Below, piece by piece: positions 1 through 64,000 of a stretch of 64,000 nucleotides of DNA. The stretch covers positions 682,290 to 746,289 of the forward strand of contig JAWBNK010000001.1 of the NCBI GenBank assembly GCA_038827615.1, written 5' to 3'. The position numbers and the translations under genes were made by a program. The stretch's first letter is position 1. Every line of letters starts with the position of its first letter. The stretch is from Thermosphaera sp. Its GTDB lineage: Archaea > Thermoproteota > Thermoprotei_A > Sulfolobales > Desulfurococcaceae. Below the pieces are notes generated by a model. It was not told the DNA's origin and searched no databases. It worked only from the letters and a program-made list of their open reading frames with translations.

Positions 1-137
1 GAAGAGATCCGAAAGAAGTAGCAAAAATGGTCTCTGAATTCAGGAAGAACTTCATGGAAGTCCAGTATGGATTCAAGATCACCCGTGAAGATGAGATCAG
101 ACTTCTTAAAATAATGCTCCATGCAGAGCCTTATTAA
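1..137 (+). CDS. C-terminal fragment, possibly lipoate-protein ligase
   Basis: An open frame enters from the left edge (third forward frame, first full codon at base 3) and ends at TAA 135-137, giving the last 44 residues of a protein that begins outside the window. The tail is charged and helical and ends in AEPY. Its position 37 bases before a GcvH-like gene on the same strand, and its weak resemblance to the small C-terminal domain of lipoate-protein ligases, suggest a lipoylation enzyme. The resemblance is from memory only. The coding assignment is firmer than the function. Confidence 0.4.
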   Translation, partial: RDPKEVAKMVSEFRKNFMEVQYGFKITREDEIRLLKIMLHAEPY

Positions 138-174
138 TTAAACGCTTTATTAAAATAAATTGGAGGTATGATTC

Positions 175-603
175 ATGAGCAATGATATAATCGTAGAGGT
201 TAAAGCAAAAAAATACCTTGTAAAAGGCGACAGGAGGTATTCGGAAACAGACGAATGGGCCTTATTGAATGGAGATGTTGCAATTATAGGAATCACTGAT
301 TACGCTCAGAAGGAGCTCAAAGATATCGTCTCGATAGAGCTTCCGGAAGTAGGGAGAAAGGTCAAGAAGGGTGAGGAAGTAGGTATTGTGGATTCGATCA
401 AAGCCTCAAGCTCATACTATTCCCCTATTTCGGGTGAGATAATAGAGGTAAACGAAAATCTTCTAAGCAATCCTGAATTCATTAATAGAGACCCTTATGG
501 AAATGGCTGGATATTCAAGCTCAAAGTCGAAAATCCAGATGAGTATTCATCCCTTCTCTCACCGGAAAAATACGCTGAAAAATTGAAATCCGCACATCAC
601 TAG
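175..603 (+). CDS. gcvH: Glycine cleavage system H-like lipoyl carrier protein
   Basis: 142 residues, the normal length of H proteins. The lipoyl-domain signature is clear: a GVTDYAQ-like stretch (GITDYAQKEL, residues 39-48), then VDSIKASSSYYSPISGE, whose lysine 76 is the expected lipoylation site. In the glycine cleavage complex the lipoyl arm shuttles the aminomethyl group; many archaea have stand-alone H-like carriers of uncertain partner, and no P, T or L protein is visible here. The start ATG at 175 has a Shine-Dalgarno GGAGGT at 162-167. The upstream partial gene may be its lipoate ligase (inference). Confidence 0.88.
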   Translation: MSNDIIVEVKAKKYLVKGDRRYSETDEWALLNGDVAIIGITDYAQKELKDIVSIELPEVGRKVKKGEEVGIVDSIKASSSYYSPISGEIIEVNENLLSNPEFINRDPYGNGWIFKLKVENPDEYSSLLSPEKYAEKLKSAHH

Positions 604-680
604 CTATGTCTAAATATTAACTTTTCTTTTTTCTTCACGAAGATACTATTATTTAATATTCTCGAAATCGTTTTCAAAAC

Positions 681-1406
681 ATGGTGAGACTTTTGAAAAG
701 CCTTCACTATAAAACATCGTTTGACCTGACTCCTCGCGAGCTAGCCTCTGTAATTGATCACACGTTGCTCAAGCCGGATGCTGATTACAAGACTCTAGAG
801 AAGTACATTAACGACGTTAGGGAGTACGGATTCAAACTATTGATGCTCCCCTTATCTCTGCTCGAGAAGGCCCTAGAAATATCTGGTAAGACGATCACCT
901 ATGGTGTTGTCGTTGGGTTTCCGCTAGGAAACACTTCAACGAGAACAAAGGTCGCAGAGGCATTGGAAGCCGCTTCCCTCGGCGCGAAGGAGATAGACAT
1001 GGTCATGAATATCTCATGGTTCAAAACTAAGGAATATAGTAAAGTTGTAGATGATGTAACACAAGTAGTGAATGCCGCTAAGAGAGGCGGCGTTGAAATC
1101 GTTAAGGTCATAATAGAGACCTCGCTCCTAGATGATAGTGAAAAGATCATTGCCACAGAGTTAGTTGCTAAGAGTGGGGCAGATTTCGTAAAGACCAACA
1201 CAGGCTTTCTCGGAGGTGGGGCTACGCTGCACGACGTGCATCTTCTCGCAAGGGCTTCGCAAGGGCGTGTTAAGGTAAAAGCGTCGGGAGGAGTAAGACA
1301 CGCCCTAGACTCCATAGCTTTACTAGAGGCCGGGGCAAGCAGGATTGGGACCAGCAATGGAGATAAAATTATGAAGGAGTTTTATGAACTTGTGGGTGAG
1401 GCCTGA
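681..1406 (+). CDS. deoC: Deoxyribose-phosphate aldolase DeoC
   Basis: 241 residues. DeoC reversibly splits 2-deoxyribose 5-phosphate into glyceraldehyde 3-phosphate and acetaldehyde in nucleoside breakdown. Family signatures are present: IDHTLLKP (25-32), EIDMVMN (104-110), the Schiff-base lysine K171 in FVKTNTGF, and the second lysine K200 in VKASGGVR. A TIM-barrel class I aldolase is therefore well supported and apparently catalytically intact. The gene is followed by speE with a one-base TGATG overlap, so the two are probably co-transcribed. AMP phosphorylase further along in the window points to the same nucleoside-salvage theme. Confidence 0.95.
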   Translation: MVRLLKSLHYKTSFDLTPRELASVIDHTLLKPDADYKTLEKYINDVREYGFKLLMLPLSLLEKALEISGKTITYGVVVGFPLGNTSTRTKVAEALEAASLGAKEIDMVMNISWFKTKEYSKVVDDVTQVVNAAKRGGVEIVKVIIETSLLDDSEKIIATELVAKSGADFVKTNTGFLGGGATLHDVHLLARASQGRVKVKASGGVRHALDSIALLEAGASRIGTSNGDKIMKEFYELVGEA

Positions 1407-2260
1407 TGAGCGAGGATGGGCTCTACTTGTTCGAGCCTGCTGGAAAATCAATGAAATGCTTGTTCAAAATCAAAAAAGTACTTGCATTAGAGAAAACTCC
1501 CTACCAGGAAATCGCTTTCGTGGAACTTGAAGGTTTCGGGAAATCATTAATAATTGATAACTACATTCAAAGCACGGAAGTCGATGAACACTTGTATCAC
1601 GAGCTATTGGTCCATCCGCCAATGATCCTGCATCCCAATCCTGCCAGAATTTTAATCATAGGAGGAGGAGAAGGGGCTACGCTGAGAGAAGTATTAAAGC
1701 ATAATACTGTGAAGGAAGCTGTGATGGTTGATATTGATGAAAAAGTCGTGGAATTCTCGAAGAAATATCTAGAACACATGCACAAGGGAAGTTTCTACGA
1801 TCCCCGTAGCAAGGTTCTGATTATGGATGGACTTAAATATGTTAGGGAGGCCCCCTACAACTACTATGATGTCGTCATTTTGGACTTAACAGATCCTTAT
1901 GCTGGGGAGGCTGCAAGAGCCTTGTATAGCAATGAGTTCTATTCCGACGTTAAGAAGATATTGAGAAAAGATGGAGTTCTTGTTACTCAGGCTGGAAGCA
2001 GTTACTTCTACCCTGAAGAATACAGGTACGTGTTAAACAATATAAAGAGTAATTTCAAGTACACGGGAGAATACTGGACTTGGATACCCAGCTTCGGAGT
2101 CAACGTGAATTTCATAGTGGCGTCGGACGAGCACGATCCTGATAGTATTACACCTGAAGAATTCGAGAATAGGCTCGGAGCTAGGGGAGTCAAGCTCAAA
2201 TATCTCACGGGAGCAAGGTTCAAAGGATTATTGTTAATTGGGGTGATTTATCAAAAATAG
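1406..2260 (+). CDS. speE: Polyamine aminopropyltransferase (spermidine synthase) SpeE
   Basis: 284 residues, typical for the SpeE family, which transfers an aminopropyl group from decarboxylated SAM to putrescine, agmatine or a longer polyamine. The Rossmann methyltransferase-like core shows GGGEGATLREVLKH (SAM-analog loop), VDIDEKVVEFS with the acidic residue that binds the nucleoside, and DLTDPYAG containing the catalytic aspartate region. An N-terminal beta domain (residues 1-65) precedes it. In archaea the acceptor is often agmatine, which sequence reading cannot settle. The start overlaps the deoC stop by one base. The SpeH decarboxylase at 19.3 kb would supply its substrate. Confidence 0.93.
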   Translation: MSEDGLYLFEPAGKSMKCLFKIKKVLALEKTPYQEIAFVELEGFGKSLIIDNYIQSTEVDEHLYHELLVHPPMILHPNPARILIIGGGEGATLREVLKHNTVKEAVMVDIDEKVVEFSKKYLEHMHKGSFYDPRSKVLIMDGLKYVREAPYNYYDVVILDLTDPYAGEAARALYSNEFYSDVKKILRKDGVLVTQAGSSYFYPEEYRYVLNNIKSNFKYTGEYWTWIPSFGVNVNFIVASDEHDPDSITPEEFENRLGARGVKLKYLTGARFKGLLLIGVIYQK

Positions 2261-2272
2261 CCAAAATACGTC

Positions 2273-3124
2273 TCAGTCTTCGATAGTGGTTTTTTCAAAC
2301 ATTTCTGAAGCAATTGCCAAGAGAACCGCGGCAAATCCAAATATGACTAAGAGATCCATACTCCAGTGCATGTATTCGAAGCCAACGTCTGCACCCGTAA
2401 GCCAGTATCTCACTCCATGAACTGAGTATGTCAAGGGATTTATTTTTGAAACTATTTGCATCCATTGCGGCATTTGGGCCAGGGGATAAAACACACCGCT
2501 CATGAACATCAGCGGCATTGTTATCAAGTTCACTATCATTTGGAAGCCTTCCATACTGCTGAATTTCAGAGATATTAAAATACCTAGTCCCGTGAATCCG
2601 AGCGCCGTTATGAATATATAAATCAACCCTAATGGTATGTGGAGAAGCTTCAAGCCGCCTGCAAAGGGGGCGGCAATTAATATTACTACTAGTGCTTGAA
2701 CGGTGTTAACGATTGAATCTCCCACTATTCTTCCAAGTATTATGATTTTTCTGGAGGCAGGAGCAACAAGACTCTCCTTAAGGAAGCCGAATTGCTTATC
2801 CCATATGACGCTAATACCCGATATAAAGCTTCCAATGAAGGCAGTGACCACTACTAGTCCACTAACTATAAATGTAACGTAGTCCACTCCGCCGAATAGT
2901 TTGTTGAAGTATGATTGTATTATTTGCGTCGTGTTAATAGGAATAGGCGGGTTTTCAAATTGAATATTCACTCCCCCGTTAAAGATGCTGCCGAATCCGA
3001 CGCCTATGAAGAACAACCATAAGAAGGGTTGAAGTAGCACGGACACTACTCTGGCTCTAGAGCTAATCCATCTCTTCAATTGTCTATACACCATTGCAGT
3101 GAACGCGTCAAACTCCTTGCTCAT
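2273..3124 (-). CDS. ABC-2 type transporter permease (DrrB-like)
   Basis: 283 residues with six hydrophobic segments and an extracytoplasmic loop of about 60 residues after the first (VNIQFENPPIPINTTQ region), the layout of ABC-2 permeases of the daunorubicin-resistance/NodJ group. The segment with 'SGVFYPLAQMPQWMQ' around residue 205 is the family's typical loop before the last segments. It lies six bases downstream of its ATPase and belongs to the padR-drrA-drrB operon. Substrate unknown; drug, lipid or polysaccharide export are all possible. Confidence 0.88.
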   Translation of the reverse strand: MSKEFDAFTAMVYRQLKRWISSRARVVSVLLQPFLWLFFIGVGFGSIFNGGVNIQFENPPIPINTTQIIQSYFNKLFGGVDYVTFIVSGLVVVTAFIGSFISGISVIWDKQFGFLKESLVAPASRKIIILGRIVGDSIVNTVQALVVILIAAPFAGGLKLLHIPLGLIYIFITALGFTGLGILISLKFSSMEGFQMIVNLITMPLMFMSGVFYPLAQMPQWMQIVSKINPLTYSVHGVRYWLTGADVGFEYMHWSMDLLVIFGFAAVLLAIASEMFEKTTIED

Positions 3125-3130
3125 ACCACA

Positions 3131-4111
3131 TCACCACCTGAAACCTCTTCTGGGAGGTGCAGGGAGGTTTTCTTCTAAGTGATCTCTCAACTCCCTCCCA
3201 GTCAAGTGCAGAAAAACATCATTTAGAGTTGGTCTCCTGTAGTTTATCTCGAGTATCTTAACGCCATTGGCATTAGCTAGGTCGAAAATCTCGGGTATTA
3301 TCTTCGAAGCGTTTTCGACGAGAAGCTCCATCCTCCCGTCAACAGTAAGCTTGCAGTCCTTCGCGAAGTTTAGTTTTTCACATAATTCCTTCGCGTCGCC
3401 GGATAGTCTTAAAAGCACCATGTCTCTTCCCAACATGGATTTCAGCTCTTCGGAAGAACCCATCGCCACTATCTTCCCACGATCCATAATTGCAATCCTG
3501 CTAGCAAGCTCCTCAGCTTCATCCATATAATGAGTAGTCATCAGTATCGTCGTATTGTATTCTTTCATGATCTTTCGAAGATACTCCCATACCTTGTTTC
3601 GCGACTGCGGGTCCAAGCCGATCGTTGGTTCATCTAGGATTAACAGCTCAGGTTCATGTAGTAGGCTTCTAGCAATCTCGAGCCTTCTTCTCATTCCCCC
3701 GCTGAAATATCTTACTTGTTTATTCTTAAACTCTGCGAGTTCAACAAGGTCTAATAATTCGTTGATTTTCCTCTTAAGCTCTGGTTCCTGGATCCCGTAG
3801 AGTTTACCATGGATGTACATGTTATCATAAGCTGTTAATTGATTGTCCAAGCTGGGGTCTTGAAAGACGATCCCTATCTTTTTCCTAACGCTTTGCGGGT
3901 TTTCAGAGACGTCCACTCCAGCGACAAAGACTCTTCCTGATGTAGGTTTTAAGAGCGTTGCAATGATGTGAATCGTTGTAGTTTTTCCAGCACCGTTAGG
4001 TCCAAGCAGTCCGAATATCTCACCCTTTCTCACGTTGAAAGACACGTTATTTACCGCCACAACATCCTTGAATCTCTTTACAAGGTTTTCAACGATTATG
4101 ATGTCGGTCAA
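3131..4111 (-). CDS. ABC transporter ATP-binding protein (DrrA-like)
   Basis: 326 residues. Walker A GPNGAGKTTT (residues 38-47), signature YFSGGMRRRLEIA, Walker B LLILDEPTIGLDP and the H-loop TTHYMDEAEE are all intact. The extra C-terminal 90 residues with the NDVFLHLTG motif are typical of DrrA/CcmA-type exporters. The start is a TTG at 4111 whose TTGA overlaps the padR stop, so translation is probably coupled. It energises the permease encoded directly downstream. Confidence 0.93.
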   Translation of the reverse strand: MTDIIIVENLVKRFKDVVAVNNVSFNVRKGEIFGLLGPNGAGKTTTIHIIATLLKPTSGRVFVAGVDVSENPQSVRKKIGIVFQDPSLDNQLTAYDNMYIHGKLYGIQEPELKRKINELLDLVELAEFKNKQVRYFSGGMRRRLEIARSLLHEPELLILDEPTIGLDPQSRNKVWEYLRKIMKEYNTTILMTTHYMDEAEELASRIAIMDRGKIVAMGSSEELKSMLGRDMVLLRLSGDAKELCEKLNFAKDCKLTVDGRMELLVENASKIIPEIFDLANANGVKILEINYRRPTLNDVFLHLTGRELRDHLEENLPAPPRRGFRW

Positions 4112-4563
4112 TACAACTCACCGATCAAAGATTTAAGTTGAATATTAAATGACTGAACAAGCTGTTTCAAAACGGTTTTCTCCTTCTCGTCGAAACTGTC
4201 AAGATTCTCATAAATCCGCTTTAGAGTCATCAGTAACTCAGTAATCCCTAGTTCCTTAATCTCTCTGAACTTGTTTTCAAATTTACGAATCTCTTCAATT
4301 AAGGTCTCATTATTCCTTAGAATCTCTCTACCTTTATCTGTTATTGTATAGACTTTTTTCAACCTTGAACCCTCGTGAACTTTTCGGGATTTTATCAGAC
4401 CATCCTTTTCAAGAGAACGAAGCATTGGGTATAGGATTCCAGCGCTAGTTTTCATCCCAATGTTCTGAAAGATCTCTTTGGCAATAGCGTAGCCGTGCTT
4501 ATCCCCCTTTGATAAAATCTCTAGGATCTTAAGCGACAAGTATTTCTTTACCTTTATTTTCAT
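4108..4563 (-). CDS. PadR-family winged-helix transcriptional regulator
   Basis: About 151 residues from the ATG at 4563; ATGs at 4566 and 4575 are also in frame. I prefer 4563 because the TATA-like stretch at 4583-4592 on the minus strand would place transcription start about there, giving a leaderless mRNA. The N-terminal 80 residues have the PadR pattern: LKILEILSKGDKHGYAIAKEI, then ILYPMLRSLEKDGLI and a wing with KKVYTITDKGREIL. The C-terminal helices probably dimerise. PadR proteins commonly repress a neighbouring efflux operon and release on ligand binding; here the gene leads its own ABC operon and faces a second one. Confidence 0.88.
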   Translation of the reverse strand: MKIKVKKYLSLKILEILSKGDKHGYAIAKEIFQNIGMKTSAGILYPMLRSLEKDGLIKSRKVHEGSRLKKVYTITDKGREILRNNETLIEEIRKFENKFREIKELGITELLMTLKRIYENLDSFDEKEKTVLKQLVQSFNIQLKSLIGELY

Positions 4564-4569
4564 CATAAG

Positions 4570-4619
4570 TATCATCTTTTCAAATATATCTTGAAATATA
4601 TTTTTAAACCTATCATCTT
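4570..4619. promoter_or_regulatory. Divergent promoter region with inverted and direct repeats, likely PadR operator
   Basis: Between padR and the rightward ABC operon lies the inverted repeat AAATATAT-CTTGAA-ATATATTT (4582-4603). It is flanked by two exact copies of TATCATCTT (4570-4578 and 4611-4619). The inverted repeat covers the TATA-like sequences of both directions (TATTTTTAAA near 4599-4608 rightward, TATATTTG leftward). That is where a repressor controlling both operons would sit. Assignment to PadR is inference. Confidence 0.5.
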
Positions 4620-4649
4620 ATACTTTTCATTAGAAATCGAGGGAGATAA

Positions 4650-5372
4650 ATGTCAGAGATAATTAGACTCGTCAATGTCTATAAGACTTATAAAGTTGGA
4701 AGCGTAGAGACTCTTGCTCTCAAGAACATCAACTTGGAGATTAAAAGGGGAGATCTGATATCCATCATGGGTCCCAGCGGATCTGGCAAGACCACGCTTT
4801 TAAACGTGCTGGGATTGCTTGATAAACCAACCTCTGGAGCCGTATTTGTCGAGGGAGAAGATGTTACTAAGTTATCGAGTGACGAAATAGCAGAGATAAG
4901 GAATAAGAAGATTGGATTCGTGTTTCAACAATTCAACCTTATCAATAGATTAACTGTTCTCGAAAACGTTGAACTCCCTTTAATAGCTAGAGGAGTGGCC
5001 AAACCGGTTCGGGTGAAGAAGGCCTCAGAGGCTATAAGATCAGTCGGCGGAGATGAAGCATGGTTTCGGAAAAAACCTAACCAGCTGAGCGGTGGCCAGC
5101 AACAAAGAGTTGCCATCGCAAGAGCTCTTGTCGGAGATCCAGAGTTAATCCTCGCCGATGAGCCCACTGGCAACTTAGATAGGAAAAATGCAAAGCTGGT
5201 TTTAGAAACTTTCTTAAAGCTGAATCAAACCGGGATAGCAATATGTATTGTTACCCATGACCCTGAGATTGCCAATTGTACCAACAAAATCTTTATTATA
5301 AGAGATGGTTCAATCATATCAACTAATGAGCCAGAGAGGGAAAGGTGCATCCTGTACACTGTTCAAGGGTGA
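4650..5372 (+). CDS. ABC transporter ATP-binding protein, LolD/MacB type
   Basis: 240 residues. Walker [17 protein letters not shown]-loop VFQQFNLI, signature [15 protein letters not shown], Walker [13 protein letters not shown] and H-loop THDPE are complete. The GNLD after Walker B is typical of the LolD/MacB/FtsE class, which works with FtsX-like permeases that move signals or substrates mechanically rather than through a channel. The partner permease is the third gene of this operon (8935). A Shine-Dalgarno GAGGGAG lies just before the ATG. Confidence 0.94.
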
Positions 5373-5377
5373 TTAAT

Positions 5378-8300
5378 ATGAGATTAGCTCCAAGCCTATA
5401 CTCAATGCTTGTATTGTTAATACTCATCTCAACATTGACTATGATCGTTTCCACAGGAAACTCTGAAACATGGATTGTGGAAAATGTTTCATTCGCCTCC
5501 AGTGCGAACTCCCCCGTTTATCCCGGGAGCAAGAACGCGAAACTAGTGATAGAGGCGAGATATAATGGCGCGTACACTGCGAACTCACCATTTGCATGCT
5601 TCCAATCGATTCCGTTAGATTTAACTATGATTAATAAATGCTCAACCGGTTACGACACTGAAAATAAGCCAGTTAATGCAGTGAATCCAGGAGAGATCGT
5701 TAGATTCGTTTTCAACGTTGACGTAAGTACTGAAGCGCAACCCGGTACTTATCAGCTACTCATGAATGTATCATACTATATATCTGGGCAAGGTTTGACG
5801 TCTACATTACTCACAATTTCCATAGAAATACATGGTTATCCCGAGTTAAGTCTAAAGGCTGAAACCGCCTACCTGACACCGTATGGATATCCCGGTTCGT
5901 CCAACATTGGACTCGCCGTGCGAGTGAGAAACACGGGTCCAACAACCATCCTTTCCCTATATGCCACCGTTCTCTTACCGGATGTAGTGACTCCATCAAC
6001 GTCAAACCTAAGTCTAGTGAATATTCAGCCCGGGGAAACTACAATCATATACGTTCAAGGATTAAGCATCGATCCAAAAGCCCAACCGGGAATCTATCCT
6101 GTGGAAATACTACTAAACGCCACGCTCATCACTGATGACGGGGTTAGATACTCTTCTAACTCTACATTATCTTTAACGATAGAGATCAGCGATGCTCCTG
6201 AGATACGTATGGATCTGTTGGATTATGGGTTGACAGCTGACGCTGTCGTAGCTGGTTTGAACAACACAGGGATTCGACTACTAATTCAATCGCGTGAGCC
6301 GGGAGTTACGAACCTTATTTACTATAAAGTCGAAGTTGAGAATGGAAGTTTTGAAAACGGGAGCTCGACGAAAATTGGGGAATTGAATGCCGTACTGAAT
6401 TATTACGACACATATTCCTTAATAATTCAAGGGTTATCAATTAACGACAACATTGATTACATTGTTGTTCACATACACCTTCACGCGCAAATCACGCGGG
6501 AGGGAGCCTCCTATCCAGCATCTCTCCTTATTCATTTATACATCCCGGTGGTTGAAAGCCGGTTTAGGGTTAATGTTGTAGGAGCTGATTGGTCCTCCTT
6601 CAACGCTTATCCATCGTCGTCAAATAACAATCTAATAATTACTCTGGTGAATCCCCACTCGTTCAGCATTAGGGATGCCGTAGCTACGGTGAGCTTGCCT
6701 AATGTTTTCCACCCATCTCAGGCATCAGTCTACAATATCGTAATCAACCCGTATTCTATAATTGAGATAGTTGTCCCGAATATCTCCATAAGCTCTACTG
6801 CCCTTCCTGGCACATACACCTCGACCCTTGAGATTAGAGGGTTCCTCGTAAATAGAGATGGATCGACAGCCTACATTATCATCACTCTAATATTCAACGT
6901 AACGATCAATGATCCTAGCGCATTGAACGAATTCAGGCCCGATGTCAAAATACTAAATTACTACTGGGGAGAGGGTTCGCCGTCTTACGTTTATCCTGGA
7001 CATTCTAGAGCGCCCTTAACAATATCAATTCAGAATAATGGATTCTTCACCATTACTGATGCGGTAGTATCTTTGTCACCGCTTGTGAACGATGTGGCCC
7101 TATTAAACCCGAACTTCTATTGCATGAATCCACTGGGTCCTGGAGATATTTGCAACGCCATATTCTACCTTGATCTAACGAACTCTAGCGCTGGGACTAA
7201 AGAATTTGCAGTCAAGATCTCTTACCTTGTTAATGCTTTCAACACGGTTACGTTCTTCGAGTCTACGGAGCATGTTTCATTACCCTTGTCTCCCTTCCCC
7301 GCCGGAGAAGGCCTCGTGGTTTCTGAAAGCCGATGGCTTAATAACAACCCAGTCTATCCGGGCTCCAGCAATGCTGTATTCTACTTGAGTATTGTGAATC
7401 TAGAGCCATACCCAGTTTACTCAATATGGGTGGAGGTAAAGCTTCCCAAAGGAATCAATGTCTCAAAGGGTTATGATTCAAGAGTGTACTTTGCAGGACC
7501 AATTCAAAGTCTTCAGCAGATATCCCTCAATGTTCCACTAGATATAGATGAAGCCTTTATCCCGGGGACCTACACTGGAGAGGTTACTATTCAGTACTAC
7601 TTGCAGACGGCTGGTGGCGGTGTTAAAAAAGTGGTTTCAAACCCCATAGAATTCAATGTTATGAATTTAACATCAGCTATAAGTTTGATTAGCTATGGAT
7701 GGTTATCCGGGGAACCATACTTGCCCTACAAAGGTGCTAGATACTTCGTAGCCTTGAGAAATAATGAATTCCCCTCAATGGTTAATCCGATTCTCAAGGT
7801 CGCTTTGCCTCCAGGAATTGTTGACGCAGCTACAGGCAATAATTACACTATAGTATCCTCTGTAAAACTCGCAGGCGGAGTCAGCGTTCCGCCCGAACTC
7901 ACCCAGCTTCTTCAATACTTGTATGGCGGTGTTCCACCGTCACCAACTCTTCAGGGAGCGGCCACGTTTGGAAAAGGTGACATACTCACGTTCCTACTAA
8001 GTATTAACCTTGGCGAATTAAATGATGATCAATTCACCCTGCTAGGAACTTTAGAATTCATTGACCATTGGGGTTCCAACTTCAACGTGGAGATAAACAT
8101 CCCCTTAATCATAAGAGGGAGTCCACCTATGATCGAGGTCAACGTTACAAGTCCATTAATAATCTTCAACAACGGAACCGGTTTTGTAGACGTAGAGGTC
8201 AATAACCCTTCTCCACACACTGTTTACGAGGTATACTTGGCTCTGGCTCCAACCACTGGGAACGCTATTCCGTTGGGAAACGTTAAGTATATCCCGGCGT

Positions 8301-8935
8301 TACCCGGATATAGCAAGAGTCTTGTCAGATACAACGTTGTCTACTCACCCGTCTCTATAAGCTTGGGTGGCGGCATCACGGCAACACCCTCATCAGCTGT
8401 CTTCATGGCTACCATCATCTACAAGGACTCTTCAGGCTACGTAAGGATGCTGAATTCATCCTTAGCCGCAATGATCAAGCCGTTCATCGACATCCAGGTA
8501 GGGGAGGAAACTAATTCGAGGTATTCAAGCGGCGTATTAACCGTTAATGGTATTCTCTATAATACGGGTGTTTCGCAAGCCAAGAGTATTTTAATTACTC
8601 TAAAATACGGTGGAAGAGAGGTAAGGACTTTAATAGGTGATCTAGACCCTGGATCGCAATCACCTTTCAGGCTTGAAATGAAGAATGTTTCTCTAGTAAA
8701 TGAAACATGCTACTTGGAGATCACGTATCGAGACATGTTCAATGTTGAGTATTACCACGCCGTTGAGTTGTCCATAACTGTAGTGCAACCACCTCAAACA
8801 ACACCTACTACGCCTAGTCACGTGGAAATACCATACGTTGCAGTGATCTTGATTGTAGGTTTATTCCTGATAGGAGTCTTTACGTTGATATATCGTTTCC
8901 TCGGCAAGTACAAGATTACAATGGTCGAGCGGTGA
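5378..8935 (+). CDS. Large membrane-anchored surface protein with about seven repeats, ABC-transporter partner
   Basis: 1185 residues from ATG 5378 (six bases after the ATPase stop; an in-frame ATG at 5345 would run into the ATPase gene and is unlikely). It has an N-terminal signal segment (SLYSMLVLLILISTLTMIV), a long extracytoplasmic beta-rich region, a short Thr/Pro linker (TTPTTPS) and one C-terminal membrane helix with a basic tail. The ectodomain holds units of about 122 residues with the recurring motif VYPGSxN followed by a 'NTG/NNG' strand and '(V/L)LP'. They resemble the NEW3/COG1361 class of Ig-like S-layer-associated domains. Many NxS/T sites suggest glycosylation. It lies between an ATPase and an FtsX-like permease, so it is probably the extracellular part of that transporter. 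Confidence 0.82.
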   Translation: MRLAPSLYSMLVLLILISTLTMIVSTGNSETWIVENVSFASSANSPVYPGSKNAKLVIEARYNGAYTANSPFACFQSIPLDLTMINKCSTGYDTENKPVNAVNPGEIVRFVFNVDVSTEAQPGTYQLLMNVSYYISGQGLTSTLLTISIEIHGYPELSLKAETAYLTPYGYPGSSNIGLAVRVRNTGPTTILSLYATVLLPDVVTPSTSNLSLVNIQPGETTIIYVQGLSIDPKAQPGIYPVEILLNATLITDDGVRYSSNSTLSLTIEISDAPEIRMDLLDYGLTADAVVAGLNNTGIRLLIQSREPGVTNLIYYKVEVENGSFENGSSTKIGELNAVLNYYDTYSLIIQGLSINDNIDYIVVHIHLHAQITREGASYPASLLIHLYIPVVESRFRVNVVGADWSSFNAYPSSSNNNLIITLVNPHSFSIRDAVATVSLPNVFHPSQASVYNIVINPYSIIEIVVPNISISSTALPGTYTSTLEIRGFLVNRDGSTAYIIITLIFNVTINDPSALNEFRPDVKILNYYWGEGSPSYVYPGHSRAPLTISIQNNGFFTITDAVVSLSPLVNDVALLNPNFYCMNPLGPGDICNAIFYLDLTNSSAGTKEFAVKISYLVNAFNTVTFFESTEHVSLPLSPFPAGEGLVVSESRWLNNNPVYPGSSNAVFYLSIVNLEPYPVYSIWVEVKLPKGINVSKGYDSRVYFAGPIQSLQQISLNVPLDIDEAFIPGTYTGEVTIQYYLQTAGGGVKKVVSNPIEFNVMNLTSAISLISYGWLSGEPYLPYKGARYFVALRNNEFPSMVNPILKVALPPGIVDAATGNNYTIVSSVKLAGGVSVPPELTQLLQYLYGGVPPSPTLQGAATFGKGDILTFLLSINLGELNDDQFTLLGTLEFIDHWGSNFNVEINIPLIIRGSPPMIEVNVTSPLIIFNNGTGFVDVEVNNPSPHTVYEVYLALAPTTGNAIPLGNVKYIPALPGYSKSLVRYNVVYSPVSISLGGGITATPSSAVFMATIIYKDSSGYVRMLNSSLAAMIKPFIDIQVGEETNSRYSSGVLTVNGILYNTGVSQAKSILITLKYGGREVRTLIGDLDPGSQSPFRLEMKNVSLVNETCYLEITYRDMFNVEYYHAVELSITVVQPPQTTPTTPSHVEIPYVAVILIVGLFLIGVFTLIYRFLGKYKITMVER
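5515..8085 (+). repeat. Seven tandem ~122-residue protein repeats within the surface protein
   Basis: Units begin near 5515, 5886, 6240, 6606, 6989, 7351 and 7717, i.e. every 354-383 bases. Five start with a Y-P-(G/S)-(S/H) motif (VYPGSKN, GYPGSSN, AYPSSSN, VYPGHSR, VYPGSSN); the third (6240) and the seventh (YLPYKGARY) are degenerate. DNA identity between units is low, so the repeats are old. Boundaries are by eye. Confidence 0.65.
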
Positions 8936-10149
8936 TGTTGTTAACTGATATGATTAGGTTGAGCACTAAGACTCTCTCAGAGCGTAAGGTTAGAGCCATA
9001 TTAACCATAATAGGGATAGCTATAGGTCCCTTAGCGTTGATAACCATTTCCAGCGTTACAAGTGGTTACGGAAATTACATTGTTCAAAGCATTCTTGGGC
9101 TGGGACAAAACCTCATTGTAGTTACTCCAGGGCAAAACTACAAGCTTACGCAGGACGACCTATTATTGCTTAGATCAATAGACGGAGTAGTTGACGCGGT
9201 TCCCTTCTATACCACGCAGGGAGAAATAACTATTGGAGGAGAGAGAAAAACCGTGTTCGTTTACGCTGTGGATTCGGACTTCCTTTTAAGGGCGATCGTT
9301 AGTTTGGAGGTAAGAGAAGGCACTCCTCCTTCAGAGGCCGAAGTAGGTAGGGCAATGATCGGCTACTCTATTGCTTATGACTCCTCCGGGGCCAAGCGAT
9401 ATGATGTTGGTGATGTTCTATACATTACCGTGTATCAGGTTGGACAGGGGGGTAGAGTCCAAGTGAAAAGATTAAACGTCGTTGTCTCAGCAATATTAGA
9501 AAAATACGGTGGAGCGGCATTCTTGAACCCGGATCTAACCGTGTTCACCCCTATTGAGACTGTTCAAAGAGTTTTGAACATCAAAGACTGGAGCGGTATC
9601 TTAATACTTGCTGAAGACCCTTCATACGTCGATTACATTACAAGCAGGATTCGAGAGATCTATGGGGGAAGCGTTGATGCCATTTCCTTCTTAGCAATAG
9701 CCAGGATTGCGATGAGCATTATCAAGACAGTGGATTTCATAACCTTCGCGGCTACGTTATCCGCCTTCGCAGTAGCGGTAGCAGGAACCGCATCAACAAT
9801 GATAACTAGCGTCATTGAAAGAACACGAGAGATAGGGGTTCTGAAAGCCCTAGGGTTCAAAGACAGACAAATCCTACTCCTTATTATATTGGAAGGAGTT
9901 TTAATGAGTATGATTGGAGTCGTAATAGGTTCCACACTAGGAGTTCTCGGCGCCCACCTCTTATCCAAGTATGGTTTCACTATTACCGGCGGTGCATTCG
10001 CGATTAGAATTGAAGCCTTCCCAGACCTTTCTCCGGTTTTATTCTTAAGAACAACACTCTTAACGATTCTCGTGGGCATCGTGGGAGCCGCTTTTCCAGC
10101 ATACAGGGCTATGAAGATACCCCCAGCCGCAGCGCTGAGATACGAGTAA
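8935..10149 (+). CDS. ABC transporter permease, MacB/FtsX type
   Basis: 404 residues. One N-terminal membrane helix (VRAILTIIGIAIGPLALITI) is followed by an extracytoplasmic MacB-type domain of about 230 residues and three C-terminal helices, the standard FtsX/MacB fold. The cytoplasmic motif SVIERTREIGVLKALGFKDRQI is diagnostic of the family, as is the end AAFPAYRAMKIPPAAALRYE. Either ATG 8935 (TGATG overlap) or GTG 8932 could start it. It completes the three-gene ATPase/ectodomain/permease operon. Confidence 0.93.
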   Translation: MLLTDMIRLSTKTLSERKVRAILTIIGIAIGPLALITISSVTSGYGNYIVQSILGLGQNLIVVTPGQNYKLTQDDLLLLRSIDGVVDAVPFYTTQGEITIGGERKTVFVYAVDSDFLLRAIVSLEVREGTPPSEAEVGRAMIGYSIAYDSSGAKRYDVGDVLYITVYQVGQGGRVQVKRLNVVVSAILEKYGGAAFLNPDLTVFTPIETVQRVLNIKDWSGILILAEDPSYVDYITSRIREIYGGSVDAISFLAIARIAMSIIKTVDFITFAATLSAFAVAVAGTASTMITSVIERTREIGVLKALGFKDRQILLLIILEGVLMSMIGVVIGSTLGVLGAHLLSKYGFTITGGAFAIRIEAFPDLSPVLFLRTTLLTILVGIVGAAFPAYRAMKIPPAAALRYE

Positions 10150-10213
10150 TTGGAAAGCTCTTTTTAGCATTCAACATCATTTATAAAATGGGATTGTGAA
10201 AAGGTGAGTGTTT

Positions 10214-10729
10214 TTGGCAAGCAACATATATGATATGATAAGCAAGTGGCTTGTTGAAGAATCGTTCACGATTAGAAGGCTGGAAGCCCCGCCGGAGGCA
10301 AAAATCTCCTGGGGGCTTGACGTGTTCACGCCGGGACATCCAAGCGTCAACTTCAAAATTATAAACCCCGTTGACAAGCAAGATAGAGTTCTATTAGTAC
10401 TTGGCATTGGCATATCTCCAGACCACAAAAGGGAGCTCGAAAAGCTGAAAGCTACTGAACGCTTGCGCGTAATATCAAACATAGTTGGAAAGGCTCTCGC
10501 TGTTTGCATTGATTGCCAGATAACTGTACAGCCGAACATGGTGGACCCTCAGGCTATGAGCATCCTCCTGGTCTTGTTCAACGAGGAGATAGAGGCTTAC
10601 AGGAAGCCATACTTCATGAGGCTGGTTGCGCGTGTTCTCAATACGTATTTTGCAATAATCTCTGGATTCAATGAATGGTATCCAGTTATTCCAGACGAGG
10701 GTAGGAAGCGTATTCAACCCTACGCTTGA
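10214..10729 (+). CDS. DUF2299-like conserved archaeal protein
   Basis: About 171 residues. I prefer the TTG at 10214 because the Shine-Dalgarno AAGGTGAG (10201-10208) overlaps the alternative GTG at 10208. No signal peptide or membrane helix. The sequence recalls archaeal DUF2299 proteins (N-terminal WLVEESF..., central VLGIGISPDHKRELE, C-terminal YFAIISGFNEWYPVIPD), a family without known function. Ten bases separate it from the next gene on the same strand, with a shared promoter TATA near 10180-10190. The family call is from memory. Confidence 0.7.
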   Translation: MASNIYDMISKWLVEESFTIRRLEAPPEAKISWGLDVFTPGHPSVNFKIINPVDKQDRVLLVLGIGISPDHKRELEKLKATERLRVISNIVGKALAVCIDCQITVQPNMVDPQAMSILLVLFNEEIEAYRKPYFMRLVARVLNTYFAIISGFNEWYPVIPDEGRKRIQPYA

Positions 10730-10738
10730 GGGGTTTTA

Positions 10739-11152
10739 ATGACGAGCTGGCTCGCATACGCACTTGTCTCCCTGTTATTATGGGGAATATGGGGTGTTCT
10801 GTTGAAAATCTCCAACAACTACTACAATACGGTAACAACATATTACTTGAGCACCGTCGGATCGTTTGTCGCAGCTACGGCTTTAACCCTTACAATGAAA
10901 ACATCCATCAGGGCAAACCCTCTAAAAGAAATTTACCTCCCAATCGTCGCGGGTGTTTTTGGCACCGTGGGATACTGGTTCATGGTGAAAGCCCTTGAAA
11001 AAGGAGAGGCTAGCTTGGTAATAGCGATAACGGCTGTATATCCGGTTGTAACTTTTATCCTATCGCTGATTATTCTTGGGGAAAAACTATCGATGTTGCA
11101 AATAGTAGGGGTTTTACTCGCTGTTTTCGGAGTCCTGTTAATGAGCCTGTAA
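10739..11152 (+). CDS. Half-size EamA/DMT-family membrane protein
   Basis: 137 residues with four to five hydrophobic helices, one EamA unit instead of the usual two. The segment VKALEKGEASLVIAITAVYPVVTFILSLIILGEKLS is the classic EamA signature. Single-unit members act as dimers, like small multidrug-resistance proteins. Substrate unknown. The start ATG 10739 has a Shine-Dalgarno GAGGGG that overlaps the previous stop, indicating one operon with the DUF2299-like gene. Confidence 0.88.
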   Translation: MTSWLAYALVSLLLWGIWGVLLKISNNYYNTVTTYYLSTVGSFVAATALTLTMKTSIRANPLKEIYLPIVAGVFGTVGYWFMVKALEKGEASLVIAITAVYPVVTFILSLIILGEKLSMLQIVGVLLAVFGVLLMSL

Positions 11153-11167
11153 AGTAGGGTGGACTAG

Positions 11168-11587
11168 ATGTCTACTACGTCTAGGAAGAGATACGGCTTG
11201 CTAACTGAGAAGCAGTACACGGTACTCAAATACAGGCTTCAAGGCTATACTCAATCCAGAATTGCCGAGATCCTTGGAACCGCCAGGAGTAATGTATCAG
11301 CTCTTGAAAGAGCCGCTATGAGGAAAATCAAGCTTGCTGAGGAAACTCTCCAAGTATTTTACGAATTAAACTCTGCCGGAGAAATCGTAGTAGAACCAGG
11401 TACTCATCTCGTCGACGTGCCAGGGATGTTGTTGAGAAAGGCCGATGAACTTGGTGTCAAATTGAGAGCTAACTTCACGATGATCTACGACATGCTACGC
11501 TACATGGCTGGTCAAAGGGGAATTAGAACATCAAGAAGAATTAAGATCTTGATTATGAAAGATGGGTCTATAAGAATGGTGGGTTGA
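11168..11587 (+). CDS. tfx: Tfx-family DNA-binding transcriptional regulator
   Basis: 139 residues, the usual Tfx length. The N-terminal helix-turn-helix (LTEKQYTVLKYRLQGYTQSRIAEILGTARSNVSALERAAMRKI, residues 11-53) is of the LuxR/sigma-4-like type, and the C-terminal domain has the Tfx pattern EIVVEPGTHLVDVP. Tfx was first described as a regulator of the molybdenum formylmethanofuran dehydrogenase operon in Methanothermobacter. In a non-methanogen the target must differ. It is 15 bases after the EamA gene, so is likely in the same transcript. Confidence 0.9.
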   Translation: MSTTSRKRYGLLTEKQYTVLKYRLQGYTQSRIAEILGTARSNVSALERAAMRKIKLAEETLQVFYELNSAGEIVVEPGTHLVDVPGMLLRKADELGVKLRANFTMIYDMLRYMAGQRGIRTSRRIKILIMKDGSIRMVG

Positions 11588-11662
<75 letters not shown>

Positions 11663-11722
11663 CGATGAAATCGCATGTTTCTAAGAATTAATAAGCTTTT
11701 TAATTCGCTTTCTGAGGCAAAA

Positions 11723-12256
11723 TTATGCTGGTAAAGAGTATCCCTTTCTGAGGGCTTTTATATTCAATTCTATCCATTTCTCTGGGACACTCTCCTTGAC
11801 GGCTTCTTCAACATAAGACACATCCATTATGCTGGTCACCCTCAACATGTGTCCAAGAATGACCATGTTGGTTACTCTCTGAGACCCTATGGACTCAGCT
11901 ATCCTGGAGTATGGTTGACTCTTGACGTTGAGTCCCGTAAACCTATCCTCCGGGACTATTTGATTATCGATGAATACTAAGCTCTCTCTTCCCAGAATTT
12001 TCAAATATTGATCCAGTCTAAAGGGGTACATGAATACAGCGATATTTGGATTTTGAACCTTCAAATAATCTATCTCGCCCATCTCACTCGCAATAATAAC
12101 CTCAGCCCTGCTTTCGCCGCCCCTAGTTTCGCTTGCGTATGATTCCGTGGAAACTACGTATAAACCAGCGTATTTACTAGCCGCTAACCCGAGTACTCTG
12201 CCCATCAATAAGACTCCCTGGCCACCTCTTCCAACTATAATTATCTCTGTCTTCAC
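11723..12256 (-). CDS. korC: 2-oxoacid:ferredoxin oxidoreductase, gamma subunit
   Basis: 177 residues starting MKTEIIIVGRGGQGVLLMGRVLG, the hallmark of gamma subunits that help bind CoA and hold the complex together. Further marks are VVSTESYASETRGGES and the terminal region typical of KorC. It ends a delta-alpha-beta-gamma operon whose genes overlap by 4-10 bases. The complex oxidatively decarboxylates a 2-oxoacid to an acyl-CoA while reducing ferredoxin; 2-oxoglutarate is the likeliest substrate by subunit style, but isovalerate- or indolepyruvate-type specificity cannot be excluded. Confidence 0.9.
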   Translation of the reverse strand: MKTEIIIVGRGGQGVLLMGRVLGLAASKYAGLYVVSTESYASETRGGESRAEVIIASEMGEIDYLKVQNPNIAVFMYPFRLDQYLKILGRESLVFIDNQIVPEDRFTGLNVKSQPYSRIAESIGSQRVTNMVILGHMLRVTSIMDVSYVEEAVKESVPEKWIELNIKALRKGYSLPA

Positions 12257-13083
12257 TTACTCCCACCCTGTAAGATGTCGATAAACCCTGGGTTATCCTT
12301 GACCACAAACTCTCCTATAACTATTCCCTTCTCCCAACTAATCACCGCTTCGTCAAGCGTTGGTCTCGGCTTGTATATAACGCGTTTTTTCAGCTCATTA
12401 TACATTTCAACGGGGTCTCTCAACCCAATGTGCCTTCCATATATTTCAGGGCAGGTGCTGACGACCTCTATAAATCTGAAACCCTTCATTCCCAGTGCTT
12501 TGTAGAAGTATTGCTCAATGTAGTGAGGAGTCGTTATGCTTGCTCGCGCTACGTAGTTCGCATTAAGCGATGAGACAACTTTCACAACATCCAACGGCGG
12601 CTCAGGGTTTCCGAGAGGAGTCGTTGTGGTTCTAACGCCTAGGGGTGTTGTTGGCGCCACTTGACCCCCAGTCATAGCATAGACGAAATTTGTGAACATG
12701 ACGGTAATTATGTCGATGTTTCTCCTTGCCGCGTGCATTAAGTGGTTCCCACCTATTCCTGCTATATCCCCGTCTCCTCCTACCACAACAACCGTTAACT
12801 CTGGATTCGCGAGCTTTGCCCCGACGGCAAATGGAATAGCCCTACCGTGAAGTACATGGGCTGAATCGTAATTCACATAGAAGGTCAGCCTTGCCGAACA
12901 ACCTATCCCACCAACCCATAAAATCTTATCACGATTCAAGGATCCCTCATCGATCCTTTTCTGCAATCCACGTAGCATAGCTCCCAGACCTATCCCCAGG
13001 CCGCACCCCGGGCAATACAGCGTGGGGATCCGATCTGCTCTCAAATGAGGGTCTAGCGGGTGGGTTTTACCTATTAAAGCCAC
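12253..13083 (-). CDS. korB: 2-oxoacid:ferredoxin oxidoreductase, beta subunit (TPP-binding)
   Basis: 276 residues. The thiamine-diphosphate motif is GGDGDIAGIGGNHLMHAARRN (GDG to N) around residues 100-122. The N-terminal CPGCGLGIG (25-32) together with a later cysteine (WVGGIGCSARL) would ligate the [4Fe-4S] cluster near the TPP. GTG start at 13083 with GGAGGTGGTG upstream. It overlaps alpha by 10 bases and gamma by 4, so all are translated from one message. Confidence 0.93.
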   Translation of the reverse strand: MALIGKTHPLDPHLRADRIPTLYCPGCGLGIGLGAMLRGLQKRIDEGSLNRDKILWVGGIGCSARLTFYVNYDSAHVLHGRAIPFAVGAKLANPELTVVVVGGDGDIAGIGGNHLMHAARRNIDIITVMFTNFVYAMTGGQVAPTTPLGVRTTTTPLGNPEPPLDVVKVVSSLNANYVARASITTPHYIEQYFYKALGMKGFRFIEVVSTCPEIYGRHIGLRDPVEMYNELKKRVIYKPRPTLDEAVISWEKGIVIGEFVVKDNPGFIDILQGGSK

Positions 13084-14192
13084 TGCATCACCACCTCCTT
13101 AATTTCTTTCAAGGTAGGAGATTCCAGGTTGAGCACTGACGCCCCATGTACTTCTCTATCACACATTATTCTTTCAACATCCATTACTAGTTTGCCCAAA
13201 TTATTCTCAACCACTATAATTCTCCTCCCCTTTATCCTCTCCTTGAAAACCTTTTCGTTGAGCGGCCACAAGGTCTTGGGGCGAAACATTCCCACTCTAT
13301 AACCACTGCTTCTTAAGTGTTTAGTAAGTGCAAACACAGTCCTAGCTACTGAACCAAACGCTATAAACACGGTCTCCGCATCATCCAGGAAGTATTCCTC
13401 ATGCTCGAAAATCCAGTCCACATTACTACTGATCTTGTTGAATAATCTCGCCACGAGACTCTTATACTTCTCGTTATTCGGCGCGTAATAACCCCTCTCA
13501 TCATGAACTAGTGATTCAACTAAAACCTTGTATCCTTGTCCGAAAGGCGCCATTGGGGGAATCATATCGTCTTCTGCCATGTAAGGCAAGTACTCCTCCT
13601 TACTCCTTGGAGTCTTCCTATTGATTATTTCAACTTCACCAGGTTCCTTGACGACAAGAGGCTCCCAAACATGTGCAAGAATAGCGTCGGATAATATGAA
13701 TACAGGCGTTCTGAGTTTTTCAGAAGTGTTAAACGCTTTGATGGTTAAATCATACGCCTCTTGGACGCTCCAGGGCGCAAATGAAGGGATTACATAGTCT
13801 CCATGCGTCAACCATCTAACCATGAAGATGTCTGATTGAGTTGTTTTCGTAGGCACACCTGTGCTCGGCCCAGCCCTCATAACGTGTGCTATGACTACAG
13901 GGGTCTCCGTTATCACTGCCAACCCTATTCCTTCCGCCATTAATGATAATCCGGGACCGGAGGTCGCCGTCATGGATTTTACTCCAGCATTCGACGCTCC
14001 TATAATAGCGTTGATTGATGCTATCTCATCTTCCATTTGAATAACTACTCCCCCTCTTTGAGGGAGTTTCTCTGCTAAGTACTCCATCAAATCAGAGCTC
14101 GGAGTTATCGGATACCCAGCGTAGAACTTCAAACCAGCAGTCATAGCACCCTCTGCTATTGCTATATTCCCTGACGCGAACATCCTTTTCAC
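13074..14192 (-). CDS. korA: 2-oxoacid:ferredoxin oxidoreductase, alpha subunit
   Basis: 372 residues. YAGYPITPSSDLMEYLA and MEDEIASINAIIGASNAG are the classic alpha-subunit motifs, and MRAGPSTGVPTKTTQSDIF resembles the substrate-loop sequence of 2-oxoglutarate enzymes (GPSTGxPT). The C-terminal domain carries VIVVENNLGKLVMDVE. This is a KorA-length protein without the fused gamma domain found in aerobic OFORs of Sulfolobales, which suits an anaerobe. Confidence 0.92.
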   Translation of the reverse strand: MKRMFASGNIAIAEGAMTAGLKFYAGYPITPSSDLMEYLAEKLPQRGGVVIQMEDEIASINAIIGASNAGVKSMTATSGPGLSLMAEGIGLAVITETPVVIAHVMRAGPSTGVPTKTTQSDIFMVRWLTHGDYVIPSFAPWSVQEAYDLTIKAFNTSEKLRTPVFILSDAILAHVWEPLVVKEPGEVEIINRKTPRSKEEYLPYMAEDDMIPPMAPFGQGYKVLVESLVHDERGYYAPNNEKYKSLVARLFNKISSNVDWIFEHEEYFLDDAETVFIAFGSVARTVFALTKHLRSSGYRVGMFRPKTLWPLNEKVFKERIKGRRIIVVENNLGKLVMDVERIMCDREVHGASVLNLESPTLKEIKEVVMQWL

Positions 14193-14452
14193 TTTCCTAA
14201 CACCTCAATAAATATTGCGAAATCCGGACAGTTATACTCGCAAAGCCTACACCCTATGCATTTCTCAATGTTCACGGGGTCGGGTGGATGATACCCGTTT
14301 TTATTTAAAAAACTTGATTTAGCAAGAACTTTTGTAGGGCATACGTTAATGCATAAACCACACTCTTTACACCTGTCAACTATAACGTTGACCCGGTGTC
14401 TCGGGTTTTCTTTAGATATCAGAGGTAAAGCGCTCGACAATAAGGTCACCAC
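14189..14452 (-). CDS. korD: 2-oxoacid:ferredoxin oxidoreductase, delta (ferredoxin) subunit
   Basis: 87 residues with two [4Fe-4S] motifs: CKECGLCINVCP and CIGCRLCEYNCP. It carries electrons from the TPP-proximal cluster to free ferredoxin. First gene of the leftward korDABC operon; GTG start at 14452 (a second GTG follows). The N-terminal 20 residues are a short extension before the first cluster motif. Confidence 0.92.
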   Translation of the reverse strand: MVTLLSSALPLISKENPRHRVNVIVDRCKECGLCINVCPTKVLAKSSFLNKNGYHPPDPVNIEKCIGCRLCEYNCPDFAIFIEVLGK

Positions 14453-14514
14453 TGAAGTAGCGGTATATATGAAATGTATGTAGAGGTATAAAAGTATTCG
14501 AAAAATATAGATCG

Positions 14515-14539
14515 GATAACGTTATTTACCTTTGTTATC
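14515..14539. promoter_or_regulatory. Palindrome and inverted repeat between the divergent kor and por operons
   Basis: The 118-base gap between the two operons holds the perfect 10-bp palindrome ATAACGTTAT (14516-14525). Its left half also pairs with a distant GTTATC: GATAAC (14515-14520) and GTTATC (14534-14539). It lies about 30-55 bases before the porG ATG. An operator for a regulator of 2-oxoacid metabolism is possible; there is no direct evidence. Confidence 0.35.
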
Positions 14540-14569
14540 GTAAGTATTGTTGAAGAGGTGCATGCTTGA

Positions 14570-15127
14570 ATGATGATTGAAATGAGATGGCATGGAAGAG
14601 GTGGACAGGGAGCCTGGACTGCGAGCAATATAGTAGCCATGGCGGCTTCATATGAAGGAAAATACGTCCAAAGCTTCCCAGCGTTCGGTCCAGAGCGCTC
14701 AGGAGCCCCGATGCTTTCCTTCACTAGGATAAGCGATGAACCAATAGAGATCCACAGCATGATCTATAACCCTGATGTCGTGATAGTGTTGGATCACACA
14801 CTACTCTCTCCAGCTATAGTTCAGGGATTGAAGAAGGGAGGCGTAATAGTATCAAATTACGTTGGAACCCCGGAGTCCTTCCTCGCCAAGATAGGTGTCA
14901 AGAAGGGCGATTACAGGGTAATCCTGACTCCCGCTTCGAAGCTAGCACTTGAAATACTGAAGGTCAACATTACAAACACGGCAATGATAGGAGGTCTCCT
15001 TAGAATAGGCGGTATCGTATCGTGGGATAGTGTTGAAAAAGCAATAAAGGAAAGATTCAAGGGTCCTGTTGCAGATAAGAACATCGAACTTATTAAGAAA
15101 GCATATGAAAACGCTGTAGAGGTGTGA
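14570..15127 (+). CDS. porG: Pyruvate (or 2-oxoisovalerate):ferredoxin oxidoreductase, gamma subunit
   Basis: 185 residues beginning MMIEMRWHGRGGQGAWTASN, with FPAFGPERSGAPMLSFTRIS: standard PorG/VorG motifs. First gene of the rightward porGDAB operon (gamma, delta, alpha, beta), the order seen in hyperthermophilic archaea. Shine-Dalgarno GAGGTG at 14555-14560. In Thermococcales one gamma subunit serves both POR and VOR; here only one set of partners is present, so pyruvate is the default substrate. Confidence 0.93.
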   Translation: MMIEMRWHGRGGQGAWTASNIVAMAASYEGKYVQSFPAFGPERSGAPMLSFTRISDEPIEIHSMIYNPDVVIVLDHTLLSPAIVQGLKKGGVIVSNYVGTPESFLAKIGVKKGDYRVILTPASKLALEILKVNITNTAMIGGLLRIGGIVSWDSVEKAIKERFKGPVADKNIELIKKAYENAVEV

Positions 15128-15131
15128 AGGG

Positions 15132-15413
15132 ATGAGTGCTCCCAGAGGTTGGAAGGAGCTCCCATTAGGGGGATTAGCCTACAGGCTGTCGACCGATGTC
15201 AAAACAGGCGATTGGAGAGCGCTTAAGCCTGTTGTAGACCACAATAAGTGTACTAAGTGCATGCTGTGCTGGCTTTTCTGCCCTGACATGGCCATCGTAT
15301 GGGATGGGGAGAAAATACAGGTCAACCTTGACTACTGCAAGGGTTGCGGGATATGTGCCCACGAATGCCCAGTCAAGGCGATTTCAATGGTTCCAGAATT
15401 CGAGGAGGTGTAA
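15132..15413 (+). CDS. porD: Pyruvate:ferredoxin oxidoreductase, delta (ferredoxin) subunit
   Basis: 93 residues with two cluster motifs, CTKCMLCWLFCP and CKGCGICAHECP, each able to bind one [4Fe-4S]. Starts four bases after porG; Shine-Dalgarno GAGGTG overlaps the porG end. It transfers electrons from the beta subunit to ferredoxin. Confidence 0.94.
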   Translation: MSAPRGWKELPLGGLAYRLSTDVKTGDWRALKPVVDHNKCTKCMLCWLFCPDMAIVWDGEKIQVNLDYCKGCGICAHECPVKAISMVPEFEEV

Positions 15414-15416
15414 GCC

Positions 15417-16670
15417 GTGAGTAAGACTATGATTAAGTATCCAATCCACACACAAGAAATCCTAAACGTTAACGGTGACGAGGCCGTAGCGTATGCAGTC
15501 AAACAAAGCCTCGTTGACGTAGTCTCAGCATATCCAATCACACCGCAAACTATTATCGTGGAGAAGTTCTCAGAATTCGTCGCGGATGGACTCGTTCACA
15601 CTCAGTTCGTGCCAGTTGAATCAGAGCACTCGGCCATGAGCGCTTGTGTCGGAGCCGCTGCCGCCGGAGCCAGGGCTTTCACCGCTACCTCTTCACAAGG
15701 TCTGGCACTAATGGTTGAGATCGTGTACATAGCCTCAGGCATGCGACTCCCGATAGTCATGGCCGTCGTGAATAGGGCGTTGTCAGCACCGATAAACATT
15801 CATAACGACCACAGCGATGCATACTTGATGAGGGACAGTGGCTGGATTCAACTGTTCGTTGAAAACGTCCAAGAAAGTTACGACACTACGATCCAGGCAT
15901 TCAAGATAGCTGAAGATGAGAGAGTGCTTTTACCAGTAGCTGTCAACCTCGACGGCTTCTTCCTCAGTCACACACTGGAGAATATCCGGATTTTGCCTGA
16001 TGAAGCAGTGGCTGATTTTCTCGGCGGGTACAGAAAGGTTGCAAGAGTAAAAGTAGACTATTACGATGAAGAAGTACCACACATGCTAAACCCAGCTAGA
16101 CCGCTCACGTTCGGGGCCCTGGACCTGTACGACTACTATTTTGAACACAAAGTCCAACAGGTCGAGGCTATGAAAAACGTTCCAGCAGTAGTGAGAGAGG
16201 TCAACGAGAAATGGCAGGAATTAACTGGTAGAAAATACGGTGATGGAGTTATAGAGACTTATGGGATGGAGGACGCAGAGATCGCTGTTGTCGCGATGGG
16301 AAGCAGTGCCGGAACCATTAGGAGCGTCATCAAAAAATACAGAGAGAGAGGAGAAAAGATAGGCTTGGTCAGGATAAGATTATACAGGCCGTTCCCGTAC
16401 GAGGATGTTGGAAAAATACTTAGCAATGTCAAAGTTGTGGCAGTAATGGATAAGGCAATAGGGCCAGGGAGCTATGGAGCCCTATATCAGGATATTGTAA
16501 GCAGTCTATACGATTTAAGCGATAGACCATTAACAGTTGACTACGTGTATGGGCTTGGAGGGAGAGACTTGACCCAGGACATGGTGGCGAATATGATAGA
16601 ACAGGTTAAGGAAGACGTGAGAAAGGGTCGTGTTGAAAATAAGATTAGGTATTTAGGGGTGAGGTGGTAG
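15417..16670 (+). CDS. porA: Pyruvate:ferredoxin oxidoreductase, alpha subunit
   Basis: 417 residues. VSAYPITPQTIIVEKFSE, PVESEHSAMSACVGAAAAGARAFTATSSQGLALM and APINIHNDHSDAYLMRDSGWIQLF are classic PorA motifs. The C-terminal domain has KVVAVMDKAIGPGSYGALYQD. GTG start at 15417 behind a strong GAGGAGGTG (15402-15410). It forms the heterotetramer with PorB, PorG and PorD. Confidence 0.96.
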   Translation: MSKTMIKYPIHTQEILNVNGDEAVAYAVKQSLVDVVSAYPITPQTIIVEKFSEFVADGLVHTQFVPVESEHSAMSACVGAAAAGARAFTATSSQGLALMVEIVYIASGMRLPIVMAVVNRALSAPINIHNDHSDAYLMRDSGWIQLFVENVQESYDTTIQAFKIAEDERVLLPVAVNLDGFFLSHTLENIRILPDEAVADFLGGYRKVARVKVDYYDEEVPHMLNPARPLTFGALDLYDYYFEHKVQQVEAMKNVPAVVREVNEKWQELTGRKYGDGVIETYGMEDAEIAVVAMGSSAGTIRSVIKKYRERGEKIGLVRIRLYRPFPYEDVGKILSNVKVVAVMDKAIGPGSYGALYQDIVSSLYDLSDRPLTVDYVYGLGGRDLTQDMVANMIEQVKEDVRKGRVENKIRYLGVRW

Positions 16671-16672
16671 AG

Positions 16673-17731
16673 ATGGTTGTTAAAACGCTACCGGAGTTCC
16701 CGATTAAAAAAGGCGAACCGGCTTACAAGTTATGGATTTTCGAACCGGGTTGGAAAGGAGAAATACCACTGAATTTCAATCTCAGACAGGTTGCAGAGCA
16801 GAAGAGGAGCGCGCTACTTCCGGGACACAGGTTGTGTGCTGGCTGTGCAGCTCCAATAGTAGTTAAACTCGCAAGCTTCGCGTTCAGAGGGCCGACTATT
16901 GTTGTAAACGCAACTGGGTGCCTTGAGGTGGCATCAACAATATTCCCATTTACATCTTGGGCCGTACCGTGGCTTCACAACGCTTTCGAAAACGCCGCAT
17001 CAACTGCTTCGGGAGTTGAAGCGGCGATAAATGCTATGAAGAAGACTGGTCGGCTACCGTATGAACATGTCGATGTAGTTGTTTTCGGCGGTGATGGTGG
17101 AACATTCGACATCGGATTCCAAGCATTAAGTGGTATGGCAGAGAGAGGGCACGACGTATTATACATCTTGTACGATAATGAAGCATACATGAATACTGGA
17201 ATACAAAGAAGCGGTGGAACTCCTAAATACGCATCCACAACTACGTCACCAGCCGGTGAGGTCATCCCCGGAAAACCCGAGAACAAGAAGCCTATAGCCG
17301 ACATCATGGTTGCTCATAGAATACCGTACGTAGCGACAGCGACGCCCGCTCACTGGATGGATTTCATGAAGAAAGTTAGAAGAGGAATCGAAGTAGTAGG
17401 ACCAGCATTCATACATTCATTAAGCAGCTGTGACAGGGGATGGAGGCATGAAAACGCGATAAGCATAGAAGTCTTGCGAAGGGCCGTTGACACATGCTAC
17501 TTCCCACTATGGGAGTGGACTCCTGAGAATGGATACATGTTGACTGATAGAAGCTTGGTGATAGCGAGAAATCCATCACTTAAGCAGCCTATAGAGAAGT
17601 TCGTGGAAGTTCAAGGTAGATTTAGACACCTCATGAAGCCCGAGAATAGGGAGAAGCTGAGAGAACTCCAGGAATATGTTGATAAAGTGTGGGAAGACCT
17701 GCTCCGAAGAGCCTCTAACGCTCCAAGGTAG
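16673..17731 (+). CDS. porB: Pyruvate:ferredoxin oxidoreductase, beta subunit (TPP-binding)
   Basis: About 352 residues from ATG 16673, which has GAGGTGG five bases before it; a GTG at 16664 would overlap that site. LCAGCAAPIVVK supplies two cluster cysteines, VNATGCLEVAST a third, and a fourth cysteine lies near SSCDRGWRH. The TPP motif is VVFGGDGGTFDIGFQALSG with NEAYMNTG. This subunit makes acetyl-CoA and passes electrons to PorD. It ends the operon; the next gene starts five bases later. Confidence 0.95.
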   Translation: MVVKTLPEFPIKKGEPAYKLWIFEPGWKGEIPLNFNLRQVAEQKRSALLPGHRLCAGCAAPIVVKLASFAFRGPTIVVNATGCLEVASTIFPFTSWAVPWLHNAFENAASTASGVEAAINAMKKTGRLPYEHVDVVVFGGDGGTFDIGFQALSGMAERGHDVLYILYDNEAYMNTGIQRSGGTPKYASTTTSPAGEVIPGKPENKKPIADIMVAHRIPYVATATPAHWMDFMKKVRRGIEVVGPAFIHSLSSCDRGWRHENAISIEVLRRAVDTCYFPLWEWTPENGYMLTDRSLVIARNPSLKQPIEKFVEVQGRFRHLMKPENREKLRELQEYVDKVWEDLLRRASNAPR

Positions 17732-17735
17732 GTTG

Positions 17736-18248
17736 ATGAGTATTAAAGAGGAATTTACTAACTTACTCGCCTTTTTTCTTCGAGAAAAACCCCTTATACT
17801 CGGCATAGGGAATCCCTTGAAGAGCGATGACTCCTTTGGTCTAGCTGCTTGCGATGAGCTAAACAATATGGGGATTAATTGCGTAAAATGCGAATATGGG
17901 ATTGAATCGTGTTTAACTGAGATTAAGGAAAAGGGCGCGAGGAATATTTTAATAATAGACGCCATAATTTCGCAAGACGATCCTCCAGGGACACTGCTCC
18001 TTGTAAATGATGACTCACTAGTGAATGAAAAATATCTCTTCACGACTCACACTCTCCCGTTAAGAACCGTGCTTGATATATTGAAAAAAGAGTTCAATGT
18101 GGAAAAAGTGATCATAATAGGTGTTACACCCTTTTCTTTGGATTACGGAATTGAACTCACAGGTGACATGAAAAAATCTCTGAAAACGTTCATTGAAATC
18201 TTCCGCGACGCGTATATGAGAGTAGGTACAGAGGGGCGAGAAGCGTGA
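17736..18248 (+). CDS. Hydrogenase maturation protease-like protein (HyaD/HycI fold)
   Basis: 170 residues from ATG 17736, five bases after porB. LILGIGNPLKSDDSFGL (residues 20-36) matches the G-I-G-N-P-L-x-x-D-D-x-x-G motif, IIDAI (about 74-78) gives the second acidic nickel-sensing residue, and THTLPLR the histidine. These proteases trim the C terminus of [NiFe] hydrogenase large subunits after nickel insertion. No hydrogenase gene is in the window, so the target is unknown. Its 3' end runs 59 bases into the opposing FAD-reductase gene. Confidence 0.82.
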   Translation: MSIKEEFTNLLAFFLREKPLILGIGNPLKSDDSFGLAACDELNNMGINCVKCEYGIESCLTEIKEKGARNILIIDAIISQDDPPGTLLLVNDDSLVNEKYLFTTHTLPLRTVLDILKKEFNVEKVIIIGVTPFSLDYGIELTGDMKKSLKTFIEIFRDAYMRVGTEGREA

Positions 18249-19302
18249 AAGGAACCGTTTTCAATAATATTTTGAAATGGTTGTCATAATCCTCTGGCAT
18301 CAGATACCCTAGTTTGCTTGAAAAAAATACAAAGGGGGCTGGAATCCAGTACCTGAGTTGTTCGAAAAGCCTAGTTAAGTGGTACTCAGCTTTCAAATTG
18401 ATATAGGTTTTTCTCAAATAATCTCTGATATAGACCTCAGGGCTCTCCTCATCCAGTGCTTTGGCAATACTAGGGGATAAGCGTACGATATTGTAGAGTC
18501 CGCCCCCTGTGTACGGCTTCACCAACGGGACGGAGTCCCCAAAGAAGTACAAGTGCCCTCCGAGGACGGGTCTCTTTAGGGGTGGCGCGACCGGTATAGG
18601 TCCTCCAAAGTAGATTTTTTTCTCAACAGGCTGATACTGGTTAATAATCATTAGTTTCTCAGTAATGGTTTGAGAAAGAGGTTTCTTAGAGATATAACCG
18701 GATAAAACCAAATCATGATCAAGTGGTACAATCCAATGAAAAAGCAAATGGTTATTATTTATATAAGTCACTGTAATTTTGTTCGAAGGGGTATTTTTCG
18801 TTTTAAACAAACCCTGGAAACCTATATAGAAGGAAGGGTTACTTTTTAAGTACTTTCTTCGGAAAATACTTAGAGCTCCATCACTTGCCAAGACATCTTG
18901 GCATTCGACCTCACTATCTTTGAGTATGATCTTAGTTAACTTGTCTCCTGGTTTGCCTCTTACATTATTCAATAATTCCGCTCTAGAAGATATTTTCTCA
19001 TACAATTTCCATTCGAGCTCAGATCGATTAATATGAAAAATGAATGGAAGAGACATCGATATTTTAAACTTCCCGAGCCCTATTATATTGAATTCTATTT
19101 CATTATAAACCCCATCTATTAGTTTTCTGGATAGCTTTTGTTGAATGACCTCTTTTACTTCTAGACCAACTAATCCTGTGCAGTGGAGTGGATGTCCGAG
19201 ACTTTTATGCTCCTCAATCAAAAATACGTCTCGACTCTTAATGTGAAGCGAGGCGAATAATCCTGCTGGTCCAGCACCGATCACACATAGATCCTTTTTC
19301 AT
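18190..19302 (-). CDS. FAD-dependent reductase of the geranylgeranyl reductase family (divergent paralog)
   Basis: 370 residues. An N-terminal FAD-binding motif ([16 protein letters not shown], residues 6-21), then the HCTGLVG segment that in geranylgeranyl reductases holds a catalytic/substrate-side cysteine, and a second FAD motif [24 protein letters not shown]. The enzymes saturate isoprenoid chains of archaeal lipids. It is shorter than the second copy at 24601 and differs from it widely, so may act on another isoprenoid such as a quinone tail or dolichol. It overlaps speH by four bases, an operon with no obvious shared pathway. Confidence 0.82.
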
Positions 19303-19664
19303 TCGTTATCCTCAAAATCTCTAGACGAGATCTTTATCGTATATCTTTTAGCCTTTAATTCTTTAACAATATATTTAAAGGCTCTAATAGGGTCGGATGT
19401 ATAACCACATGTATATACATCGACTGTCGCAAAGCCGTACTCTGGCCAGGTATGGATTGAAATGTGGCTCTCCAGTATTATTCCAACAATGCTTACTCCA
19501 GGGTTTATTTTCCAGGCTTTCACGTCTAGTAGAGTTAAATTGCCTTCACGAGCCGCGTCTCTCACGATCCTCTCCAAAGCTTTCTCGTCGCTGAGAACTT
19601 CGGGGTCACACTGGTAAACCTCTCCATAAACATGTTTTCCAACAACTTTTTTTAAGGTAAGCAT
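19299..19664 (-). CDS. speH: SpeH-fold pyruvoyl decarboxylase (S-adenosylmethionine or arginine decarboxylase)
   Basis: 121 residues. [14 protein letters not shown] (65-78) is the self-cleavage region: the chain breaks before Ser66 to form the pyruvoyl cofactor, with His71 and Cys86 (VYTCG) as the processing/proton residues. Bacterial-type SAM decarboxylases have this form, but Crenarchaeota also have an arginine decarboxylase that evolved from it, beginning GKHVYGxxY as here (GKHVYGEVY). The central [14 protein letters not shown] without the GGxKGGVSV insert I recall from the arginine enzymes leans toward SAM decarboxylase. I leave the substrate open. SpeE lies in the same window. Confidence 0.88.
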
Positions 19665-19718
19665 AAATTACCCCTCCCCTTTCTATGAAAAATTAACCCC
19701 TGACTCCTTATAAATATT
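19665..19718 (-). promoter_or_regulatory. speH promoter and purine-rich ribosome-binding site
   Basis: On the minus strand a TATA box (AATATTTATAAG, 19707-19718) is followed after about 26 nt by the expected start of transcription near 19686, then GGGGAGGGGT (19671-19680) six bases before the ATG. This is one of the few genes here with a clear leader and strong ribosome-binding site. Confidence 0.5.
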
Positions 19719-19751
19719 ACCCCCCACCCCTCATATAGAAAAAGATCAGAA

Positions 19752-19766
19752 AACCCCGGGGGGGTT
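19752..19766. repeat. G-rich inverted repeat AACCCC-GGG-GGGGTT
   Basis: A short C-run/G-run palindrome flanked on both sides by GATC (19744-19747 and 19767-19770), in the 167-base gap between speH and the phosphohexomutase gene. The stem would be very stable in a hyperthermophile. It could be a terminator, operator or G-run structure; function unknown. Confidence 0.35.
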
Positions 19767-19831
19767 GATCACGGAAAATAAGATTTTCAAGATTTTATTA
19801 CTCTCATATTATACCACTTCATGTGAGAAAA

Positions 19832-21235
19832 ATGAGGCTTTTCGGAACAGCCGGGATAAGACTCCAGTATCCGACACCTCTAAACCCTGTTCTGGCGTTG
19901 AAACTTGGAACGGTCTTGGGGACGTTAGGATTATCTCAAGACTATTACATGGTTCATGACACTCGAACTACTAGCCAGCTTTTAACCCTCTCCTTTGCAT
20001 CGGGTCTAATGGCGTCTGGTAAAAATGTCTATCTAGGAGGAGTGGCCCCCACCCCAGTGGCTGGTTTCGCCGCGAGAAGGAACAAGGGAGTTGGCGTGAG
20101 CATTACCGCGAGTCACAATCCACCGGAGTATAATGGGTTTAAGTTTTACGACCCCGAAGGATACGAGTTCACTAGGCGAGAAGAAGCGTTAGTGGAGGAC
20201 TTGATTGATAAGGAAATCTCTTTGGTTCCTTGGCATAGTGTTGGTGGGTTAGAGATATCAAGGAACATTGTAAAAGATTATGTGGAAAGCCTAGTGGGCT
20301 TTCTAGGGACTAGTGGCCTAGAGACCAATAAGGTCTTCGTACTCGATTGTGCAAATGGAGCATCCTATGAAGTATCTCCTAAAATCATAAGGAGCCTTGG
20401 TGGAAAGCCGTTCACCATTAACTGCAACCCCGATGGGTTCTTTCCCTATAGACCGCCTGAGCCGAGAAAAGATGTGCTCGAGCACTATGTTGAAATGCTG
20501 AGAGAATTAAGTCCATCAGCTATTTTCGCCCACGATGGAGACGCTGACAGGTTGGCCGTGCTTGACCCCGTGGAGGGTTTTATAAAACAAGACAGAATTC
20601 TCGCTCTCTTCGCCAAGAAGGCTTTAGAAGAGAAGAAGGGGGTTGTAATAGTTTCCGTGGACACTGGAAGAGCTGTGGACGACGTCGTTGAGATGATGGG
20701 CGGGCGAGTTGAGAAGTATTTGCTCGGGAAAACTCACGAACGATTAAAGGACCTCGGTTCAAGCCAAGTCGTAATGGCAGGAGAGCCTTGGAAACTGATC
20801 CTTACCTCATGGGGTCCTTGGGTTGATGGAGTCCTGCAAGTGGGTCTCTTGACCAAGGCGTTGTTATTAGACAACGCATCCACGATCGCGAAGCTATTAA
20901 AGAAGGAAGGAATCCCGGATTACCCGTGGGATAGGAGGAGTTATGTAGTCTGGCCACCTACTTTAAGGGAAGCTATCTACAATACCCTCGTCGAGGAGGT
21001 AGTATCCTCATTGGGAGAGCCGGAGAAAATTTTGACGATCGATGGCGTTAGGTGTGATTACTCCGATGACTCCTGGTTTTTGATAAGGATGAGCGGCACG
21101 GAGCCAAAGATAAGAATCTACAGCGAAGCCAAGACTAAACAGAGACTTCACGAGATAATGTCTAAGATCGAGAGCAAAATATTGAGCATCGTTAAGCAAT
21201 ATGATGGAAAAATAGTTGAAGTCACATATGGTTGA
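19832..21235 (+). CDS. Phosphomannomutase/phosphoglucomutase-type phosphohexomutase
   Basis: About 467 residues from ATG 19832 (MRLFGTAGIR; the family nearly always begins this way), with a TATA-like ATATTATA about 22 bases before, so probably leaderless. Four family loops are seen: phosphoserine loop GVSITASHNPPEYNGFK, metal loop FAHDGDADRLAV, sugar loop and phosphate loop RMSGTEPKIRIYSEA. The sugar loop reads MAGEPWKLI in place of the common GGEESG or GEQSGH, so substrate preference is uncertain (mannose, glucose or glucosamine phosphate). It would feed sugar nucleotide and glycan synthesis. Confidence 0.92.
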   Translation: MRLFGTAGIRLQYPTPLNPVLALKLGTVLGTLGLSQDYYMVHDTRTTSQLLTLSFASGLMASGKNVYLGGVAPTPVAGFAARRNKGVGVSITASHNPPEYNGFKFYDPEGYEFTRREEALVEDLIDKEISLVPWHSVGGLEISRNIVKDYVESLVGFLGTSGLETNKVFVLDCANGASYEVSPKIIRSLGGKPFTINCNPDGFFPYRPPEPRKDVLEHYVEMLRELSPSAIFAHDGDADRLAVLDPVEGFIKQDRILALFAKKALEEKKGVVIVSVDTGRAVDDVVEMMGGRVEKYLLGKTHERLKDLGSSQVVMAGEPWKLILTSWGPWVDGVLQVGLLTKALLLDNASTIAKLLKKEGIPDYPWDRRSYVVWPPTLREAIYNTLVEEVVSSLGEPEKILTIDGVRCDYSDDSWFLIRMSGTEPKIRIYSEAKTKQRLHEIMSKIESKILSIVKQYDGKIVEVTYG

Positions 21236-21284
21236 TCCTCAGTAGTTTTATTAGAAGGAGTTACGAATAAATTTTTTGATAGGC

Positions 21285-21449
21285 ATGTCTGTTCCAAGAG
21301 ACCCCGGGAGAAAGAAGATAGTGGAGAAGGCCCTGAAGGATCTAGAGCCCAGCCTCCGCGAAAGCGCAAGATTAATTCTCGGAGAGGGTTATGAGGGAGA
21401 GGAGAAACCGGATTTGAAGAAATCAAAGAGGAATGAGCCTAGCGCTTAA
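21285..21449 (+). CDS. Small highly charged protein (54 residues), hypothetical
   Basis: ATG 21285 to TAA 21447-21449. The product begins MSVPRDPGRKKIVEKALKDLEPSLRE and continues with an acidic then a basic tail; it looks like a soluble, helical, coding-style sequence rather than random translation. A TATA-like TTTTATTA lies 32-39 bases upstream. It converges on the amidohydrolase gene and overlaps its last 27 bases. I do not recognise a family. An ORF on the opposite strand (21148-21426) looks less protein-like. Confidence 0.5.
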   Translation: MSVPRDPGRKKIVEKALKDLEPSLRESARLILGEGYEGEEKPDLKKSKRNEPSA

Positions 21450-22931
21450 ATATCTTATTTCAGTTACATCTGAGACCCGTAAAGGGTCGTTCGAGTATTC
21501 AACGATGTCGGCGTAACATCCTGGCAGTAAACATCCTAGCCTCTCATCCCTTAAGGCGAGGCTTCCTCCACGAGTGTAAGCATCCAGGGCTTCGATCAGC
21601 GTGTAAGCTTCATACATGTGATCATAACCATAATCCACATTATCGCGCAGACCTCTTGTAACCGCTGCGTAAATGGTTTCGAATGGATCCACCGGCTCTA
21701 CTGGAGCATCTGTTGAGAATGCAACCGTAGTTAGTTTTCTAAGGGTTTTGAACCTATAAACCCACTTAGCTCTTTCAACCCCCAACCGGGAAAGTATCCA
21801 TTTGTCACTTATTATAAAGCGTGGTTGAACAACAAGCAAGGGTTTCCACCTGGCTATCATCTCCAACTGATCATCTCTAACCAGACTAGCGTGCTCTATC
21901 CTATGTATCCCGGGATTTCTGCTCTTCTCTAAGACGTCTAACGCCATGTCTAATGCTGCGTCCCCAATCGCATGCATCGCTAATTGAAGCTCATGCTCCT
22001 CGGCTAGCGTTAATGCTTCGACCATGAATTCAGGGGAAACATTCTTAAGCCCTTTAACTCCTGGAGCATCGCTGTAATCTTCACTAAGCAGAGCGGTTCG
22101 AGGTCCTAGAGCTCCATCTATGAGAATCTTCAACCCATTTAATCTCAACCTCTCCGGAAGCGACGTGTCAAGAAGCTTTTTTACCTCTCTCCATCGGGAG
22201 AGGACCTCATCGGCTAAGAGATATACGTATGTTCTCACCCTTGTTACATTTTCTTTGTAAAAGCTTAGTAACAGTTCGAATTCGCGCATTCTAATACCGG
22301 CCAACCCTATAGCTGAGATCCCTTTTTCTCTCAATAATTCGTAAGCCCTCTCGAAAAATTCTTCGAGGTCTTTGTCAGTGGCTGTTCTACGTATGAAGTC
22401 CAGTATCCCCCATAGACTTGTCTCATACACATAGCCTCTCTCGTAGTCTATTTCGCTTCTTTTTCCCATAACTTCGAGAACCATTTTCAATCCTTTCGTA
22501 TTCAGAGCCCCCATATGACCAGATTGGTGAATTATTAGGATCGGTTTTTCACGAGATATCTCGTCCAACTCTAACCTGGTAGGTAGCCGGTTCTCCTTGA
22601 GCTTGGAGGGGTCTACCCTACCCGGGAGAAGCCATCCACCTACCATGGGCTCTTTGTTCTTGAGACTCTCGATTAAAGATCGTATGTTATCTACAACCAA
22701 TTTCTCGCTGTAAAGCTCAAACCCCAAGGAGTCTAAATGTAAATGTGCATCAATAAACCCGGGCCCAAGAGGCTTCTTCGAAACAAGTTCCTCTTTTACA
22801 CTAGGCAAACGCGCGAGTCTTTCATAGTCCCCTGCGGCCAATACTCTTCCATTCCCAATTAGCACTGATTCAGCCTTAACAAGCGGCATAAAGGAAAGGT
22901 ATATCCCTAATGGAGAGTATACCAGTATCAT
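21423..22931 (-). CDS. Amidohydrolase, YtcJ-like metal-dependent hydrolase
   Basis: 502 residues. Metal-binding motif FIDAHLHLDSLG (H63, H65) after a short beta-sandwich N-terminal domain, then a TIM barrel with QSGHMGAL, AMHAIGDAALDMAL (metal histidine), HRIEHASLV and FSTDAPVEPVDPF with the catalytic aspartate. This is the layout of the YtcJ/NfdA group, whose known members hydrolyse N-substituted formamides; natural substrates are mostly unknown. No signal peptide. Its promoter region is shared with divergent AMP phosphorylase. Confidence 0.88.
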   Translation of the reverse strand: MILVYSPLGIYLSFMPLVKAESVLIGNGRVLAAGDYERLARLPSVKEELVSKKPLGPGFIDAHLHLDSLGFELYSEKLVVDNIRSLIESLKNKEPMVGGWLLPGRVDPSKLKENRLPTRLELDEISREKPILIIHQSGHMGALNTKGLKMVLEVMGKRSEIDYERGYVYETSLWGILDFIRRTATDKDLEEFFERAYELLREKGISAIGLAGIRMREFELLLSFYKENVTRVRTYVYLLADEVLSRWREVKKLLDTSLPERLRLNGLKILIDGALGPRTALLSEDYSDAPGVKGLKNVSPEFMVEALTLAEEHELQLAMHAIGDAALDMALDVLEKSRNPGIHRIEHASLVRDDQLEMIARWKPLLVVQPRFIISDKWILSRLGVERAKWVYRFKTLRKLTTVAFSTDAPVEPVDPFETIYAAVTRGLRDNVDYGYDHMYEAYTLIEALDAYTRGGSLALRDERLGCLLPGCYADIVEYSNDPLRVSDVTEIRYLSARLIPL

Positions 22932-23022
22932 AAGTATACCAAATAATAAAGTATATTGAGAGAAGTTTTTAAATTGGGAGAAAAATAATTAAAATTTACC
23001 CTTTCCAAGAATGGTGGGAAAC

Positions 23023-24546
23023 ATGGGACACGTCTCCAAGGAGTACAAAGTGAATGTTTTGGATTTGAATTTTGGCAAACCCACTATTATAATAAATGAT
23101 AAAGACGCGCAAGAGCTAGGCATAACCCCTGGAAACATTTTAATGGTGATCCATGGCGATAAGCAGAGGACAGGGGTAGCAGTAACAACCAGAACAATGA
23201 CGACCGCAGGAGCCATCCTTATCTCCAGCGAATTGGCACAAGCAATAGGTTTGAAGGGGGACGAGTCAGTCGGATTAAAACCGTTAAGCATCCCCCCTAG
23301 TTTTCCAGCTCTTAAGAGGAGGTTAAAGGGTGAGAGGCTGGAAGAGTCAGACTATAGGGAGATAGTCAGGGACATAGTGTCTGGGGTTTATGGAGAGGCT
23401 GAAATAGCAGCTTTTCTGGTAAGCCAATTATTTTACGAACCCAGTGAGGATGAATTAACTTACTTAATAAAAGCCATGGTGGAAACGGGAAGCAGGATTG
23501 TTTTTGAGGAACCAGCGAGTGATGTCCACAGTGTGGGGGGTGTACCGGGTAACAGCAAGGTAGCCTTAATAACGGTGCCCATAGTTGCTGCATCCGGGCT
23601 ACTAATCCCTAAGACTAGCAGTAGAGCTATAACAAGCCCTGCTGGAACCGCAGACACCGTGGAGGTCTTAGCGAGAGTTGACCTGACCATCGATGAAATC
23701 AAGGAAATAGTTAAGAAAACCAAGGGTGTGCTTGCGTGGGGAGGAAGGCTAAACCTGGCACCCGCTGATGATATTTTCGTCAACATTGAGAGGAGACTCG
23801 CCATCGACCCCATATACCAGATGGTTGCCAGCATTTTATCTAAGAAAATAGCGATGGGTATTGAGAGATTAGTAATAGATATTCCCACCGGACGGGGAGC
23901 TAAGGTTCAGGAGGTCTCTAAAGCGGATGAAATGGCCGGTGTTTTCATAAGGCAGGCAAGCAAAATGAACGTCAACATTAGAGTTGCTGTAACTTATGGG
24001 GGACAGCCAATTGGGATGACAACAGGGCCTGCTTTGGAGGCTAGAGAGGCTTTATCAGCGTTGATGACTGGAAAGGGTAGCAGAAGCCTCGTTGACAAGG
24101 CAATCCTGCTTGCAGGATTGGTTTTAGAGTTGGGTGGGAGAGTTCCTCAAGGAGCCGGAGAGGACGTGGCCAGAGAAATATTCCTGTCCGGAAAAGCCTA
24201 TGAAAAGTTTAAGCAGATAATTGAAGCACAAGGTGGAGATCCCTCGGTGAAACCGGATGAAATACCGGTTGGAAAACACTCCTACACTTTGACTTCCCCT
24301 ATCGAGGGGGCTGTTACCCACTTGGACAATGCCGCAATATCTACGCTTGCGAGAGCGTGTGGGGCCCCATACGATAAAGGGGCTGGGGTCCAACTCCACG
24401 CGAAAGTCGGATATAGGGTGAATAAAGGCGATCCGTTGATAACTCTATACAGTAATAGTGCATCAAGGCTTGAAACCGCCATAAACCTGATTTCTCAATA
24501 CCACCCTGTAATAGTTGAGGGAATGTTGCTTAAAACCCTCCCATAG
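23023..24546 (+). CDS. deoA: AMP phosphorylase (archaeal DeoA-type)
   Basis: About 507 residues from ATG 23023; a GTGGG lies just upstream, while ATG 23011 is the alternative. The N-terminal 80 residues form the extra beta domain of archaeal enzymes. The nucleoside phosphorylase II motif is SVGGVPGNSKVALITVPIVAASGLLIPKTSSRAITSPAGTADTVEVL (split across phosphate and base sites). AMP phosphorylase converts NMP and phosphate to ribose 1,5-bisphosphate and base, first step of the archaeal pentose-bisphosphate pathway leading through R15P isomerase to type III RuBisCO. Neither of those later enzymes is in the window. Confidence 0.93.
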   Translation: MGHVSKEYKVNVLDLNFGKPTIIINDKDAQELGITPGNILMVIHGDKQRTGVAVTTRTMTTAGAILISSELAQAIGLKGDESVGLKPLSIPPSFPALKRRLKGERLEESDYREIVRDIVSGVYGEAEIAAFLVSQLFYEPSEDELTYLIKAMVETGSRIVFEEPASDVHSVGGVPGNSKVALITVPIVAASGLLIPKTSSRAITSPAGTADTVEVLARVDLTIDEIKEIVKKTKGVLAWGGRLNLAPADDIFVNIERRLAIDPIYQMVASILSKKIAMGIERLVIDIPTGRGAKVQEVSKADEMAGVFIRQASKMNVNIRVAVTYGGQPIGMTTGPALEAREALSALMTGKGSRSLVDKAILLAGLVLELGGRVPQGAGEDVAREIFLSGKAYEKFKQIIEAQGGDPSVKPDEIPVGKHSYTLTSPIEGAVTHLDNAAISTLARACGAPYDKGAGVQLHAKVGYRVNKGDPLITLYSNSASRLETAINLISQYHPVIVEGMLLKTLP

Positions 24547-24600
24547 CTCTCCTTAAGTTTTTTATTTAAACAATACATATAGTGTTAGCCGGGGTTCGAA

Positions 24601-25971
24601 TTGAAATATGATGTGATAATTGTTGGTGCAGGAGTCGCAGGGCTAGAGTCAGCAATCATCCTCGCCTCAAAGGGGTTCAAAGTAGCAATAATTGAAAGCA
24701 AGCCGAGAGATAGGGTCGGCGATAAGACATGTGGAGATGCTATAGGAGTCCACCATTTCGAAAAGATCAGTCTTGAGATACCTAGTAATGTAATCGACTA
24801 CACTTATGACGGAGTCAAGATATATAGTCCAAGCGAGGAGCACAGTATAATAGTACCGGGAAAAGGGGTCAGCGTAAACCGAATTAAATTCGGACAGTGG
24901 CTTTTACAAACCAGCATTGATAAAGGCGTAGACTTCTTCGAATCTCATGTACTGGTAGACGTTGTTTTAAAAGACGAGAGAGTGGATTCTCTAATAGCAA
25001 AGAAAACGGGAGGAAGCAAAGTAGAATTAAAGGCGGAAGCATTTATTGATGCCAGCGGAGCAAAGCCGGCTTTAAGGACAAAGCTACCGGATGCTTGGCC
25101 TATTGCTGATAGACCTTATATGACGGATTTCAACATCGCTTACAGGGAGGTGGTGAGAAGAGAAACCCCCATTGACCAGGAAGACTCGAAATATGCGTTG
25201 ATCTACCTCAATCAGCAAATCTCACCAGGCGGTTACTGGTGGCTCTTCCCAAAGTCCGACAGCGGCTACGTGATTAATGTGGGTTTGGGAGTGGTTTGGA
25301 ACGGGGAGTACAATCCTAGGCATAATTATGAAAAATTCCTGAAATCAAGGTTCCAGGGAGAAGTTATTCATTCTGGAGGGGGAATAGTTCCAACAAGGAG
25401 GCCTCTCCCCACTTTAATCTGGAGAAACGTGGGGGTCGTCGGCGACGCTGCTTACACCGTGAACCCGGTTCACGGTGGTGGAATAGGATCCAGTCTTGAA
25501 GCAGCCTACATAGTGTCGACCTATATTGGAAACGCTCTAGAGGCAGGGGAGGTGAGGGAGGATAAGACCTGGGAGGCCAATATAAAGTATATGGAGGCAT
25601 ACGGGGCGAAACAGGCAGGCCTAGATGTTCTCAGGATGTACTTACAAAAACTCACCAATAATGATTTCGAATGGATTATGAGGAACAAGATTGTAGATGG
25701 CTCTTCCGTGTATGACCTGGGCGTAAAGGGCGAGCTAGCAGAGAAGATAATGCACACCGTAAGCTCAATGATCAAGTTGCTCGGGAGGCCTAGCCTGCTA
25801 AATCAGCTGAGAATAGTTAGAAACTATATGAATCAATTGACCAAACTTCACAGTGAAGAATATCCTAAATCTCCAGTAGAGCTCCCTCGATGGATTGCCC
25901 GTGTCGAAAACCTAATTGAAGAATATGCTAGAACAATAGGATTCAATAGAGGTCAAAAAGTCAAATGGTAG
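24601..25971 (+). CDS. Digeranylgeranylglycerophospholipid reductase-type flavoprotein (geranylgeranyl reductase family)
   Basis: 456 residues, TTG start at 24601. FAD motif YDVIIVGAGVAGLESAII, the cysteine segment DKTCGDAIG, substrate-side GGYWWLFPKSDSGYVINVGLG, and the second FAD motif GVVGDAAYTVNPVHGGGIGSSLEAA are all as in archaeal enzymes that saturate the geranylgeranyl chains of membrane ether lipids. This is the better candidate of the two paralogs for the lipid reductase proper. TATA TTTTTTATTTAAA lies about 30 bases upstream. It overlaps the next gene by seven bases. Confidence 0.9.
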   Translation: MKYDVIIVGAGVAGLESAIILASKGFKVAIIESKPRDRVGDKTCGDAIGVHHFEKISLEIPSNVIDYTYDGVKIYSPSEEHSIIVPGKGVSVNRIKFGQWLLQTSIDKGVDFFESHVLVDVVLKDERVDSLIAKKTGGSKVELKAEAFIDASGAKPALRTKLPDAWPIADRPYMTDFNIAYREVVRRETPIDQEDSKYALIYLNQQISPGGYWWLFPKSDSGYVINVGLGVVWNGEYNPRHNYEKFLKSRFQGEVIHSGGGIVPTRRPLPTLIWRNVGVVGDAAYTVNPVHGGGIGSSLEAAYIVSTYIGNALEAGEVREDKTWEANIKYMEAYGAKQAGLDVLRMYLQKLTNNDFEWIMRNKIVDGSSVYDLGVKGELAEKIMHTVSSMIKLLGRPSLLNQLRIVRNYMNQLTKLHSEEYPKSPVELPRWIARVENLIEEYARTIGFNRGQKVKW

Positions 25972-26510
25972 TTTTCGCGGGGCTAGACCTTTCAGCCTCG
26001 CCTCTTAGACCATCCGGTTTCGCATCAATCAATGATGACAGGGAGATGTTGTCCCTTGATCTCGTTTTTGACGACTCCGAAATAGTCGACGCGATCTTAA
26101 CCCTTAAACCAGTTCTGGTGGCTGTTGACGCTCCATTAACCTTTACGGGAAAACCCTTCAGGAACGTGGATAAAGCCTTGATTAGGGCCGGCTATAAAGT
26201 TTTCCCTTCAACTTGGAGGGGGATGAAAGAATTAGTGGAAAGAGCCTTGAAGATCAAAGAGTCTTTAATCATTACTCGTTTCATAGAGACTCATCCCTCA
26301 AGTGCCTTAAAATCCAGCGGGTGTGGAAACTATGGGAACTTGTTACGGGCGTTCGGGTTAAAAAATCCGCCCGAAAATATCAAAAATAAACACCTTGTTG
26401 ATGCTTTGATTGCCTCACTTGTCTCTTATTTATCTTACCGCTCGATATCCACGGTCATACGAGAAGACGATGGTGAAATACATCTGCTACCACTTTTATG
26501 TCGGGTTTAA
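25965..26510 (+). CDS. DUF429-like protein (predicted RNase H-fold nuclease)
   Basis: 181 residues. FAGLDLSA at the N terminus, VAVDAPLTF, and ETHPSSAL followed by a helical end with LVDALIASL are the pattern of the DUF429 family, predicted from its acidic residues (D8, D56, E near 105, D near 142) to have an RNase H-like nuclease fold. No biochemical role is established to my knowledge. It begins inside the end of the reductase gene (ATGGTAG overlap) and converges on the DHH gene with a four-base overlap. Confidence 0.75.
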   Translation: MVVFAGLDLSASPLRPSGFASINDDREMLSLDLVFDDSEIVDAILTLKPVLVAVDAPLTFTGKPFRNVDKALIRAGYKVFPSTWRGMKELVERALKIKESLIITRFIETHPSSALKSSGCGNYGNLLRAFGLKNPPENIKNKHLVDALIASLVSYLSYRSISTVIREDDGEIHLLPLLCRV

Positions 26511-27475
26511 TCCTCTAACCGTTTTAAGTACTCGGCGTTGGCTTCCACGAGCTTAGCAATGTACTCGGTGAAAACCCTGGGCGTCAACCTCGAGAGCAAT
26601 CTAACAATCACGGGGATGTTAACCTTGGCTCCTGCAGCCCTAGTATGCCCACCCCCGTTTAAAGCTACTGCGAGATCCCTTACGTTCACACTCGTGCTCC
26701 TAATGCTTAATTTTCCATCGCGAGACGCGATTACGACTACGTCAAGGTTTGCCCTGGATAAAATGAGTGAGGCTAGGAAACTGTTTTCAACGTCATCGTC
26801 GATCAACCTAATCCCTACCTTGAAGTTGTTGACTTTGATGATTTTTGTGTCGGGATTTATAGATATATTACTCAGAGCAGTTAGTTCGCCTTCTAATTCT
26901 TTAAGAACCTTTAGTGAAAACTCATCATTCCAATAGACTCCTTTTGAGATAGTTTCTACAACCTTGTTTTTCCACGCAATAGGGTCTCTTCTTCTAACCA
27001 ATCTAATGTAGAAGGGCGATAACCAGTGGTCGAATCTCCATAAATCGCCCCCACAGACGCCGTCCACCATGTTCTTTAAATAATCAACGCTACCTTCGGC
27101 AGTAGGGGAGAGATTTCTCGCTACTACTCCAACTCCACATGTCGATCTATCGATGTATAAATGAGCGCCTCTAAGAGTCAGGCCCTCTTTCCACTTCTCT
27201 TCCCACACATGATGATCATACCACTCGATTGCAACTCCCTTACGCGCTAAGAACCCTATCGCCTCCAGGACTTCCTCGTATACAACAGGATTAATGCCTA
27301 TGTCGAAGACGGCTAGCTTGTCGCATCCTATTTCAAGGGCTTTTTTAACGGCTTTGTTCATCAGGTAAGGCTCAGTATAGAGAACATGGTAGTAGGATGG
27401 TCGGTTGAGGTATATGTAAAGCCCTGCTGAGGCAACACCATCCATGTCTGTATGGGTAATTAGCAGCTCTTTCAT
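26507..27475 (-). CDS. DHH-family phosphoesterase
   Basis: 322 residues. The four DHH motifs are present: THTDMDGVASAG (residues 8-19), VFDIG, WYDHHVW with the name-giving DHH, and GGDLWRFDHW near the end of the N-terminal domain. The C-terminal DHHA1 domain ends GGGHTRAAGAKV. Relatives include RecJ/GAN nucleases, NrnA oligoribonuclease and cyclic-dinucleotide phosphodiesterases. Sequence reading does not decide between nuclease and small-molecule phosphodiesterase; there is no OB or other extra domain. Confidence 0.88.
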   Translation of the reverse strand: MKELLITHTDMDGVASAGLYIYLNRPSYYHVLYTEPYLMNKAVKKALEIGCDKLAVFDIGINPVVYEEVLEAIGFLARKGVAIEWYDHHVWEEKWKEGLTLRGAHLYIDRSTCGVGVVARNLSPTAEGSVDYLKNMVDGVCGGDLWRFDHWLSPFYIRLVRRRDPIAWKNKVVETISKGVYWNDEFSLKVLKELEGELTALSNISINPDTKIIKVNNFKVGIRLIDDDVENSFLASLILSRANLDVVVIASRDGKLSIRSTSVNVRDLAVALNGGGHTRAAGAKVNIPVIVRLLSRLTPRVFTEYIAKLVEANAEYLKRLED

Positions 27476-27563
27476 GGATAATCCGCCATAGAGTATTTAA
27501 TAAATTCTCAATGTATTTTATATATGGTTTGACAAATTTACTAAGCTTTTAGAGGAGTGCTCT

Positions 27564-28280
27564 TTGGCAACCAATGAGGTACCCGTAGACAAGGAGAAGC
27601 TACATTTGCTTGGTGACGTTACTTACGAAGCAGAGTTGCTACTGCGGGCTAAATACCTCGAAACCATCACAGGAGGGCTTTCGGGATTTAAAGAATTTCT
27701 GAGCAAGAGAAATCGCGGATCCTTTCTATTAACAAGCAATTTTGAAACGGGAAGGATATCAGTTTTAATCGAAAATGGTAAAGTGGCCTCAACACTCTAC
27801 ATCGACTCTACGACGGGAGAAAGGAGGGCGGGTGAGGATTCTCTCAACCTCTTCTTAGAACTCGTCGCTAGACCGGATTCTGTTTTCCGTGTTTTCGAAA
27901 TTAGAGAGAGCAGGGAGGAAACAACACCTGCTCAGGAACCAGTGAGAGAACCCTCTACTGCTAGGCGGCCGCTCGAAAAAGTGCCTCAAATACCTAGCGG
28001 AGCTCTTGCAATAGATTCCGATAAGCTTCAACAATTCAAAAAAGAGTTTCGCCAAATAGCAGTTGAAACCGCCGAGGCTTTTGGTTGCAGGATCGTTGAT
28101 TTAACCTATGAGATCGTTGGCAACGATTTAACGATAAGCATCATATTGAAAAAGAAGGGGATTTTCGGAAAATGTCTCGAGGACGAGCTTGCGGAGACTT
28201 TAAGGAATGATCTACCGTTGCTGAGGGATAATTTTGATTTGAAATTGAATATTAATTTGAAAACAAGCCTAATGGAATAA
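27564..28280 (+). CDS. Unrecognised two-part soluble protein
   Basis: 238 residues from TTG 27564, with AGAGGAGTG at 27551-27559 as ribosome-binding site and a TATA (TTTTATATAT) at 27517-27526. The N-terminal half (about 1-110) is a mixed alpha/beta domain with 'SFLLTSNFETGRISVLIENGKVASTLYIDSTTGE', recalling DUF2226-like or roadblock-type sensor proteins; a Pro/Glu/Thr-rich linker follows (about 113-145); the C-terminal half is a second alpha/beta domain. It ends exactly where the pilus ATPase gene on the other strand ends. Function unknown. Confidence 0.72.
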   Translation: MATNEVPVDKEKLHLLGDVTYEAELLLRAKYLETITGGLSGFKEFLSKRNRGSFLLTSNFETGRISVLIENGKVASTLYIDSTTGERRAGEDSLNLFLELVARPDSVFRVFEIRESREETTPAQEPVREPSTARRPLEKVPQIPSGALAIDSDKLQQFKKEFRQIAVETAEAFGCRIVDLTYEIVGNDLTISIILKKKGIFGKCLEDELAETLRNDLPLLRDNFDLKLNINLKTSLME

Positions 28281-29960
28281 CTACTCGGCTGGCATTTCGA
28301 CTGCTTCTTTCTTTAAGAGCTCCTCCAGTTCGGCCTTGGCCTTTTCATACACCACCATTGGTTCATAGTAGTAATCAAATATCACCCTTGACACGTCCCA
28401 GGCGTCTCTAATGCCTTTGACCAGCATCCACTCTAGGACTGTGCTCCTTCTTTTCACCTCTTCGATTAAATCACTAACATCTAGCCCCCTCTTTGCCGCT
28501 ATATCCTGTAAGTGGATGCTTCTATCGAGACTCACGATGTGGGAGTCCGTTCGGGGGTCCCAGGTGGAGATTTTTATGTATTTTTCGAAATCCTCTACCT
28601 CTTGAACAACCGTTATTCTGCGTCTAACTTTCACTACTCCTTTCTCTACTCTTGTAATTACTCTTTGAACATGCATGAAAACGTTCATAAGCCTCATATA
28701 GGTTGGCGGAATGTTCATGGGCGGACTCGTTAGACGTTTCACCGCATAGTCTAAAGTTTCCGCATGGATCGTCGAGGCTCCACTGTGTCCCGTGGCCATC
28801 GCTTGGAATAGGACGAATGCCTCGTCTCCTCGAACCTCTCCAACAATTATATAGTCGGGCCTGTACCTTAGGCTAAGCTTAACGAGATCATACAGCTTCA
28901 CGCTTGTTCCAAGAGACTGTGCACCCGCGATATAGACCTCCCTGCTGGTCAATTGGACCCAGTTCACGTGCGGGAGATTCAACTCCGGTGTATCCTCAAT
29001 CGTAACGATTTTCATACCTGGTTTTATGAACATCGATAATGCGTTCAGCAATGTCGTTTTCCCTGTACCAGTGCCTCCAGCGACCATGAACGTTTTTCCA
29101 TGCTCGAGGAGCAACCATATGTATGCCGACGTTAAACTATCGATATTTCCTTGCTCTATGAGCTCGATGACGCTGAAAGGCTTTTCTCTAAACTTACGAA
29201 TCGTGAATGAAGGTCCTTTAACCGATACTTCATGTCCATAAGTGGCTGCGACACGATGTTTCTCGGGCAACATTGCATCTAAAACAGGATACGCGATACT
29301 AATATGTTTTCCAGACATGTGGGCAAGCTTCATAATCAATTCATTCAGATACTCCTCATCCAAAAACGAAATGTTGGATGGTATACTCTCGTATTTCCTA
29401 TGCCCGACGAATATCGGAACATTTACCCCGTTGCAGGACAAATCTTCAATATTCGGATCCCTCAGAAATGGATCTATCGAACCATAACCCAACAGGTTCC
29501 TCTCAACATAGTAGAAGACTTTGATCCTTCTAGCTCCCACCAGTCCGAGCTTGTCTCTGTACTTTTCGGCGATTCTTTCAACTTCCTTGAAAACGTAAGC
29601 CCTCAAGTCCCTTATATCTTCGGGTTTAGATGGGGGGTGTATTTCATCCATTAATATCTCCGCAAGCTTGGACAGAACGCTTTTATCCTCAGGGGTTAAA
29701 CCCTGCTCTTCAACAAAATACATCGGACCCGTTGGCGTTTCAGCGATTGTGATCTTCACGAACGGCTTATAAACATAATACGACTCTAAAACTCTCCAGC
29801 TCTGATCTCTTTCAACGATTTTTAATGGCTCCTCGACGGGCATGACCCTTTCTATGGAGAGCTTCTTCTCCTCCTTCCCCAGAGTCTTCTTGGGCTTTTT
29901 TCGAAGAGTTAAAATCGATGCTAAGGAAAATTTCTGCTTTGGTTTCTCGCTCGAACTCAT
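28281..29960 (-). CDS. Type II/IV secretion (pilus/archaellum-type) ATPase
   Basis: About 559 residues from ATG 29960; GTG 29972 is possible, but a TATA-like TATATAATA at 29977-29985 argues for a short or absent leader. Counting from that GTG, Walker A is GGTGTGKTTLL (299-309), an Asp box lies at TIEDTPELNLPH, Walker B at IIVGEVRGDEA and the His box at GHSGASTIHA. An N-terminal basic low-complexity stretch precedes the usual N domain. It powers pilin assembly together with the TadC/FlaJ-type membrane protein encoded divergently. FlaI, UpsE, AapE and archaeal PilB relatives are all candidates; no archaellin gene is seen here. Confidence 0.93.
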   Translation of the reverse strand: MSSSEKPKQKFSLASILTLRKKPKKTLGKEEKKLSIERVMPVEEPLKIVERDQSWRVLESYYVYKPFVKITIAETPTGPMYFVEEQGLTPEDKSVLSKLAEILMDEIHPPSKPEDIRDLRAYVFKEVERIAEKYRDKLGLVGARRIKVFYYVERNLLGYGSIDPFLRDPNIEDLSCNGVNVPIFVGHRKYESIPSNISFLDEEYLNELIMKLAHMSGKHISIAYPVLDAMLPEKHRVAATYGHEVSVKGPSFTIRKFREKPFSVIELIEQGNIDSLTSAYIWLLLEHGKTFMVAGGTGTGKTTLLNALSMFIKPGMKIVTIEDTPELNLPHVNWVQLTSREVYIAGAQSLGTSVKLYDLVKLSLRYRPDYIIVGEVRGDEAFVLFQAMATGHSGASTIHAETLDYAVKRLTSPPMNIPPTYMRLMNVFMHVQRVITRVEKGVVKVRRRITVVQEVEDFEKYIKISTWDPRTDSHIVSLDRSIHLQDIAAKRGLDVSDLIEEVKRRSTVLEWMLVKGIRDAWDVSRVIFDYYYEPMVVYEKAKAELEELLKKEAVEMPAE

Positions 29961-30043
29961 TTCGCCAACCACTCTCTATTATATACGCGAAAACTATAAA
30001 AACTTATTAAGTAAACGAGTTAATAATTCTCTTAGGTGTACTC

Positions 30044-31789
30044 ATGAAATTCTGGGACCGCGTTTACAGGTATTTTGGCGATTATGCTGACGAAATACTA
30101 CGAGTTACCCCTTCTCTCTCTAGAAATCTTAGAAGATCGAATATTCACATTCACACCGAGGTTTACGCGTCTCTCGTCCTATTCGTGCTTGCAGTCTCGG
30201 CTGGAATAGCTGTAGCGATAGGAGTGTTAGGGTTTTTCATAGGTTTTCCGTTTATTATTCCATTAGTTGTCGTGATTCCCGTTCTAGCATATTTGCTCAT
30301 GCTTGTCATACCATCTCTTATTGCAGGATCAAGGGCCACCGCAATTGATGGCGAGTTCCCTTACACTATTAGTTATTTAAGCATAATGGTTATGAGCGGG
30401 CTGTCCCCGTATATAGCTTTCGAGCGGGTCCTTAAGGGAAGCGTCATATTTCAGAAAACAAGCGAGCTAGCCCAGAGATTCGTGTTGCTGAATAAGATTC
30501 TCGGGAAGGACCCTCTCACAGCGTTCGCTATGCTATCTGATAGAAATCCGAGTTCAAGAGTTAGAGAAACCCTATCAGGGTATATCTCTACCGTCAAGGC
30601 AGGAGGAGATGTGATTGATTATTTAAATAAGAGAGCTCGTGCACTATTCAACGACCTTCTGGTCGCGATGAAAATAATTGCAGATAGGCTTGGGGGTCTT
30701 CTCGAATCTTATCTTGCAATAGTCCTCCTTACAATGATCAGCTTTACCGTTTTGTATTTCGTTACCGCCAGCTACAGCGGAGTCATAGCGTTCGGCATAG
30801 ATACTGGAACGATGGCACTCCTTCTATACATTTTGATGCCATTCATCAGCGTTGCGATAATTTATTTAGGAGATGTAATGCAGTATAAAGAACCCTGGAT
30901 GGATTGGAGACCATATTACATGTTCTTTGGAGTAACTATACCTATGGCAACCGTATTATCCCTTCTAGGCATAGTATTATACGGAAATCCAAGTTACAGA
31001 ACGAATCCCCTTGTCAGCGTCGTTCACGACCTCCTCGTACTCCCTATGAGTTTTTCCGATATTCCTCCAAACTTGACATTCGTGGAGTCCTCTATAGCTT
31101 TGTCTATGGCCTTAATTCTCAGTCTCATTCCTTCAATGATTTATGCAGAATACGTTGCCAAGGAATATACGATTATAAATGGGATCACTAGATTCATAAG
31201 AGACTTGGTCGAGGTAAGGAAAACAGGGCTACCGCCAGAGAAAAGCATCATAGAGCTGTCAAGCAGAGACTACGGCGTGTTCTCAAAGTATTTGAAGAAG
31301 ATCGCTTTAGAACTCATGCTTGGTGTTCCCCTTCGAAAGATAATCGACGAGTTATTCAAGAAGATAAAGCCGTGGAGGGCAAAAGTGCTATTGTTTATTC
31401 TAACCGACTCGATAGAAGTCGGCGGTGGAACAGTGGATGTATTAGAAAACCTGGCATGGTTTGCGGAGAGCATTGAAGCCATCGAGGCCGAGAAGAAGCG
31501 CTCCATGAGGACATTAATGATAGTTCCCTACTTGGGAGCAGTCTTAACAGCTTTCACAATAGTGTTCATGGCAACTTACATGGGTAGGATCCCCTTAGCC
31601 TCAGGACAGTTTAGGGCTGCGGCATCAACCGTATTACCAAGCATAGTGTTAAATACTTACCTAATGGGTTTAGTTGCAGGTAAGGTTGGATCTGGAAGCG
31701 TTGCAGCAGGATTCAAGCATGCATTAATACTTACAATCGTTACAATGTTGTTCTTCATGTTTGCGAAAGTATTTACAGGTTTCCTGTGA
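30044..31789 (+). CDS. Type IV pilus assembly membrane protein, TadC/FlaJ/GspF family
   Basis: 581 residues with about nine hydrophobic segments and two T2SF-like cytoplasmic helical domains: one around residues 100-200 (DGEFPYTISYLSIMVMSGLSPYIAF) and a second around 395-490 (RKTGLPPEKSIIELSSRDYG ... GGTVDVLENLAWFAE). This duplicated arrangement is typical of archaeal FlaJ/UpsF/AapF proteins, the platform on which the ATPase drives pilin insertion. It starts the rightward operon of surface proteins. Confidence 0.92.
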   Translation: MKFWDRVYRYFGDYADEILRVTPSLSRNLRRSNIHIHTEVYASLVLFVLAVSAGIAVAIGVLGFFIGFPFIIPLVVVIPVLAYLLMLVIPSLIAGSRATAIDGEFPYTISYLSIMVMSGLSPYIAFERVLKGSVIFQKTSELAQRFVLLNKILGKDPLTAFAMLSDRNPSSRVRETLSGYISTVKAGGDVIDYLNKRARALFNDLLVAMKIIADRLGGLLESYLAIVLLTMISFTVLYFVTASYSGVIAFGIDTGTMALLLYILMPFISVAIIYLGDVMQYKEPWMDWRPYYMFFGVTIPMATVLSLLGIVLYGNPSYRTNPLVSVVHDLLVLPMSFSDIPPNLTFVESSIALSMALILSLIPSMIYAEYVAKEYTIINGITRFIRDLVEVRKTGLPPEKSIIELSSRDYGVFSKYLKKIALELMLGVPLRKIIDELFKKIKPWRAKVLLFILTDSIEVGGGTVDVLENLAWFAESIEAIEAEKKRSMRTLMIVPYLGAVLTAFTIVFMATYMGRIPLASGQFRAAASTVLPSIVLNTYLMGLVAGKVGSGSVAAGFKHALILTIVTMLFFMFAKVFTGFL

Positions 31790-31799
31790 GGGTCTCAAG

Positions 31800-32582
31800 G
31801 TGCGAGCTGTAAGCGAACCTTTAGTAATATTGATTCTTTTCATGACCGTGGTCCTCATCTCCCTCTCCATATTCTTTTTCTCCACATTTAGCGTAGACGC
31901 TACAACTGCATCCGTCGAATACGGCTATGTGAAATCAATGTTTAGAGAGGTTGCTTTCAGTATCCCCGAGGTTTTAAATGGTCAATCGATATATGTCCGC
32001 CACCCCAGCTCTATAATAAATCTAGGCTACAGAAAACTGCCCGTAAACCTAACTATTCAGCTAGAGTTCGCTAATGGTTCCCGCCTCCTCGTATTAGAGA
32101 AGACAGAGTTCTACGCTATAACGGGAGGCATCCATAGAAACGTGCTGGAGAATGTGGGGGTTAACTTGATATTTGGCAGAGATAAGCCGTTCGTTACTGA
32201 AATAAGGGAGTTGGCTCTAGTTAGAGAATACTATTCGAATGGTTGGACATTTATTGAACTTGACACTAGTAGAATATATTGTTCGATATATAGGGTCGGT
32301 TTCAACAACTACTACATGGAAATCCTAGTGGTGGATTTCGGGGGATTCTACGATGCTAATCAACCCCCGTCGGTCATCGGTGGTGGATCTATCACCTTAA
32401 AATATGACGTAGCATCCACCCTCGTTAAAGAACATTCAAAGGTCGCAAACATCTACATTACTCACAACCAAACAACATTAACCCTGAGGGAAATCCTTCC
32501 GCCAAACGAGTCGTTTGACCGTGTTTCCGGAAATTTAACAGTCAGAATAATATATAAAAAGATAAAGGTATTGATTTCTTAA
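31800..32582 (+). CDS. Pilin-like surface protein with class III-type N terminus
   Basis: 260 residues from GTG 31800, chosen because it gives MRAVSEPLVILILFM and has GAGGG at 31788-31792; an ATG at 31761 lies inside the previous gene. The N terminus (Arg-Ala-Val-Ser followed at once by a 20-residue hydrophobic helix) matches archaeal prepilins cleaved by a PibD-type peptidase after Ala. The remaining 230 residues are beta-rich with several NxS/T sites, far larger than ordinary pilins (100-150). Not recognised beyond that. Confidence 0.72.
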   Translation: MRAVSEPLVILILFMTVVLISLSIFFFSTFSVDATTASVEYGYVKSMFREVAFSIPEVLNGQSIYVRHPSSIINLGYRKLPVNLTIQLEFANGSRLLVLEKTEFYAITGGIHRNVLENVGVNLIFGRDKPFVTEIRELALVREYYSNGWTFIELDTSRIYCSIYRVGFNNYYMEILVVDFGGFYDANQPPSVIGGGSITLKYDVASTLVKEHSKVANIYITHNQTTLTLREILPPNESFDRVSGNLTVRIIYKKIKVLIS

Positions 32583-32626
32583 AGTATTTAAACTCGGGTA
32601 ATACTTAAATAATCTTAGGAGTTCAG

Positions 32627-33379
32627 ATGAAGCTCGTTTCCGAAACATTTTCTACCGTGCTGATTACATCAGTGTTGCTCGCTCTTTTAGGAGTTCTAAG
32701 TTTCTATACTTTCATAAGCATGGCAGGCTTTAACACCACGACAGAGTACTTGTACTATAGGCAGGCATTTCTCTCGATAGGAAACTCGCTGGTCATACCT
32801 ATGCTGGGCGGTTCTTATGAGATATCTATCCCGATGCATCAACAATCCATTGGGTATAGCAAGGTGGGGGAAATCATTTTTTACTTCAATAATAGCGCGA
32901 CACCCTCACAAATCCTTGAGTGTATAGGCCTTGTATCAGGAGTGAGAGGCTATTCTAGATCAAACTCCACAATTTACGGGAGCAATTCATATATTGTAAA
33001 TGATTCAAGACTGATCGCAAGAGTCTTGGAAACATATAATTCGGGAGAATCCCGCCTGTATCTAGATACGTGTCGACTATGGGTTGAGAGCGAGGTCACC
33101 AGATCATCATCCGGTATCCTTTTCTTTTACAGGATTTACTATTACAACTTGACCGTTAAGATGCAATACGGTGAAAGAGCCAGGGGCCTCATTAGGGTTT
33201 CAATGACGGGGAGTCCAATCACTTACTACGGGTATGCCCAGAACATGACAATTCGCTTCAGCGACCGCATCCATGGGAGGGACATAGTTGCATCGACTAG
33301 TAATTTATCGTCGACACCGCCCGGCACTCCGTTGATTTACATTCTCACAATCTACAATGTTGAGATCGAGGTGAAATAA
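32627..33379 (+). CDS. Pilin-like membrane-anchored surface protein
   Basis: 250 residues. MKLVSETFSTVLITSVLLALLGVLSFYTF is a one-helix N-terminal anchor resembling the preceding protein's (V-S-E at the same place), followed by a beta-rich exterior domain with many NxS/T sites and two cysteines (C101 and about C149) that might pair. Its stop codon abuts the ATG of the next gene. It may be a minor pilin of the same machine; family not recognised. Confidence 0.7.
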   Translation: MKLVSETFSTVLITSVLLALLGVLSFYTFISMAGFNTTTEYLYYRQAFLSIGNSLVIPMLGGSYEISIPMHQQSIGYSKVGEIIFYFNNSATPSQILECIGLVSGVRGYSRSNSTIYGSNSYIVNDSRLIARVLETYNSGESRLYLDTCRLWVESEVTRSSSGILFFYRIYYYNLTVKMQYGERARGLIRVSMTGSPITYYGYAQNMTIRFSDRIHGRDIVASTSNLSSTPPGTPLIYILTIYNVEIEVK

Positions 33380-35992
33380 ATGCCTACTCCTCCACTCCTC
33401 CATGCCATAGGAACTGGTTTCATAATAGCTTTACTAGTAGGATTATTCATGTATGGACTCTTTATGACAGAGATCACGATGATCAACAACTACACAGCAA
33501 TACTTCAATACATAGCGGATAGAGTAGCCGCTAGTATTAGAGCATTATATTCATCGACATACTTGATGAGCGCGAACAAGTCTAGCATAAGCTTAAACCT
33601 CCCCGTAGAGATCTCGAGCGAGAAGGGTTATAACGTCTACATCGGCAAAGGATTTGCGTTAGCAAGAGAGTTCCCGAGGCTCCAGGAGAGATCCGACTAC
33701 GATCCCCACGCTTTTTACGTGATAGCCTCCACTCCAGACAAGAAGATATATGGCGTCTCTCTCTTATTCCAACCTTCCGATTTAAGCTATCCTCTCATCC
33801 TTGCTAAAGGCGAATTCGTGGTGGAAAGGATTAGAGAAGGATTCGATCCCTCTGAAGGATACGCTGAGGAGGGAGTACTATGGCTCTGTAGAATGCCTCT
33901 CAACATCAAGGAGAGAGCCGGAGTGAGCCTCTCATCATATCTCGTCAAGGTAGAGTTTAACCCCTCCACCATCAATTGCTCATACCTCGACTCAACCTTT
34001 TATCCACGAAGAGAGGACGTGAGATTCGCCGATTCCGACGGCGTCTCCACCCTAAGATATTGGATCGAAGAATGGAGTCCCAACTACACGAGAATATGGG
34101 TTGAAATCCCAAGTCTAAGTCCACTCGAGAATAAGACGATATACTTATATTGGGGAAACCCTAATGCGCAAGAGAGAAGCACCACAAGTATATTCTTATT
34201 CTACGATGAATTCTCAAAATACGAGTCGCTAGGGGACTTACTCGCTATCAATCCTGTATGGAGCATAAGGCCCCATAATGCATCAAACTATAATTTGACT
34301 CCCTATCAGGACGGTGGATTGCTGACCTCAAGTCTCGACATCAAAAATAAGGGATTCTTGATACTATATTACAACAGGATCATCCCTATAGGTCTATCCC
34401 AAGGCTTATTAATCGAGTCCCTTGGAAGACCACTCAATAGTTCGAGCAAGGATGCCGAGTATCTTCTTGGACTCGTCAATGTAGGAGATCCGTCACAAGT
34501 TTTCAACGTGAGCGTTCAACCCGTCATCGCTGACCCATCTATCTCACTCGTAAACTACACGATCATATATGGTAATTGGTCAATAGACTCTCTAGGCAAT
34601 GATACTTTTCTAAACCTAACATTACTAGAGCCTGTCGGTGACAACGGATACTATGGTATGGCATTGAGGAGCAACCCTGTACCACGAGACTTTCCTCCGG
34701 GACAGGAATATTTCCAAGTACTATACAAAGTGAGAATCGATAATACAAGTGTGATACGTGGCATCCTAATATCGGAAGACCTTAACAGAAACAAAGCTTT
34801 CTACATCGGACTTCAATACGACCCTACACAGAACTTGTTAAAAATGCTTTCCACTAATAAAACACTAACCCCAACCCCCTCAGACTTTCAAGTTTTGAAC
34901 ACCACAATAATGAATATAGAGAGACCATTATGGCTAATCCTTTATGTTTCAGTTAAATCCCCAGGAACCGCGAATCCAGAGGCATCTTTCCAGGTCATAA
35001 ATCCTGATAATGGTTCAACGGTCCTCAGCTATTCTGATAGAGGGACAATAAGCGTTTATCAGCCGAACTATCTGGGTCCATTCGCATACTCTCCAACTCC
35101 AATTGAAAATGAGGTCCAACTATGGTTTGACGACCTATTATCATGCAGATATAGTGGCCAAGAATCCTTCGATATCAGAAAATTATTTATCACGGGACTA
35201 CCCCCTGATTGGGAAGTAGTTGTGATTGATTATAAAGATGTTGAAGTTATTGAAGAGAATGAAACACGAATAGAGCGCAGACCAGTGTTCAGCACAAGTG
35301 CAATATCAGACCAGTACGGTACAGCCATATTTGATATGACGCTCTACCCCATATTAGGCGAGAAGTACCCGGTGGAGTTCTTATTCTATTACAATGGGGA
35401 ACTAGTGGACAGAGTAGAATACAATGGGCTGATATCCGGCGGCATGGTGCTTGTTTATCGACCATACCTTAAAAACCCCTCTTCAATCGATGGAGGATTG
35501 ATATTCACCGCAGGACATCCTTCATTAAGCTATTTCATTAAGCCACCAGCCTCTAATCCCCAGGAAGCCTCAACAATAGTAGGCCACAACATCACTTCCA
35601 TAGGGTATTTCAACAATACGATATACTATTTCATAAGAACTCCACTTTTATACAATACAACGTTCACCACAAGCTACAACTACGATAAACCTGCATCTAA
35701 CTTCACATTTTTCATAGGATTAATGATATACGACTCGACAGGCCAAGGAACTGAAAACCTAGCAGGGCTTTACACGTGGATTCGGGCTAGACCATTCGTG
35801 GATCCTGAGCCGATCGTCGAGATCAGCCGCTTGTCAGAATCCCTGAGTATCCCTCGGCCCCCTGATGTGCTGATCTCGGAGTATGTGGATTTAATAGTTT
35901 TCTCAAGTGAGCTTTTCGTTGACTTTTTCATGGTTATCAGGAGCGATTCCTACTATGTTTTAACAATAGTTTTTAAGGGGAAAAGAGCATGA
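33380..35992 (+). CDS. Large surface protein with DUF2341-like domain, pilus locus
   Basis: 870 residues. An N-terminal membrane helix (HAIGTGFIIALLVGLFMYGLF, about 8-28) follows a short pre-sequence. At about 185-275 there is a DUF2341-type stretch ending LENKTIYLYWGNPNAQERS, a domain of unknown function found in large archaeal and bacterial surface proteins. A laminin-G/concanavalin-like region (FYDEFSKYESL ... WLILYVSVKSP ... EVQLWFDDLLSCRYSG) follows, then further beta domains. No C-terminal anchor is needed given the N-terminal helix, though a hydrophobic stretch lies near the end. Possibly a tip adhesin (inference). Confidence 0.75.
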   Translation: MPTPPLLHAIGTGFIIALLVGLFMYGLFMTEITMINNYTAILQYIADRVAASIRALYSSTYLMSANKSSISLNLPVEISSEKGYNVYIGKGFALAREFPRLQERSDYDPHAFYVIASTPDKKIYGVSLLFQPSDLSYPLILAKGEFVVERIREGFDPSEGYAEEGVLWLCRMPLNIKERAGVSLSSYLVKVEFNPSTINCSYLDSTFYPRREDVRFADSDGVSTLRYWIEEWSPNYTRIWVEIPSLSPLENKTIYLYWGNPNAQERSTTSIFLFYDEFSKYESLGDLLAINPVWSIRPHNASNYNLTPYQDGGLLTSSLDIKNKGFLILYYNRIIPIGLSQGLLIESLGRPLNSSSKDAEYLLGLVNVGDPSQVFNVSVQPVIADPSISLVNYTIIYGNWSIDSLGNDTFLNLTLLEPVGDNGYYGMALRSNPVPRDFPPGQEYFQVLYKVRIDNTSVIRGILISEDLNRNKAFYIGLQYDPTQNLLKMLSTNKTLTPTPSDFQVLNTTIMNIERPLWLILYVSVKSPGTANPEASFQVINPDNGSTVLSYSDRGTISVYQPNYLGPFAYSPTPIENEVQLWFDDLLSCRYSGQESFDIRKLFITGLPPDWEVVVIDYKDVEVIEENETRIERRPVFSTSAISDQYGTAIFDMTLYPILGEKYPVEFLFYYNGELVDRVEYNGLISGGMVLVYRPYLKNPSSIDGGLIFTAGHPSLSYFIKPPASNPQEASTIVGHNITSIGYFNNTIYYFIRTPLLYNTTFTTSYNYDKPASNFTFFIGLMIYDSTGQGTENLAGLYTWIRARPFVDPEPIVEISRLSESLSIPRPPDVLISEYVDLIVFSSELFVDFFMVIRSDSYYVLTIVFKGKRA

Positions 35993-37089
35993 AGGAGATC
36001 ATCGAGTATCTTCTAGCTATTCTTATAATACTTTCATTCATCCCACTATACAATATGTTGTCCACAACGTACTACACTCCGAGAGTCGAGCCCGGTGTTG
36101 AAACAGCATCCTATGCTTTTGAAGAAGCGTTGAAATATGTTCTTCTCTACAGCTTCAGCATTGGAAATTACACACAAGAGGTGACCGAGGTAGGCAGGGT
36201 CTTAAACAGCACGCTTGAGAACTATTTGGGGCCTTACCTCCTTCAGAAATTTGGTTTTTACGCCCGAGTCCATACTCCCATTGAAAACATACTCGTTACA
36301 CCGTATTCATTTGCGGAGATTCGTTCAACATACAACCTTACGACTTACGCTTTACTAGTTCACAAGAACGGGCGGGAGATGGAGGTTGTCGAAGCGGCGT
36401 TCAGTCGGCAATTAGATACTGGTGAATTCATTTTCGTGGTTCACTTGTATCAGGCAAGAATCAAAGATCCTGGTTGTATAATAGTGGTTCAAGAATCCAG
36501 GAACAACCGCTTCATAGCATACTGGGTCTCGCCAGGGTTGACGATCGCTCAGCCTTTAAACATTGACGGGCTTGCATTACATGTTGAAAACAATACGCTA
36601 AGGCCGATCGACTTATCGAACGTCGGGGCAGCTTACAACGCATCAATATACTATTACAGTGGGCCCGGCTTTGCCCAATATACTACATCAACTTACAATA
36701 TAACCGAATGGATAGAATTTGCCAGAGGTGGCACCATCTTAAGGAGGCCGTACAACATAACCACGATAACCTACCTCGGACTAGTGAGTCCAGGACAATC
36801 TTCCATTGTTAAGATTGTCAACTATAGGCTCGACGTCAAGAGAGAGTTCGTTAGGGGTAGCGGAGACTCCGAGAAGGGAAATTACTCCTACATAACCCAC
36901 CTTACCCAGCCCATTTACAACCTCGTTTTAGTTGCGTTATTTGACGCGAGTAAGAGTGTTGTAGCTCCAATATACCGGAACGAGTGGAGATTCGGCGAGC
37001 AACCCCCTGTAAACGCTGATACAAGATATTCTTCGATAAGAATAGGGATGTTTGACTATTTAATAGAGATAAAGGTGTGGAGGAAATGA
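35989..37089 (+). CDS. Membrane-anchored surface protein of the pilus locus
   Basis: 366 residues starting MKEIIEYLLAILIILSFIPLYNML, a single N-terminal hydrophobic helix, then an exterior domain of beta character rich in NxT/S sites. ATGA overlaps the previous stop by four bases. No family recognised. The helix lacks a clear class III cleavage motif, so it may be a fixed membrane subunit rather than a pilin. Confidence 0.7.
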   Translation: MKEIIEYLLAILIILSFIPLYNMLSTTYYTPRVEPGVETASYAFEEALKYVLLYSFSIGNYTQEVTEVGRVLNSTLENYLGPYLLQKFGFYARVHTPIENILVTPYSFAEIRSTYNLTTYALLVHKNGREMEVVEAAFSRQLDTGEFIFVVHLYQARIKDPGCIIVVQESRNNRFIAYWVSPGLTIAQPLNIDGLALHVENNTLRPIDLSNVGAAYNASIYYYSGPGFAQYTTSTYNITEWIEFARGGTILRRPYNITTITYLGLVSPGQSSIVKIVNYRLDVKREFVRGSGDSEKGNYSYITHLTQPIYNLVLVALFDASKSVVAPIYRNEWRFGEQPPVNADTRYSSIRIGMFDYLIEIKVWRK

Positions 37090-37478
37090 GAAGTCAGATT
37101 CAGGTTATCTCGGCCTCCATAGCCTTCACCATAATAGCAATAGCAGTATTCGTTCTATTTACTCAAATATATTCGCACACAGGCATTTCTAGATCGTATG
37201 AAGTGACCTACGATATTCCCAGCATAATAAAGCAGAGACCGTACTGGACGGCTAAGGAGCTTGCTCACACCATTATCAATTCAACAGGGGCAATTTACTC
37301 TTACGTATCCATACGTGAGGTGGATTTATTGAATAATCAAATTGTGTTTGAAGATGAATATGAGATATCTCCCTTGAGCATGCCATCCGAGGAAATGTAT
37401 ATCAGGTCGTTCGTATATTCTAAGGGGACGATTATGGGAACTGTGATTACTTACCATATAAGGGTTGGTTTCAAATGA
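37086..37478 (+). CDS. Small pilin-like protein of the pilus locus
   Basis: 130 residues from ATG 37086, which overlaps the preceding TGA (ATGA) and has AGG at 37081-37083. MRSQIQVISASIAFTIIAIAVFVLFTQIY is the kind of hydrophobic N-terminal helix found in pilins; the size is that of an ordinary archaeal pilin. The short exterior domain is of mixed character. It could be a major subunit, being the smallest in the operon (inference). Confidence 0.7.
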   Translation: MRSQIQVISASIAFTIIAIAVFVLFTQIYSHTGISRSYEVTYDIPSIIKQRPYWTAKELAHTIINSTGAIYSYVSIREVDLLNNQIVFEDEYEISPLSMPSEEMYIRSFVYSKGTIMGTVITYHIRVGFK

Positions 37479-38737
37479 GGGCGCAACTCCCCATCATCAT
37501 CGCTCTAGTTCTTGTAGCATCCCTTACCATAACCACAATCATTTACACAACATCAACTATTACCTTCACTTCTCTAACGGTATTGGAAAAAGGGGGTAGC
37601 GGAGAGTGGGCGTATATCGCAGAGCAATTAGACAGCATCCTGCTCACCGCGCTCTCAGTAGCTTCTACAGATTCTGCAGCGAGTTTCTCCAACACATATT
37701 GGAGGCTATATCGAGACAGTGTTGTAGAGTACGGGTGGTGGACGCGGGTTTGCAGAATTGTCGACGGGTGCCCCGGAGTCCGAAAAGGAGAATTATGTAA
37801 TGCAACCCTATGGATACTCTACAACTACGATGATTTCGGGTGCATAGGTAAGTGCGACGCCAATTACACTTCGCCCGGTTTCAACTGGGCAATGGGTAAT
37901 TACACCTTCGCCCTCCAGCAAGCAGCATACTCGTATTTCCGCAACGCCAGATTGATCGCGCAAGCCGTTCTCGAGAACTGGAGAGACATGATGGCTAATT
38001 ATGGGTATGTAATATATACAAGCAATGTAGGAGGTTACTACACAATCAACGTCTCATCTCACAGAGAGTATTCCGAGTCGATAAGCATCCTTAGATTGAA
38101 CGCTACTCTCGACATATACTCTTCATGGGCAGGTTATAGAAGGATGATTCGATACGTTGAAATCGGTTATTCGACCAGATTCTACACGGGGTTCTGGAGC
38201 GATGACGGCATATACCTGCCAGTATACGTTAGCGCTTACATCGATGCAAACGGTGTTAAAACATACTACATAATCAACCCGAATTCTACAGAGTTGACTC
38301 TTTACAGTGTAATGCTAAAGCGATTGCATTTCTTGCAGACAAATCAAGGAAACATAACTATGAGACCCGTAGTCAGCTACTATTACGGGAACGGTACAAC
38401 TCTCCTGATATTCAGGATCCCATCTAATGATCGAAACATGTGGAATCAGGAGGGAGTCGTGTGGAATGTTACCGTGTTATCGCACAGAGACTACGATGAT
38501 ACCTTCGCGCCTCCTCTAACGACAAGAGACCCTTCTTCGAAACTACCAAGGGTTACCGTCGCCTTCTTGTGGGCAGGGGTTTTATCCACAAAAATAGAGG
38601 GGATAGACGTCTACAATGGGGTTAAAATAGTTTTCAAGCACTACGTGAATACCGACTACGGCGACTGGCTAGATAGCGTTCCATTCAACATATACGGAGA
38701 TGAAAGAGCCGTATTCCCGCCAGAGTATGTGAAATGA
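37475..38737 (+). CDS. Pilin-like large surface protein of the pilus locus
   Basis: 420 residues. MRAQLPIIIALVLVASLTITTIIYTT gives a short basic start then a hydrophobic helix, as in the first pilin-like protein (M-R-A). The exterior domain contains a cluster of six cysteines between residues about 88 and 126 (CRIVDGCPG, ELCNAT, FGCIGKCDAN), uncommon in the neighbouring proteins and suggesting disulfides. Overlaps the previous gene by four bases and closes the operon. Confidence 0.72.
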   Translation: MRAQLPIIIALVLVASLTITTIIYTTSTITFTSLTVLEKGGSGEWAYIAEQLDSILLTALSVASTDSAASFSNTYWRLYRDSVVEYGWWTRVCRIVDGCPGVRKGELCNATLWILYNYDDFGCIGKCDANYTSPGFNWAMGNYTFALQQAAYSYFRNARLIAQAVLENWRDMMANYGYVIYTSNVGGYYTINVSSHREYSESISILRLNATLDIYSSWAGYRRMIRYVEIGYSTRFYTGFWSDDGIYLPVYVSAYIDANGVKTYYIINPNSTELTLYSVMLKRLHFLQTNQGNITMRPVVSYYYGNGTTLLIFRIPSNDRNMWNQEGVVWNVTVLSHRDYDDTFAPPLTTRDPSSKLPRVTVAFLWAGVLSTKIEGIDVYNGVKIVFKHYVNTDYGDWLDSVPFNIYGDERAVFPPEYVK

Positions 38738-38800
38738 TTAAAAACCTATTGGGTCGATTGTTTTAAATCTCTTCCCCTGGGATTGCTATAGAGGGGGAAA

Positions 38801-39655
38801 ATGGGATTATTTAACAATCTTCTCAGAGTCGGGAAAGGTTGCGAAACAATAAAGGTATTAGTTCCAGTAGCATTTGAATTCCCCGGGGAAAACCACATCC
38901 TTCTACACCTAAAGCTGAGAAATGAACCAGGCGTGGTTGCAAAGGTTACGGATGTTATAAGGAGGTTGAATCTCAATATGGTTAACATAACGACTCCCGG
39001 CATCGTGAAGGGTGATACGGGAGATCTCTTCATATTAGTCGAAAACTGCGATAAGAGTTGCGGAGAAGAACTGTTGAGAAACGTTAGGAAAGACCTGGGG
39101 AAAACACTCATCGACGCAAGTGTTCACGACTCACACGAAAACTTTCTATTCGTTCCGAATTCATCTCTCATGTTCCTTGGTAGAACTTCCATAATAGTTC
39201 CAAAAATACTGATAGAAAAAGCGTACAAATCCATCTATGCAAAGCAACCTGAAGCGGCTGCACTTTCAATTCTCAGGAACCTGGGAGTCTCCTTCGGTAA
39301 GGGATTATATCAGGAGATCTATACCAGGTCCTTTGACGGAAAAGACATAGAGTCTCACTACGACTCTGCAATAAAATTCTTGGAGAGAGTATACGGTGCA
39401 ATGGGATTGGGAGATATGAGCGTAACCTACAAAAACGGCGTGGTCTTCAACATAGAGATCGAAAATAATTTCGAGTCATTGATCCTAAGGGAGATTCAAG
39501 CCACGCGTGCAATCCCGGAGGTAACCGTTGGCATCATCCAAGGATATTTGAGTAGCCTAACGGAGAGAAGAGTTGAGGTCCATGTTATGGAGACACTGCC
39601 AAAGGGGGGTCACAAAGACGTGTTCGAAGTTAGAGTTTACGAATACTCGAGTTAA
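38801..39655 (+). CDS. ACT domain plus V4R-like domain protein
   Basis: 284 residues. An ACT-type ligand-binding domain (about 30-105) has LRNEPGVVAKVTDVIRRLNLNMVNITTPG. Residues about 140-284 resemble the V4R/4-vinyl-reductase fold: ALSILRNLGVSFGKGLYQEIYTR, LERVYGAMGLGDMSV, and a final GYLSSLTERRVEVHVME ... HKDVFEVRVYE where V4R proteins have a glycine-rich turn and cysteines; the cysteines are absent here. V4R domains bind small hydrophobic molecules, ACT domains amino acids, so a sensor or regulator is likely. Start supported by GAGGGGGAAA before the ATG. Confidence 0.68.
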   Translation: MGLFNNLLRVGKGCETIKVLVPVAFEFPGENHILLHLKLRNEPGVVAKVTDVIRRLNLNMVNITTPGIVKGDTGDLFILVENCDKSCGEELLRNVRKDLGKTLIDASVHDSHENFLFVPNSSLMFLGRTSIIVPKILIEKAYKSIYAKQPEAAALSILRNLGVSFGKGLYQEIYTRSFDGKDIESHYDSAIKFLERVYGAMGLGDMSVTYKNGVVFNIEIENNFESLILREIQATRAIPEVTVGIIQGYLSSLTERRVEVHVMETLPKGGHKDVFEVRVYEYSS

Positions 39656-39722
39656 TCTTCTCATCCTCAACCTGTGCTTTTTAAACCTAGATTGAACGAT
39701 TTGATCAAAGGGTTGAGATCGT

Positions 39723-39911
39723 ATGGTGGATGGAAACAAAACGATCAAAGAGATAGTATTTGAGACGTTGAAGAACGCCAAGACGCCGCTGAGTCCGAAG
39801 CAAATATCTCAGATGACCGGGCTGAATTACAATACTGTTAGAGCGAGGCTTCACGACCTCAGAAAGGAAGGGAAGGCTTCGAGGGTTCCCGAGGGCTGGG
39901 TAGCGAAGTAG
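39723..39911 (+). CDS. Mini winged-helix DNA-binding protein
   Basis: 62 residues that are almost entirely a winged helix-turn-helix: TIKEIVFETLKNAKTPLSPKQISQMTGLNYNTVRARLHDLRKEGKA then a short wing SRVPEGWV. TATA TTTTTAAACC lies about 35-44 bases upstream. Small single-domain wHTH proteins are common in Crenarchaeota as local regulators. It stands 82 bases before the HD operon on the same strand and may control it (inference). Confidence 0.82.
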   Translation: MVDGNKTIKEIVFETLKNAKTPLSPKQISQMTGLNYNTVRARLHDLRKEGKASRVPEGWVAK

Positions 39912-39920
39912 TATTCTAAT

Positions 39921-39987
39921 CACTTTATATATGTTTTTAAAAGACTTTACATTCATACATTAATTGAATGTTTTTAAATAAGAGGTG
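39921..39987 (+). promoter_or_regulatory. Promoter region of the HD operon with duplicated TATA element and inverted repeat
   Basis: ATGTTTTTAAA occurs twice, at 39931-39941 and 39968-39978, spaced 37 bases. Between them is the inverted repeat ACATTCA-N9-TGAATGT (39949-39955, 39965-39971) whose right arm runs into the second TATA. AGAGGTG (39981-39987) is the ribosome-binding site for TTG 39994. The repeat is a plausible operator for the mini winged-helix protein encoded just upstream (inference). Confidence 0.45.
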
Positions 39988-39993
39988 TAGCTA

Positions 39994-41553
39994 TTGAGCC
40001 TCATTCATTCAAACAAGTATTTTCCATGGGGATTTACTTGGAAACTCGTGAGCGACCCAATATATAATTATGTCTCCTTCAATAAAGAAATAGAGGAACC
40101 TATTATTAACAGTGTTTTGATCCAGAGACTGAGATATATTCTTCAGCTTCAAACCGCCCATCTTGTATACCCTGGCGCAATGCATTCTAGGTTTCAACAC
40201 AGCCTTGGAGTTATGCATTTAAGTGGACTTGTAGCGCAGGACTACACCGATAAGCTTGTAGCGCTTTATGGAAAAGATGTTCTAGAAGGTTATGATCCCA
40301 GTTCGCTCGTCCAGGCCGTTCGCCTTGCCGGACTACTTCACGACGTTGGCCACGCGGCTTTTGGACACGCCTTCGAGGAGATGGTTTTGTGGCGGTCCAG
40401 CCGCATACCGAGGGAACTGAGTAACCACGAAAAGATTGGATTGAAACTCGTTGAATATTTTCTAGAAGACGTTTTAAACAGACTTGAGAGATTGCACAAT
40501 CTACCTCACCTTACGGAGCTCGTATACGGGATTCTAAGCGAGAAACAACCCGAGAGCAAGGTGCTTAACATCTACCGATGGATCATAAAGGAGAGTTTGT
40601 ACCCGAGTGACGTGATCGACTTCCTTAGAAGGGATAGTTATTATACGGGGACCAGCGAGTATGGATTCATTCACTACGAAAGGCTATACGTTAATACTTA
40701 TCCAATGAGGATCAACAATGACTTCATACTAGTTCTTGACCGAACGGCACTTGGCGAGTTCCGCGAGTACATGGTGGCGAAGGCCGGAATGTATGAGCAT
40801 GTCTACTATCATGGCGTAAATAGGGCTTTCGACCGTGTCTTAAACGATATCATATCTGAAATAGAGTTGAGAGATAATTTGTCGGAACGAGTTATCCAGA
40901 TAATGAATGGAAATCCATACCCATACATAGAGCTTACAGATGTTTTCATGTACAAGAACATGATGGATCATGCCTTGCATAGCAATGATCATTTGGGCAA
41001 ACTATGCAGAGCAGTGATGATAGAGAGAAAGCCTCCCTACAGAAGAGTGGGAAGGGAATATATTTTGTACGCCTCAAAAAGCATAGGTCATCTAAAAGAG
41101 CTATTGAAACTCATATTCGACCCAGAGTATAAGGAGTCGGTTAAAGTTGGTATAATGAAGGAGATAGCATCGTTTTTGAAAGATAGAGGGATTACCGAGC
41201 AGGATGTTTGGATTGATGTTCTAGATGTATCCCCCGTTCCTAAAACCGTCTTAATACCTGGTGATAAGCGGGAAAAACCCGTGTTGAGACTATACGTGGG
41301 GAAGAAGTCGGGGTTTGAAATCACTTTCGACGGCGAGATCGACTTATTGGATGAGGGAATGCCCTTGATGGTTATTTTCAGGACGTATGTGAATAGAGAG
41401 AAATATAGCGTGGAGCTAGAGCCCTTGGTCTCAAGAGCGCTTGAATCATCCATGCAGTCGATTTTGGGGCTTGCTCAAAAGGAATATGAGGAAGCATTAA
41501 ATACTATTATTCAACATGTGAAGTCAATGGAGCATAAAAGAATAACAATGTAG
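39994..41553 (+). CDS. HD-domain phosphohydrolase (dGTPase/SAMHD1-like superfamily)
   Basis: 519 residues, TTG start. HSRFQHSLGVMHLSG provides the first metal histidine (H69), LLHDVGHAAFGHAFEE the HD pair (116-117) and downstream histidine, and SDVIDFLRRDSYYTG the last aspartate: the COG1078 pattern shared with dNTP triphosphohydrolases. The C-terminal 200 residues are less conserved. Probably hydrolyses a (d)NTP or related nucleotide; archaeal members are mostly uncharacterised. It leads an operon with three small unknown proteins, all with 1-4 base overlaps. Confidence 0.88.
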   Translation: MSLIHSNKYFPWGFTWKLVSDPIYNYVSFNKEIEEPIINSVLIQRLRYILQLQTAHLVYPGAMHSRFQHSLGVMHLSGLVAQDYTDKLVALYGKDVLEGYDPSSLVQAVRLAGLLHDVGHAAFGHAFEEMVLWRSSRIPRELSNHEKIGLKLVEYFLEDVLNRLERLHNLPHLTELVYGILSEKQPESKVLNIYRWIIKESLYPSDVIDFLRRDSYYTGTSEYGFIHYERLYVNTYPMRINNDFILVLDRTALGEFREYMVAKAGMYEHVYYHGVNRAFDRVLNDIISEIELRDNLSERVIQIMNGNPYPYIELTDVFMYKNMMDHALHSNDHLGKLCRAVMIERKPPYRRVGREYILYASKSIGHLKELLKLIFDPEYKESVKVGIMKEIASFLKDRGITEQDVWIDVLDVSPVPKTVLIPGDKREKPVLRLYVGKKSGFEITFDGEIDLLDEGMPLMVIFRTYVNREKYSVELEPLVSRALESSMQSILGLAQKEYEEALNTIIQHVKSMEHKRITM

Positions 41554-41819
41554 TGGTGACGATATTGGAAACCGCTTTCATATCGATTAAATTCGCTCCA
41601 GAAGAGTATGAGGTCAGAATCGAGACTTACGGAGCCGACGGGAGACTCAGTGGAGTCAGCGAGTATAAGGGGGTAAAGCAAATAGTGTTTAGAGACGTAG
41701 AGGTGAGAGTTAACAGACAATTATCTCAGACTCTTTTTATCCTGATCGCTGTAGCCCCGAGACTAGAGGTTTCATTTGTTGAGAATACAGTTTTGTATTT
41801 AAGGGGGAGAAGTGAGTGA
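41553..41819 (+). CDS. Hypothetical protein, HD operon gene 2
   Basis: Up to 88 residues. The start is unsettled: GTG 41553 (one-base overlap), GTG 41556 or TTG 41565. Predicted mostly beta strands with alternating charges (SIKFAPEEYEVRIETYGADG ... IVFRDVEVRVN), then a hydrophobic strand TLFILIAVAPRLEVSFVE. No signal peptide. I do not recognise it. The tight linkage on both sides suggests it works with the HD protein. Confidence 0.62.
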   Translation: MVTILETAFISIKFAPEEYEVRIETYGADGRLSGVSEYKGVKQIVFRDVEVRVNRQLSQTLFILIAVAPRLEVSFVENTVLYLRGRSE

Positions 41820-42244
41820 GTATTAACGTTATTGGAGATTTTCTGCTCGAGAAGTCGCAAAGCCGTAGAAGGAAGCATCTTTCATCAAGCATCGTGCTGG
41901 TCTACAAAAAGGGGCGAGGTTTAATCAAGCTAAACCCCGAAATGATTGCAGAGGAGAAACCATCTTCCCCAACCTATGTTAAAGGGGAGGCTAAGCTCGT
42001 CAAAATTAAGCTCGAGCACGGTGATTTCGCCATTTACGGTTGGTTTGTGAGAAATTACCTCAACAGAGTCAAGGGTTACATTAACGTGTACAACCACAAG
42101 GGGCTACTAGTGTCCAAAGCTCGTTACAATAACGGGGTTTTAACACGCATCACCGGAGATCCTGTTTACGCCTGGCTCGTTAGAATTTTCGCAGAGGCGG
42201 TGAAGATAAACGTATCTAAGACCAGGTTAGGTGATGAAAAGTGA
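41816..42244 (+). CDS. Hypothetical protein, HD operon gene 3
   Basis: 142 residues, GTG start overlapping the previous stop (GTGA). N-terminal basic segment (KSQSRRRKH), then mixed alpha/beta with FAIYGWFVRNYLNRVKGYINVYNHKG. Soluble and basic, so nucleic-acid or nucleotide binding is conceivable, but no motif is decisive. Overlaps the next gene by four bases. Confidence 0.65.
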   Translation: MSINVIGDFLLEKSQSRRRKHLSSSIVLVYKKGRGLIKLNPEMIAEEKPSSPTYVKGEAKLVKIKLEHGDFAIYGWFVRNYLNRVKGYINVYNHKGLLVSKARYNNGVLTRITGDPVYAWLVRIFAEAVKINVSKTRLGDEK

Positions 42245-42633
42245 GCGAGATTATCTCAATAACGGAGAGGATTCTAAAGGCTTTCAAATACTACGGGTGT
42301 TTCGTTTTCGAGAAGCAGGAGTTAGGTGTTGTCAAGGATTTCGTCATAAAGTCTGAGCTGACCGGATTGGTAACGATCAGGAAGGCGGACCCTAGATATG
42401 AAGACATCTATATAATGACATCATCTCTGAAAGGTTTCGAGCAGGAGTGCGTGTCGAAGATAGATGAACTCTTATCAAGGGGTCAGATCGCTCTAGACCA
42501 ATACAAAAGGATGAGGGCAGAACTGATTGAACAATGCATCACTAGCATGGAGCATGAAAGAGTTAAACAAATCATAGAAAAAATTGAAAGATACTACCAG
42601 AAGTTTGTCAAATCTAGTAGCCCACCGTCCTGA
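42241..42633 (+). CDS. Hypothetical protein, HD operon gene 4
   Basis: 130 residues, GTG start overlapping the previous stop by four bases. The N-terminal half is alpha/beta (ILKAFKYYGCFVFEKQELGVVKDFVIKS), the C-terminal half a long amphipathic helical region (ECVSKIDELLSRGQIALDQYKRMRAELIEQC ... KQIIEKIERYYQKF), possibly coiled coil. Its last 20 bases overlap the end of the opposing protease gene. Not recognised. Confidence 0.65.
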   Translation: MSEIISITERILKAFKYYGCFVFEKQELGVVKDFVIKSELTGLVTIRKADPRYEDIYIMTSSLKGFEQECVSKIDELLSRGQIALDQYKRMRAELIEQCITSMEHERVKQIIEKIERYYQKFVKSSSPPS

Positions 42634-43198
42634 TGAAGAGCGCTAACGCCGCAACGAATGATATCAAGTATAAAGGCAAGTTCCATCTAGGAACCTTGGA
42701 TCCGTCTAGAGGCGGAATAGGTAAGAGATTGAAAAGGGCGATCCACGAATTGATATAGATGAGGTATCTGATGTAATGCGACATACCTTCAAGGGGTCCC
42801 AAAACTCCCATTGAGATGAAACCTGCAATTGAGAAGGATATGTTTACTAAGGGGCCTGCCACCGAAGTTATTCCTTCAATCCTCTTCAACTCACTATGAT
42901 CATATGTTCTAGGGATTATCACTGTCACGCCTGGTAGGATGATTTTAATAGGGATAACTGGCAGAGAACTTAGCAAGGTTACCAACAATCCTAGTGGGTA
43001 CAGCGCATATCGACTGTAACAATTCATTATTCTCGCTACCTGCCTATGAGCCATCTCGTGAGCTATTACCGAGAAGGATGCTATGAGAAATACTCCTACA
43101 AAAGAGTAAACGTTCAGTCTGTATAGATAAGTTGATGCGAATACAAATCCTATTGCTAAAGAGGCCACCATAATAGAGAATGCCTCTTCGGCATCCAT
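42614..43198 (-). CDS. Site-2-protease-type M50 membrane metallopeptidase
   Basis: 194 residues, about five or six membrane helices. The zinc motif is IAHEMAHRQVAR (HExxH at residues 47-51) in a hydrophobic helix, and the third ligand is in NLLPIPPLDGSKV (NxxPxxxLDG) near residue 165. A compact archaeal S2P without PDZ or CBS domains. Such enzymes cut membrane proteins, for example anti-regulators. Its substrate is unknown; neighbours give no clear hint. Confidence 0.9.
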   Translation of the reverse strand: MDAEEAFSIMVASLAIGFVFASTYLYRLNVYSFVGVFLIASFSVIAHEMAHRQVARIMNCYSRYALYPLGLLVTLLSSLPVIPIKIILPGVTVIIPRTYDHSELKRIEGITSVAGPLVNISFSIAGFISMGVLGPLEGMSHYIRYLIYINSWIALFNLLPIPPLDGSKVPRWNLPLYLISFVAALALFIRTVGY

Positions 43199-43272
43199 CT
43201 TCTACTCACCCTCTCGAAGGGAGTTAGAATTTATTTTAACCATCTTAAACTTATCCATTATAAGGGTTGCTT

Positions 43273-43815
43273 ATGTCCCGGTGTTTAATGATAGCGAGAT
43301 TCCAGCCATTCCACTATGGGCACTTGAAGGCGATAAAATTTTGCACGGATCGGTTCGACGAGGTAATTATCGTAGTGGGAATGGCTAGTCAAAGCCATAC
43401 GCCTGAGAACCCCTTCACCTGCGGTGAAAGACTAGTTATGATTCGGGAATCCTTGAGGTGGGCGGGATTGGATCTAGCTAGGGTAATCACAGTAACTCTT
43501 CCAACTATGGAGGTCAATAGAGCAGCGGTTCATAACGTGAAATTGTATAGCCCACCTTTTACTCACATAATCACTCTTAATCCGATTATTCAACAACTCT
43601 TCAAGGAGGAAGGATACGAGATAATCGTCCCCCCCATTGAAAACCGTAATGTTTACAGCGGTTCATACATAAGACACTTGATTGTAAATCAGAAACCAGA
43701 ATGGAAAAACCTCGTCCCGCCACCTGTAGCTTCGTTCATAGAAGAGATCGGGGGAGTGGAAAGGATAATAATGCTGTACAAGGAGAGGTTACCAGGCTAC
43801 TACGCTACTGCTTGA
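43273..43815 (+). CDS. nadM: Nicotinamide-nucleotide adenylyltransferase NadM
   Basis: 180 residues from ATG 43273 with AAGGG six bases upstream (TTG 43267 is the alternative). The nucleotidyltransferase motif is ARFQPFHYGHLKAI (GRFQPxHxGH in relatives) and the second motif YSGSYIRHLI (ISGTxIR class). NadM joins NMN and ATP to NAD. Length matches archaeal NadM (about 170-180). Separate from its neighbours in function. Confidence 0.92.
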   Translation: MSRCLMIARFQPFHYGHLKAIKFCTDRFDEVIIVVGMASQSHTPENPFTCGERLVMIRESLRWAGLDLARVITVTLPTMEVNRAAVHNVKLYSPPFTHIITLNPIIQQLFKEEGYEIIVPPIENRNVYSGSYIRHLIVNQKPEWKNLVPPPVASFIEEIGGVERIIMLYKERLPGYYATA

Positions 43816-43834
43816 GAAGCGGTGGTATAGGTCA

Positions 43835-44482
43835 ATGATTAATGCAAAATTTAAATGCCCTGCATGCGGTCTTTGTTGCACATTATCCCCAGTATCCCTC
43901 CTGCCCCACGAGGACATAACTCTCCGGTACTTAGCAGATACTCTTGAGTTAAAATATGTTAGCGTCCCAGGCTACAAAATGTATGATGAAATCAGCGGAT
44001 ACAATCTCGCTTTTAGCTATGCTATGGAGTTAATTAATGGAAAATGCGTTTTCCTGAGAGATAACCTCTGCATTATCCATGACAAATACAAGCCTTTAAT
44101 ATGCAGAAGTTATCCGTTTGTACCTAGGCAAGTTAAATATTATGTAGACCATAATAATCGAAGAGTATACGCGATAGTCGATCATGGACTGAGCATGAGT
44201 TGTCCCGTCGTTTTGAAAGATAGAGAGAAAATCGAGGCCTCTGGCAACCCGTACAAGATAGTTTACGATTATGCACCTAGCGAATACTTGGCCTCTCTCG
44301 AGATGGAGAGAGCTAGAAATATTTATCTTGAGCTATTGTCGTTTTTGTGGAAGAAGGGGCTGGTTGAACTATCGGAGGCAAAAACAAACGCTCCCGTTAT
44401 GAACCTCTACAATTTTCTGAGAAGGTTTATTCCGGAGACGCCCAACTTATTAAATATTCAGCCCATAAAGAATAGGATGTGA
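43835..44482 (+). CDS. YkgJ-family cysteine-cluster protein
   Basis: 215 residues. The N-terminal CPACGLCC (cysteines 8, 11, 14, 15) followed by CVFLRDNLCIIHDKYKPLICRSYPF is the CxxCxxCC pattern of the YkgJ/COG0727 family, thought to bind Fe-S or zinc; most members are uncharacterised. Starts 20 bases after nadM and ends 10 before birA, so is likely in one transcript with both. Confidence 0.85.
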   Translation: MINAKFKCPACGLCCTLSPVSLLPHEDITLRYLADTLELKYVSVPGYKMYDEISGYNLAFSYAMELINGKCVFLRDNLCIIHDKYKPLICRSYPFVPRQVKYYVDHNNRRVYAIVDHGLSMSCPVVLKDREKIEASGNPYKIVYDYAPSEYLASLEMERARNIYLELLSFLWKKGLVELSEAKTNAPVMNLYNFLRRFIPETPNLLNIQPIKNRM

Positions 44483-44491
44483 GGGATACTC

Positions 44492-45406
44492 ATGCCTAGA
44501 AGGGAGGACGAGTTGACACTACTCCTTGAACTCGTTAAACTACTGTCGGATAACGAGAAATTGTCATATATCACTGTTGAAAAAGAGCTGGGATTAAGCA
44601 AGGATGAGTGTGAAAGATTGGTTGCAATATTAAAGAAGTATTATATGCTCAGAGAGGAAAGGGATGCCGTGGTATTCTACAGAGGAGATAACCTGAGAGC
44701 TGTAAACCCGTGGGGCTGGAATTACATATACAGAGTCGTCGTAGGCTCTACCATGAATATGGCAAAGAAACACCCTCCATGGAGCATCATAGTAGCTGAA
44801 TACCAGGTCCTCGGAAAAGGGCGGCATGGAAAAACATGGATCGGTGGATTGGGTGGACTATGGATTACTTATAAGCTGAGAACACAGGTATCATCGGCTC
44901 AATTACTCCCAATAGCTATTCCAGTGTTAATTACGCGCCTTTTAAGGGATCAGTTGAAAATCGACGCTTTGATCAAATGGCCCAATGATATTATCATAAG
45001 CGAGAAGAAGGTTGCAGGAATTCTTCTCGAAGGAGAGGCTTCAGGAACCGACATAATAGCATATATAGGATTAGGCATTAACGTCAACAACGACCCTCCC
45101 ATAGAGACCGCCACAAGTCTAAGGGATGTAATAGGATCTATTGTTCCAAGGAATAGAGTGTTTAGTAAACTAACCGGCTGGATCTCGAGAATTGACAAGC
45201 TTGTCGACAAACCCGAGTTGCTTAGACTTGAATACTTGGAAAAACTTTCAACTCTGGGAAGGAGGGTGAGAGTAGTTCTTCGAGAAGGCGAGGTAGTCGG
45301 GGTCGCCCAGTCTGTTTCAGATATGGGCGAGTTGATCGTTGAAACAGGCTCGGGAAGCCTAAAAATCTCCTCGTCTGAGGCGTTAAAGCTCGTTCACTTG
45401 AATTGA
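44492..45406 (+). CDS. birA: Biotin-protein ligase BirA with N-terminal helix-turn-helix
   Basis: 304 residues. The first 70 residues form a winged-helix-like domain (YITVEKELGLSKDECERLVAILKKYYMLREE), the catalytic domain follows with GKGRHGKTWIGG (biotinyl-AMP loop), KWPNDIII and KVAGILLEG, and the last 45 residues form the SH3-like C-terminal domain (LGRRVRVVLREGEVVGVAQSV). It makes biotinyl-AMP and transfers biotin to a carboxylase or decarboxylase carrier; the N-terminal domain may also repress transcription. No biotin carrier gene is in the window. Confidence 0.9.
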   Translation: MPRREDELTLLLELVKLLSDNEKLSYITVEKELGLSKDECERLVAILKKYYMLREERDAVVFYRGDNLRAVNPWGWNYIYRVVVGSTMNMAKKHPPWSIIVAEYQVLGKGRHGKTWIGGLGGLWITYKLRTQVSSAQLLPIAIPVLITRLLRDQLKIDALIKWPNDIIISEKKVAGILLEGEASGTDIIAYIGLGINVNNDPPIETATSLRDVIGSIVPRNRVFSKLTGWISRIDKLVDKPELLRLEYLEKLSTLGRRVRVVLREGEVVGVAQSVSDMGELIVETGSGSLKISSSEALKLVHLN

Positions 45407-45410
45407 AAAA

Positions 45411-46757
45411 TCACTCGCTCGCTATCCTAGCTTTTTCAACCCATAGACCTGGCGTTATAACTCCCGCGGAGGCAAAGGTCTCCCTGGACAACCCCTTTAA
45501 GAGACTCCCTAGCCATTGATAAATATTCCCTGTTACCAAGATCCCCTTTGCCGAGCCAGTAACTTCACCTTTCCTCACAACCAAGGCATGTGTCGCTGTA
45601 GCTTTCACATCGCCATTATATGGGTTGCTCATCCAGTATCCAATTGTCTCGTAAACAATAATACCTTTATCGACCTCCATTATCAATTCATCAAGAGATG
45701 TATTGCCGGGTTTCAACACCAGATTAGTGGGAGACGGTGAGGGCGGTGCAGATGGAGATCTTCTGAATCCGTTTCCATAAACGCCGTTTCCTACTCTTTT
45801 AAAGGTATAATAATTGTGGAGAAGGGTTTTTACTACTCCATTCTCAACTAAAAACTTAGTTGACGTCGGCAAACCCTCGTCATCGAAGACCCTGCTCCCA
45901 ATCTCCAAAGGTATTGTTGGATCATCAATGATTGTAATATTCTCTGAGAAAACGCTTTTTCCTATTTTACCCTTCAAGGGACTTCTTCCTTCAACCACAT
46001 TTAATGCGGAAAATGCTGGAACAAGAGCGTACGACGTGATAGCGTTTGCCACGGGAGGGGTAATAATGAGTTCATACTCTCCATCATCAATTCTAACGCT
46101 CCTAGAGAACATGGTTGAGAGGCGCCCCGTCTCCGCCCCTAGGCCCTCCAGTTCTCTGTAGTCAAATCTCCTATTCGCTATCCAAAAAGACTTGTCGGAC
46201 TCGCCCTCGGGCATCATCGATTTTGCAACTAAGTAAGCGTCAATTAGCGTACATTCATCGTGTTTGAAAACACCCTCCGAACTTACTACGGTGATCTTTT
46301 GTATGCCAAACCTGAAAACACCCTCCGCCACCAGTGCTCTTTCGGCACCGTTCCTCAAAGCCTCATCCTTTACAACGCTTATGAGGTCCTTTATCACCGA
46401 CAACTTCTCTTCATAATCCATAGTAATAATTTTCTCATCCCTACACAGAGTGGTTTTAAATCCACTAGCAGGCGGAGGAAACCCGCTCCAATGCGGATCC
46501 TCCATACTCGCCTTGACTATGGATAAGAGCCTATCAACAATAATGTCTTCGCTGAGTGTAACGTCATTAATGCTTACAATCCCGGTCTTTTTACCAATGG
46601 TCCCCCTTACACCCATTGAGATAGAATTGGATGAGAATGTCTTCTTGACCTTGTCGTTGGATATCGCGATGCTAGTTTCTTCAGACTCCAAAAGGTATAT
46701 CTCAATTCCTTCCAGCCCTTTGGAAAGCCCTGTATTGATTAGTCTCTCCCAATCCAT
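45411..46757 (-). CDS. TldE/PmbA-type subunit of the TldD/E protease
   Basis: 448 residues. Homologous in layout to TldD but lacking the metal HExxxH motif, as expected of TldE (PmbA). Conserved pieces include the N-terminal EGIEIYLLESEETSIAI and the C-terminal GYWMSNPYNGDVKATATHALVVRKGEVTG. TldD/E form a heterodimeric metalloprotease that degrades small unfolded peptides and matures some RiPPs. Lies two bases after tldD. Confidence 0.9.
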   Translation of the reverse strand: MDWERLINTGLSKGLEGIEIYLLESEETSIAISNDKVKKTFSSNSISMGVRGTIGKKTGIVSINDVTLSEDIIVDRLLSIVKASMEDPHWSGFPPPASGFKTTLCRDEKIITMDYEEKLSVIKDLISVVKDEALRNGAERALVAEGVFRFGIQKITVVSSEGVFKHDECTLIDAYLVAKSMMPEGESDKSFWIANRRFDYRELEGLGAETGRLSTMFSRSVRIDDGEYELIITPPVANAITSYALVPAFSALNVVEGRSPLKGKIGKSVFSENITIIDDPTIPLEIGSRVFDDEGLPTSTKFLVENGVVKTLLHNYYTFKRVGNGVYGNGFRRSPSAPPSPSPTNLVLKPGNTSLDELIMEVDKGIIVYETIGYWMSNPYNGDVKATATHALVVRKGEVTGSAKGILVTGNIYQWLGSLLKGLSRETFASAGVITPGLWVEKARIASE

Positions 46758-46759
46758 GT

Positions 46760-48160
46760 TTAAGCACCCAACACGAAACTTCTTATTCTAACGTGTGGCC
46801 CTCCGTCTCCAACTCTAACCGTTTGCCCACTCTTACCACATCCACCAAACACGCTTGTTTTCACAATTAAGTCTTTTCCGACAGCGTCAACCCTCTTTAA
46901 CGTGTCTAAGATCGAACCTGTTAACATAACACCCTTCACTAGCTTAACTGGCTCTCCATTCTCCAGTATAAAACTAGGACCACTAGTAAAAGTAAAGAAC
47001 CCCGTTAGAGGATTCACCTCGCCTCCCAATGCTCCCTTGCCCTTTATATACAATCCCCTTCTTGTGTCTTTGAAAATCTCTTCTACACTCCAGTCTCCAG
47101 GTAACATGTAAGTGTTAGTCTGTCTTACTAGGATGGGGTGATTGTAAGACATAACCCTTGCATTACCGGTGGGTGCGCCTCCAAGGGCTTTAGCTGTAGA
47201 CAAACTATGGAGGAATGATCTCAATACTCCGTTTTCCACAGTGAATACTTTTGTCTTCGGGGTTCCTTCATCATCATACGGAACATATACGCCTCCATTA
47301 ACGCGCCCATCATCCACTATCGAGACGAGGGGGCTAGCAACCTGTTGCCCTAACCTTCCACCTAAAACACTACCTCCTGCCTCCACAATGTCGGCTTCCG
47401 AAGCATGTCCAAAGGCTTCATGGAGCATTAGCCCGACCATCTCATTATCAAGTATAATGTCATATTTCCCTGGCTCTATTCTAGGAGCCTTCAGCGATTC
47501 CAGTAAAATTTTTGCATTCACTAAGGCATACTCCTCGTGATCAAATGTTTTCAAAAACTCCCAACCACTTACTCTGGACTCCGAGTCTGACAGGGACTCG
47601 TATGTGGTTTCTGAGTGTGCTACAAGCCTACAGCCAATTCCTATCATTCTTCTCGTGAAATCTACGTGATCTCCATTACTAGATACGTATACACGCCTAT
47701 CTAACTCGAAACCATAAGGGAGAATTATACTCGAGATCTCGGGGTACTGCTTCAACTTATCGTACATTAGTTTCAATATCTCAATCTTTTCATTCAAATC
47801 GACATCTAATGGATCGATTCCGAAATGACTTATGATCTTATCTTTTATTGTTCTTCGCGACTCCAATATTACTGGACTGGTGAGTGTTCCCAGCGACCTA
47901 GCGATTTTGATGGCCTTATCAACAGCTTGACGCAAACTGTCAGTCTTAAAATTGTTCGTGAAAAAGTATCCAACGCGATTGTTCACCAAAACCCTTATTC
48001 CAATCCCCTTCGAGATAGATACTCCCACGTTCCTTAGGACCCCGTTGTCGAGTATGATGTTTTCATACACATGCTCCTGGTATCTCACATCGGCGAAATC
48101 CGCCCCTGCTCTGAGAGCATAATCAACCATAGAATTAACATCTATATCCATATTTCTCAT
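46760..48160 (-). CDS. tldD: TldD-type metalloprotease subunit
   Basis: About 466 residues. The zinc motif is LMLHEAFGHASEADIVEAG (HExxxH) and the C-terminal half has GCGKSGQTVRVGDGGPHVRIRSF. ATG 48160 is preferred over TTG 48163 because a TATA (TTTTTATATTC on the minus strand, 48181-48192) lies about 26 bases upstream, implying a leaderless message; ATG 48151 is also possible. It forms the active subunit of TldD/E with the next gene. Confidence 0.92.
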   Translation of the reverse strand: MRNMDIDVNSMVDYALRAGADFADVRYQEHVYENIILDNGVLRNVGVSISKGIGIRVLVNNRVGYFFTNNFKTDSLRQAVDKAIKIARSLGTLTSPVILESRRTIKDKIISHFGIDPLDVDLNEKIEILKLMYDKLKQYPEISSIILPYGFELDRRVYVSSNGDHVDFTRRMIGIGCRLVAHSETTYESLSDSESRVSGWEFLKTFDHEEYALVNAKILLESLKAPRIEPGKYDIILDNEMVGLMLHEAFGHASEADIVEAGGSVLGGRLGQQVASPLVSIVDDGRVNGGVYVPYDDEGTPKTKVFTVENGVLRSFLHSLSTAKALGGAPTGNARVMSYNHPILVRQTNTYMLPGDWSVEEIFKDTRRGLYIKGKGALGGEVNPLTGFFTFTSGPSFILENGEPVKLVKGVMLTGSILDTLKRVDAVGKDLIVKTSVFGGCGKSGQTVRVGDGGPHVRIRSFVLGA

Positions 48161-48180
48161 CAAACAATCATTATTAAAGT

Positions 48181-48192
48181 CGAATATAAAAA
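48181..48192. promoter_or_regulatory. TATA-like box readable in both directions (tldD and a candidate ncRNA)
   Basis: GAATATAAAAAT reads as a TATA box on either strand. Leftward it is about 26 bases from the tldD ATG; rightward it is about 35-40 bases before the candidate C/D RNA's C box. Assigned by position and composition only. Confidence 0.4.
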
Positions 48193-48222
48193 TGATAAAT
48201 AGCTGTGTTCATATAAACTATC

Positions 48223-48285
48223 ATGATGCTGAGGGTCCCGAACTCTACCGAGAATAGAAACGATGAAGAAGCGGTGGCTGTCTGA
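48223..48285 (+). ncRNA. Candidate C/D box sRNA
   Basis: In the gap between tldD and the ECF T-component gene lie C (ATGATGC, 48223-48229), D' (CCGA, 48248-48251), C' (ACGATGA, 48260-48266) and D (CTGA, 48282-48285) boxes in the right order and spacing. C, D' and C' each have one mismatch; D is exact. Guide stretches of about 18 and 15 bases precede D' and D. Size (63 nt) suits archaeal rRNA/tRNA methylation guides. A TATA-like box lies upstream. I could not match the guides to a target. Confidence 0.38.
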
Positions 48286-48293
48286 GACTATTC

Positions 48294-48992
48294 TCAGAGC
48301 AAGAGTAAAATTATGAATGAGGAAACACTCAGAAGAATGTCAGCAATATACTGCTCTCTTACTAATATGATTGGGTTTTTTAATTTTGCATTCAACCTGT
48401 AGTAGCAGTACTCTTCGACAAACCGTCCCATCTCTAAAACTCCAGCAGCAACCACGGGGAGCCTCGCAGTAGCTTTTTCTTTCTTCAAGTAACCTATCAT
48501 AAGTGAATCTGTAAACCACCTGATTCCATATGGAACAAGCCTCCATACTAGCATTGGCATATGAACAAACCTTCTCTCTATTCCAACCCTCTTCATCAAA
48601 TTGGTAAGTGATGTAGGACTAATTATTACAAAAATAAAGATGACGTTGGATGAGACAACTATAGTTCTCAAGGCGATGAGGATGATCTCTAAGGAGCTAA
48701 GATTACTCCAGCCTAGCAAATTACTTATCAATGTAGAGAGACTCATGTATGTACCCAAGATGCCCGTTAAAAATAGAGTAGAGTAGAGCCATCTTACTCC
48801 CGGATAATAGGCTCCTAATGCTATCACTAGTATCCCTAAAATGAAGAGCCTTTCAGGATTTCTGATCATCAAGGTGATCACGGTCATGATGAACATTAAT
48901 TTCGGCAAAGATGAGGCGCGCCGGAAGCCTTCCTCGCCTCGGAGAAACAACACATTGTAAATTATAGAGATTAGGCTTGCTAAAAAATTCAT
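48294..48992 (-). CDS. ECF transporter T component (EcfT/CbiQ-like membrane protein)
   Basis: 232 residues with four or five hydrophobic helices in the N-terminal half and a polar cytoplasmic stretch near residue 140-185, with MLVWRLVPYGIRWFTDSLMIGYLKKEKA where EcfT proteins have their coupling helices (the usual Ala-Arg-Gly motifs are not clear). Its position directly after the double ATPase (four-base overlap) is the strongest evidence. It would link the ATPase to the substrate-binding S component. Confidence 0.72.
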   Translation of the reverse strand: MNFLASLISIIYNVLFLRGEEGFRRASSLPKLMFIMTVITLMIRNPERLFILGILVIALGAYYPGVRWLYSTLFLTGILGTYMSLSTLISNLLGWSNLSSLEIILIALRTIVVSSNVIFIFVIISPTSLTNLMKRVGIERRFVHMPMLVWRLVPYGIRWFTDSLMIGYLKKEKATARLPVVAAGVLEMGRFVEEYCYYRLNAKLKNPIILVREQYIADILLSVSSFIILLLL

Positions 48993-50281
48993 TGAACTCC
49001 GACCTCAACGATTTCGTCCAGAAACCTGGAAACCCTTTCATCATGCGTGGAAACGATAATGGTTAAGCCATCGTCAACTAATTCGTTTAATACCTCTAGC
49101 AACGCCTTAGCGCTGGCATCGTCGAGTCCAGCCGAGGGTTCATCAATAAGATATATTTGATAGTTCGCGAGAAGCGCGGAAGCCAATGCTAGTCTTCTCC
49201 TTTCACCCGAGCTTAACTTTGCCAGAGGGGATTGCAGTACTCGCTTCAGATTAAACCGCTCGGCCACCTCCAGCACTTTGGATTCATCGCCGCCGCTTGC
49301 GTAGATCAGTTCCTCCCAGGGAGTGGGCTTCGAAAAATATAGAAGCGGGTTTTCCGGAATATATATTCGTCTCCCTTTATATAGAACTCGGCCCTTGTTT
49401 GGTTTCAATAGACCAGAACATATTTTGAGCAGAGTTGATTTCCCGGAGCCGTTGCCTCCTACTAATCCTGTTATAATTCCTTTTTTCAAATTCAATGAAT
49501 AATTTTTAAATATGTAATCCCCTCCTGGATATCTAAACCATATGTTTTCCAAGGAGATTGCTACCTCATTGCTCACCCTATGAACGTGTTCCACGAATCG
49601 CACAGGTGACAGTAAATCTTCTCTCCATTCCCCTGTGTAGATGGTTCTCCCCTCGTTGAGGATTATCATCTTAGAGGCTATTTCCTTCCAAAAGAGGGGG
49701 TTGTGATCGACAACTATTACTGTCTTATTGTCTCTTAAACTCGATTCAACAACACTGTATAACATCTCTCTAGCATGTATATCTATGTAAACTAAAGGCT
49801 CATCAAGTATGAATATATAAACCCCTCTTGCTAGAGCCTCAGACCATAAAAGTCTTTGAGTCTCGCCTGCACTTAACCCATATGTTGGGTGCTTTAACTT
49901 CTTCCCCAAGCCCAGTTTCATTAGATCAAAAAACTCGCAGAGAAACCCGGAGACCGCTAACGAGTGACAGTATTCGGTTTCCACGGTATATCCTATTATA
50001 CCGTACCATGGCTCCTGCGGAATATACCCTACTTTCAAGTAGAACTCGTCCGGCGAGATCTCGTCTATTGAAATACCATTAATTAATACTGTTCCCTCGA
50101 GAAAACCCCCTGCCAATTTTATTGTTCCTGTAATAGCTCTCAAAAGAGTCGTTTTTCCGCTACCGGATTCGCCCATCACTACCATTAACTCTCCCGGGTA
50201 CAAATCAAACTCTATATCCCTTATAGCGAAGCCGCCAGGATATCCAGCCTGCTCTATCCTCGCGCTAATAGCGGGATGCAT
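48989..50281 (-). CDS. ECF transporter ATPase with two fused ABC domains
   Basis: 430 residues holding two complete nucleotide-binding domains. First: [14 protein letters not shown], signature LSAGETQRLLWSEAL, FILDEPLVYID. Second: GGNGSGKSTLLKI, signature LSSGERRRLALASAL, LIDEPSAGLD. Fused EcfA/EcfA' ATPases are typical of archaeal cobalt/vitamin ECF systems. The first domain's second half is less canonical (LVYIDIH after Walker B). Partner genes are the S component 55 bases upstream and the T component downstream. Confidence 0.92.
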   Translation of the reverse strand: MHPAISARIEQAGYPGGFAIRDIEFDLYPGELMVVMGESGSGKTTLLRAITGTIKLAGGFLEGTVLINGISIDEISPDEFYLKVGYIPQEPWYGIIGYTVETEYCHSLAVSGFLCEFFDLMKLGLGKKLKHPTYGLSAGETQRLLWSEALARGVYIFILDEPLVYIDIHAREMLYSVVESSLRDNKTVIVVDHNPLFWKEIASKMIILNEGRTIYTGEWREDLLSPVRFVEHVHRVSNEVAISLENIWFRYPGGDYIFKNYSLNLKKGIITGLVGGNGSGKSTLLKICSGLLKPNKGRVLYKGRRIYIPENPLLYFSKPTPWEELIYASGGDESKVLEVAERFNLKRVLQSPLAKLSSGERRRLALASALLANYQIYLIDEPSAGLDDASAKALLEVLNELVDDGLTIIVSTHDERVSRFLDEIVEVGVQ

Positions 50282-50336
50282 GATTAATGACCGTTGCCGA
50301 ACGTTTTTCAGAAGTGAGTATGATGGAAAAAAGATT

Positions 50337-51083
50337 TTATTCTTTACCGGAAAAACCAGCCCTTCTAAGCCATGAAGCGACAGGTATGGCGGTTGCCAAG
50401 CCTACCAGGGCTTGACCGATATTAACTGGGACCTCGAAAACAGCGTTTATCGGAGGGCGCTGGGTTAGTGGATTCACCACGAAGAATTCGTACAGGAAAT
50501 AACCTGCAACCATTATCAAACCCGCTATGAAAAGACTTAACGCTTCTGAAAAGTTAACCATGTTCCTAGATAGACTATATGTTGCGATGCCCCCGATCGA
50601 GAACGCCAAAATTATCCAAATCCATATCGGAATATTGAGTATTGGAGTATTTATCGATATGCCTATCCACTCTCCCGGTCCAACGTACACTTCCCCTGAA
50701 TACATGACAATTCCAAGGATTAAGAGGCTGGTGGTCAATGATCCTCCAGCGATCATCGAGTAATAGCTCTTATAGACTTTTGAAAGTCTCCTTGTTAAAT
50801 ACCCCGCCATATATCCTTCAACAAATTTTATCACTAACGTCCCAGGCGCGAATATACCATATCCGGTTGAAACATCAGCTAGAGCAGCACCCAATCCGCC
50901 TGCTACAGCTGCAACAATAGGTTCTGTTAGGAGGGCGGCTAGGTAGATCATTGATTCACCGAGATTGAAATATCCCCCTGTGGCTGGCTGATATATCTGT
51001 AACACTACAGTAGCCGAGTAAACCAGTACTGTGAAGACTACCATATTTATTAATCTGCGGGTCTCACTGACATTAGAACTCAT
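50337..51083 (-). CDS. ECF transporter substrate-binding S component (vitamin/cofactor uptake)
   Basis: About 248 residues from ATG 51083 (AAGGTGG just upstream). Six hydrophobic segments with the S-component hallmarks YFNLGESMIYLAALLTEPIVAAVAGGLGAALADVSTGYGIFAPGTLVIKFVEGYMAGYL: the pattern near the first helices of ECF S proteins for vitamins (COG4720-like). It lies in the order S, double ATPase, T. The bound vitamin cannot be read from sequence. The gene begins 50 bases after the PLP-fold protein on the same strand. Confidence 0.84.
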   Translation of the reverse strand: MSSNVSETRRLINMVVFTVLVYSATVVLQIYQPATGGYFNLGESMIYLAALLTEPIVAAVAGGLGAALADVSTGYGIFAPGTLVIKFVEGYMAGYLTRRLSKVYKSYYSMIAGGSLTTSLLILGIVMYSGEVYVGPGEWIGISINTPILNIPIWIWIILAFSIGGIATYSLSRNMVNFSEALSLFIAGLIMVAGYFLYEFFVVNPLTQRPPINAVFEVPVNIGQALVGLATAIPVASWLRRAGFSGKE

Positions 51084-51133
51084 TAAGCCCACCTTGTTGA
51101 GATAAATAGAAAATGATTTATTAAGTTCATTCT

Positions 51134-52465
51134 TTAAGTAAAACTTTCAATACTTTTGGGAAAATATTTTTTGACTCCCCCCTCGAATTTTACATCAAGA
51201 TAACCCATTCTAACCAAATGAGATAAATGCTGATAAACCGCCTGCGGAGTAATATTCATTCCGAGTTGCTTCCAAACCTCATATCCGGTGACTCCGGGCT
51301 TTCTCGAAATTACTTCAAGTATCATCTTCTTAGTAATGCCGGGGAATGGTGTTGAAAATCTTTTTCTAACAGGCCTGGCATAAAGAACTGGAGCTTTCAG
51401 CCCGTGTCCCGTGAGTAGTATGATCGAGTTCTCCCTAATCCCATACTTTAGAAAACCTGCGAGACTCACTGCTGAGGATGGTTCTACGAATAAGCCTTCT
51501 CGTTTAGACAGGAGTTTCGCTGCCCTAATGGCTTCCTTGGTGTTAATAACGACCACATCTCCATATTTCTCGATAATTTCTCTCACTGCTGGCATGATGT
51601 AGGGTTGATTATAACCAAGACCCGTTAACAATGTTTCTCTGCATTTTTCTACTGGTTTGAATAGCTGAAAGTACTTAGGGTTCGCACAGTGTTCGACGCC
51701 GATAAGCCGTGGAATCCTGCTGATGAGTCCTAGTTTAACCAATTCTTCAAAACCCCTGTAAAGACCGAGAAACGTGACTCCGCTCCCCAATGGCAGGAAT
51801 ACGTAATCTGGAGGATTTTTGTATTCCATAAATATCTCATAGGCAATTGTTTTCAATCCTTCAATAGAGAGGGGGTTGTGAATAGTTGATGCATCGTAAA
51901 TATTCGCCTTTCCACTCTTCCTTGACACAAGGTCGAGAAGCGAATCAATTGACTGGTCGCTCAAAACCAAGCTTGCCCCAAACGCTTTCATGAGTAAGGC
52001 TTTTTCTTCCTCAATCCATGAGGGGGAGTAAACAGTAACTCTTAATCCCGAGCGGGCGGCGTAAGCTGAAATGCTTACGCCCATATTTCCATCGCTCGCT
52101 AGAATGAGGCGCCTCACTCCACGCTCCAAAGCATCGGAGACTAGTAGGGGTGCTATTCTGTCTCTGAAGCTACCGGTCGGATTTCGCCCTTCATCTTTAA
52201 AGTATATATTCAATCCTTTGAACAATCTAGTCGATTCGAGCAATGGAGTATTACCTTCCCCCATGGTTATTTTAAAAGTGAATTTAGGGAGAACTCCACT
52301 AAACCTCCAGATCCCCCTTTCTTTTTCATTAATTCGAAATTCCAAGTCGATATCCGGAGAAAGTAACCCATTGCATAAGGGGCAAGTCACCATTTTTATG
52401 TCCGAGAAGGCTTCGCCACATCTTACACATTTAAATAACAATTCCACACCCCGAAAGGTCTCCAT
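51134..52465 (-). CDS. Threonine-synthase-like PLP-fold protein lacking the PLP lysine, with C-terminal winged helix
   Basis: 443 residues in three parts. Residues 11-33: zinc ribbon (C13, C16, C28, C31). About 50-365: fold type II PLP-enzyme core with GEGNTPLL, KDEGRNPTGSFRDR, ASDGNMGVSISAYAARSG, GSGVTFLG and EPSSAVSLAG. About 375-437: winged helix (MILEVISRKPGVTGYEVWKQLG, then ITPQAVYQHLSHLVRMGYL). In threonine synthase the motif is SFKDR and its lysine forms the PLP Schiff base; here codon AGA (plus-strand 52163-52165) gives Arg101. It is therefore unlikely to be an ordinary threonine synthase. A sensor/regulator that uses the fold to bind a ligand is my inference. Confidence 0.85.
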   Translation of the reverse strand: METFRGVELLFKCVRCGEAFSDIKMVTCPLCNGLLSPDIDLEFRINEKERGIWRFSGVLPKFTFKITMGEGNTPLLESTRLFKGLNIYFKDEGRNPTGSFRDRIAPLLVSDALERGVRRLILASDGNMGVSISAYAARSGLRVTVYSPSWIEEEKALLMKAFGASLVLSDQSIDSLLDLVSRKSGKANIYDASTIHNPLSIEGLKTIAYEIFMEYKNPPDYVFLPLGSGVTFLGLYRGFEELVKLGLISRIPRLIGVEHCANPKYFQLFKPVEKCRETLLTGLGYNQPYIMPAVREIIEKYGDVVVINTKEAIRAAKLLSKREGLFVEPSSAVSLAGFLKYGIRENSIILLTGHGLKAPVLYARPVRKRFSTPFPGITKKMILEVISRKPGVTGYEVWKQLGMNITPQAVYQHLSHLVRMGYLDVKFEGGVKKYFPKSIESFT

Positions 52466-52525
52466 CCATGAAATCCTGTTTACACCAACCTAAATAAGCA
52501 TTCGTTAGTTTAAAGAAACAAAATC

Positions 52526-52563
52526 TGTTCACTAGTCACACTGAAAGATTAAATTAGTGAACA
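52526..52563. promoter_or_regulatory. Long inverted repeat between the PLP-fold regulator-like gene and the MATE gene
   Basis: TGTTCACTA (52526-52534) and TAGTGAACA (52555-52563) are perfect 9-base arms, 20 bases apart. The right arm covers the likely MATE TATA (ATTAAATT, about 52549-52556) and the left arm lies upstream of the leftward TATA (near 52494-52502). It is a good operator candidate for a dimeric winged-helix protein such as the neighbouring gene's product. Confidence 0.5.
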
Positions 52564-52591
52564 TTCATTACCAATCCTCACAGTGATATTC

Positions 52592-53956
52592 ATGGACGAC
52601 AAGCAGTGGGTTGTAAAGCAACCCGTGCTAAAAACCATGTTCAGGCTTGGGCTCCCAATAGGAGTTACTCAAGCTTTACAAGTGGTCTACAACTTGACCG
52701 ATATGTATTGGTTGGGGAGGTTGGGAAAAGAATCTCTCGCGGCGGTTAACGCTACTTGGCCAGTCATATTTCTAGTGATAGCGGGGCTGGCAGGTTTATT
52801 TCAAGCAGGATTGACCCTGATCTCCCAGTTTTGGGGTGCCGGAGATTACAGGAACGCTTTAAAATCAGGCGGGCAATTGCTTTTCATTGGATCAGTAATT
52901 GGAGTACCGATTGGATTACTGTCTTTTTTCACTATTCCACTGTTACTGGAGCTCCTAGGAATACCTTCTGACGTTAGGGAGGGGGCTGTAATTTACGGGA
53001 GAATTTTCTCTCTAGGTTTCCCAATATTCGGACTAATGGACACTACGTTGTCAATATACTCGGCCGCTGGCGATACGTTTACCCCTATGAGAGTGAGACT
53101 AGTCGGTGTGTTTCTCAATATCATCCTTGATCCAATATTTATTTTCGGATTGTTTGGATTTCCTCCGCTTGGGATCGCTGGGGCGGCAATCGCCACATTG
53201 TTGAGCGACCTGATATCCGGGATCATTTCCCTGGTACTTCTTTCCACCCGAGGAGTTCGAGGGGAAAAACTCGTGAAGAAGGATTTAAGCCCTGATTTCA
53301 CGATTATTACTAAGTTCTTCAAAATCGGGCTTCCAATATCTATTTCGTCACTAAGCGACGCTGCAGGGTTTACTGTTCTAACAGGGATTATTGGTATGCT
53401 AGGCTCAAGCGCCCTGGCGGCTTGGGGAGTAGGAGATCGCCCATTCGGAGTCCTAGACATTATAGTGGGTAGCCTCCTCGCCGCTCTCTCAACTATAGTT
53501 GGGCAGAATTTGGGCGCCGGGAATTATCATAAGGCAAGGGATGCTGTTTTAAAAGCCGCACTACTCTCGATAGGGATAACAAGCGCGGGGGTTTTGTTTA
53601 TGATAGCTTTCAGATATGAGGTTGCTAGCTTCTTCATACCAGGAGATCCTGAGGTGGTTCAGCATGCCGCCGACTTCATACTCCTCATGGGACCGTCAAT
53701 AATTTTCTTCGTGATGCTTAGGCTGGCGTTCAGTGTTGCCCAAGGTTCTGGACACACCAGGCCGGTAATGTATATTTCTATACTTAGACTATGGTTTCTA
53801 CGGAATATTTTAGCGTACTTACTTGGTCCAGGCCCTGTATCTTTAGGGGTGCCGGGATTATGGGCTGGCATGTCGCTAAGCAACATTATAACAGGGGTAA
53901 TCTCTCTTTATTGGATACTCCATGGGAGATGGTTGAAGCCTGTCATTAAAGAATAG
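52592..53956 (+). CDS. MATE-family efflux transporter
   Basis: About 454 residues from ATG 52592; an in-frame GTG at 52583 is the alternative. Twelve hydrophobic segments in two halves; the first half has GLPIGVTQALQVVYNLTDMYWLGRLG and the second GLPISISSLSDAAGFTVLTGIIGMLGSSALAAWGVGDR, the paired MATE motif. These carriers exchange Na+ or H+ for cationic drugs or metabolites. It faces the PLP-fold regulator-like gene across an inverted repeat, so may be regulated by it. Confidence 0.92.
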   Translation: MDDKQWVVKQPVLKTMFRLGLPIGVTQALQVVYNLTDMYWLGRLGKESLAAVNATWPVIFLVIAGLAGLFQAGLTLISQFWGAGDYRNALKSGGQLLFIGSVIGVPIGLLSFFTIPLLLELLGIPSDVREGAVIYGRIFSLGFPIFGLMDTTLSIYSAAGDTFTPMRVRLVGVFLNIILDPIFIFGLFGFPPLGIAGAAIATLLSDLISGIISLVLLSTRGVRGEKLVKKDLSPDFTIITKFFKIGLPISISSLSDAAGFTVLTGIIGMLGSSALAAWGVGDRPFGVLDIIVGSLLAALSTIVGQNLGAGNYHKARDAVLKAALLSIGITSAGVLFMIAFRYEVASFFIPGDPEVVQHAADFILLMGPSIIFFVMLRLAFSVAQGSGHTRPVMYISILRLWFLRNILAYLLGPGPVSLGVPGLWAGMSLSNIITGVISLYWILHGRWLKPVIKE

Positions 53957-54002
53957 AAATCAATATTAGATAAGGAAATAATATCTCATTCCCAGGATCC
54001 TC

Positions 54003-54995
54003 ATGAACGCTATCAACGTTACCAATCTAAAAAAGAAATACCGAGTAAGGGAGGGTTTGAGAAAAGTTAAGTACATCGAAGCAGTTAGAGACGTGACTTT
54101 TCGCGTTAGAAAAGGGGAGATCCACGCGCTTTTAGGTCCAAACGGTGCTGGGAAAACAACCATCATAAAAATAATATCCACGCTGCTTTATCCTGATGAT
54201 GGAGTAGTTGAAGTAATGGGTTTAAACGTTGTTGAGAAACCCGAAGAAGTAAGGAGAGTAATAGGACTTGCTATAGACGTTTCAAAGGGATTCTATTCAT
54301 CGCTGTCTGGGTTCGAAAATCTAGTGTTTTACGGTTTAATGAAGGGTTTATCGATGTCAGAGGCCAAAAGACGGGCCAAGGAAGCATTAAGCATTGTTGA
54401 ACTTGATGAGATGGGAGCCTCCGACTCTCCTTACTTCACGTATAGCCTTGGCATGCGGGCAAGGCTTGCAATAGCCAAGGCTCTTCTCACAGATCCTGAT
54501 GTCCTACTTCTCGATGAACCTACTCTAGGACTAGATGTTGAAAGCAGTAAACGTGTGAGAGAACTGCTTGTTAATCTCTCTAGGAAGGGAAAAACTATTC
54601 TAGTTACAGGACACAATATGCATGAAATAGAACTCATTTCAAACACTATCACGATAATAAATCAAGGTAGGGTGGTTTCAACAGGCACCTCAGATGAGTT
54701 GAAAACCAAGGTCGGACTACTCTATAGACTCATTCTCAGAGTCCCGGCAAGCGATGCCCGATTTTTGAGAGATTATTTCTCCAGCATAATGCCAGTTAAG
54801 GTTTCCAGCTCAGCGACCGACGTTAACGGGATATCGGAGTTAAACATGTTAATATCAGCTGAAAGGGAGGAAATAGTTGAGGCCTTGTTCAAGTCTTCCA
54901 AGGAGATGGGCGTTAAAATTCTAGATCTTCAATTAATAGAGCCATCGCTGGAGGACGCTTATCTAGCTATTCTTGGTGCTTCTAATGAGCGGTAA
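54003..54995 (+). CDS. ABC transporter ATP-binding protein, ABC-2 exporter
   Basis: 330 residues. Walker A GPNGAGKTTIIKI, Walker B VLLLDEPTLGLDVES and H-loop TGHNMHEIE are intact; the signature reads YSLGMRARLAIAKAL instead of LSGGQ, as in some ABC-2 exporters. The C-terminal domain of about 90 residues is of the CcmA/NatA kind. Energises two downstream permeases with which it overlaps or abuts. Confidence 0.92.
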   Translation: MNAINVTNLKKKYRVREGLRKVKYIEAVRDVTFRVRKGEIHALLGPNGAGKTTIIKIISTLLYPDDGVVEVMGLNVVEKPEEVRRVIGLAIDVSKGFYSSLSGFENLVFYGLMKGLSMSEAKRRAKEALSIVELDEMGASDSPYFTYSLGMRARLAIAKALLTDPDVLLLDEPTLGLDVESSKRVRELLVNLSRKGKTILVTGHNMHEIELISNTITIINQGRVVSTGTSDELKTKVGLLYRLILRVPASDARFLRDYFSSIMPVKVSSSATDVNGISELNMLISAEREEIVEALFKSSKEMGVKILDLQLIEPSLEDAYLAILGASNER

Positions 54996-55809
54996 AGGAG
55001 TTTTCTACGCACTTATCTTCAGAGAAGTTGCTTGGTTTAGAAGATTTATCGGTGATTATGTAACGATCTGGCTTCTTCCAACACTATACGGTGTAGGAGT
55101 TATTTTCCTTCCTTCCATAATGGGGGGATTGGATTTTGTGCTGGAGAGAATGAGCCATGTTTTCAACCGCGAATTAACATTGACGGATGCCCTCGCATTC
55201 AGCTTAAGCCTCTCGGGAATCATAACAATTGTGGCTGTCAATGTCGGCGATATCCTTCAAACATTATACGCGGAGTTTAAACTTTATGGTTCCTCTTTAA
55301 TGATATTGGAATCGACGAGTATACCGTCTTACGTCATAATTACCTCTCTTGTAAGACCCGTGATAATGACCCTCATGTCAACACTATATCTAGTCCCCAC
55401 CCTCATTCTGATACTTAGAGGTAACGGGGTCCTTCTATACCTATATTTGCTCACACCCTTATTGGCATGCTCGGTGATATTGGGTCTTTTATCAGGCATT
55501 CTCGGGTCTGCAATAGTTTTCTATACAAACGTTAGGAGGCCGTGGAGTGTTTCAAACATAGTCGTTCCCGCACTCCTGGCAGGCTCTGGAATATATATTC
55601 CATTGAAACTCGTTCCCTTCCTCCTTCGCTTTTTCGCCCTATTCACACCTGTTCCCTACACAGTAGAGTTAATCCAGTCGTTATTACTTCAAGGCCTTTC
55701 ACATGATTTCCTGGGACTCCTAGGAGTGATAACCGGGCTTTTCACGATTTACTATGTGCTCTCAATATGGGTTCACAAAACAGCTGAATTAAAGGTGAGA
55801 GGTGGTTGA
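54985..55809 (+). CDS. ABC-2 type permease, first of a pair
   Basis: About 274 residues from ATG 54985, inside the last codons of the ATPase gene (11-base overlap); TTG 54973 is possible. About six hydrophobic segments, with the ABC-2 permease pattern VRRPWSVSNIVVPALLAGSGIYIPLKLVPFLLRFFALFTPVPYTVEL near the end. Presumed to form a heterodimer with the next protein. Substrate unknown. Confidence 0.82.
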   Translation: MSGKGVFYALIFREVAWFRRFIGDYVTIWLLPTLYGVGVIFLPSIMGGLDFVLERMSHVFNRELTLTDALAFSLSLSGIITIVAVNVGDILQTLYAEFKLYGSSLMILESTSIPSYVIITSLVRPVIMTLMSTLYLVPTLILILRGNGVLLYLYLLTPLLACSVILGLLSGILGSAIVFYTNVRRPWSVSNIVVPALLAGSGIYIPLKLVPFLLRFFALFTPVPYTVELIQSLLLQGLSHDFLGLLGVITGLFTIYYVLSIWVHKTAELKVRGG

Positions 55810-56588
55810 GGAGATTAGATCGATACCTGAGACTCCTATATGTAGGAGCAATCCTCGTCAAGCTCCACCTTACTAGTTATCTCTCACTAATAGTGAACGT
55901 GATATTCTGGTCTATACTACTAATCATTCCAACCTCAATGTTCTCGCCAGACTTTTCTATTAGTTTGAAAACCTTCATTCCTGGGCTAGTAGCAATGAGT
56001 ATAGCATCCATGGGATTATGGACGGGGACTGAGTTCTTACGGTGGATGGTTCATGACGGCTTAACCGACATGTTTCGGGAGAACGGTCTTGGGGTCTATC
56101 ACTACATAGTATCCACACTCCCCACTGATGTAATACTACTTGGTATTATACCTTTATTGCTGTTAGGAGTAATTTCTAGTTGGTTTTTCGAGATAGATTA
56201 TCTGTGGATTTTGACGGGTGATATGTTACCACTTTTGATGGGTGTGCTCTCTTTGATGATTGTTGAATTATTCTACGGCTCACTATCTGGGTATCTATAC
56301 ACTAAAACACGATTAAGTAGCTCTTGGACTGGGTTGCTTCAAATAATGGTCACAATAGGGACCGTGATACCTTCGAAGGCGTATCCAAACCCTTATCTTG
56401 CATTCGTTAATCCAGCAAGTCTATCTGCAGAGCTGTTGAGAGCCTCTTATGGAGTCTCTGGTATTGAGAGCTCCCATTTAGTTTTCATAACGTTACCCTT
56501 TATATTTTTCTACACATACCTAAGCAAACTATTCTCTAAATGGGCTGATGAATTGATGGCTAAGTATGGAGTAGAATACCGTTTCTAA
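55806..56588 (+). CDS. ABC-2 type permease, second of a pair
   Basis: 260 residues from TTG 55806, overlapping the previous stop (TTGA) and preceded by GAGAGGTGG. About six hydrophobic segments; SSWTGLLQIMVTIGTVIPSKAYPNPYLAFVNPASLSAELLRASYG parallels the corresponding stretch in the other permease. Completes a three-gene exporter with the ATPase at 54003. Confidence 0.78.
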   Translation: MRRLDRYLRLLYVGAILVKLHLTSYLSLIVNVIFWSILLIIPTSMFSPDFSISLKTFIPGLVAMSIASMGLWTGTEFLRWMVHDGLTDMFRENGLGVYHYIVSTLPTDVILLGIIPLLLLGVISSWFFEIDYLWILTGDMLPLLMGVLSLMIVELFYGSLSGYLYTKTRLSSSWTGLLQIMVTIGTVIPSKAYPNPYLAFVNPASLSAELLRASYGVSGIESSHLVFITLPFIFFYTYLSKLFSKWADELMAKYGVEYRF

Positions 56589-56699
56589 GAAGGGAGTATA
56601 ATCCGAGGTCTCGGTTTGAATTAGGTTTTTCAAAAGTCTCTTGTAATAATGCTAGTCAAATAAAAATTGTTTGAGGCATCTTAGAGAATAGGTGGTTAA

Positions 56700-57338
56700 A
56701 TGAGTAATAAGGCAATAATATTCGATCTTGATGGAACCCTCGTGGATAGTGTCCCATTAATTCTGAAATGCTATAGTGAAGGGTTGTCAAAACACGGGAT
56801 CACTCCTGTCAAAGAAAAGATACTCGCTCTTATGGGTCTTCCAACATTAAACGTAGTGCTTGAGTTAGTAGGCGGAAACATTAATGTTCGCATAGAAGAA
56901 GTGATTAAAGACATTTTTGACTGCTTCTCGAGAACCTGGATGAATGAATTGAGGCTGTACCCAGGCATCGAGGAAGTTCTCAACAAGCTAAGGGAGAAAG
57001 GGTACAAGCTGGGGATAGTAACCTCCTCGGAACAAGAGCACGCAGAGATAATGCTAGATTTTTTCAAGCTGAAAAAGTACTTCGACATTGTTCAAGGACG
57101 AGTTGATCACCTGAAACCCAAACCTTATCCCGACATGATTCTGTATGTTTTGAACCAGCTAAAAGTTGAATCGGAAAACGCACTCTATGTGGGAGACACT
57201 TTCCATGACTGCGTTGCATCGGCAAAGGCCAATGTAAAGTTTATCCTTGTTGAGAGGGGATGGGGAGGGAAATTCTTAAGAGGATGCCTCCCCTGGAAAA
57301 TACTTAATGATCTCAAAGAACTCCTGGTACTTACTTAA
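56700..57338 (+). CDS. HAD-family phosphatase (phosphoglycolate phosphatase-like)
   Basis: 212 residues. Motif I IIFDLDGTLVDSV (Asp9, Asp11), motif II VTSSEQEHAE, motif III lysine at DHLKPKPYP, motif IV YVGDTFHDCVASAKA: a complete HAD hydrolase with the small helical cap of the Gph/PpaX group. Substrate cannot be given. Its 3' end overlaps the opposing SDR gene by eight bases. The 111-base gap before it holds only a short CCGAG-GT-CTCGG hairpin (near 56602-56613), perhaps a terminator for the exporter operon. Confidence 0.87.
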   Translation: MSNKAIIFDLDGTLVDSVPLILKCYSEGLSKHGITPVKEKILALMGLPTLNVVLELVGGNINVRIEEVIKDIFDCFSRTWMNELRLYPGIEEVLNKLREKGYKLGIVTSSEQEHAEIMLDFFKLKKYFDIVQGRVDHLKPKPYPDMILYVLNQLKVESENALYVGDTFHDCVASAKANVKFILVERGWGGKFLRGCLPWKILNDLKELLVLT

Positions 57339-58326
57339 TATAACCCTTTGACCTGTACCACATGATGGTTTCTTCCAGTCCTTTTCTTAAATTGTACCTT
57401 GGAGAAAACCCGAGGAGCCTCTTGGCTTTTTCAATACTATAAGCTCTGTGTCGTGTAACTGAATCAACTATGCTCACCCTCATTAGCAAGTTGCTGGTCC
57501 CCGATAAAAGCGAGTAGAGATGAGTGAAGGAGAGAAAAAGTTTGGAGACTCGAGGACTAAGTGAATACCTAGGGGGCGGGTTTCCCGTAATATCCGACAA
57601 AATTTGGTAGACCTCATTATACGTGTAAGCTTTATCCTCTGAGACAATAAATGTCTGGTTTTCCGACTTATCGAATTTATCTAGAGCTAGTATGAAGCCC
57701 TCAGCAGCGTCGTCAACATGTGAAAACTGTATTAAAGTATCCCCTCGCCCTATCTTAAACTTCGATAGAAGACTTCGATTAGCGAAGGATGTAATGAACC
57801 AGTAAGAGACGTCATCAATGTTGCCCGGACCATATAGACCCGAGGGTCTGATTATAGTGTATGATAGCCCTTGAAGCCCTAATTTTTCCACCTCGCGTTC
57901 AGCAAGCAACTTAGAGCGTCCGTATTCAAATTGTGGTTTTGGAGGAGTATCCTCGTTCCCAGGCGGGTTTTCAACGGGTCCTATAGCCTCGGTTGAACTG
58001 CAATATATGAATCTCGATATTCCCTGCTTCAAAGCTAATTCAGCGAGAATCTTGGTGGCTTCAACATTGAGCTTGTAATACAGCTTCTTCTTTCCCGTAA
58101 AAGTGTAGTAAGCAGCTAAATGAATAATCACATCCGAATCTTTCACAACTTCATGAAACGTTGAGGGCTCATTAAGATCCATGTATACAGGTTTAACGTT
58201 TTTCTCCTCCAGGATTTTCTTACTCCTACTGTGGTAAGTGCCTTTGACACTGTAGCCCCTGCTCACTAGTTTTTCAATCACTCGAGCTCCAAGGAAACCC
58301 GTAGCACCGGTTACTGTTACTTTCAA
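57331..58326 (-). CDS. NAD(P)-dependent extended SDR reductase/epimerase, lux-like operon
   Basis: 331 residues. VTVTGATGFLGARVIEKL (NAD(P) site TGATGFLG, residues 6-13), catalytic YGRSK (Tyr135, Lys139), SSTEAIGPVENPP and RPSGLYGPGN. The dihydroflavonol-4-reductase/3-beta-hydroxysteroid dehydrogenase style of the sequence also recalls OleD, the 2-alkyl-3-oxoalkanoate reductase. Overlaps the LuxC-like gene by four bases, so it most likely reduces or epimerises a product of that pathway (inference). Confidence 0.85.
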   Translation of the reverse strand: MKVTVTGATGFLGARVIEKLVSRGYSVKGTYHSRSKKILEEKNVKPVYMDLNEPSTFHEVVKDSDVIIHLAAYYTFTGKKKLYYKLNVEATKILAELALKQGISRFIYCSSTEAIGPVENPPGNEDTPPKPQFEYGRSKLLAEREVEKLGLQGLSYTIIRPSGLYGPGNIDDVSYWFITSFANRSLLSKFKIGRGDTLIQFSHVDDAAEGFILALDKFDKSENQTFIVSEDKAYTYNEVYQILSDITGNPPPRYSLSPRVSKLFLSFTHLYSLLSGTSNLLMRVSIVDSVTRHRAYSIEKAKRLLGFSPRYNLRKGLEETIMWYRSKGYIK

Positions 58327-59813
58327 TTTGTTCTACCCGAGGAGAATTTAGTTATATTTAATAATTTTCCTTTTCTCCTAATGTACAAAGAGTAAGTGAA
58401 ATAGCGAGGCAGGAACTCTCCATCATATGGCTCCACCGGAGTTCTCAGAAACGATTCTCCAATGGGAACTATCCTGTACACGCCAAACAAGGAGAGAGCT
58501 GAGATGGCCGAGGCATAGTTTTTATCGTTCAAACTCATTGCAACGGTCTGGAATTTGTCTACTCCCTGGTTCGCTAGTTCTTCCATTAAGGATGAGATAA
58601 TCGTTTTAAGGTCCCCTATGTTTTCCACTACTAAGATTTCCGCAAATCTCTTTCTAAATCCCCAGTCATTCTTGAACTGATATGGATTGTTGTTGAAACG
58701 CCTCCACGAAGAGGTAACAGCTATCGTCCACGGGTTCTCGAGGTTTTTAGAATACAAAACATATGCTCCTTCCACCTCTAACCTCTTCCTCATTGAGATA
58801 AGATTATAGAGTTCTCCCTCTCCCACCTTCTTGGGGAATAATGCTCCCACCTCGTCCAGGAATTTACCCAGAACCTTAGCGAATTCCAAAGCCTTATTCG
58901 TTGAACCGATGAATATTACGTATGAAGGGGAGCTACATAGTTGCTGATCATAAATTACGATGTCCCATGCAAGCTTTCTAGCCAGTTCATCAGACGCAGA
59001 GTCCTCGTCGACTAGGGCTATTCCTGTTAATGGACCATTTATAACCAATCGAGGATGAAACGTGTTTCTAGAGATTTTTTCAATTATTACCTTTCGTCCC
59101 GGGTCTCCACCCCAATAATTAACAACGCCTATTCTTGTTTTAGTTAAAATGTAATCTAGGGCTTTGCTATCGTGTGCGAAATACGATATCAGTAATGCGG
59201 ACATCATCTCTTCTGCTCCATCGACTTTGTCCTCGTGGACTTTTGAAAAAGCCTTGTAGAGCTCCGCTATTACTGAATAGTTGGCAGACGAGGGTCTCAG
59301 TATGGTAACATTGCCGGTTGCAAGAGATGTTGCTAAGGGTAGTGCGGCAGGTATCACAGTATTTCCTGATGAGATTATAAGGGAGGAGCCAACGGGTCTA
59401 TTCCACAAGAATTCACCATCATCTACCTCGACTGGTTGATCTAGGCTTCTCCAGCCGCCTATTAATCCAGTGTCTAATAACCTCATCAAATTGTTTTCAT
59501 TGAATACGTGATGAATAAATTCTAAATCTATCCGTATGTTCTCTGGGCTATATCCTGTAGATCTCGAAATGACTGGTATCAGTTTTTCCTCAATATACGG
59601 CAAGGTCTCCTGCCACAACTTTCCAACTTCTCCTAGTATGCTAATCCTTTTCCGAACTCCTAATTCCACTAGTTTTTGAGATACGGGCACAGCGTTTTCA
59701 ACGAATTTTTCAATCCACGGGATTGTTGGTTCATATATTCCTTTATCTACGGGTTGCAACTCAATCTTAGAATAATACAATGGCCTAATCGGGTCTTTTC
59801 CTGTCTCCAACAA
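58323..59813 (-). CDS. LuxC-family acyl-CoA (fatty acyl) reductase
   Basis: 496 residues, TTG start at 59813 with GGAGGAGATG upstream. An aldehyde-dehydrogenase fold of the LuxC type: PVGSSLIISSGNTVIPAALPLATSLATGNVTILRPSS (coenzyme site), VNYWGGDPGRK and the catalytic Cys293 in VIYDQQLCSSPSYV, which forms the acyl thioester. In luminous bacteria LuxC reduces fatty acyl groups to aldehyde with NADPH. Here the acyl donor is unknown because archaea generally lack bacterial fatty acid synthesis. Its 5' end lies 29 bases inside the LuxE-like gene. Confidence 0.87.
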   Translation of the reverse strand: MLETGKDPIRPLYYSKIELQPVDKGIYEPTIPWIEKFVENAVPVSQKLVELGVRKRISILGEVGKLWQETLPYIEEKLIPVISRSTGYSPENIRIDLEFIHHVFNENNLMRLLDTGLIGGWRSLDQPVEVDDGEFLWNRPVGSSLIISSGNTVIPAALPLATSLATGNVTILRPSSANYSVIAELYKAFSKVHEDKVDGAEEMMSALLISYFAHDSKALDYILTKTRIGVVNYWGGDPGRKVIIEKISRNTFHPRLVINGPLTGIALVDEDSASDELARKLAWDIVIYDQQLCSSPSYVIFIGSTNKALEFAKVLGKFLDEVGALFPKKVGEGELYNLISMRKRLEVEGAYVLYSKNLENPWTIAVTSSWRRFNNNPYQFKNDWGFRKRFAEILVVENIGDLKTIISSLMEELANQGVDKFQTVAMSLNDKNYASAISALSLFGVYRIVPIGESFLRTPVEPYDGEFLPRYFTYSLYIRRKGKLLNITKFSSGRTN

Positions 59814-61083
59814 TCATCATCTCCTCCAATGTTCCGCCACAGGCTCGCTGAAGCTCCCATCCTTCATCTCTTGAAAGCCTTCTAACATATTTGAACTCCT
59901 TCCCGTAATATCTGTCTGAAATCTCGTACTTCATCACATCACCTGGGAAAAATACTTCGAGCCAGGAGATTGCTAACGGGTCATATATCCCCAATATTCC
60001 TTCTCTTCCAGGCTCTTCTATGAGTCGTAAGGTCTTGGGATCAATTAGGAACACCTCTTGAAGGGGGTGAGGTATCTTGTTCATCACACCATAATAGTCA
60101 ATCATTGCAGTCAAGGTTTCAGTCATTCCTAACACGTCCATGAATGGCGCAGGTTGCTCAACACCATTACGCCGTGCCTTGAAAAACCTCCTACTATAAA
60201 CTACGAGTTCATCATAACCTGGTATGCTGAATCCTTTGCTTCCTCCTCCAGTCACAATGACTCCTCCCTCGCCTAAATCCACAGGTGGCAATCCGTAGAT
60301 TAGTTTGCTTATAAGCTTTAATACCGGATTCATCTCGTTAAACTGCTTAGATAGCAGATATACCCCAGCCGGCGCAGTGAAGAAGAGTTTCGGCTCCTCT
60401 CTACTTTTGAAGAATTCCATTATAATTTTCTTGTTAGGAACGAGCTTTTTCCATTGAGAGCCGGTTGATTCCTCCTTTGATAACTCCATTCCATAGAGGA
60501 GAGGAATTCTTTTAGCCTGAAGCGCCAGATCCACAAATGCAACAAAGTTGAGCCTGCTTCTAAGCTCCCGCGCCGCCAGGAACAGCGCGATCCCCTCGCC
60601 CTGCTTCAACTCCCCACCATAGACGTACTCGAATAAGTTTACATTAGCCTTCGTCATCATAGCCAACTCTAGATATGTTCGAAAAACTCTTACAGGGACG
60701 TTGCTCGTCGTTCCACTAGATGAAAATGTAAAATGCCTCTCGCTCAAGACGTTATTGATCAAGAACTTTTTATATCCCTCTCCTCTCAACAAATCGGATG
60801 GAATAGCAAGCTTCACTAGATCCTCGAGCTCAGCTGACTCCGGGTAGATTTCTAGCCTAGAAAACAAATCCGAGTAAAAATCGCTCATATCGGAGAAGAA
60901 CCTAAGAGAGCTCCTTAAAAGATCTCTCCTCAGAGAAGAAAGCTGATCAGGTGATTTCTTGAACAGGGTTTTATCCCCCGAAAGCTCCCATAGTTTTCGA
61001 ACGTGTGGATGATTAAATATTGATGAACTTAATGCACTCTCCGTTATCTCGTCTATTGATGGTAGATCCTGCGGCGAACTCAA
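59785..61083 (-). CDS. LuxE-family acyl-protein synthetase
   Basis: 432 residues, TTG start at 61083 with AAAGGTGA upstream. The adenylate-forming motif is FTFSSSGTTSNVPVRVF (Ser/Gly/Thr-rich loop at 121-127) and a later VLGMTET matches the D-x-G-M-T-E motif. The C-terminal part has EVFFPGDVMKYEISDRYYG, a LuxE-type segment. LuxE activates a fatty acid as acyl-AMP and passes it to LuxC. It heads the LuxE-LuxC-SDR operon. Gene family is clear; physiological substrate is not. Confidence 0.85.
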   Translation of the reverse strand: MSSPQDLPSIDEITESALSSSIFNHPHVRKLWELSGDKTLFKKSPDQLSSLRRDLLRSSLRFFSDMSDFYSDLFSRLEIYPESAELEDLVKLAIPSDLLRGEGYKKFLINNVLSERHFTFSSSGTTSNVPVRVFRTYLELAMMTKANVNLFEYVYGGELKQGEGIALFLAARELRSRLNFVAFVDLALQAKRIPLLYGMELSKEESTGSQWKKLVPNKKIIMEFFKSREEPKLFFTAPAGVYLLSKQFNEMNPVLKLISKLIYGLPPVDLGEGGVIVTGGGSKGFSIPGYDELVVYSRRFFKARRNGVEQPAPFMDVLGMTETLTAMIDYYGVMNKIPHPLQEVFLIDPKTLRLIEEPGREGILGIYDPLAISWLEVFFPGDVMKYEISDRYYGKEFKYVRRLSRDEGWELQRACGGTLEEMMIVGDRKRPD

Positions 61084-61104
61084 TCATTTTCACCTTTGAA
61101 AATA

Positions 61105-61124
61105 AATGATTAATATTAATCATT
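61105..61124. promoter_or_regulatory. Perfect 20-bp palindrome upstream of the LuxE-LuxC-SDR operon
   Basis: AATGATTAATATTAATCATT is a perfect palindrome (checked base by base) 22-41 bases before the LuxE-like start codon, across the expected TATA position. Probably an operator, or an AT-rich promoter element that happens to be symmetrical. Confidence 0.5.
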
Positions 61125-61250
61125 CCACAATAAATAATTTTCCCCATCCGTGTACAGGTTTGGAGGCGAAGCATTCCAACACTAATCATCTTATACTGGA
61201 ATTAGCTCTTCAAATTCAAGAATTTCATATTCAAACAAGGACGTGGCAAA

Positions 61251-61280
61251 TATTTATAATCAGATCGATTTATTTATAAT
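61251..61280 (+). promoter_or_regulatory. Duplicated TATA element before the small surface protein gene
   Basis: TATTTATAAT occurs at 61251-61260 and again at 61271-61280, exactly 20 bases apart. The second copy would start transcription near 61302, ten bases before ATG 61312. The rest of the 228-base gap (61084-61311) holds the 20-bp palindrome and otherwise nothing I can name. Confidence 0.5.
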
Positions 61281-61311
61281 AAGTCACAATTAGAATAGTC
61301 CCTGGTGTTCC

Positions 61312-61962
61312 ATGATGAAGGCACTCTCATACTTCATTATCATAATATTGATCCTGACCGTATCTACACCTGTTCTTGTCTCTAGCAACCCTAGCGAAAT
61401 CTATATTCAGATCGAGGGGAGCCCCATTGATAACTTCTTCACTGGAACTATTAAGATATCTTATTCGGAAACCTCTGAAAACTACGTTGAAGTCAGCATC
61501 ACGTTGCCTTTTGAAGGCGATTATAATATACTTAATATTACAAGTGACAATGGTGTGCTGATAACTGATTACCAGCTAATCAATAATACGTTATCATTTC
61601 TAGCTTACAACGCGTCAAAAGTTACAATATCATTTACCGTTGAAAACGTCTTCGAAGAAGCAGGAGTCGGAAGCTATACCACATTCCTGGACCTAACTAG
61701 ATACTCGGGCTTAAGCGTTAATGTGAGTATCACCTTGGTTGGGACATATTACGTGGAAGGACCTTTCAATGTGAAGCATTCAAACGGTTATACAATCGTG
61801 ACCCTCGATAAACCAGGATTTTATCCACTATCCATATCGATAAATCCTGAGACACAAACATCTCCAAGTGACAACCAAGGAAAACTCATACTCCTCGTTT
61901 CCATTATAGGAGGCGTCATTATCCTGTTAATCCTTCTATTTCTGTTTAGAAAACGAAAATAG
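61312..61962 (+). CDS. Secreted or surface protein with C-terminal membrane anchor
   Basis: 216 residues. Signal peptide (MKALSYFIIIILILTVSTPVLVSS), an all-beta exterior domain of about 150 residues with eight or so NxS/T sites, then a membrane helix (LILLVSIIGGVIILLILLFLF) and RKRK tail: a type I surface protein. No cysteines and no known domain. ATG 61312 or 61315 may be the start. It is divergent from the LuxE operon across the shared regulatory gap. Function unknown. Confidence 0.78.
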   Translation: MMKALSYFIIIILILTVSTPVLVSSNPSEIYIQIEGSPIDNFFTGTIKISYSETSENYVEVSITLPFEGDYNILNITSDNGVLITDYQLINNTLSFLAYNASKVTISFTVENVFEEAGVGSYTTFLDLTRYSGLSVNVSITLVGTYYVEGPFNVKHSNGYTIVTLDKPGFYPLSISINPETQTSPSDNQGKLILLVSIIGGVIILLILLFLFRKRK

Positions 61963-62012
61963 TTTTTTCATAAGATTTAAAAACCTCCTCAATCATAGGG
62001 CAGTCAGGGATA

Positions 62013-62714
62013 TTGCCTAGCCAACTAGAATTGATCAATAGGGTTTACTTTGAAAATCGCGTAAAACTGCTTGAAGATGAGGTATTTGAGCTTTTAAAAT
62101 CCTATGGGATTCCTGTAGTACCTTACGAGGTGGCTAGAACAGTAGATGATATAAAAGTCTCCGCCGAGAAGATCGGTTTTCCACTAGTGATTAAAGTCAT
62201 TTCGCCCGATATCATACATAAAACAGATATAGGAGGAGTGAAACTTAACATATGGTCCGTCGATGAAGCGGTTAAGTCTGCTAATGATATGATCAGTGAA
62301 ATAAAGACCAAGTTCCCTGAGGCTCGTATAACCGGCTTTCTCCTTCAGCCGATGATGCCTAAGGGAGTCGAGGTAATAATCGGTGGCATTCACGATGCTG
62401 TATTCGGAAGCGTAGTAATGTTTGGTGCAGGAGGCATATTCGTTGAGGTTTTCAGGGATGTATCCTTCAGAGTAGCACCTTTAAGCGTGGATGAAGCGTT
62501 AGAAATGATTGAAGAGATCAGAACTTCACCTATATTGAATGGTTACAGGACTCAACCACCCGTGAATAAACATTCAATAGCAGAGATAATAGTGGCGGTG
62601 GGAAAAATGCTTGAGGACTATCCTGAGATAGAGTCCATGGACTTAAATCCGGTTTTCGCATACCCTAACGGGGCATACGTTATCGATGGACGAATAATAT
62701 TGAGGAAAAAGTAG
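62013..62714 (+). CDS. acdB: ADP-forming acyl-CoA synthetase, beta subunit (ATP-grasp)
   Basis: 233 residues, TTG start. LKSYGIPVVPYEVA and GFPLVIKVISPDIIHKTDIGGVKLNI (histidine loop) are followed by QPMMPKGVEVIIGG and the C-terminal MDLNPVFAYPNGAYVIDGRI: the ATP-grasp domain of archaeal Acd beta chains. With an alpha subunit (not in the window) it makes ATP from acyl-CoA, ADP and phosphate, the main energy step after the por and kor reactions. Could also belong to an indoleacetyl- or other branched acyl-CoA form. Confidence 0.9.
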   Translation: MPSQLELINRVYFENRVKLLEDEVFELLKSYGIPVVPYEVARTVDDIKVSAEKIGFPLVIKVISPDIIHKTDIGGVKLNIWSVDEAVKSANDMISEIKTKFPEARITGFLLQPMMPKGVEVIIGGIHDAVFGSVVMFGAGGIFVEVFRDVSFRVAPLSVDEALEMIEEIRTSPILNGYRTQPPVNKHSIAEIIVAVGKMLEDYPEIESMDLNPVFAYPNGAYVIDGRIILRKK

Positions 62715-62819
62715 TAATTCGCGGGACAATCCCACCATTTTACGTACTAAGTCCTACGCATTCAACACTTTCTCCTTTAAAATAACCATCACCCATTATT
62801 TCAAAACGAGGTAGGTAAG

Positions 62820-63458
62820 GTGGAGAACAAAAGTCACGGCTACCAAGATTCAACCATGGTACCGAGTACCTCATGTGAGGGGGTTTCCGCCGAAATCAGG
62901 CAAGTAATTGTAAAAGAAAGTGATGTAGTAATCGTATTGCTGAATAAGATAGAAAACTATATTGCCTCAAGCAATTGGGCGAGAGCATCCTCTCTATCAT
63001 ACTGCGCTCTGCTCTGGTCTTGTGAAAAAACCTCTCACACCACTCGTAGACTAGTTAATGAGTTGATCTACGGTCCCTTGAGCTTGTCCGTAGAGGCCGT
63101 ATTAGAATTTTTAAGTCTACTAAACAGAGAGGGTTTGCCTGACAAATGTATTGAATCCCTAGCAGGTATTCCACTCGGTATAATCTATAACCTACCAGTA
63201 GGGGACATACTTGATAATGAGACATTAAATAGTTCATTATTGGAGTTCATTGACAACCTGCTAGATTTGGTTTTAAATAGCAACACTCAGAAAGAAGTTC
63301 TAGAGGAAGTATATCGCGAAGTGAACACGTTCTTTTCAGAGTATTCAAAAATACTTGGAGGAAAAGGGTTGTCCTCCAAATTTAAGAAGCAGTTTGAGAG
63401 AATAGAGGATAAGTGGATTAGACTTGTGAACCTTCTCTCATTAAGTACCGATTACTAA
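62820..63458 (+). CDS. Unrecognised soluble helical protein
   Basis: 212 residues from GTG 62820 with GAGGTAGGT (62809-62817) just upstream. Predicted almost entirely helical, no signal peptide, with heptad-like stretches (about 135-205) and four cysteines in the first half (C19, C67, C73, C113). Its 3' end overlaps the opposing phosphatase-like gene by four bases. No family recognised; the ribosome-binding site and protein-like composition support expression. Confidence 0.65.
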   Translation: MENKSHGYQDSTMVPSTSCEGVSAEIRQVIVKESDVVIVLLNKIENYIASSNWARASSLSYCALLWSCEKTSHTTRRLVNELIYGPLSLSVEAVLEFLSLLNREGLPDKCIESLAGIPLGIIYNLPVGDILDNETLNSSLLEFIDNLLDLVLNSNTQKEVLEEVYREVNTFFSEYSKILGGKGLSSKFKKQFERIEDKWIRLVNLLSLSTDY

Positions 63459-64000
63459 AGCCCCAGGTTTAAGAGTATTTTATCTAGGACGGGGTTGTTC
63501 GATAAAGGCTTATACGGGAGGGCGATGAAGGGGTACTTCCTAACACACGTTACATCACTGCCTAGAATTATTGGAATATCGGAAAGGCTGAGGAATTCGC
63601 AGTCAATCTCTGAGTCTCCGGCAGCAATTGTAAGGTGGGAGTAACTTCTTAGTTTTTCAAGCACTTTGGAGACTCCTAATCCTTTACTTCCAGTTGAGAC
63701 GTGTAAAACCCTCTTAGTCATGGACGTTTTAAGCCCTAGTTCCCTCAATCTCTGGGAGAGCCCTTTCAAGCAGTTCGCATCAGCTGAAAGAAATGCTTCG
63801 CTACATAATCTTTTAGTAGCTGCTAACGCCTCCTCGTAGGAGATGGTTAAGATGGACTTTAACTCCTCAGCTGTTAGTCTACTCATTCTACCAATTTTGC
63901 TACTACATGGATGGCTCTCTAAGGACAGTTCTATGATCTCGTCGATCTCACTCATCGGTTTGCACAGGATTCTCACATGATACCTATCCACTATGAAACT
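63455..64000 (-). CDS. Mannosyl-3-phosphoglycerate phosphatase-like HAD protein (truncated by window edge)
   Basis: The C-terminal about 181 residues are inside the window; the frame stays open to the right edge (no stop through 64000) and the nucleophile motif DxDGT is not seen, so the N terminus lies beyond. Motif III/IV are present: STGSKGLGVSKVLEKL and IAAGDSEIDCEFLSLSDIPIILG, typical of the Cof/MpgP subgroup that removes phosphate from mannosyl-3-phosphoglycerate to make the compatible solute mannosylglycerate, or from a related sugar phosphate. Specificity cannot be judged from this half. Confidence 0.72.
   Translation of the reverse strand, partial: SFIVDRYHVRILCKPMSEIDEIIELSLESHPCSSKIGRMSRLTAEELKSILTISYEEALAATKRLCSEAFLSADANCLKGLSQRLRELGLKTSMTKRVLHVSTGSKGLGVSKVLEKLRSYSHLTIAAGDSEIDCEFLSLSDIPIILGSDVTCVRKYPFIALPYKPLSNNPVLDKILLNLGL

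Follow-up and report, generated by a model that had tools for sequence, protein, structure and literature searches.

A conserved LuxE-LuxC-SDR operon of Thermoproteota is a putative carboxylate-to-alcohol reductase system

The window analyzed here, a 64,000-nucleotide stretch of the genome of Thermosphaera sp. (contig JAWBNK010000001.1, positions 682,290 to 746,289), carries an operon of three genes for a LuxE-type acyl-protein synthetase, a LuxC-family acyl reductase, and an extended SDR. This operon probably encodes a self-contained carboxylate-to-alcohol reductase, in which a carboxylate would be converted to acyl-S-LuxE, then to an aldehyde, and then to an alcohol. To our knowledge, LuxE and LuxC are known almost exclusively from luminescence, plus a few flagellin islands, and a literature search on archaeal LuxE and LuxC found nothing. 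We also tentatively suggest that the trio may constitute an acyl-protein reductase system specific to archaea, one that diverged deeply from all known LuxE and LuxC and turns an acid into an alcohol without acyl carrier protein (ACP).

Results and discussion

Organization of the operon and proposed reactions

All three ORFs were found in the place originally given, where they lie on the minus strand and overlap tightly. The LuxE-type acyl-AMP/acyl-protein synthetase gene (59785-61083) has a TTG start and encodes 432 amino acids, the LuxC-family gene (58323-59813) encodes 496 amino acids, and the SDR gene (57331-58326), whose product we propose to be an aldehyde reductase, encodes 331 amino acids. 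LuxE and LuxC overlap by 29 bases, and LuxC and the SDR by 4 bases. A gene for a HAD phosphatase converges on the SDR gene with an 8-base overlap (57331-57338); this neighbor is kept within the genus, and NM3 (L035) has a HAD homologue next to its trio.

In the proposed route, the LuxE-type enzyme would use ATP to adenylate a free carboxylic acid, giving acyl-AMP, and the acyl group would then be moved onto Cys415 near the C terminus of the same enzyme. LuxC would accept the acyl group on Cys293 and reduce it with NADPH to the aldehyde. In the third conversion, the extended SDR would form the alcohol by reducing this aldehyde at the expense of NAD(P)H. By analogy, we infer that the reactions run in the direction of reduction rather than oxidation.

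Distribution and history in Thermoproteota

Beyond the operon of the original prediction, the trio proved to be a conserved module of Thermoproteota, with the gene order LuxE, LuxC, and SDR in 26 loci from several families and with genes that mostly overlap or abut. A 27th locus, in MAG B8_G17, runs on into a second contig, and in G153 the LuxC-SDR pair lies approximately 27 kb away from LuxE. The SDR adjoined LuxC in 28 of the 28 loci checked. In G152, a 285-amino acid ORF on the opposite strand (L020:6977-7834) stands between LuxC and the SDR, the sole split of this pair in the 26 contiguous loci. The flanks of the loci differ between families, and their comparison revealed no partner beyond the trio that recurs across families and no conserved neighbor linked to a substrate. 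Glutaredoxin and ferredoxin-thioredoxin reductase in the flanks of family f16 and 2-phosphosulfolactate phosphatase in those of family f18 were considered as further partners and rejected, as neither set is common to other families.

The linkage of LuxE and LuxC is obligate. Across 398 evenly sampled genomes of Thermoproteota, LuxE gave strong matches in 25 and LuxC was present in 23, all 23 of which were within the 25 (hypergeometric P 2e-35, uncorrected for shared ancestry). Both LuxE genes from the genomes without LuxC are decaying: at 123 positions that are invariant in the other 27 LuxE, they carry 11 and 22 changes, whereas intact copies carry 0 to 7 in a leave-one-out comparison, and in one of the two copies Cys415 is replaced by Ser and the GMTE motif is lost. 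The linkage, and the decay of LuxE where LuxC is missing, are as a single pathway predicts. In G101, from another family of the same order, we found a remnant LuxE-like pseudogene (L026:8193-8473) consisting only of broken fragments with several stops, and no LuxC; this remnant is another loss of the LuxE-LuxC pathway.

The gene trees of LuxE, LuxC, and the SDR agree on the main groups, and all three nest the window genus inside family f7, beside g48. LuxE and LuxC were absent from the sampled sister genera of the family to which the window genus belongs. Because the trees agree and the genus is nested in another family, the simplest reading would be that the trio was transferred as a unit from an f7-like donor, although multiple losses are possible. 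The LuxC and LuxE of the archaea group together as one clade, well apart from their bacterial counterparts and on very long branches; for attachment of this long archaeal branch near the TPP-type or the lux-type LuxC/LuxE, the AU p values were 0.36 and 0.39, which favors neither placement. No viral carriage was detected among 2.9 million viral contigs.

Identity of the LuxC-family and LuxE-type proteins

The LuxC protein matched PF05893 with 128 bits (E 6e-37; curated cut-off, 21 bits), and the best match of its model among 350,542 PDB chains was the LuxC chain 7xc6_A (TM 0.72-0.74, rmsd 3.1). Its catalytic Cys293, in the motif YDQQLCSSP, is invariant in 24 orthologues. Family membership is secure by profile and fold, and the original identification of an acyl reductase with a catalytic Cys293 was borne out.

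The LuxE label required a longer route. The window protein itself had no Pfam match whatsoever, including PF04443, the family under which it had first been named, and in NCBIfam its only match was a weak one (E 0.002), to a family of AMP-dependent CoA ligases. We gathered LuxE orthologues from Thermoproteota genomes and built a profile (A4) from 29 of them; its best PDB match was the solved LuxE 7xc6_E (E 4.5e-4), followed by PaaK ligases. PF04443 was matched by 4 of the 29 orthologues (E up to 1; best E 9e-6). The archaeal LuxE is very divergent, with most members missing PF04443, which weighs against the carboxylate-to-alcohol reading.

The AlphaFold2 model of the LuxE-like protein (pLDDT 87) displayed an ANL adenylation fold of the PaaK type, and the sequence contains the P-loop SSSGTTS (121-127), GMTET (319-323), and PGD (380-382), with Cys415 as the predicted acyl acceptor. 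Cys415 aligns with the single C-terminal cysteine of all seven bacterial LuxE and is among approximately 15 residues identical across 13 archaeal and 7 bacterial LuxE sequences. The matching cysteine of 7xc6_E, in GCSLSM, is residue 364 by count along the aligned stretch, which we take to be the published acyl-accepting cysteine of LuxE, also numbered 364. The tail carrying Cys415 is flexible in the model (pLDDT 39-59).

It could be argued that no acyl-protein intermediate is formed, the LuxE-like protein acting as a CoA ligase and LuxC reducing acyl groups in a CoA-dependent manner. The top Foldseek matches of the model were indeed PaaK CoA ligases, with 7xc6_E outside the top 50, and LuxC-family enzymes can accept acyl-CoA. 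However, the window protein lacks AMP-binding_C_2, the C-terminal domain of PaaK-type enzymes, which is present in an archaeal PaaK homologue (L083), and it has the cysteine common to LuxE, which one of the two decaying copies no longer carries. We therefore regard a CoA ligase as quite unlikely. Given the profile match to 7xc6_E, the conserved Cys415, and the missing PaaK-type C-terminal domain, the window protein is best described as a predicted acyl-protein synthetase of the LuxE type that represents a new branch in archaea; the original label holds through the family profile, the fold, and the cysteine, but not through a Pfam match of the protein itself.

Related bacterial operons under TPP riboswitches

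Among plasmids, the sole match to the archaeal LuxC was in Niallia taxi (24.6% identity). On its plasmid pMEGANia (L099:2474-8066), two TPP riboswitches precede genes for ThiW, a nucleobase-type permease, LuxE, LuxC, and a FabG-like SDR. Related operons with the order LuxE, LuxC, and SDR were found in Lactiplantibacillus, Levilactobacillus, Azospirillum, Pantoea, and Priestia (L125, L126, L127, L128, and L129), and in Azospirillum and Priestia ABC transporter genes, including one for an NMT1/THI5-like binding protein, lie between LuxC and the SDR. A TPP riboswitch accompanied all six bacterial operons examined, of which the two lactobacillus records have one cassette in common, and that of Priestia, at 49 bits (E 1e-8), fell short of the gathering threshold. 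For these bacterial operons, whose transporters are of the thiamin-precursor type, it is natural to infer a salvage route from a carboxylated thiamin precursor to the alcohol, a route for which we found no description in the open-access literature searched. Their membership in TPP-riboswitch regulons points to small acids.

The same use could be imagined for the window operon, with a carboxylated moiety of thiamin (pyrimidine carboxylate or thiazole acetate) reduced to the alcohol. The riboswitches of the six bacterial operons, the ThiW gene in one of them, and the NMT1/THI5-like binding proteins in two would favor it. Yet the window genome, which is 99.98% complete, has no TMP-TENI protein (ThiE) and no ThiN protein of ThiDN length, and its sole match to the ThiD family is weak (E 8e-7). 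ThiE and a strong ThiD were likewise missing from the congener G082 and from G276, G344, and G374, and the scanned archaeal operons had no TPP riboswitch nearby. Given the lack of ThiE and ThiDN and the weakness of the ThiD-family match, salvage of thiamin moieties was rejected as the use of the window operon; for the pyrimidine and thiazole moieties this idea is largely refuted, conversion of thiamin acetic acid to thiamin is still conceivable, and thiamin-precursor salvage as a whole is highly improbable here.

A perfect 20-bp palindrome, AATGATTAATATTAATCATT (61105-61124), lies 22 to 41 nt upstream of the LuxE start codon. Perfect palindromes of at least 20 bp are expected 0.04 times per window, so that one would seldom arise by chance; the genome has no second exact copy, and near-copies in it have three mismatches. 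The palindrome originally placed over the promoter is thus perfect and upstream of LuxE, but it is not conserved in two congeners, and it may be a candidate operator of the operon. Its assignment as a thiamin-regulon operator was rejected, as the ThiN-domain regulator of the genome adjoins PanB- and PanE-like genes instead. This sole ThiN-domain HTH regulator (C1, approximately 468173-470833; L131:8174-10834) overlaps or abuts the genes in question, which read as those for ketopantoate hydroxymethyltransferase and ketopantoate reductase, and since the arrangement occurs in all three genus members, the regulator may control CoA rather than thiamin genes. A second perfect palindrome in the window, TGGAATATATATTCCA (16 bp, 55587-55602), is inside an ABC transporter permease gene; approximately one is expected by chance.

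Role of the SDR

The SDR matched PF01370 with 144 bits and contains TGATGFLG, Ser110/Ser111, and the catalytic Tyr135-x3-Lys139. The intact YxxxK motif of the original description is present, and TGxxGxxG and Tyr-x3-Lys were kept in 26 of 26 orthologues. The nearest solved relative by sequence was 3wj7, a "putative oxidoreductase" (E 2e-27, residues 4-331), which we take to be Gluconobacter Gox2253, an NADPH-dependent aldehyde reductase. The SDR family also includes epimerases and ketone reductases, which counts against the carboxylate-to-alcohol reading.

In an alternative reading, the SDR would act not on the aldehyde but on a ketone or hydroxyl group at another position of the molecule, in the manner of OleD or HpnA, and the operon would end at the aldehyde or at a tailored product. 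In NCBIfam, the SDR resembled HpnA (143 bits) and OleD (105 bits; equivalog cut-off, 580), but both scores are far below the cut-off, and the OleD-like role first suggested was not upheld, HpnA scoring higher. Moreover, an ole or hpn pathway would need a further gene, and no additional gene accompanies the trio in every family; in the bacterial operons, the corresponding role falls to an SDR from a different subclass. An OleD- or HpnA-like function is thus fairly doubtful, and the notion that the SDR is a partner acting on the product of LuxE and LuxC was supported. Since the bacterial SDR is classical (255 amino acids, FabG-like) and the archaeal one extended, different SDR classes serve in LuxE-LuxC-SDR operons of one kind. 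Bacterial operons with another SDR class and TPP riboswitches are as expected if acid-to-alcohol reduction is the purpose.

Nature of the acid

Characterized LuxE-LuxC pairs use long-chain fatty acids, and the archaeal operon could likewise convert a fatty, phytanoyl, or polyprenoid acid to a long-chain aldehyde or alcohol destined for lipids of the membrane or cell surface. The NCBIfam model for long-chain LuxC did detect the window protein, but with 56 bits against a cut-off of 750. No ACP (PF00550) was present in the window genome. At the GMTE site, archaeal LuxE, most TPP-linked LuxE, and PaaK share GMTE, whereas lux LuxE has FNQVE. Genes for LuxE and LuxC also occur with those for ACP and 3-oxoacyl-ACP reductase in flagellin islands of Aeromonas, for which liposugar synthesis has been proposed (PMC7874193), and this lends the long-chain pathway some plausibility. 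Overall, we consider it rather unlikely, and the fatty, phytanoyl, or isoprenoid substrate first suggested gained no support. The GMTE motif, the lack of ACP, and the parallel with the thiamin-linked operons make us lean slightly toward an acid that is small or aromatic, and away from long-chain fatty acids, as the substrate of the proposed carboxylate-to-alcohol reductase.

Significance and comparison with known systems

The trio is an obligate unit in several Thermoproteota families, closed genomes included, and we found no described product for it. The TPP-controlled operons of bacteria suggest that the general role of the module is carboxylate-to-alcohol reduction, of which the lux enzymes would be a special case. 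If the trio is indeed an archaea-specific system, protein-bound acyl reduction would be a general metabolic module, with vitamin-precursor salvage in bacteria, an undescribed use in Thermoproteota, and light production as a late special use. The three thermostable proteins make the pathway amenable to testing in purified form.

Compared with the LuxC-LuxE fatty acid reductase of luminous bacteria (7xc6; Photobacterium and Photorhabdus lux), the archaeal operon is alike in the LuxE fold with its C-terminal cysteine, the LuxC fold with its YDQQ-C cysteine, and the adjacency of the genes. It differs in the gene order (LuxE, LuxC, SDR) with an extra SDR, the canonical GMTE motif of its LuxE, the very long branches of its proteins, and the lack of both ACP and luciferase in the genome; the absence of luciferase, noted originally from the window, extends to the whole genome (PF00296). 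The TPP operons on bacterial plasmids share the order LuxE, LuxC, and SDR, the absence of luciferase, and the C-terminal cysteine, with a GMTE or GITE motif, but have a classical FabG-like SDR, transporters, TPP control, and a LuxC only approximately 25% identical. The Aeromonas flagellin glycosylation island (PMC7874193) resembles the archaeal operon in having LuxE and LuxC without luciferase and a reductase gene, but there they are part of an extensive glycan island that includes ACP and glycosyltransferases, and the archaeal trio has no such companions. PaaK-type aryl-CoA ligases have the ANL fold, the P-loop, and GMTE-type motifs in common with the archaeal LuxE, which by contrast lacks the CoA-ligase C-terminal domain and carries the C-terminal cysteine.
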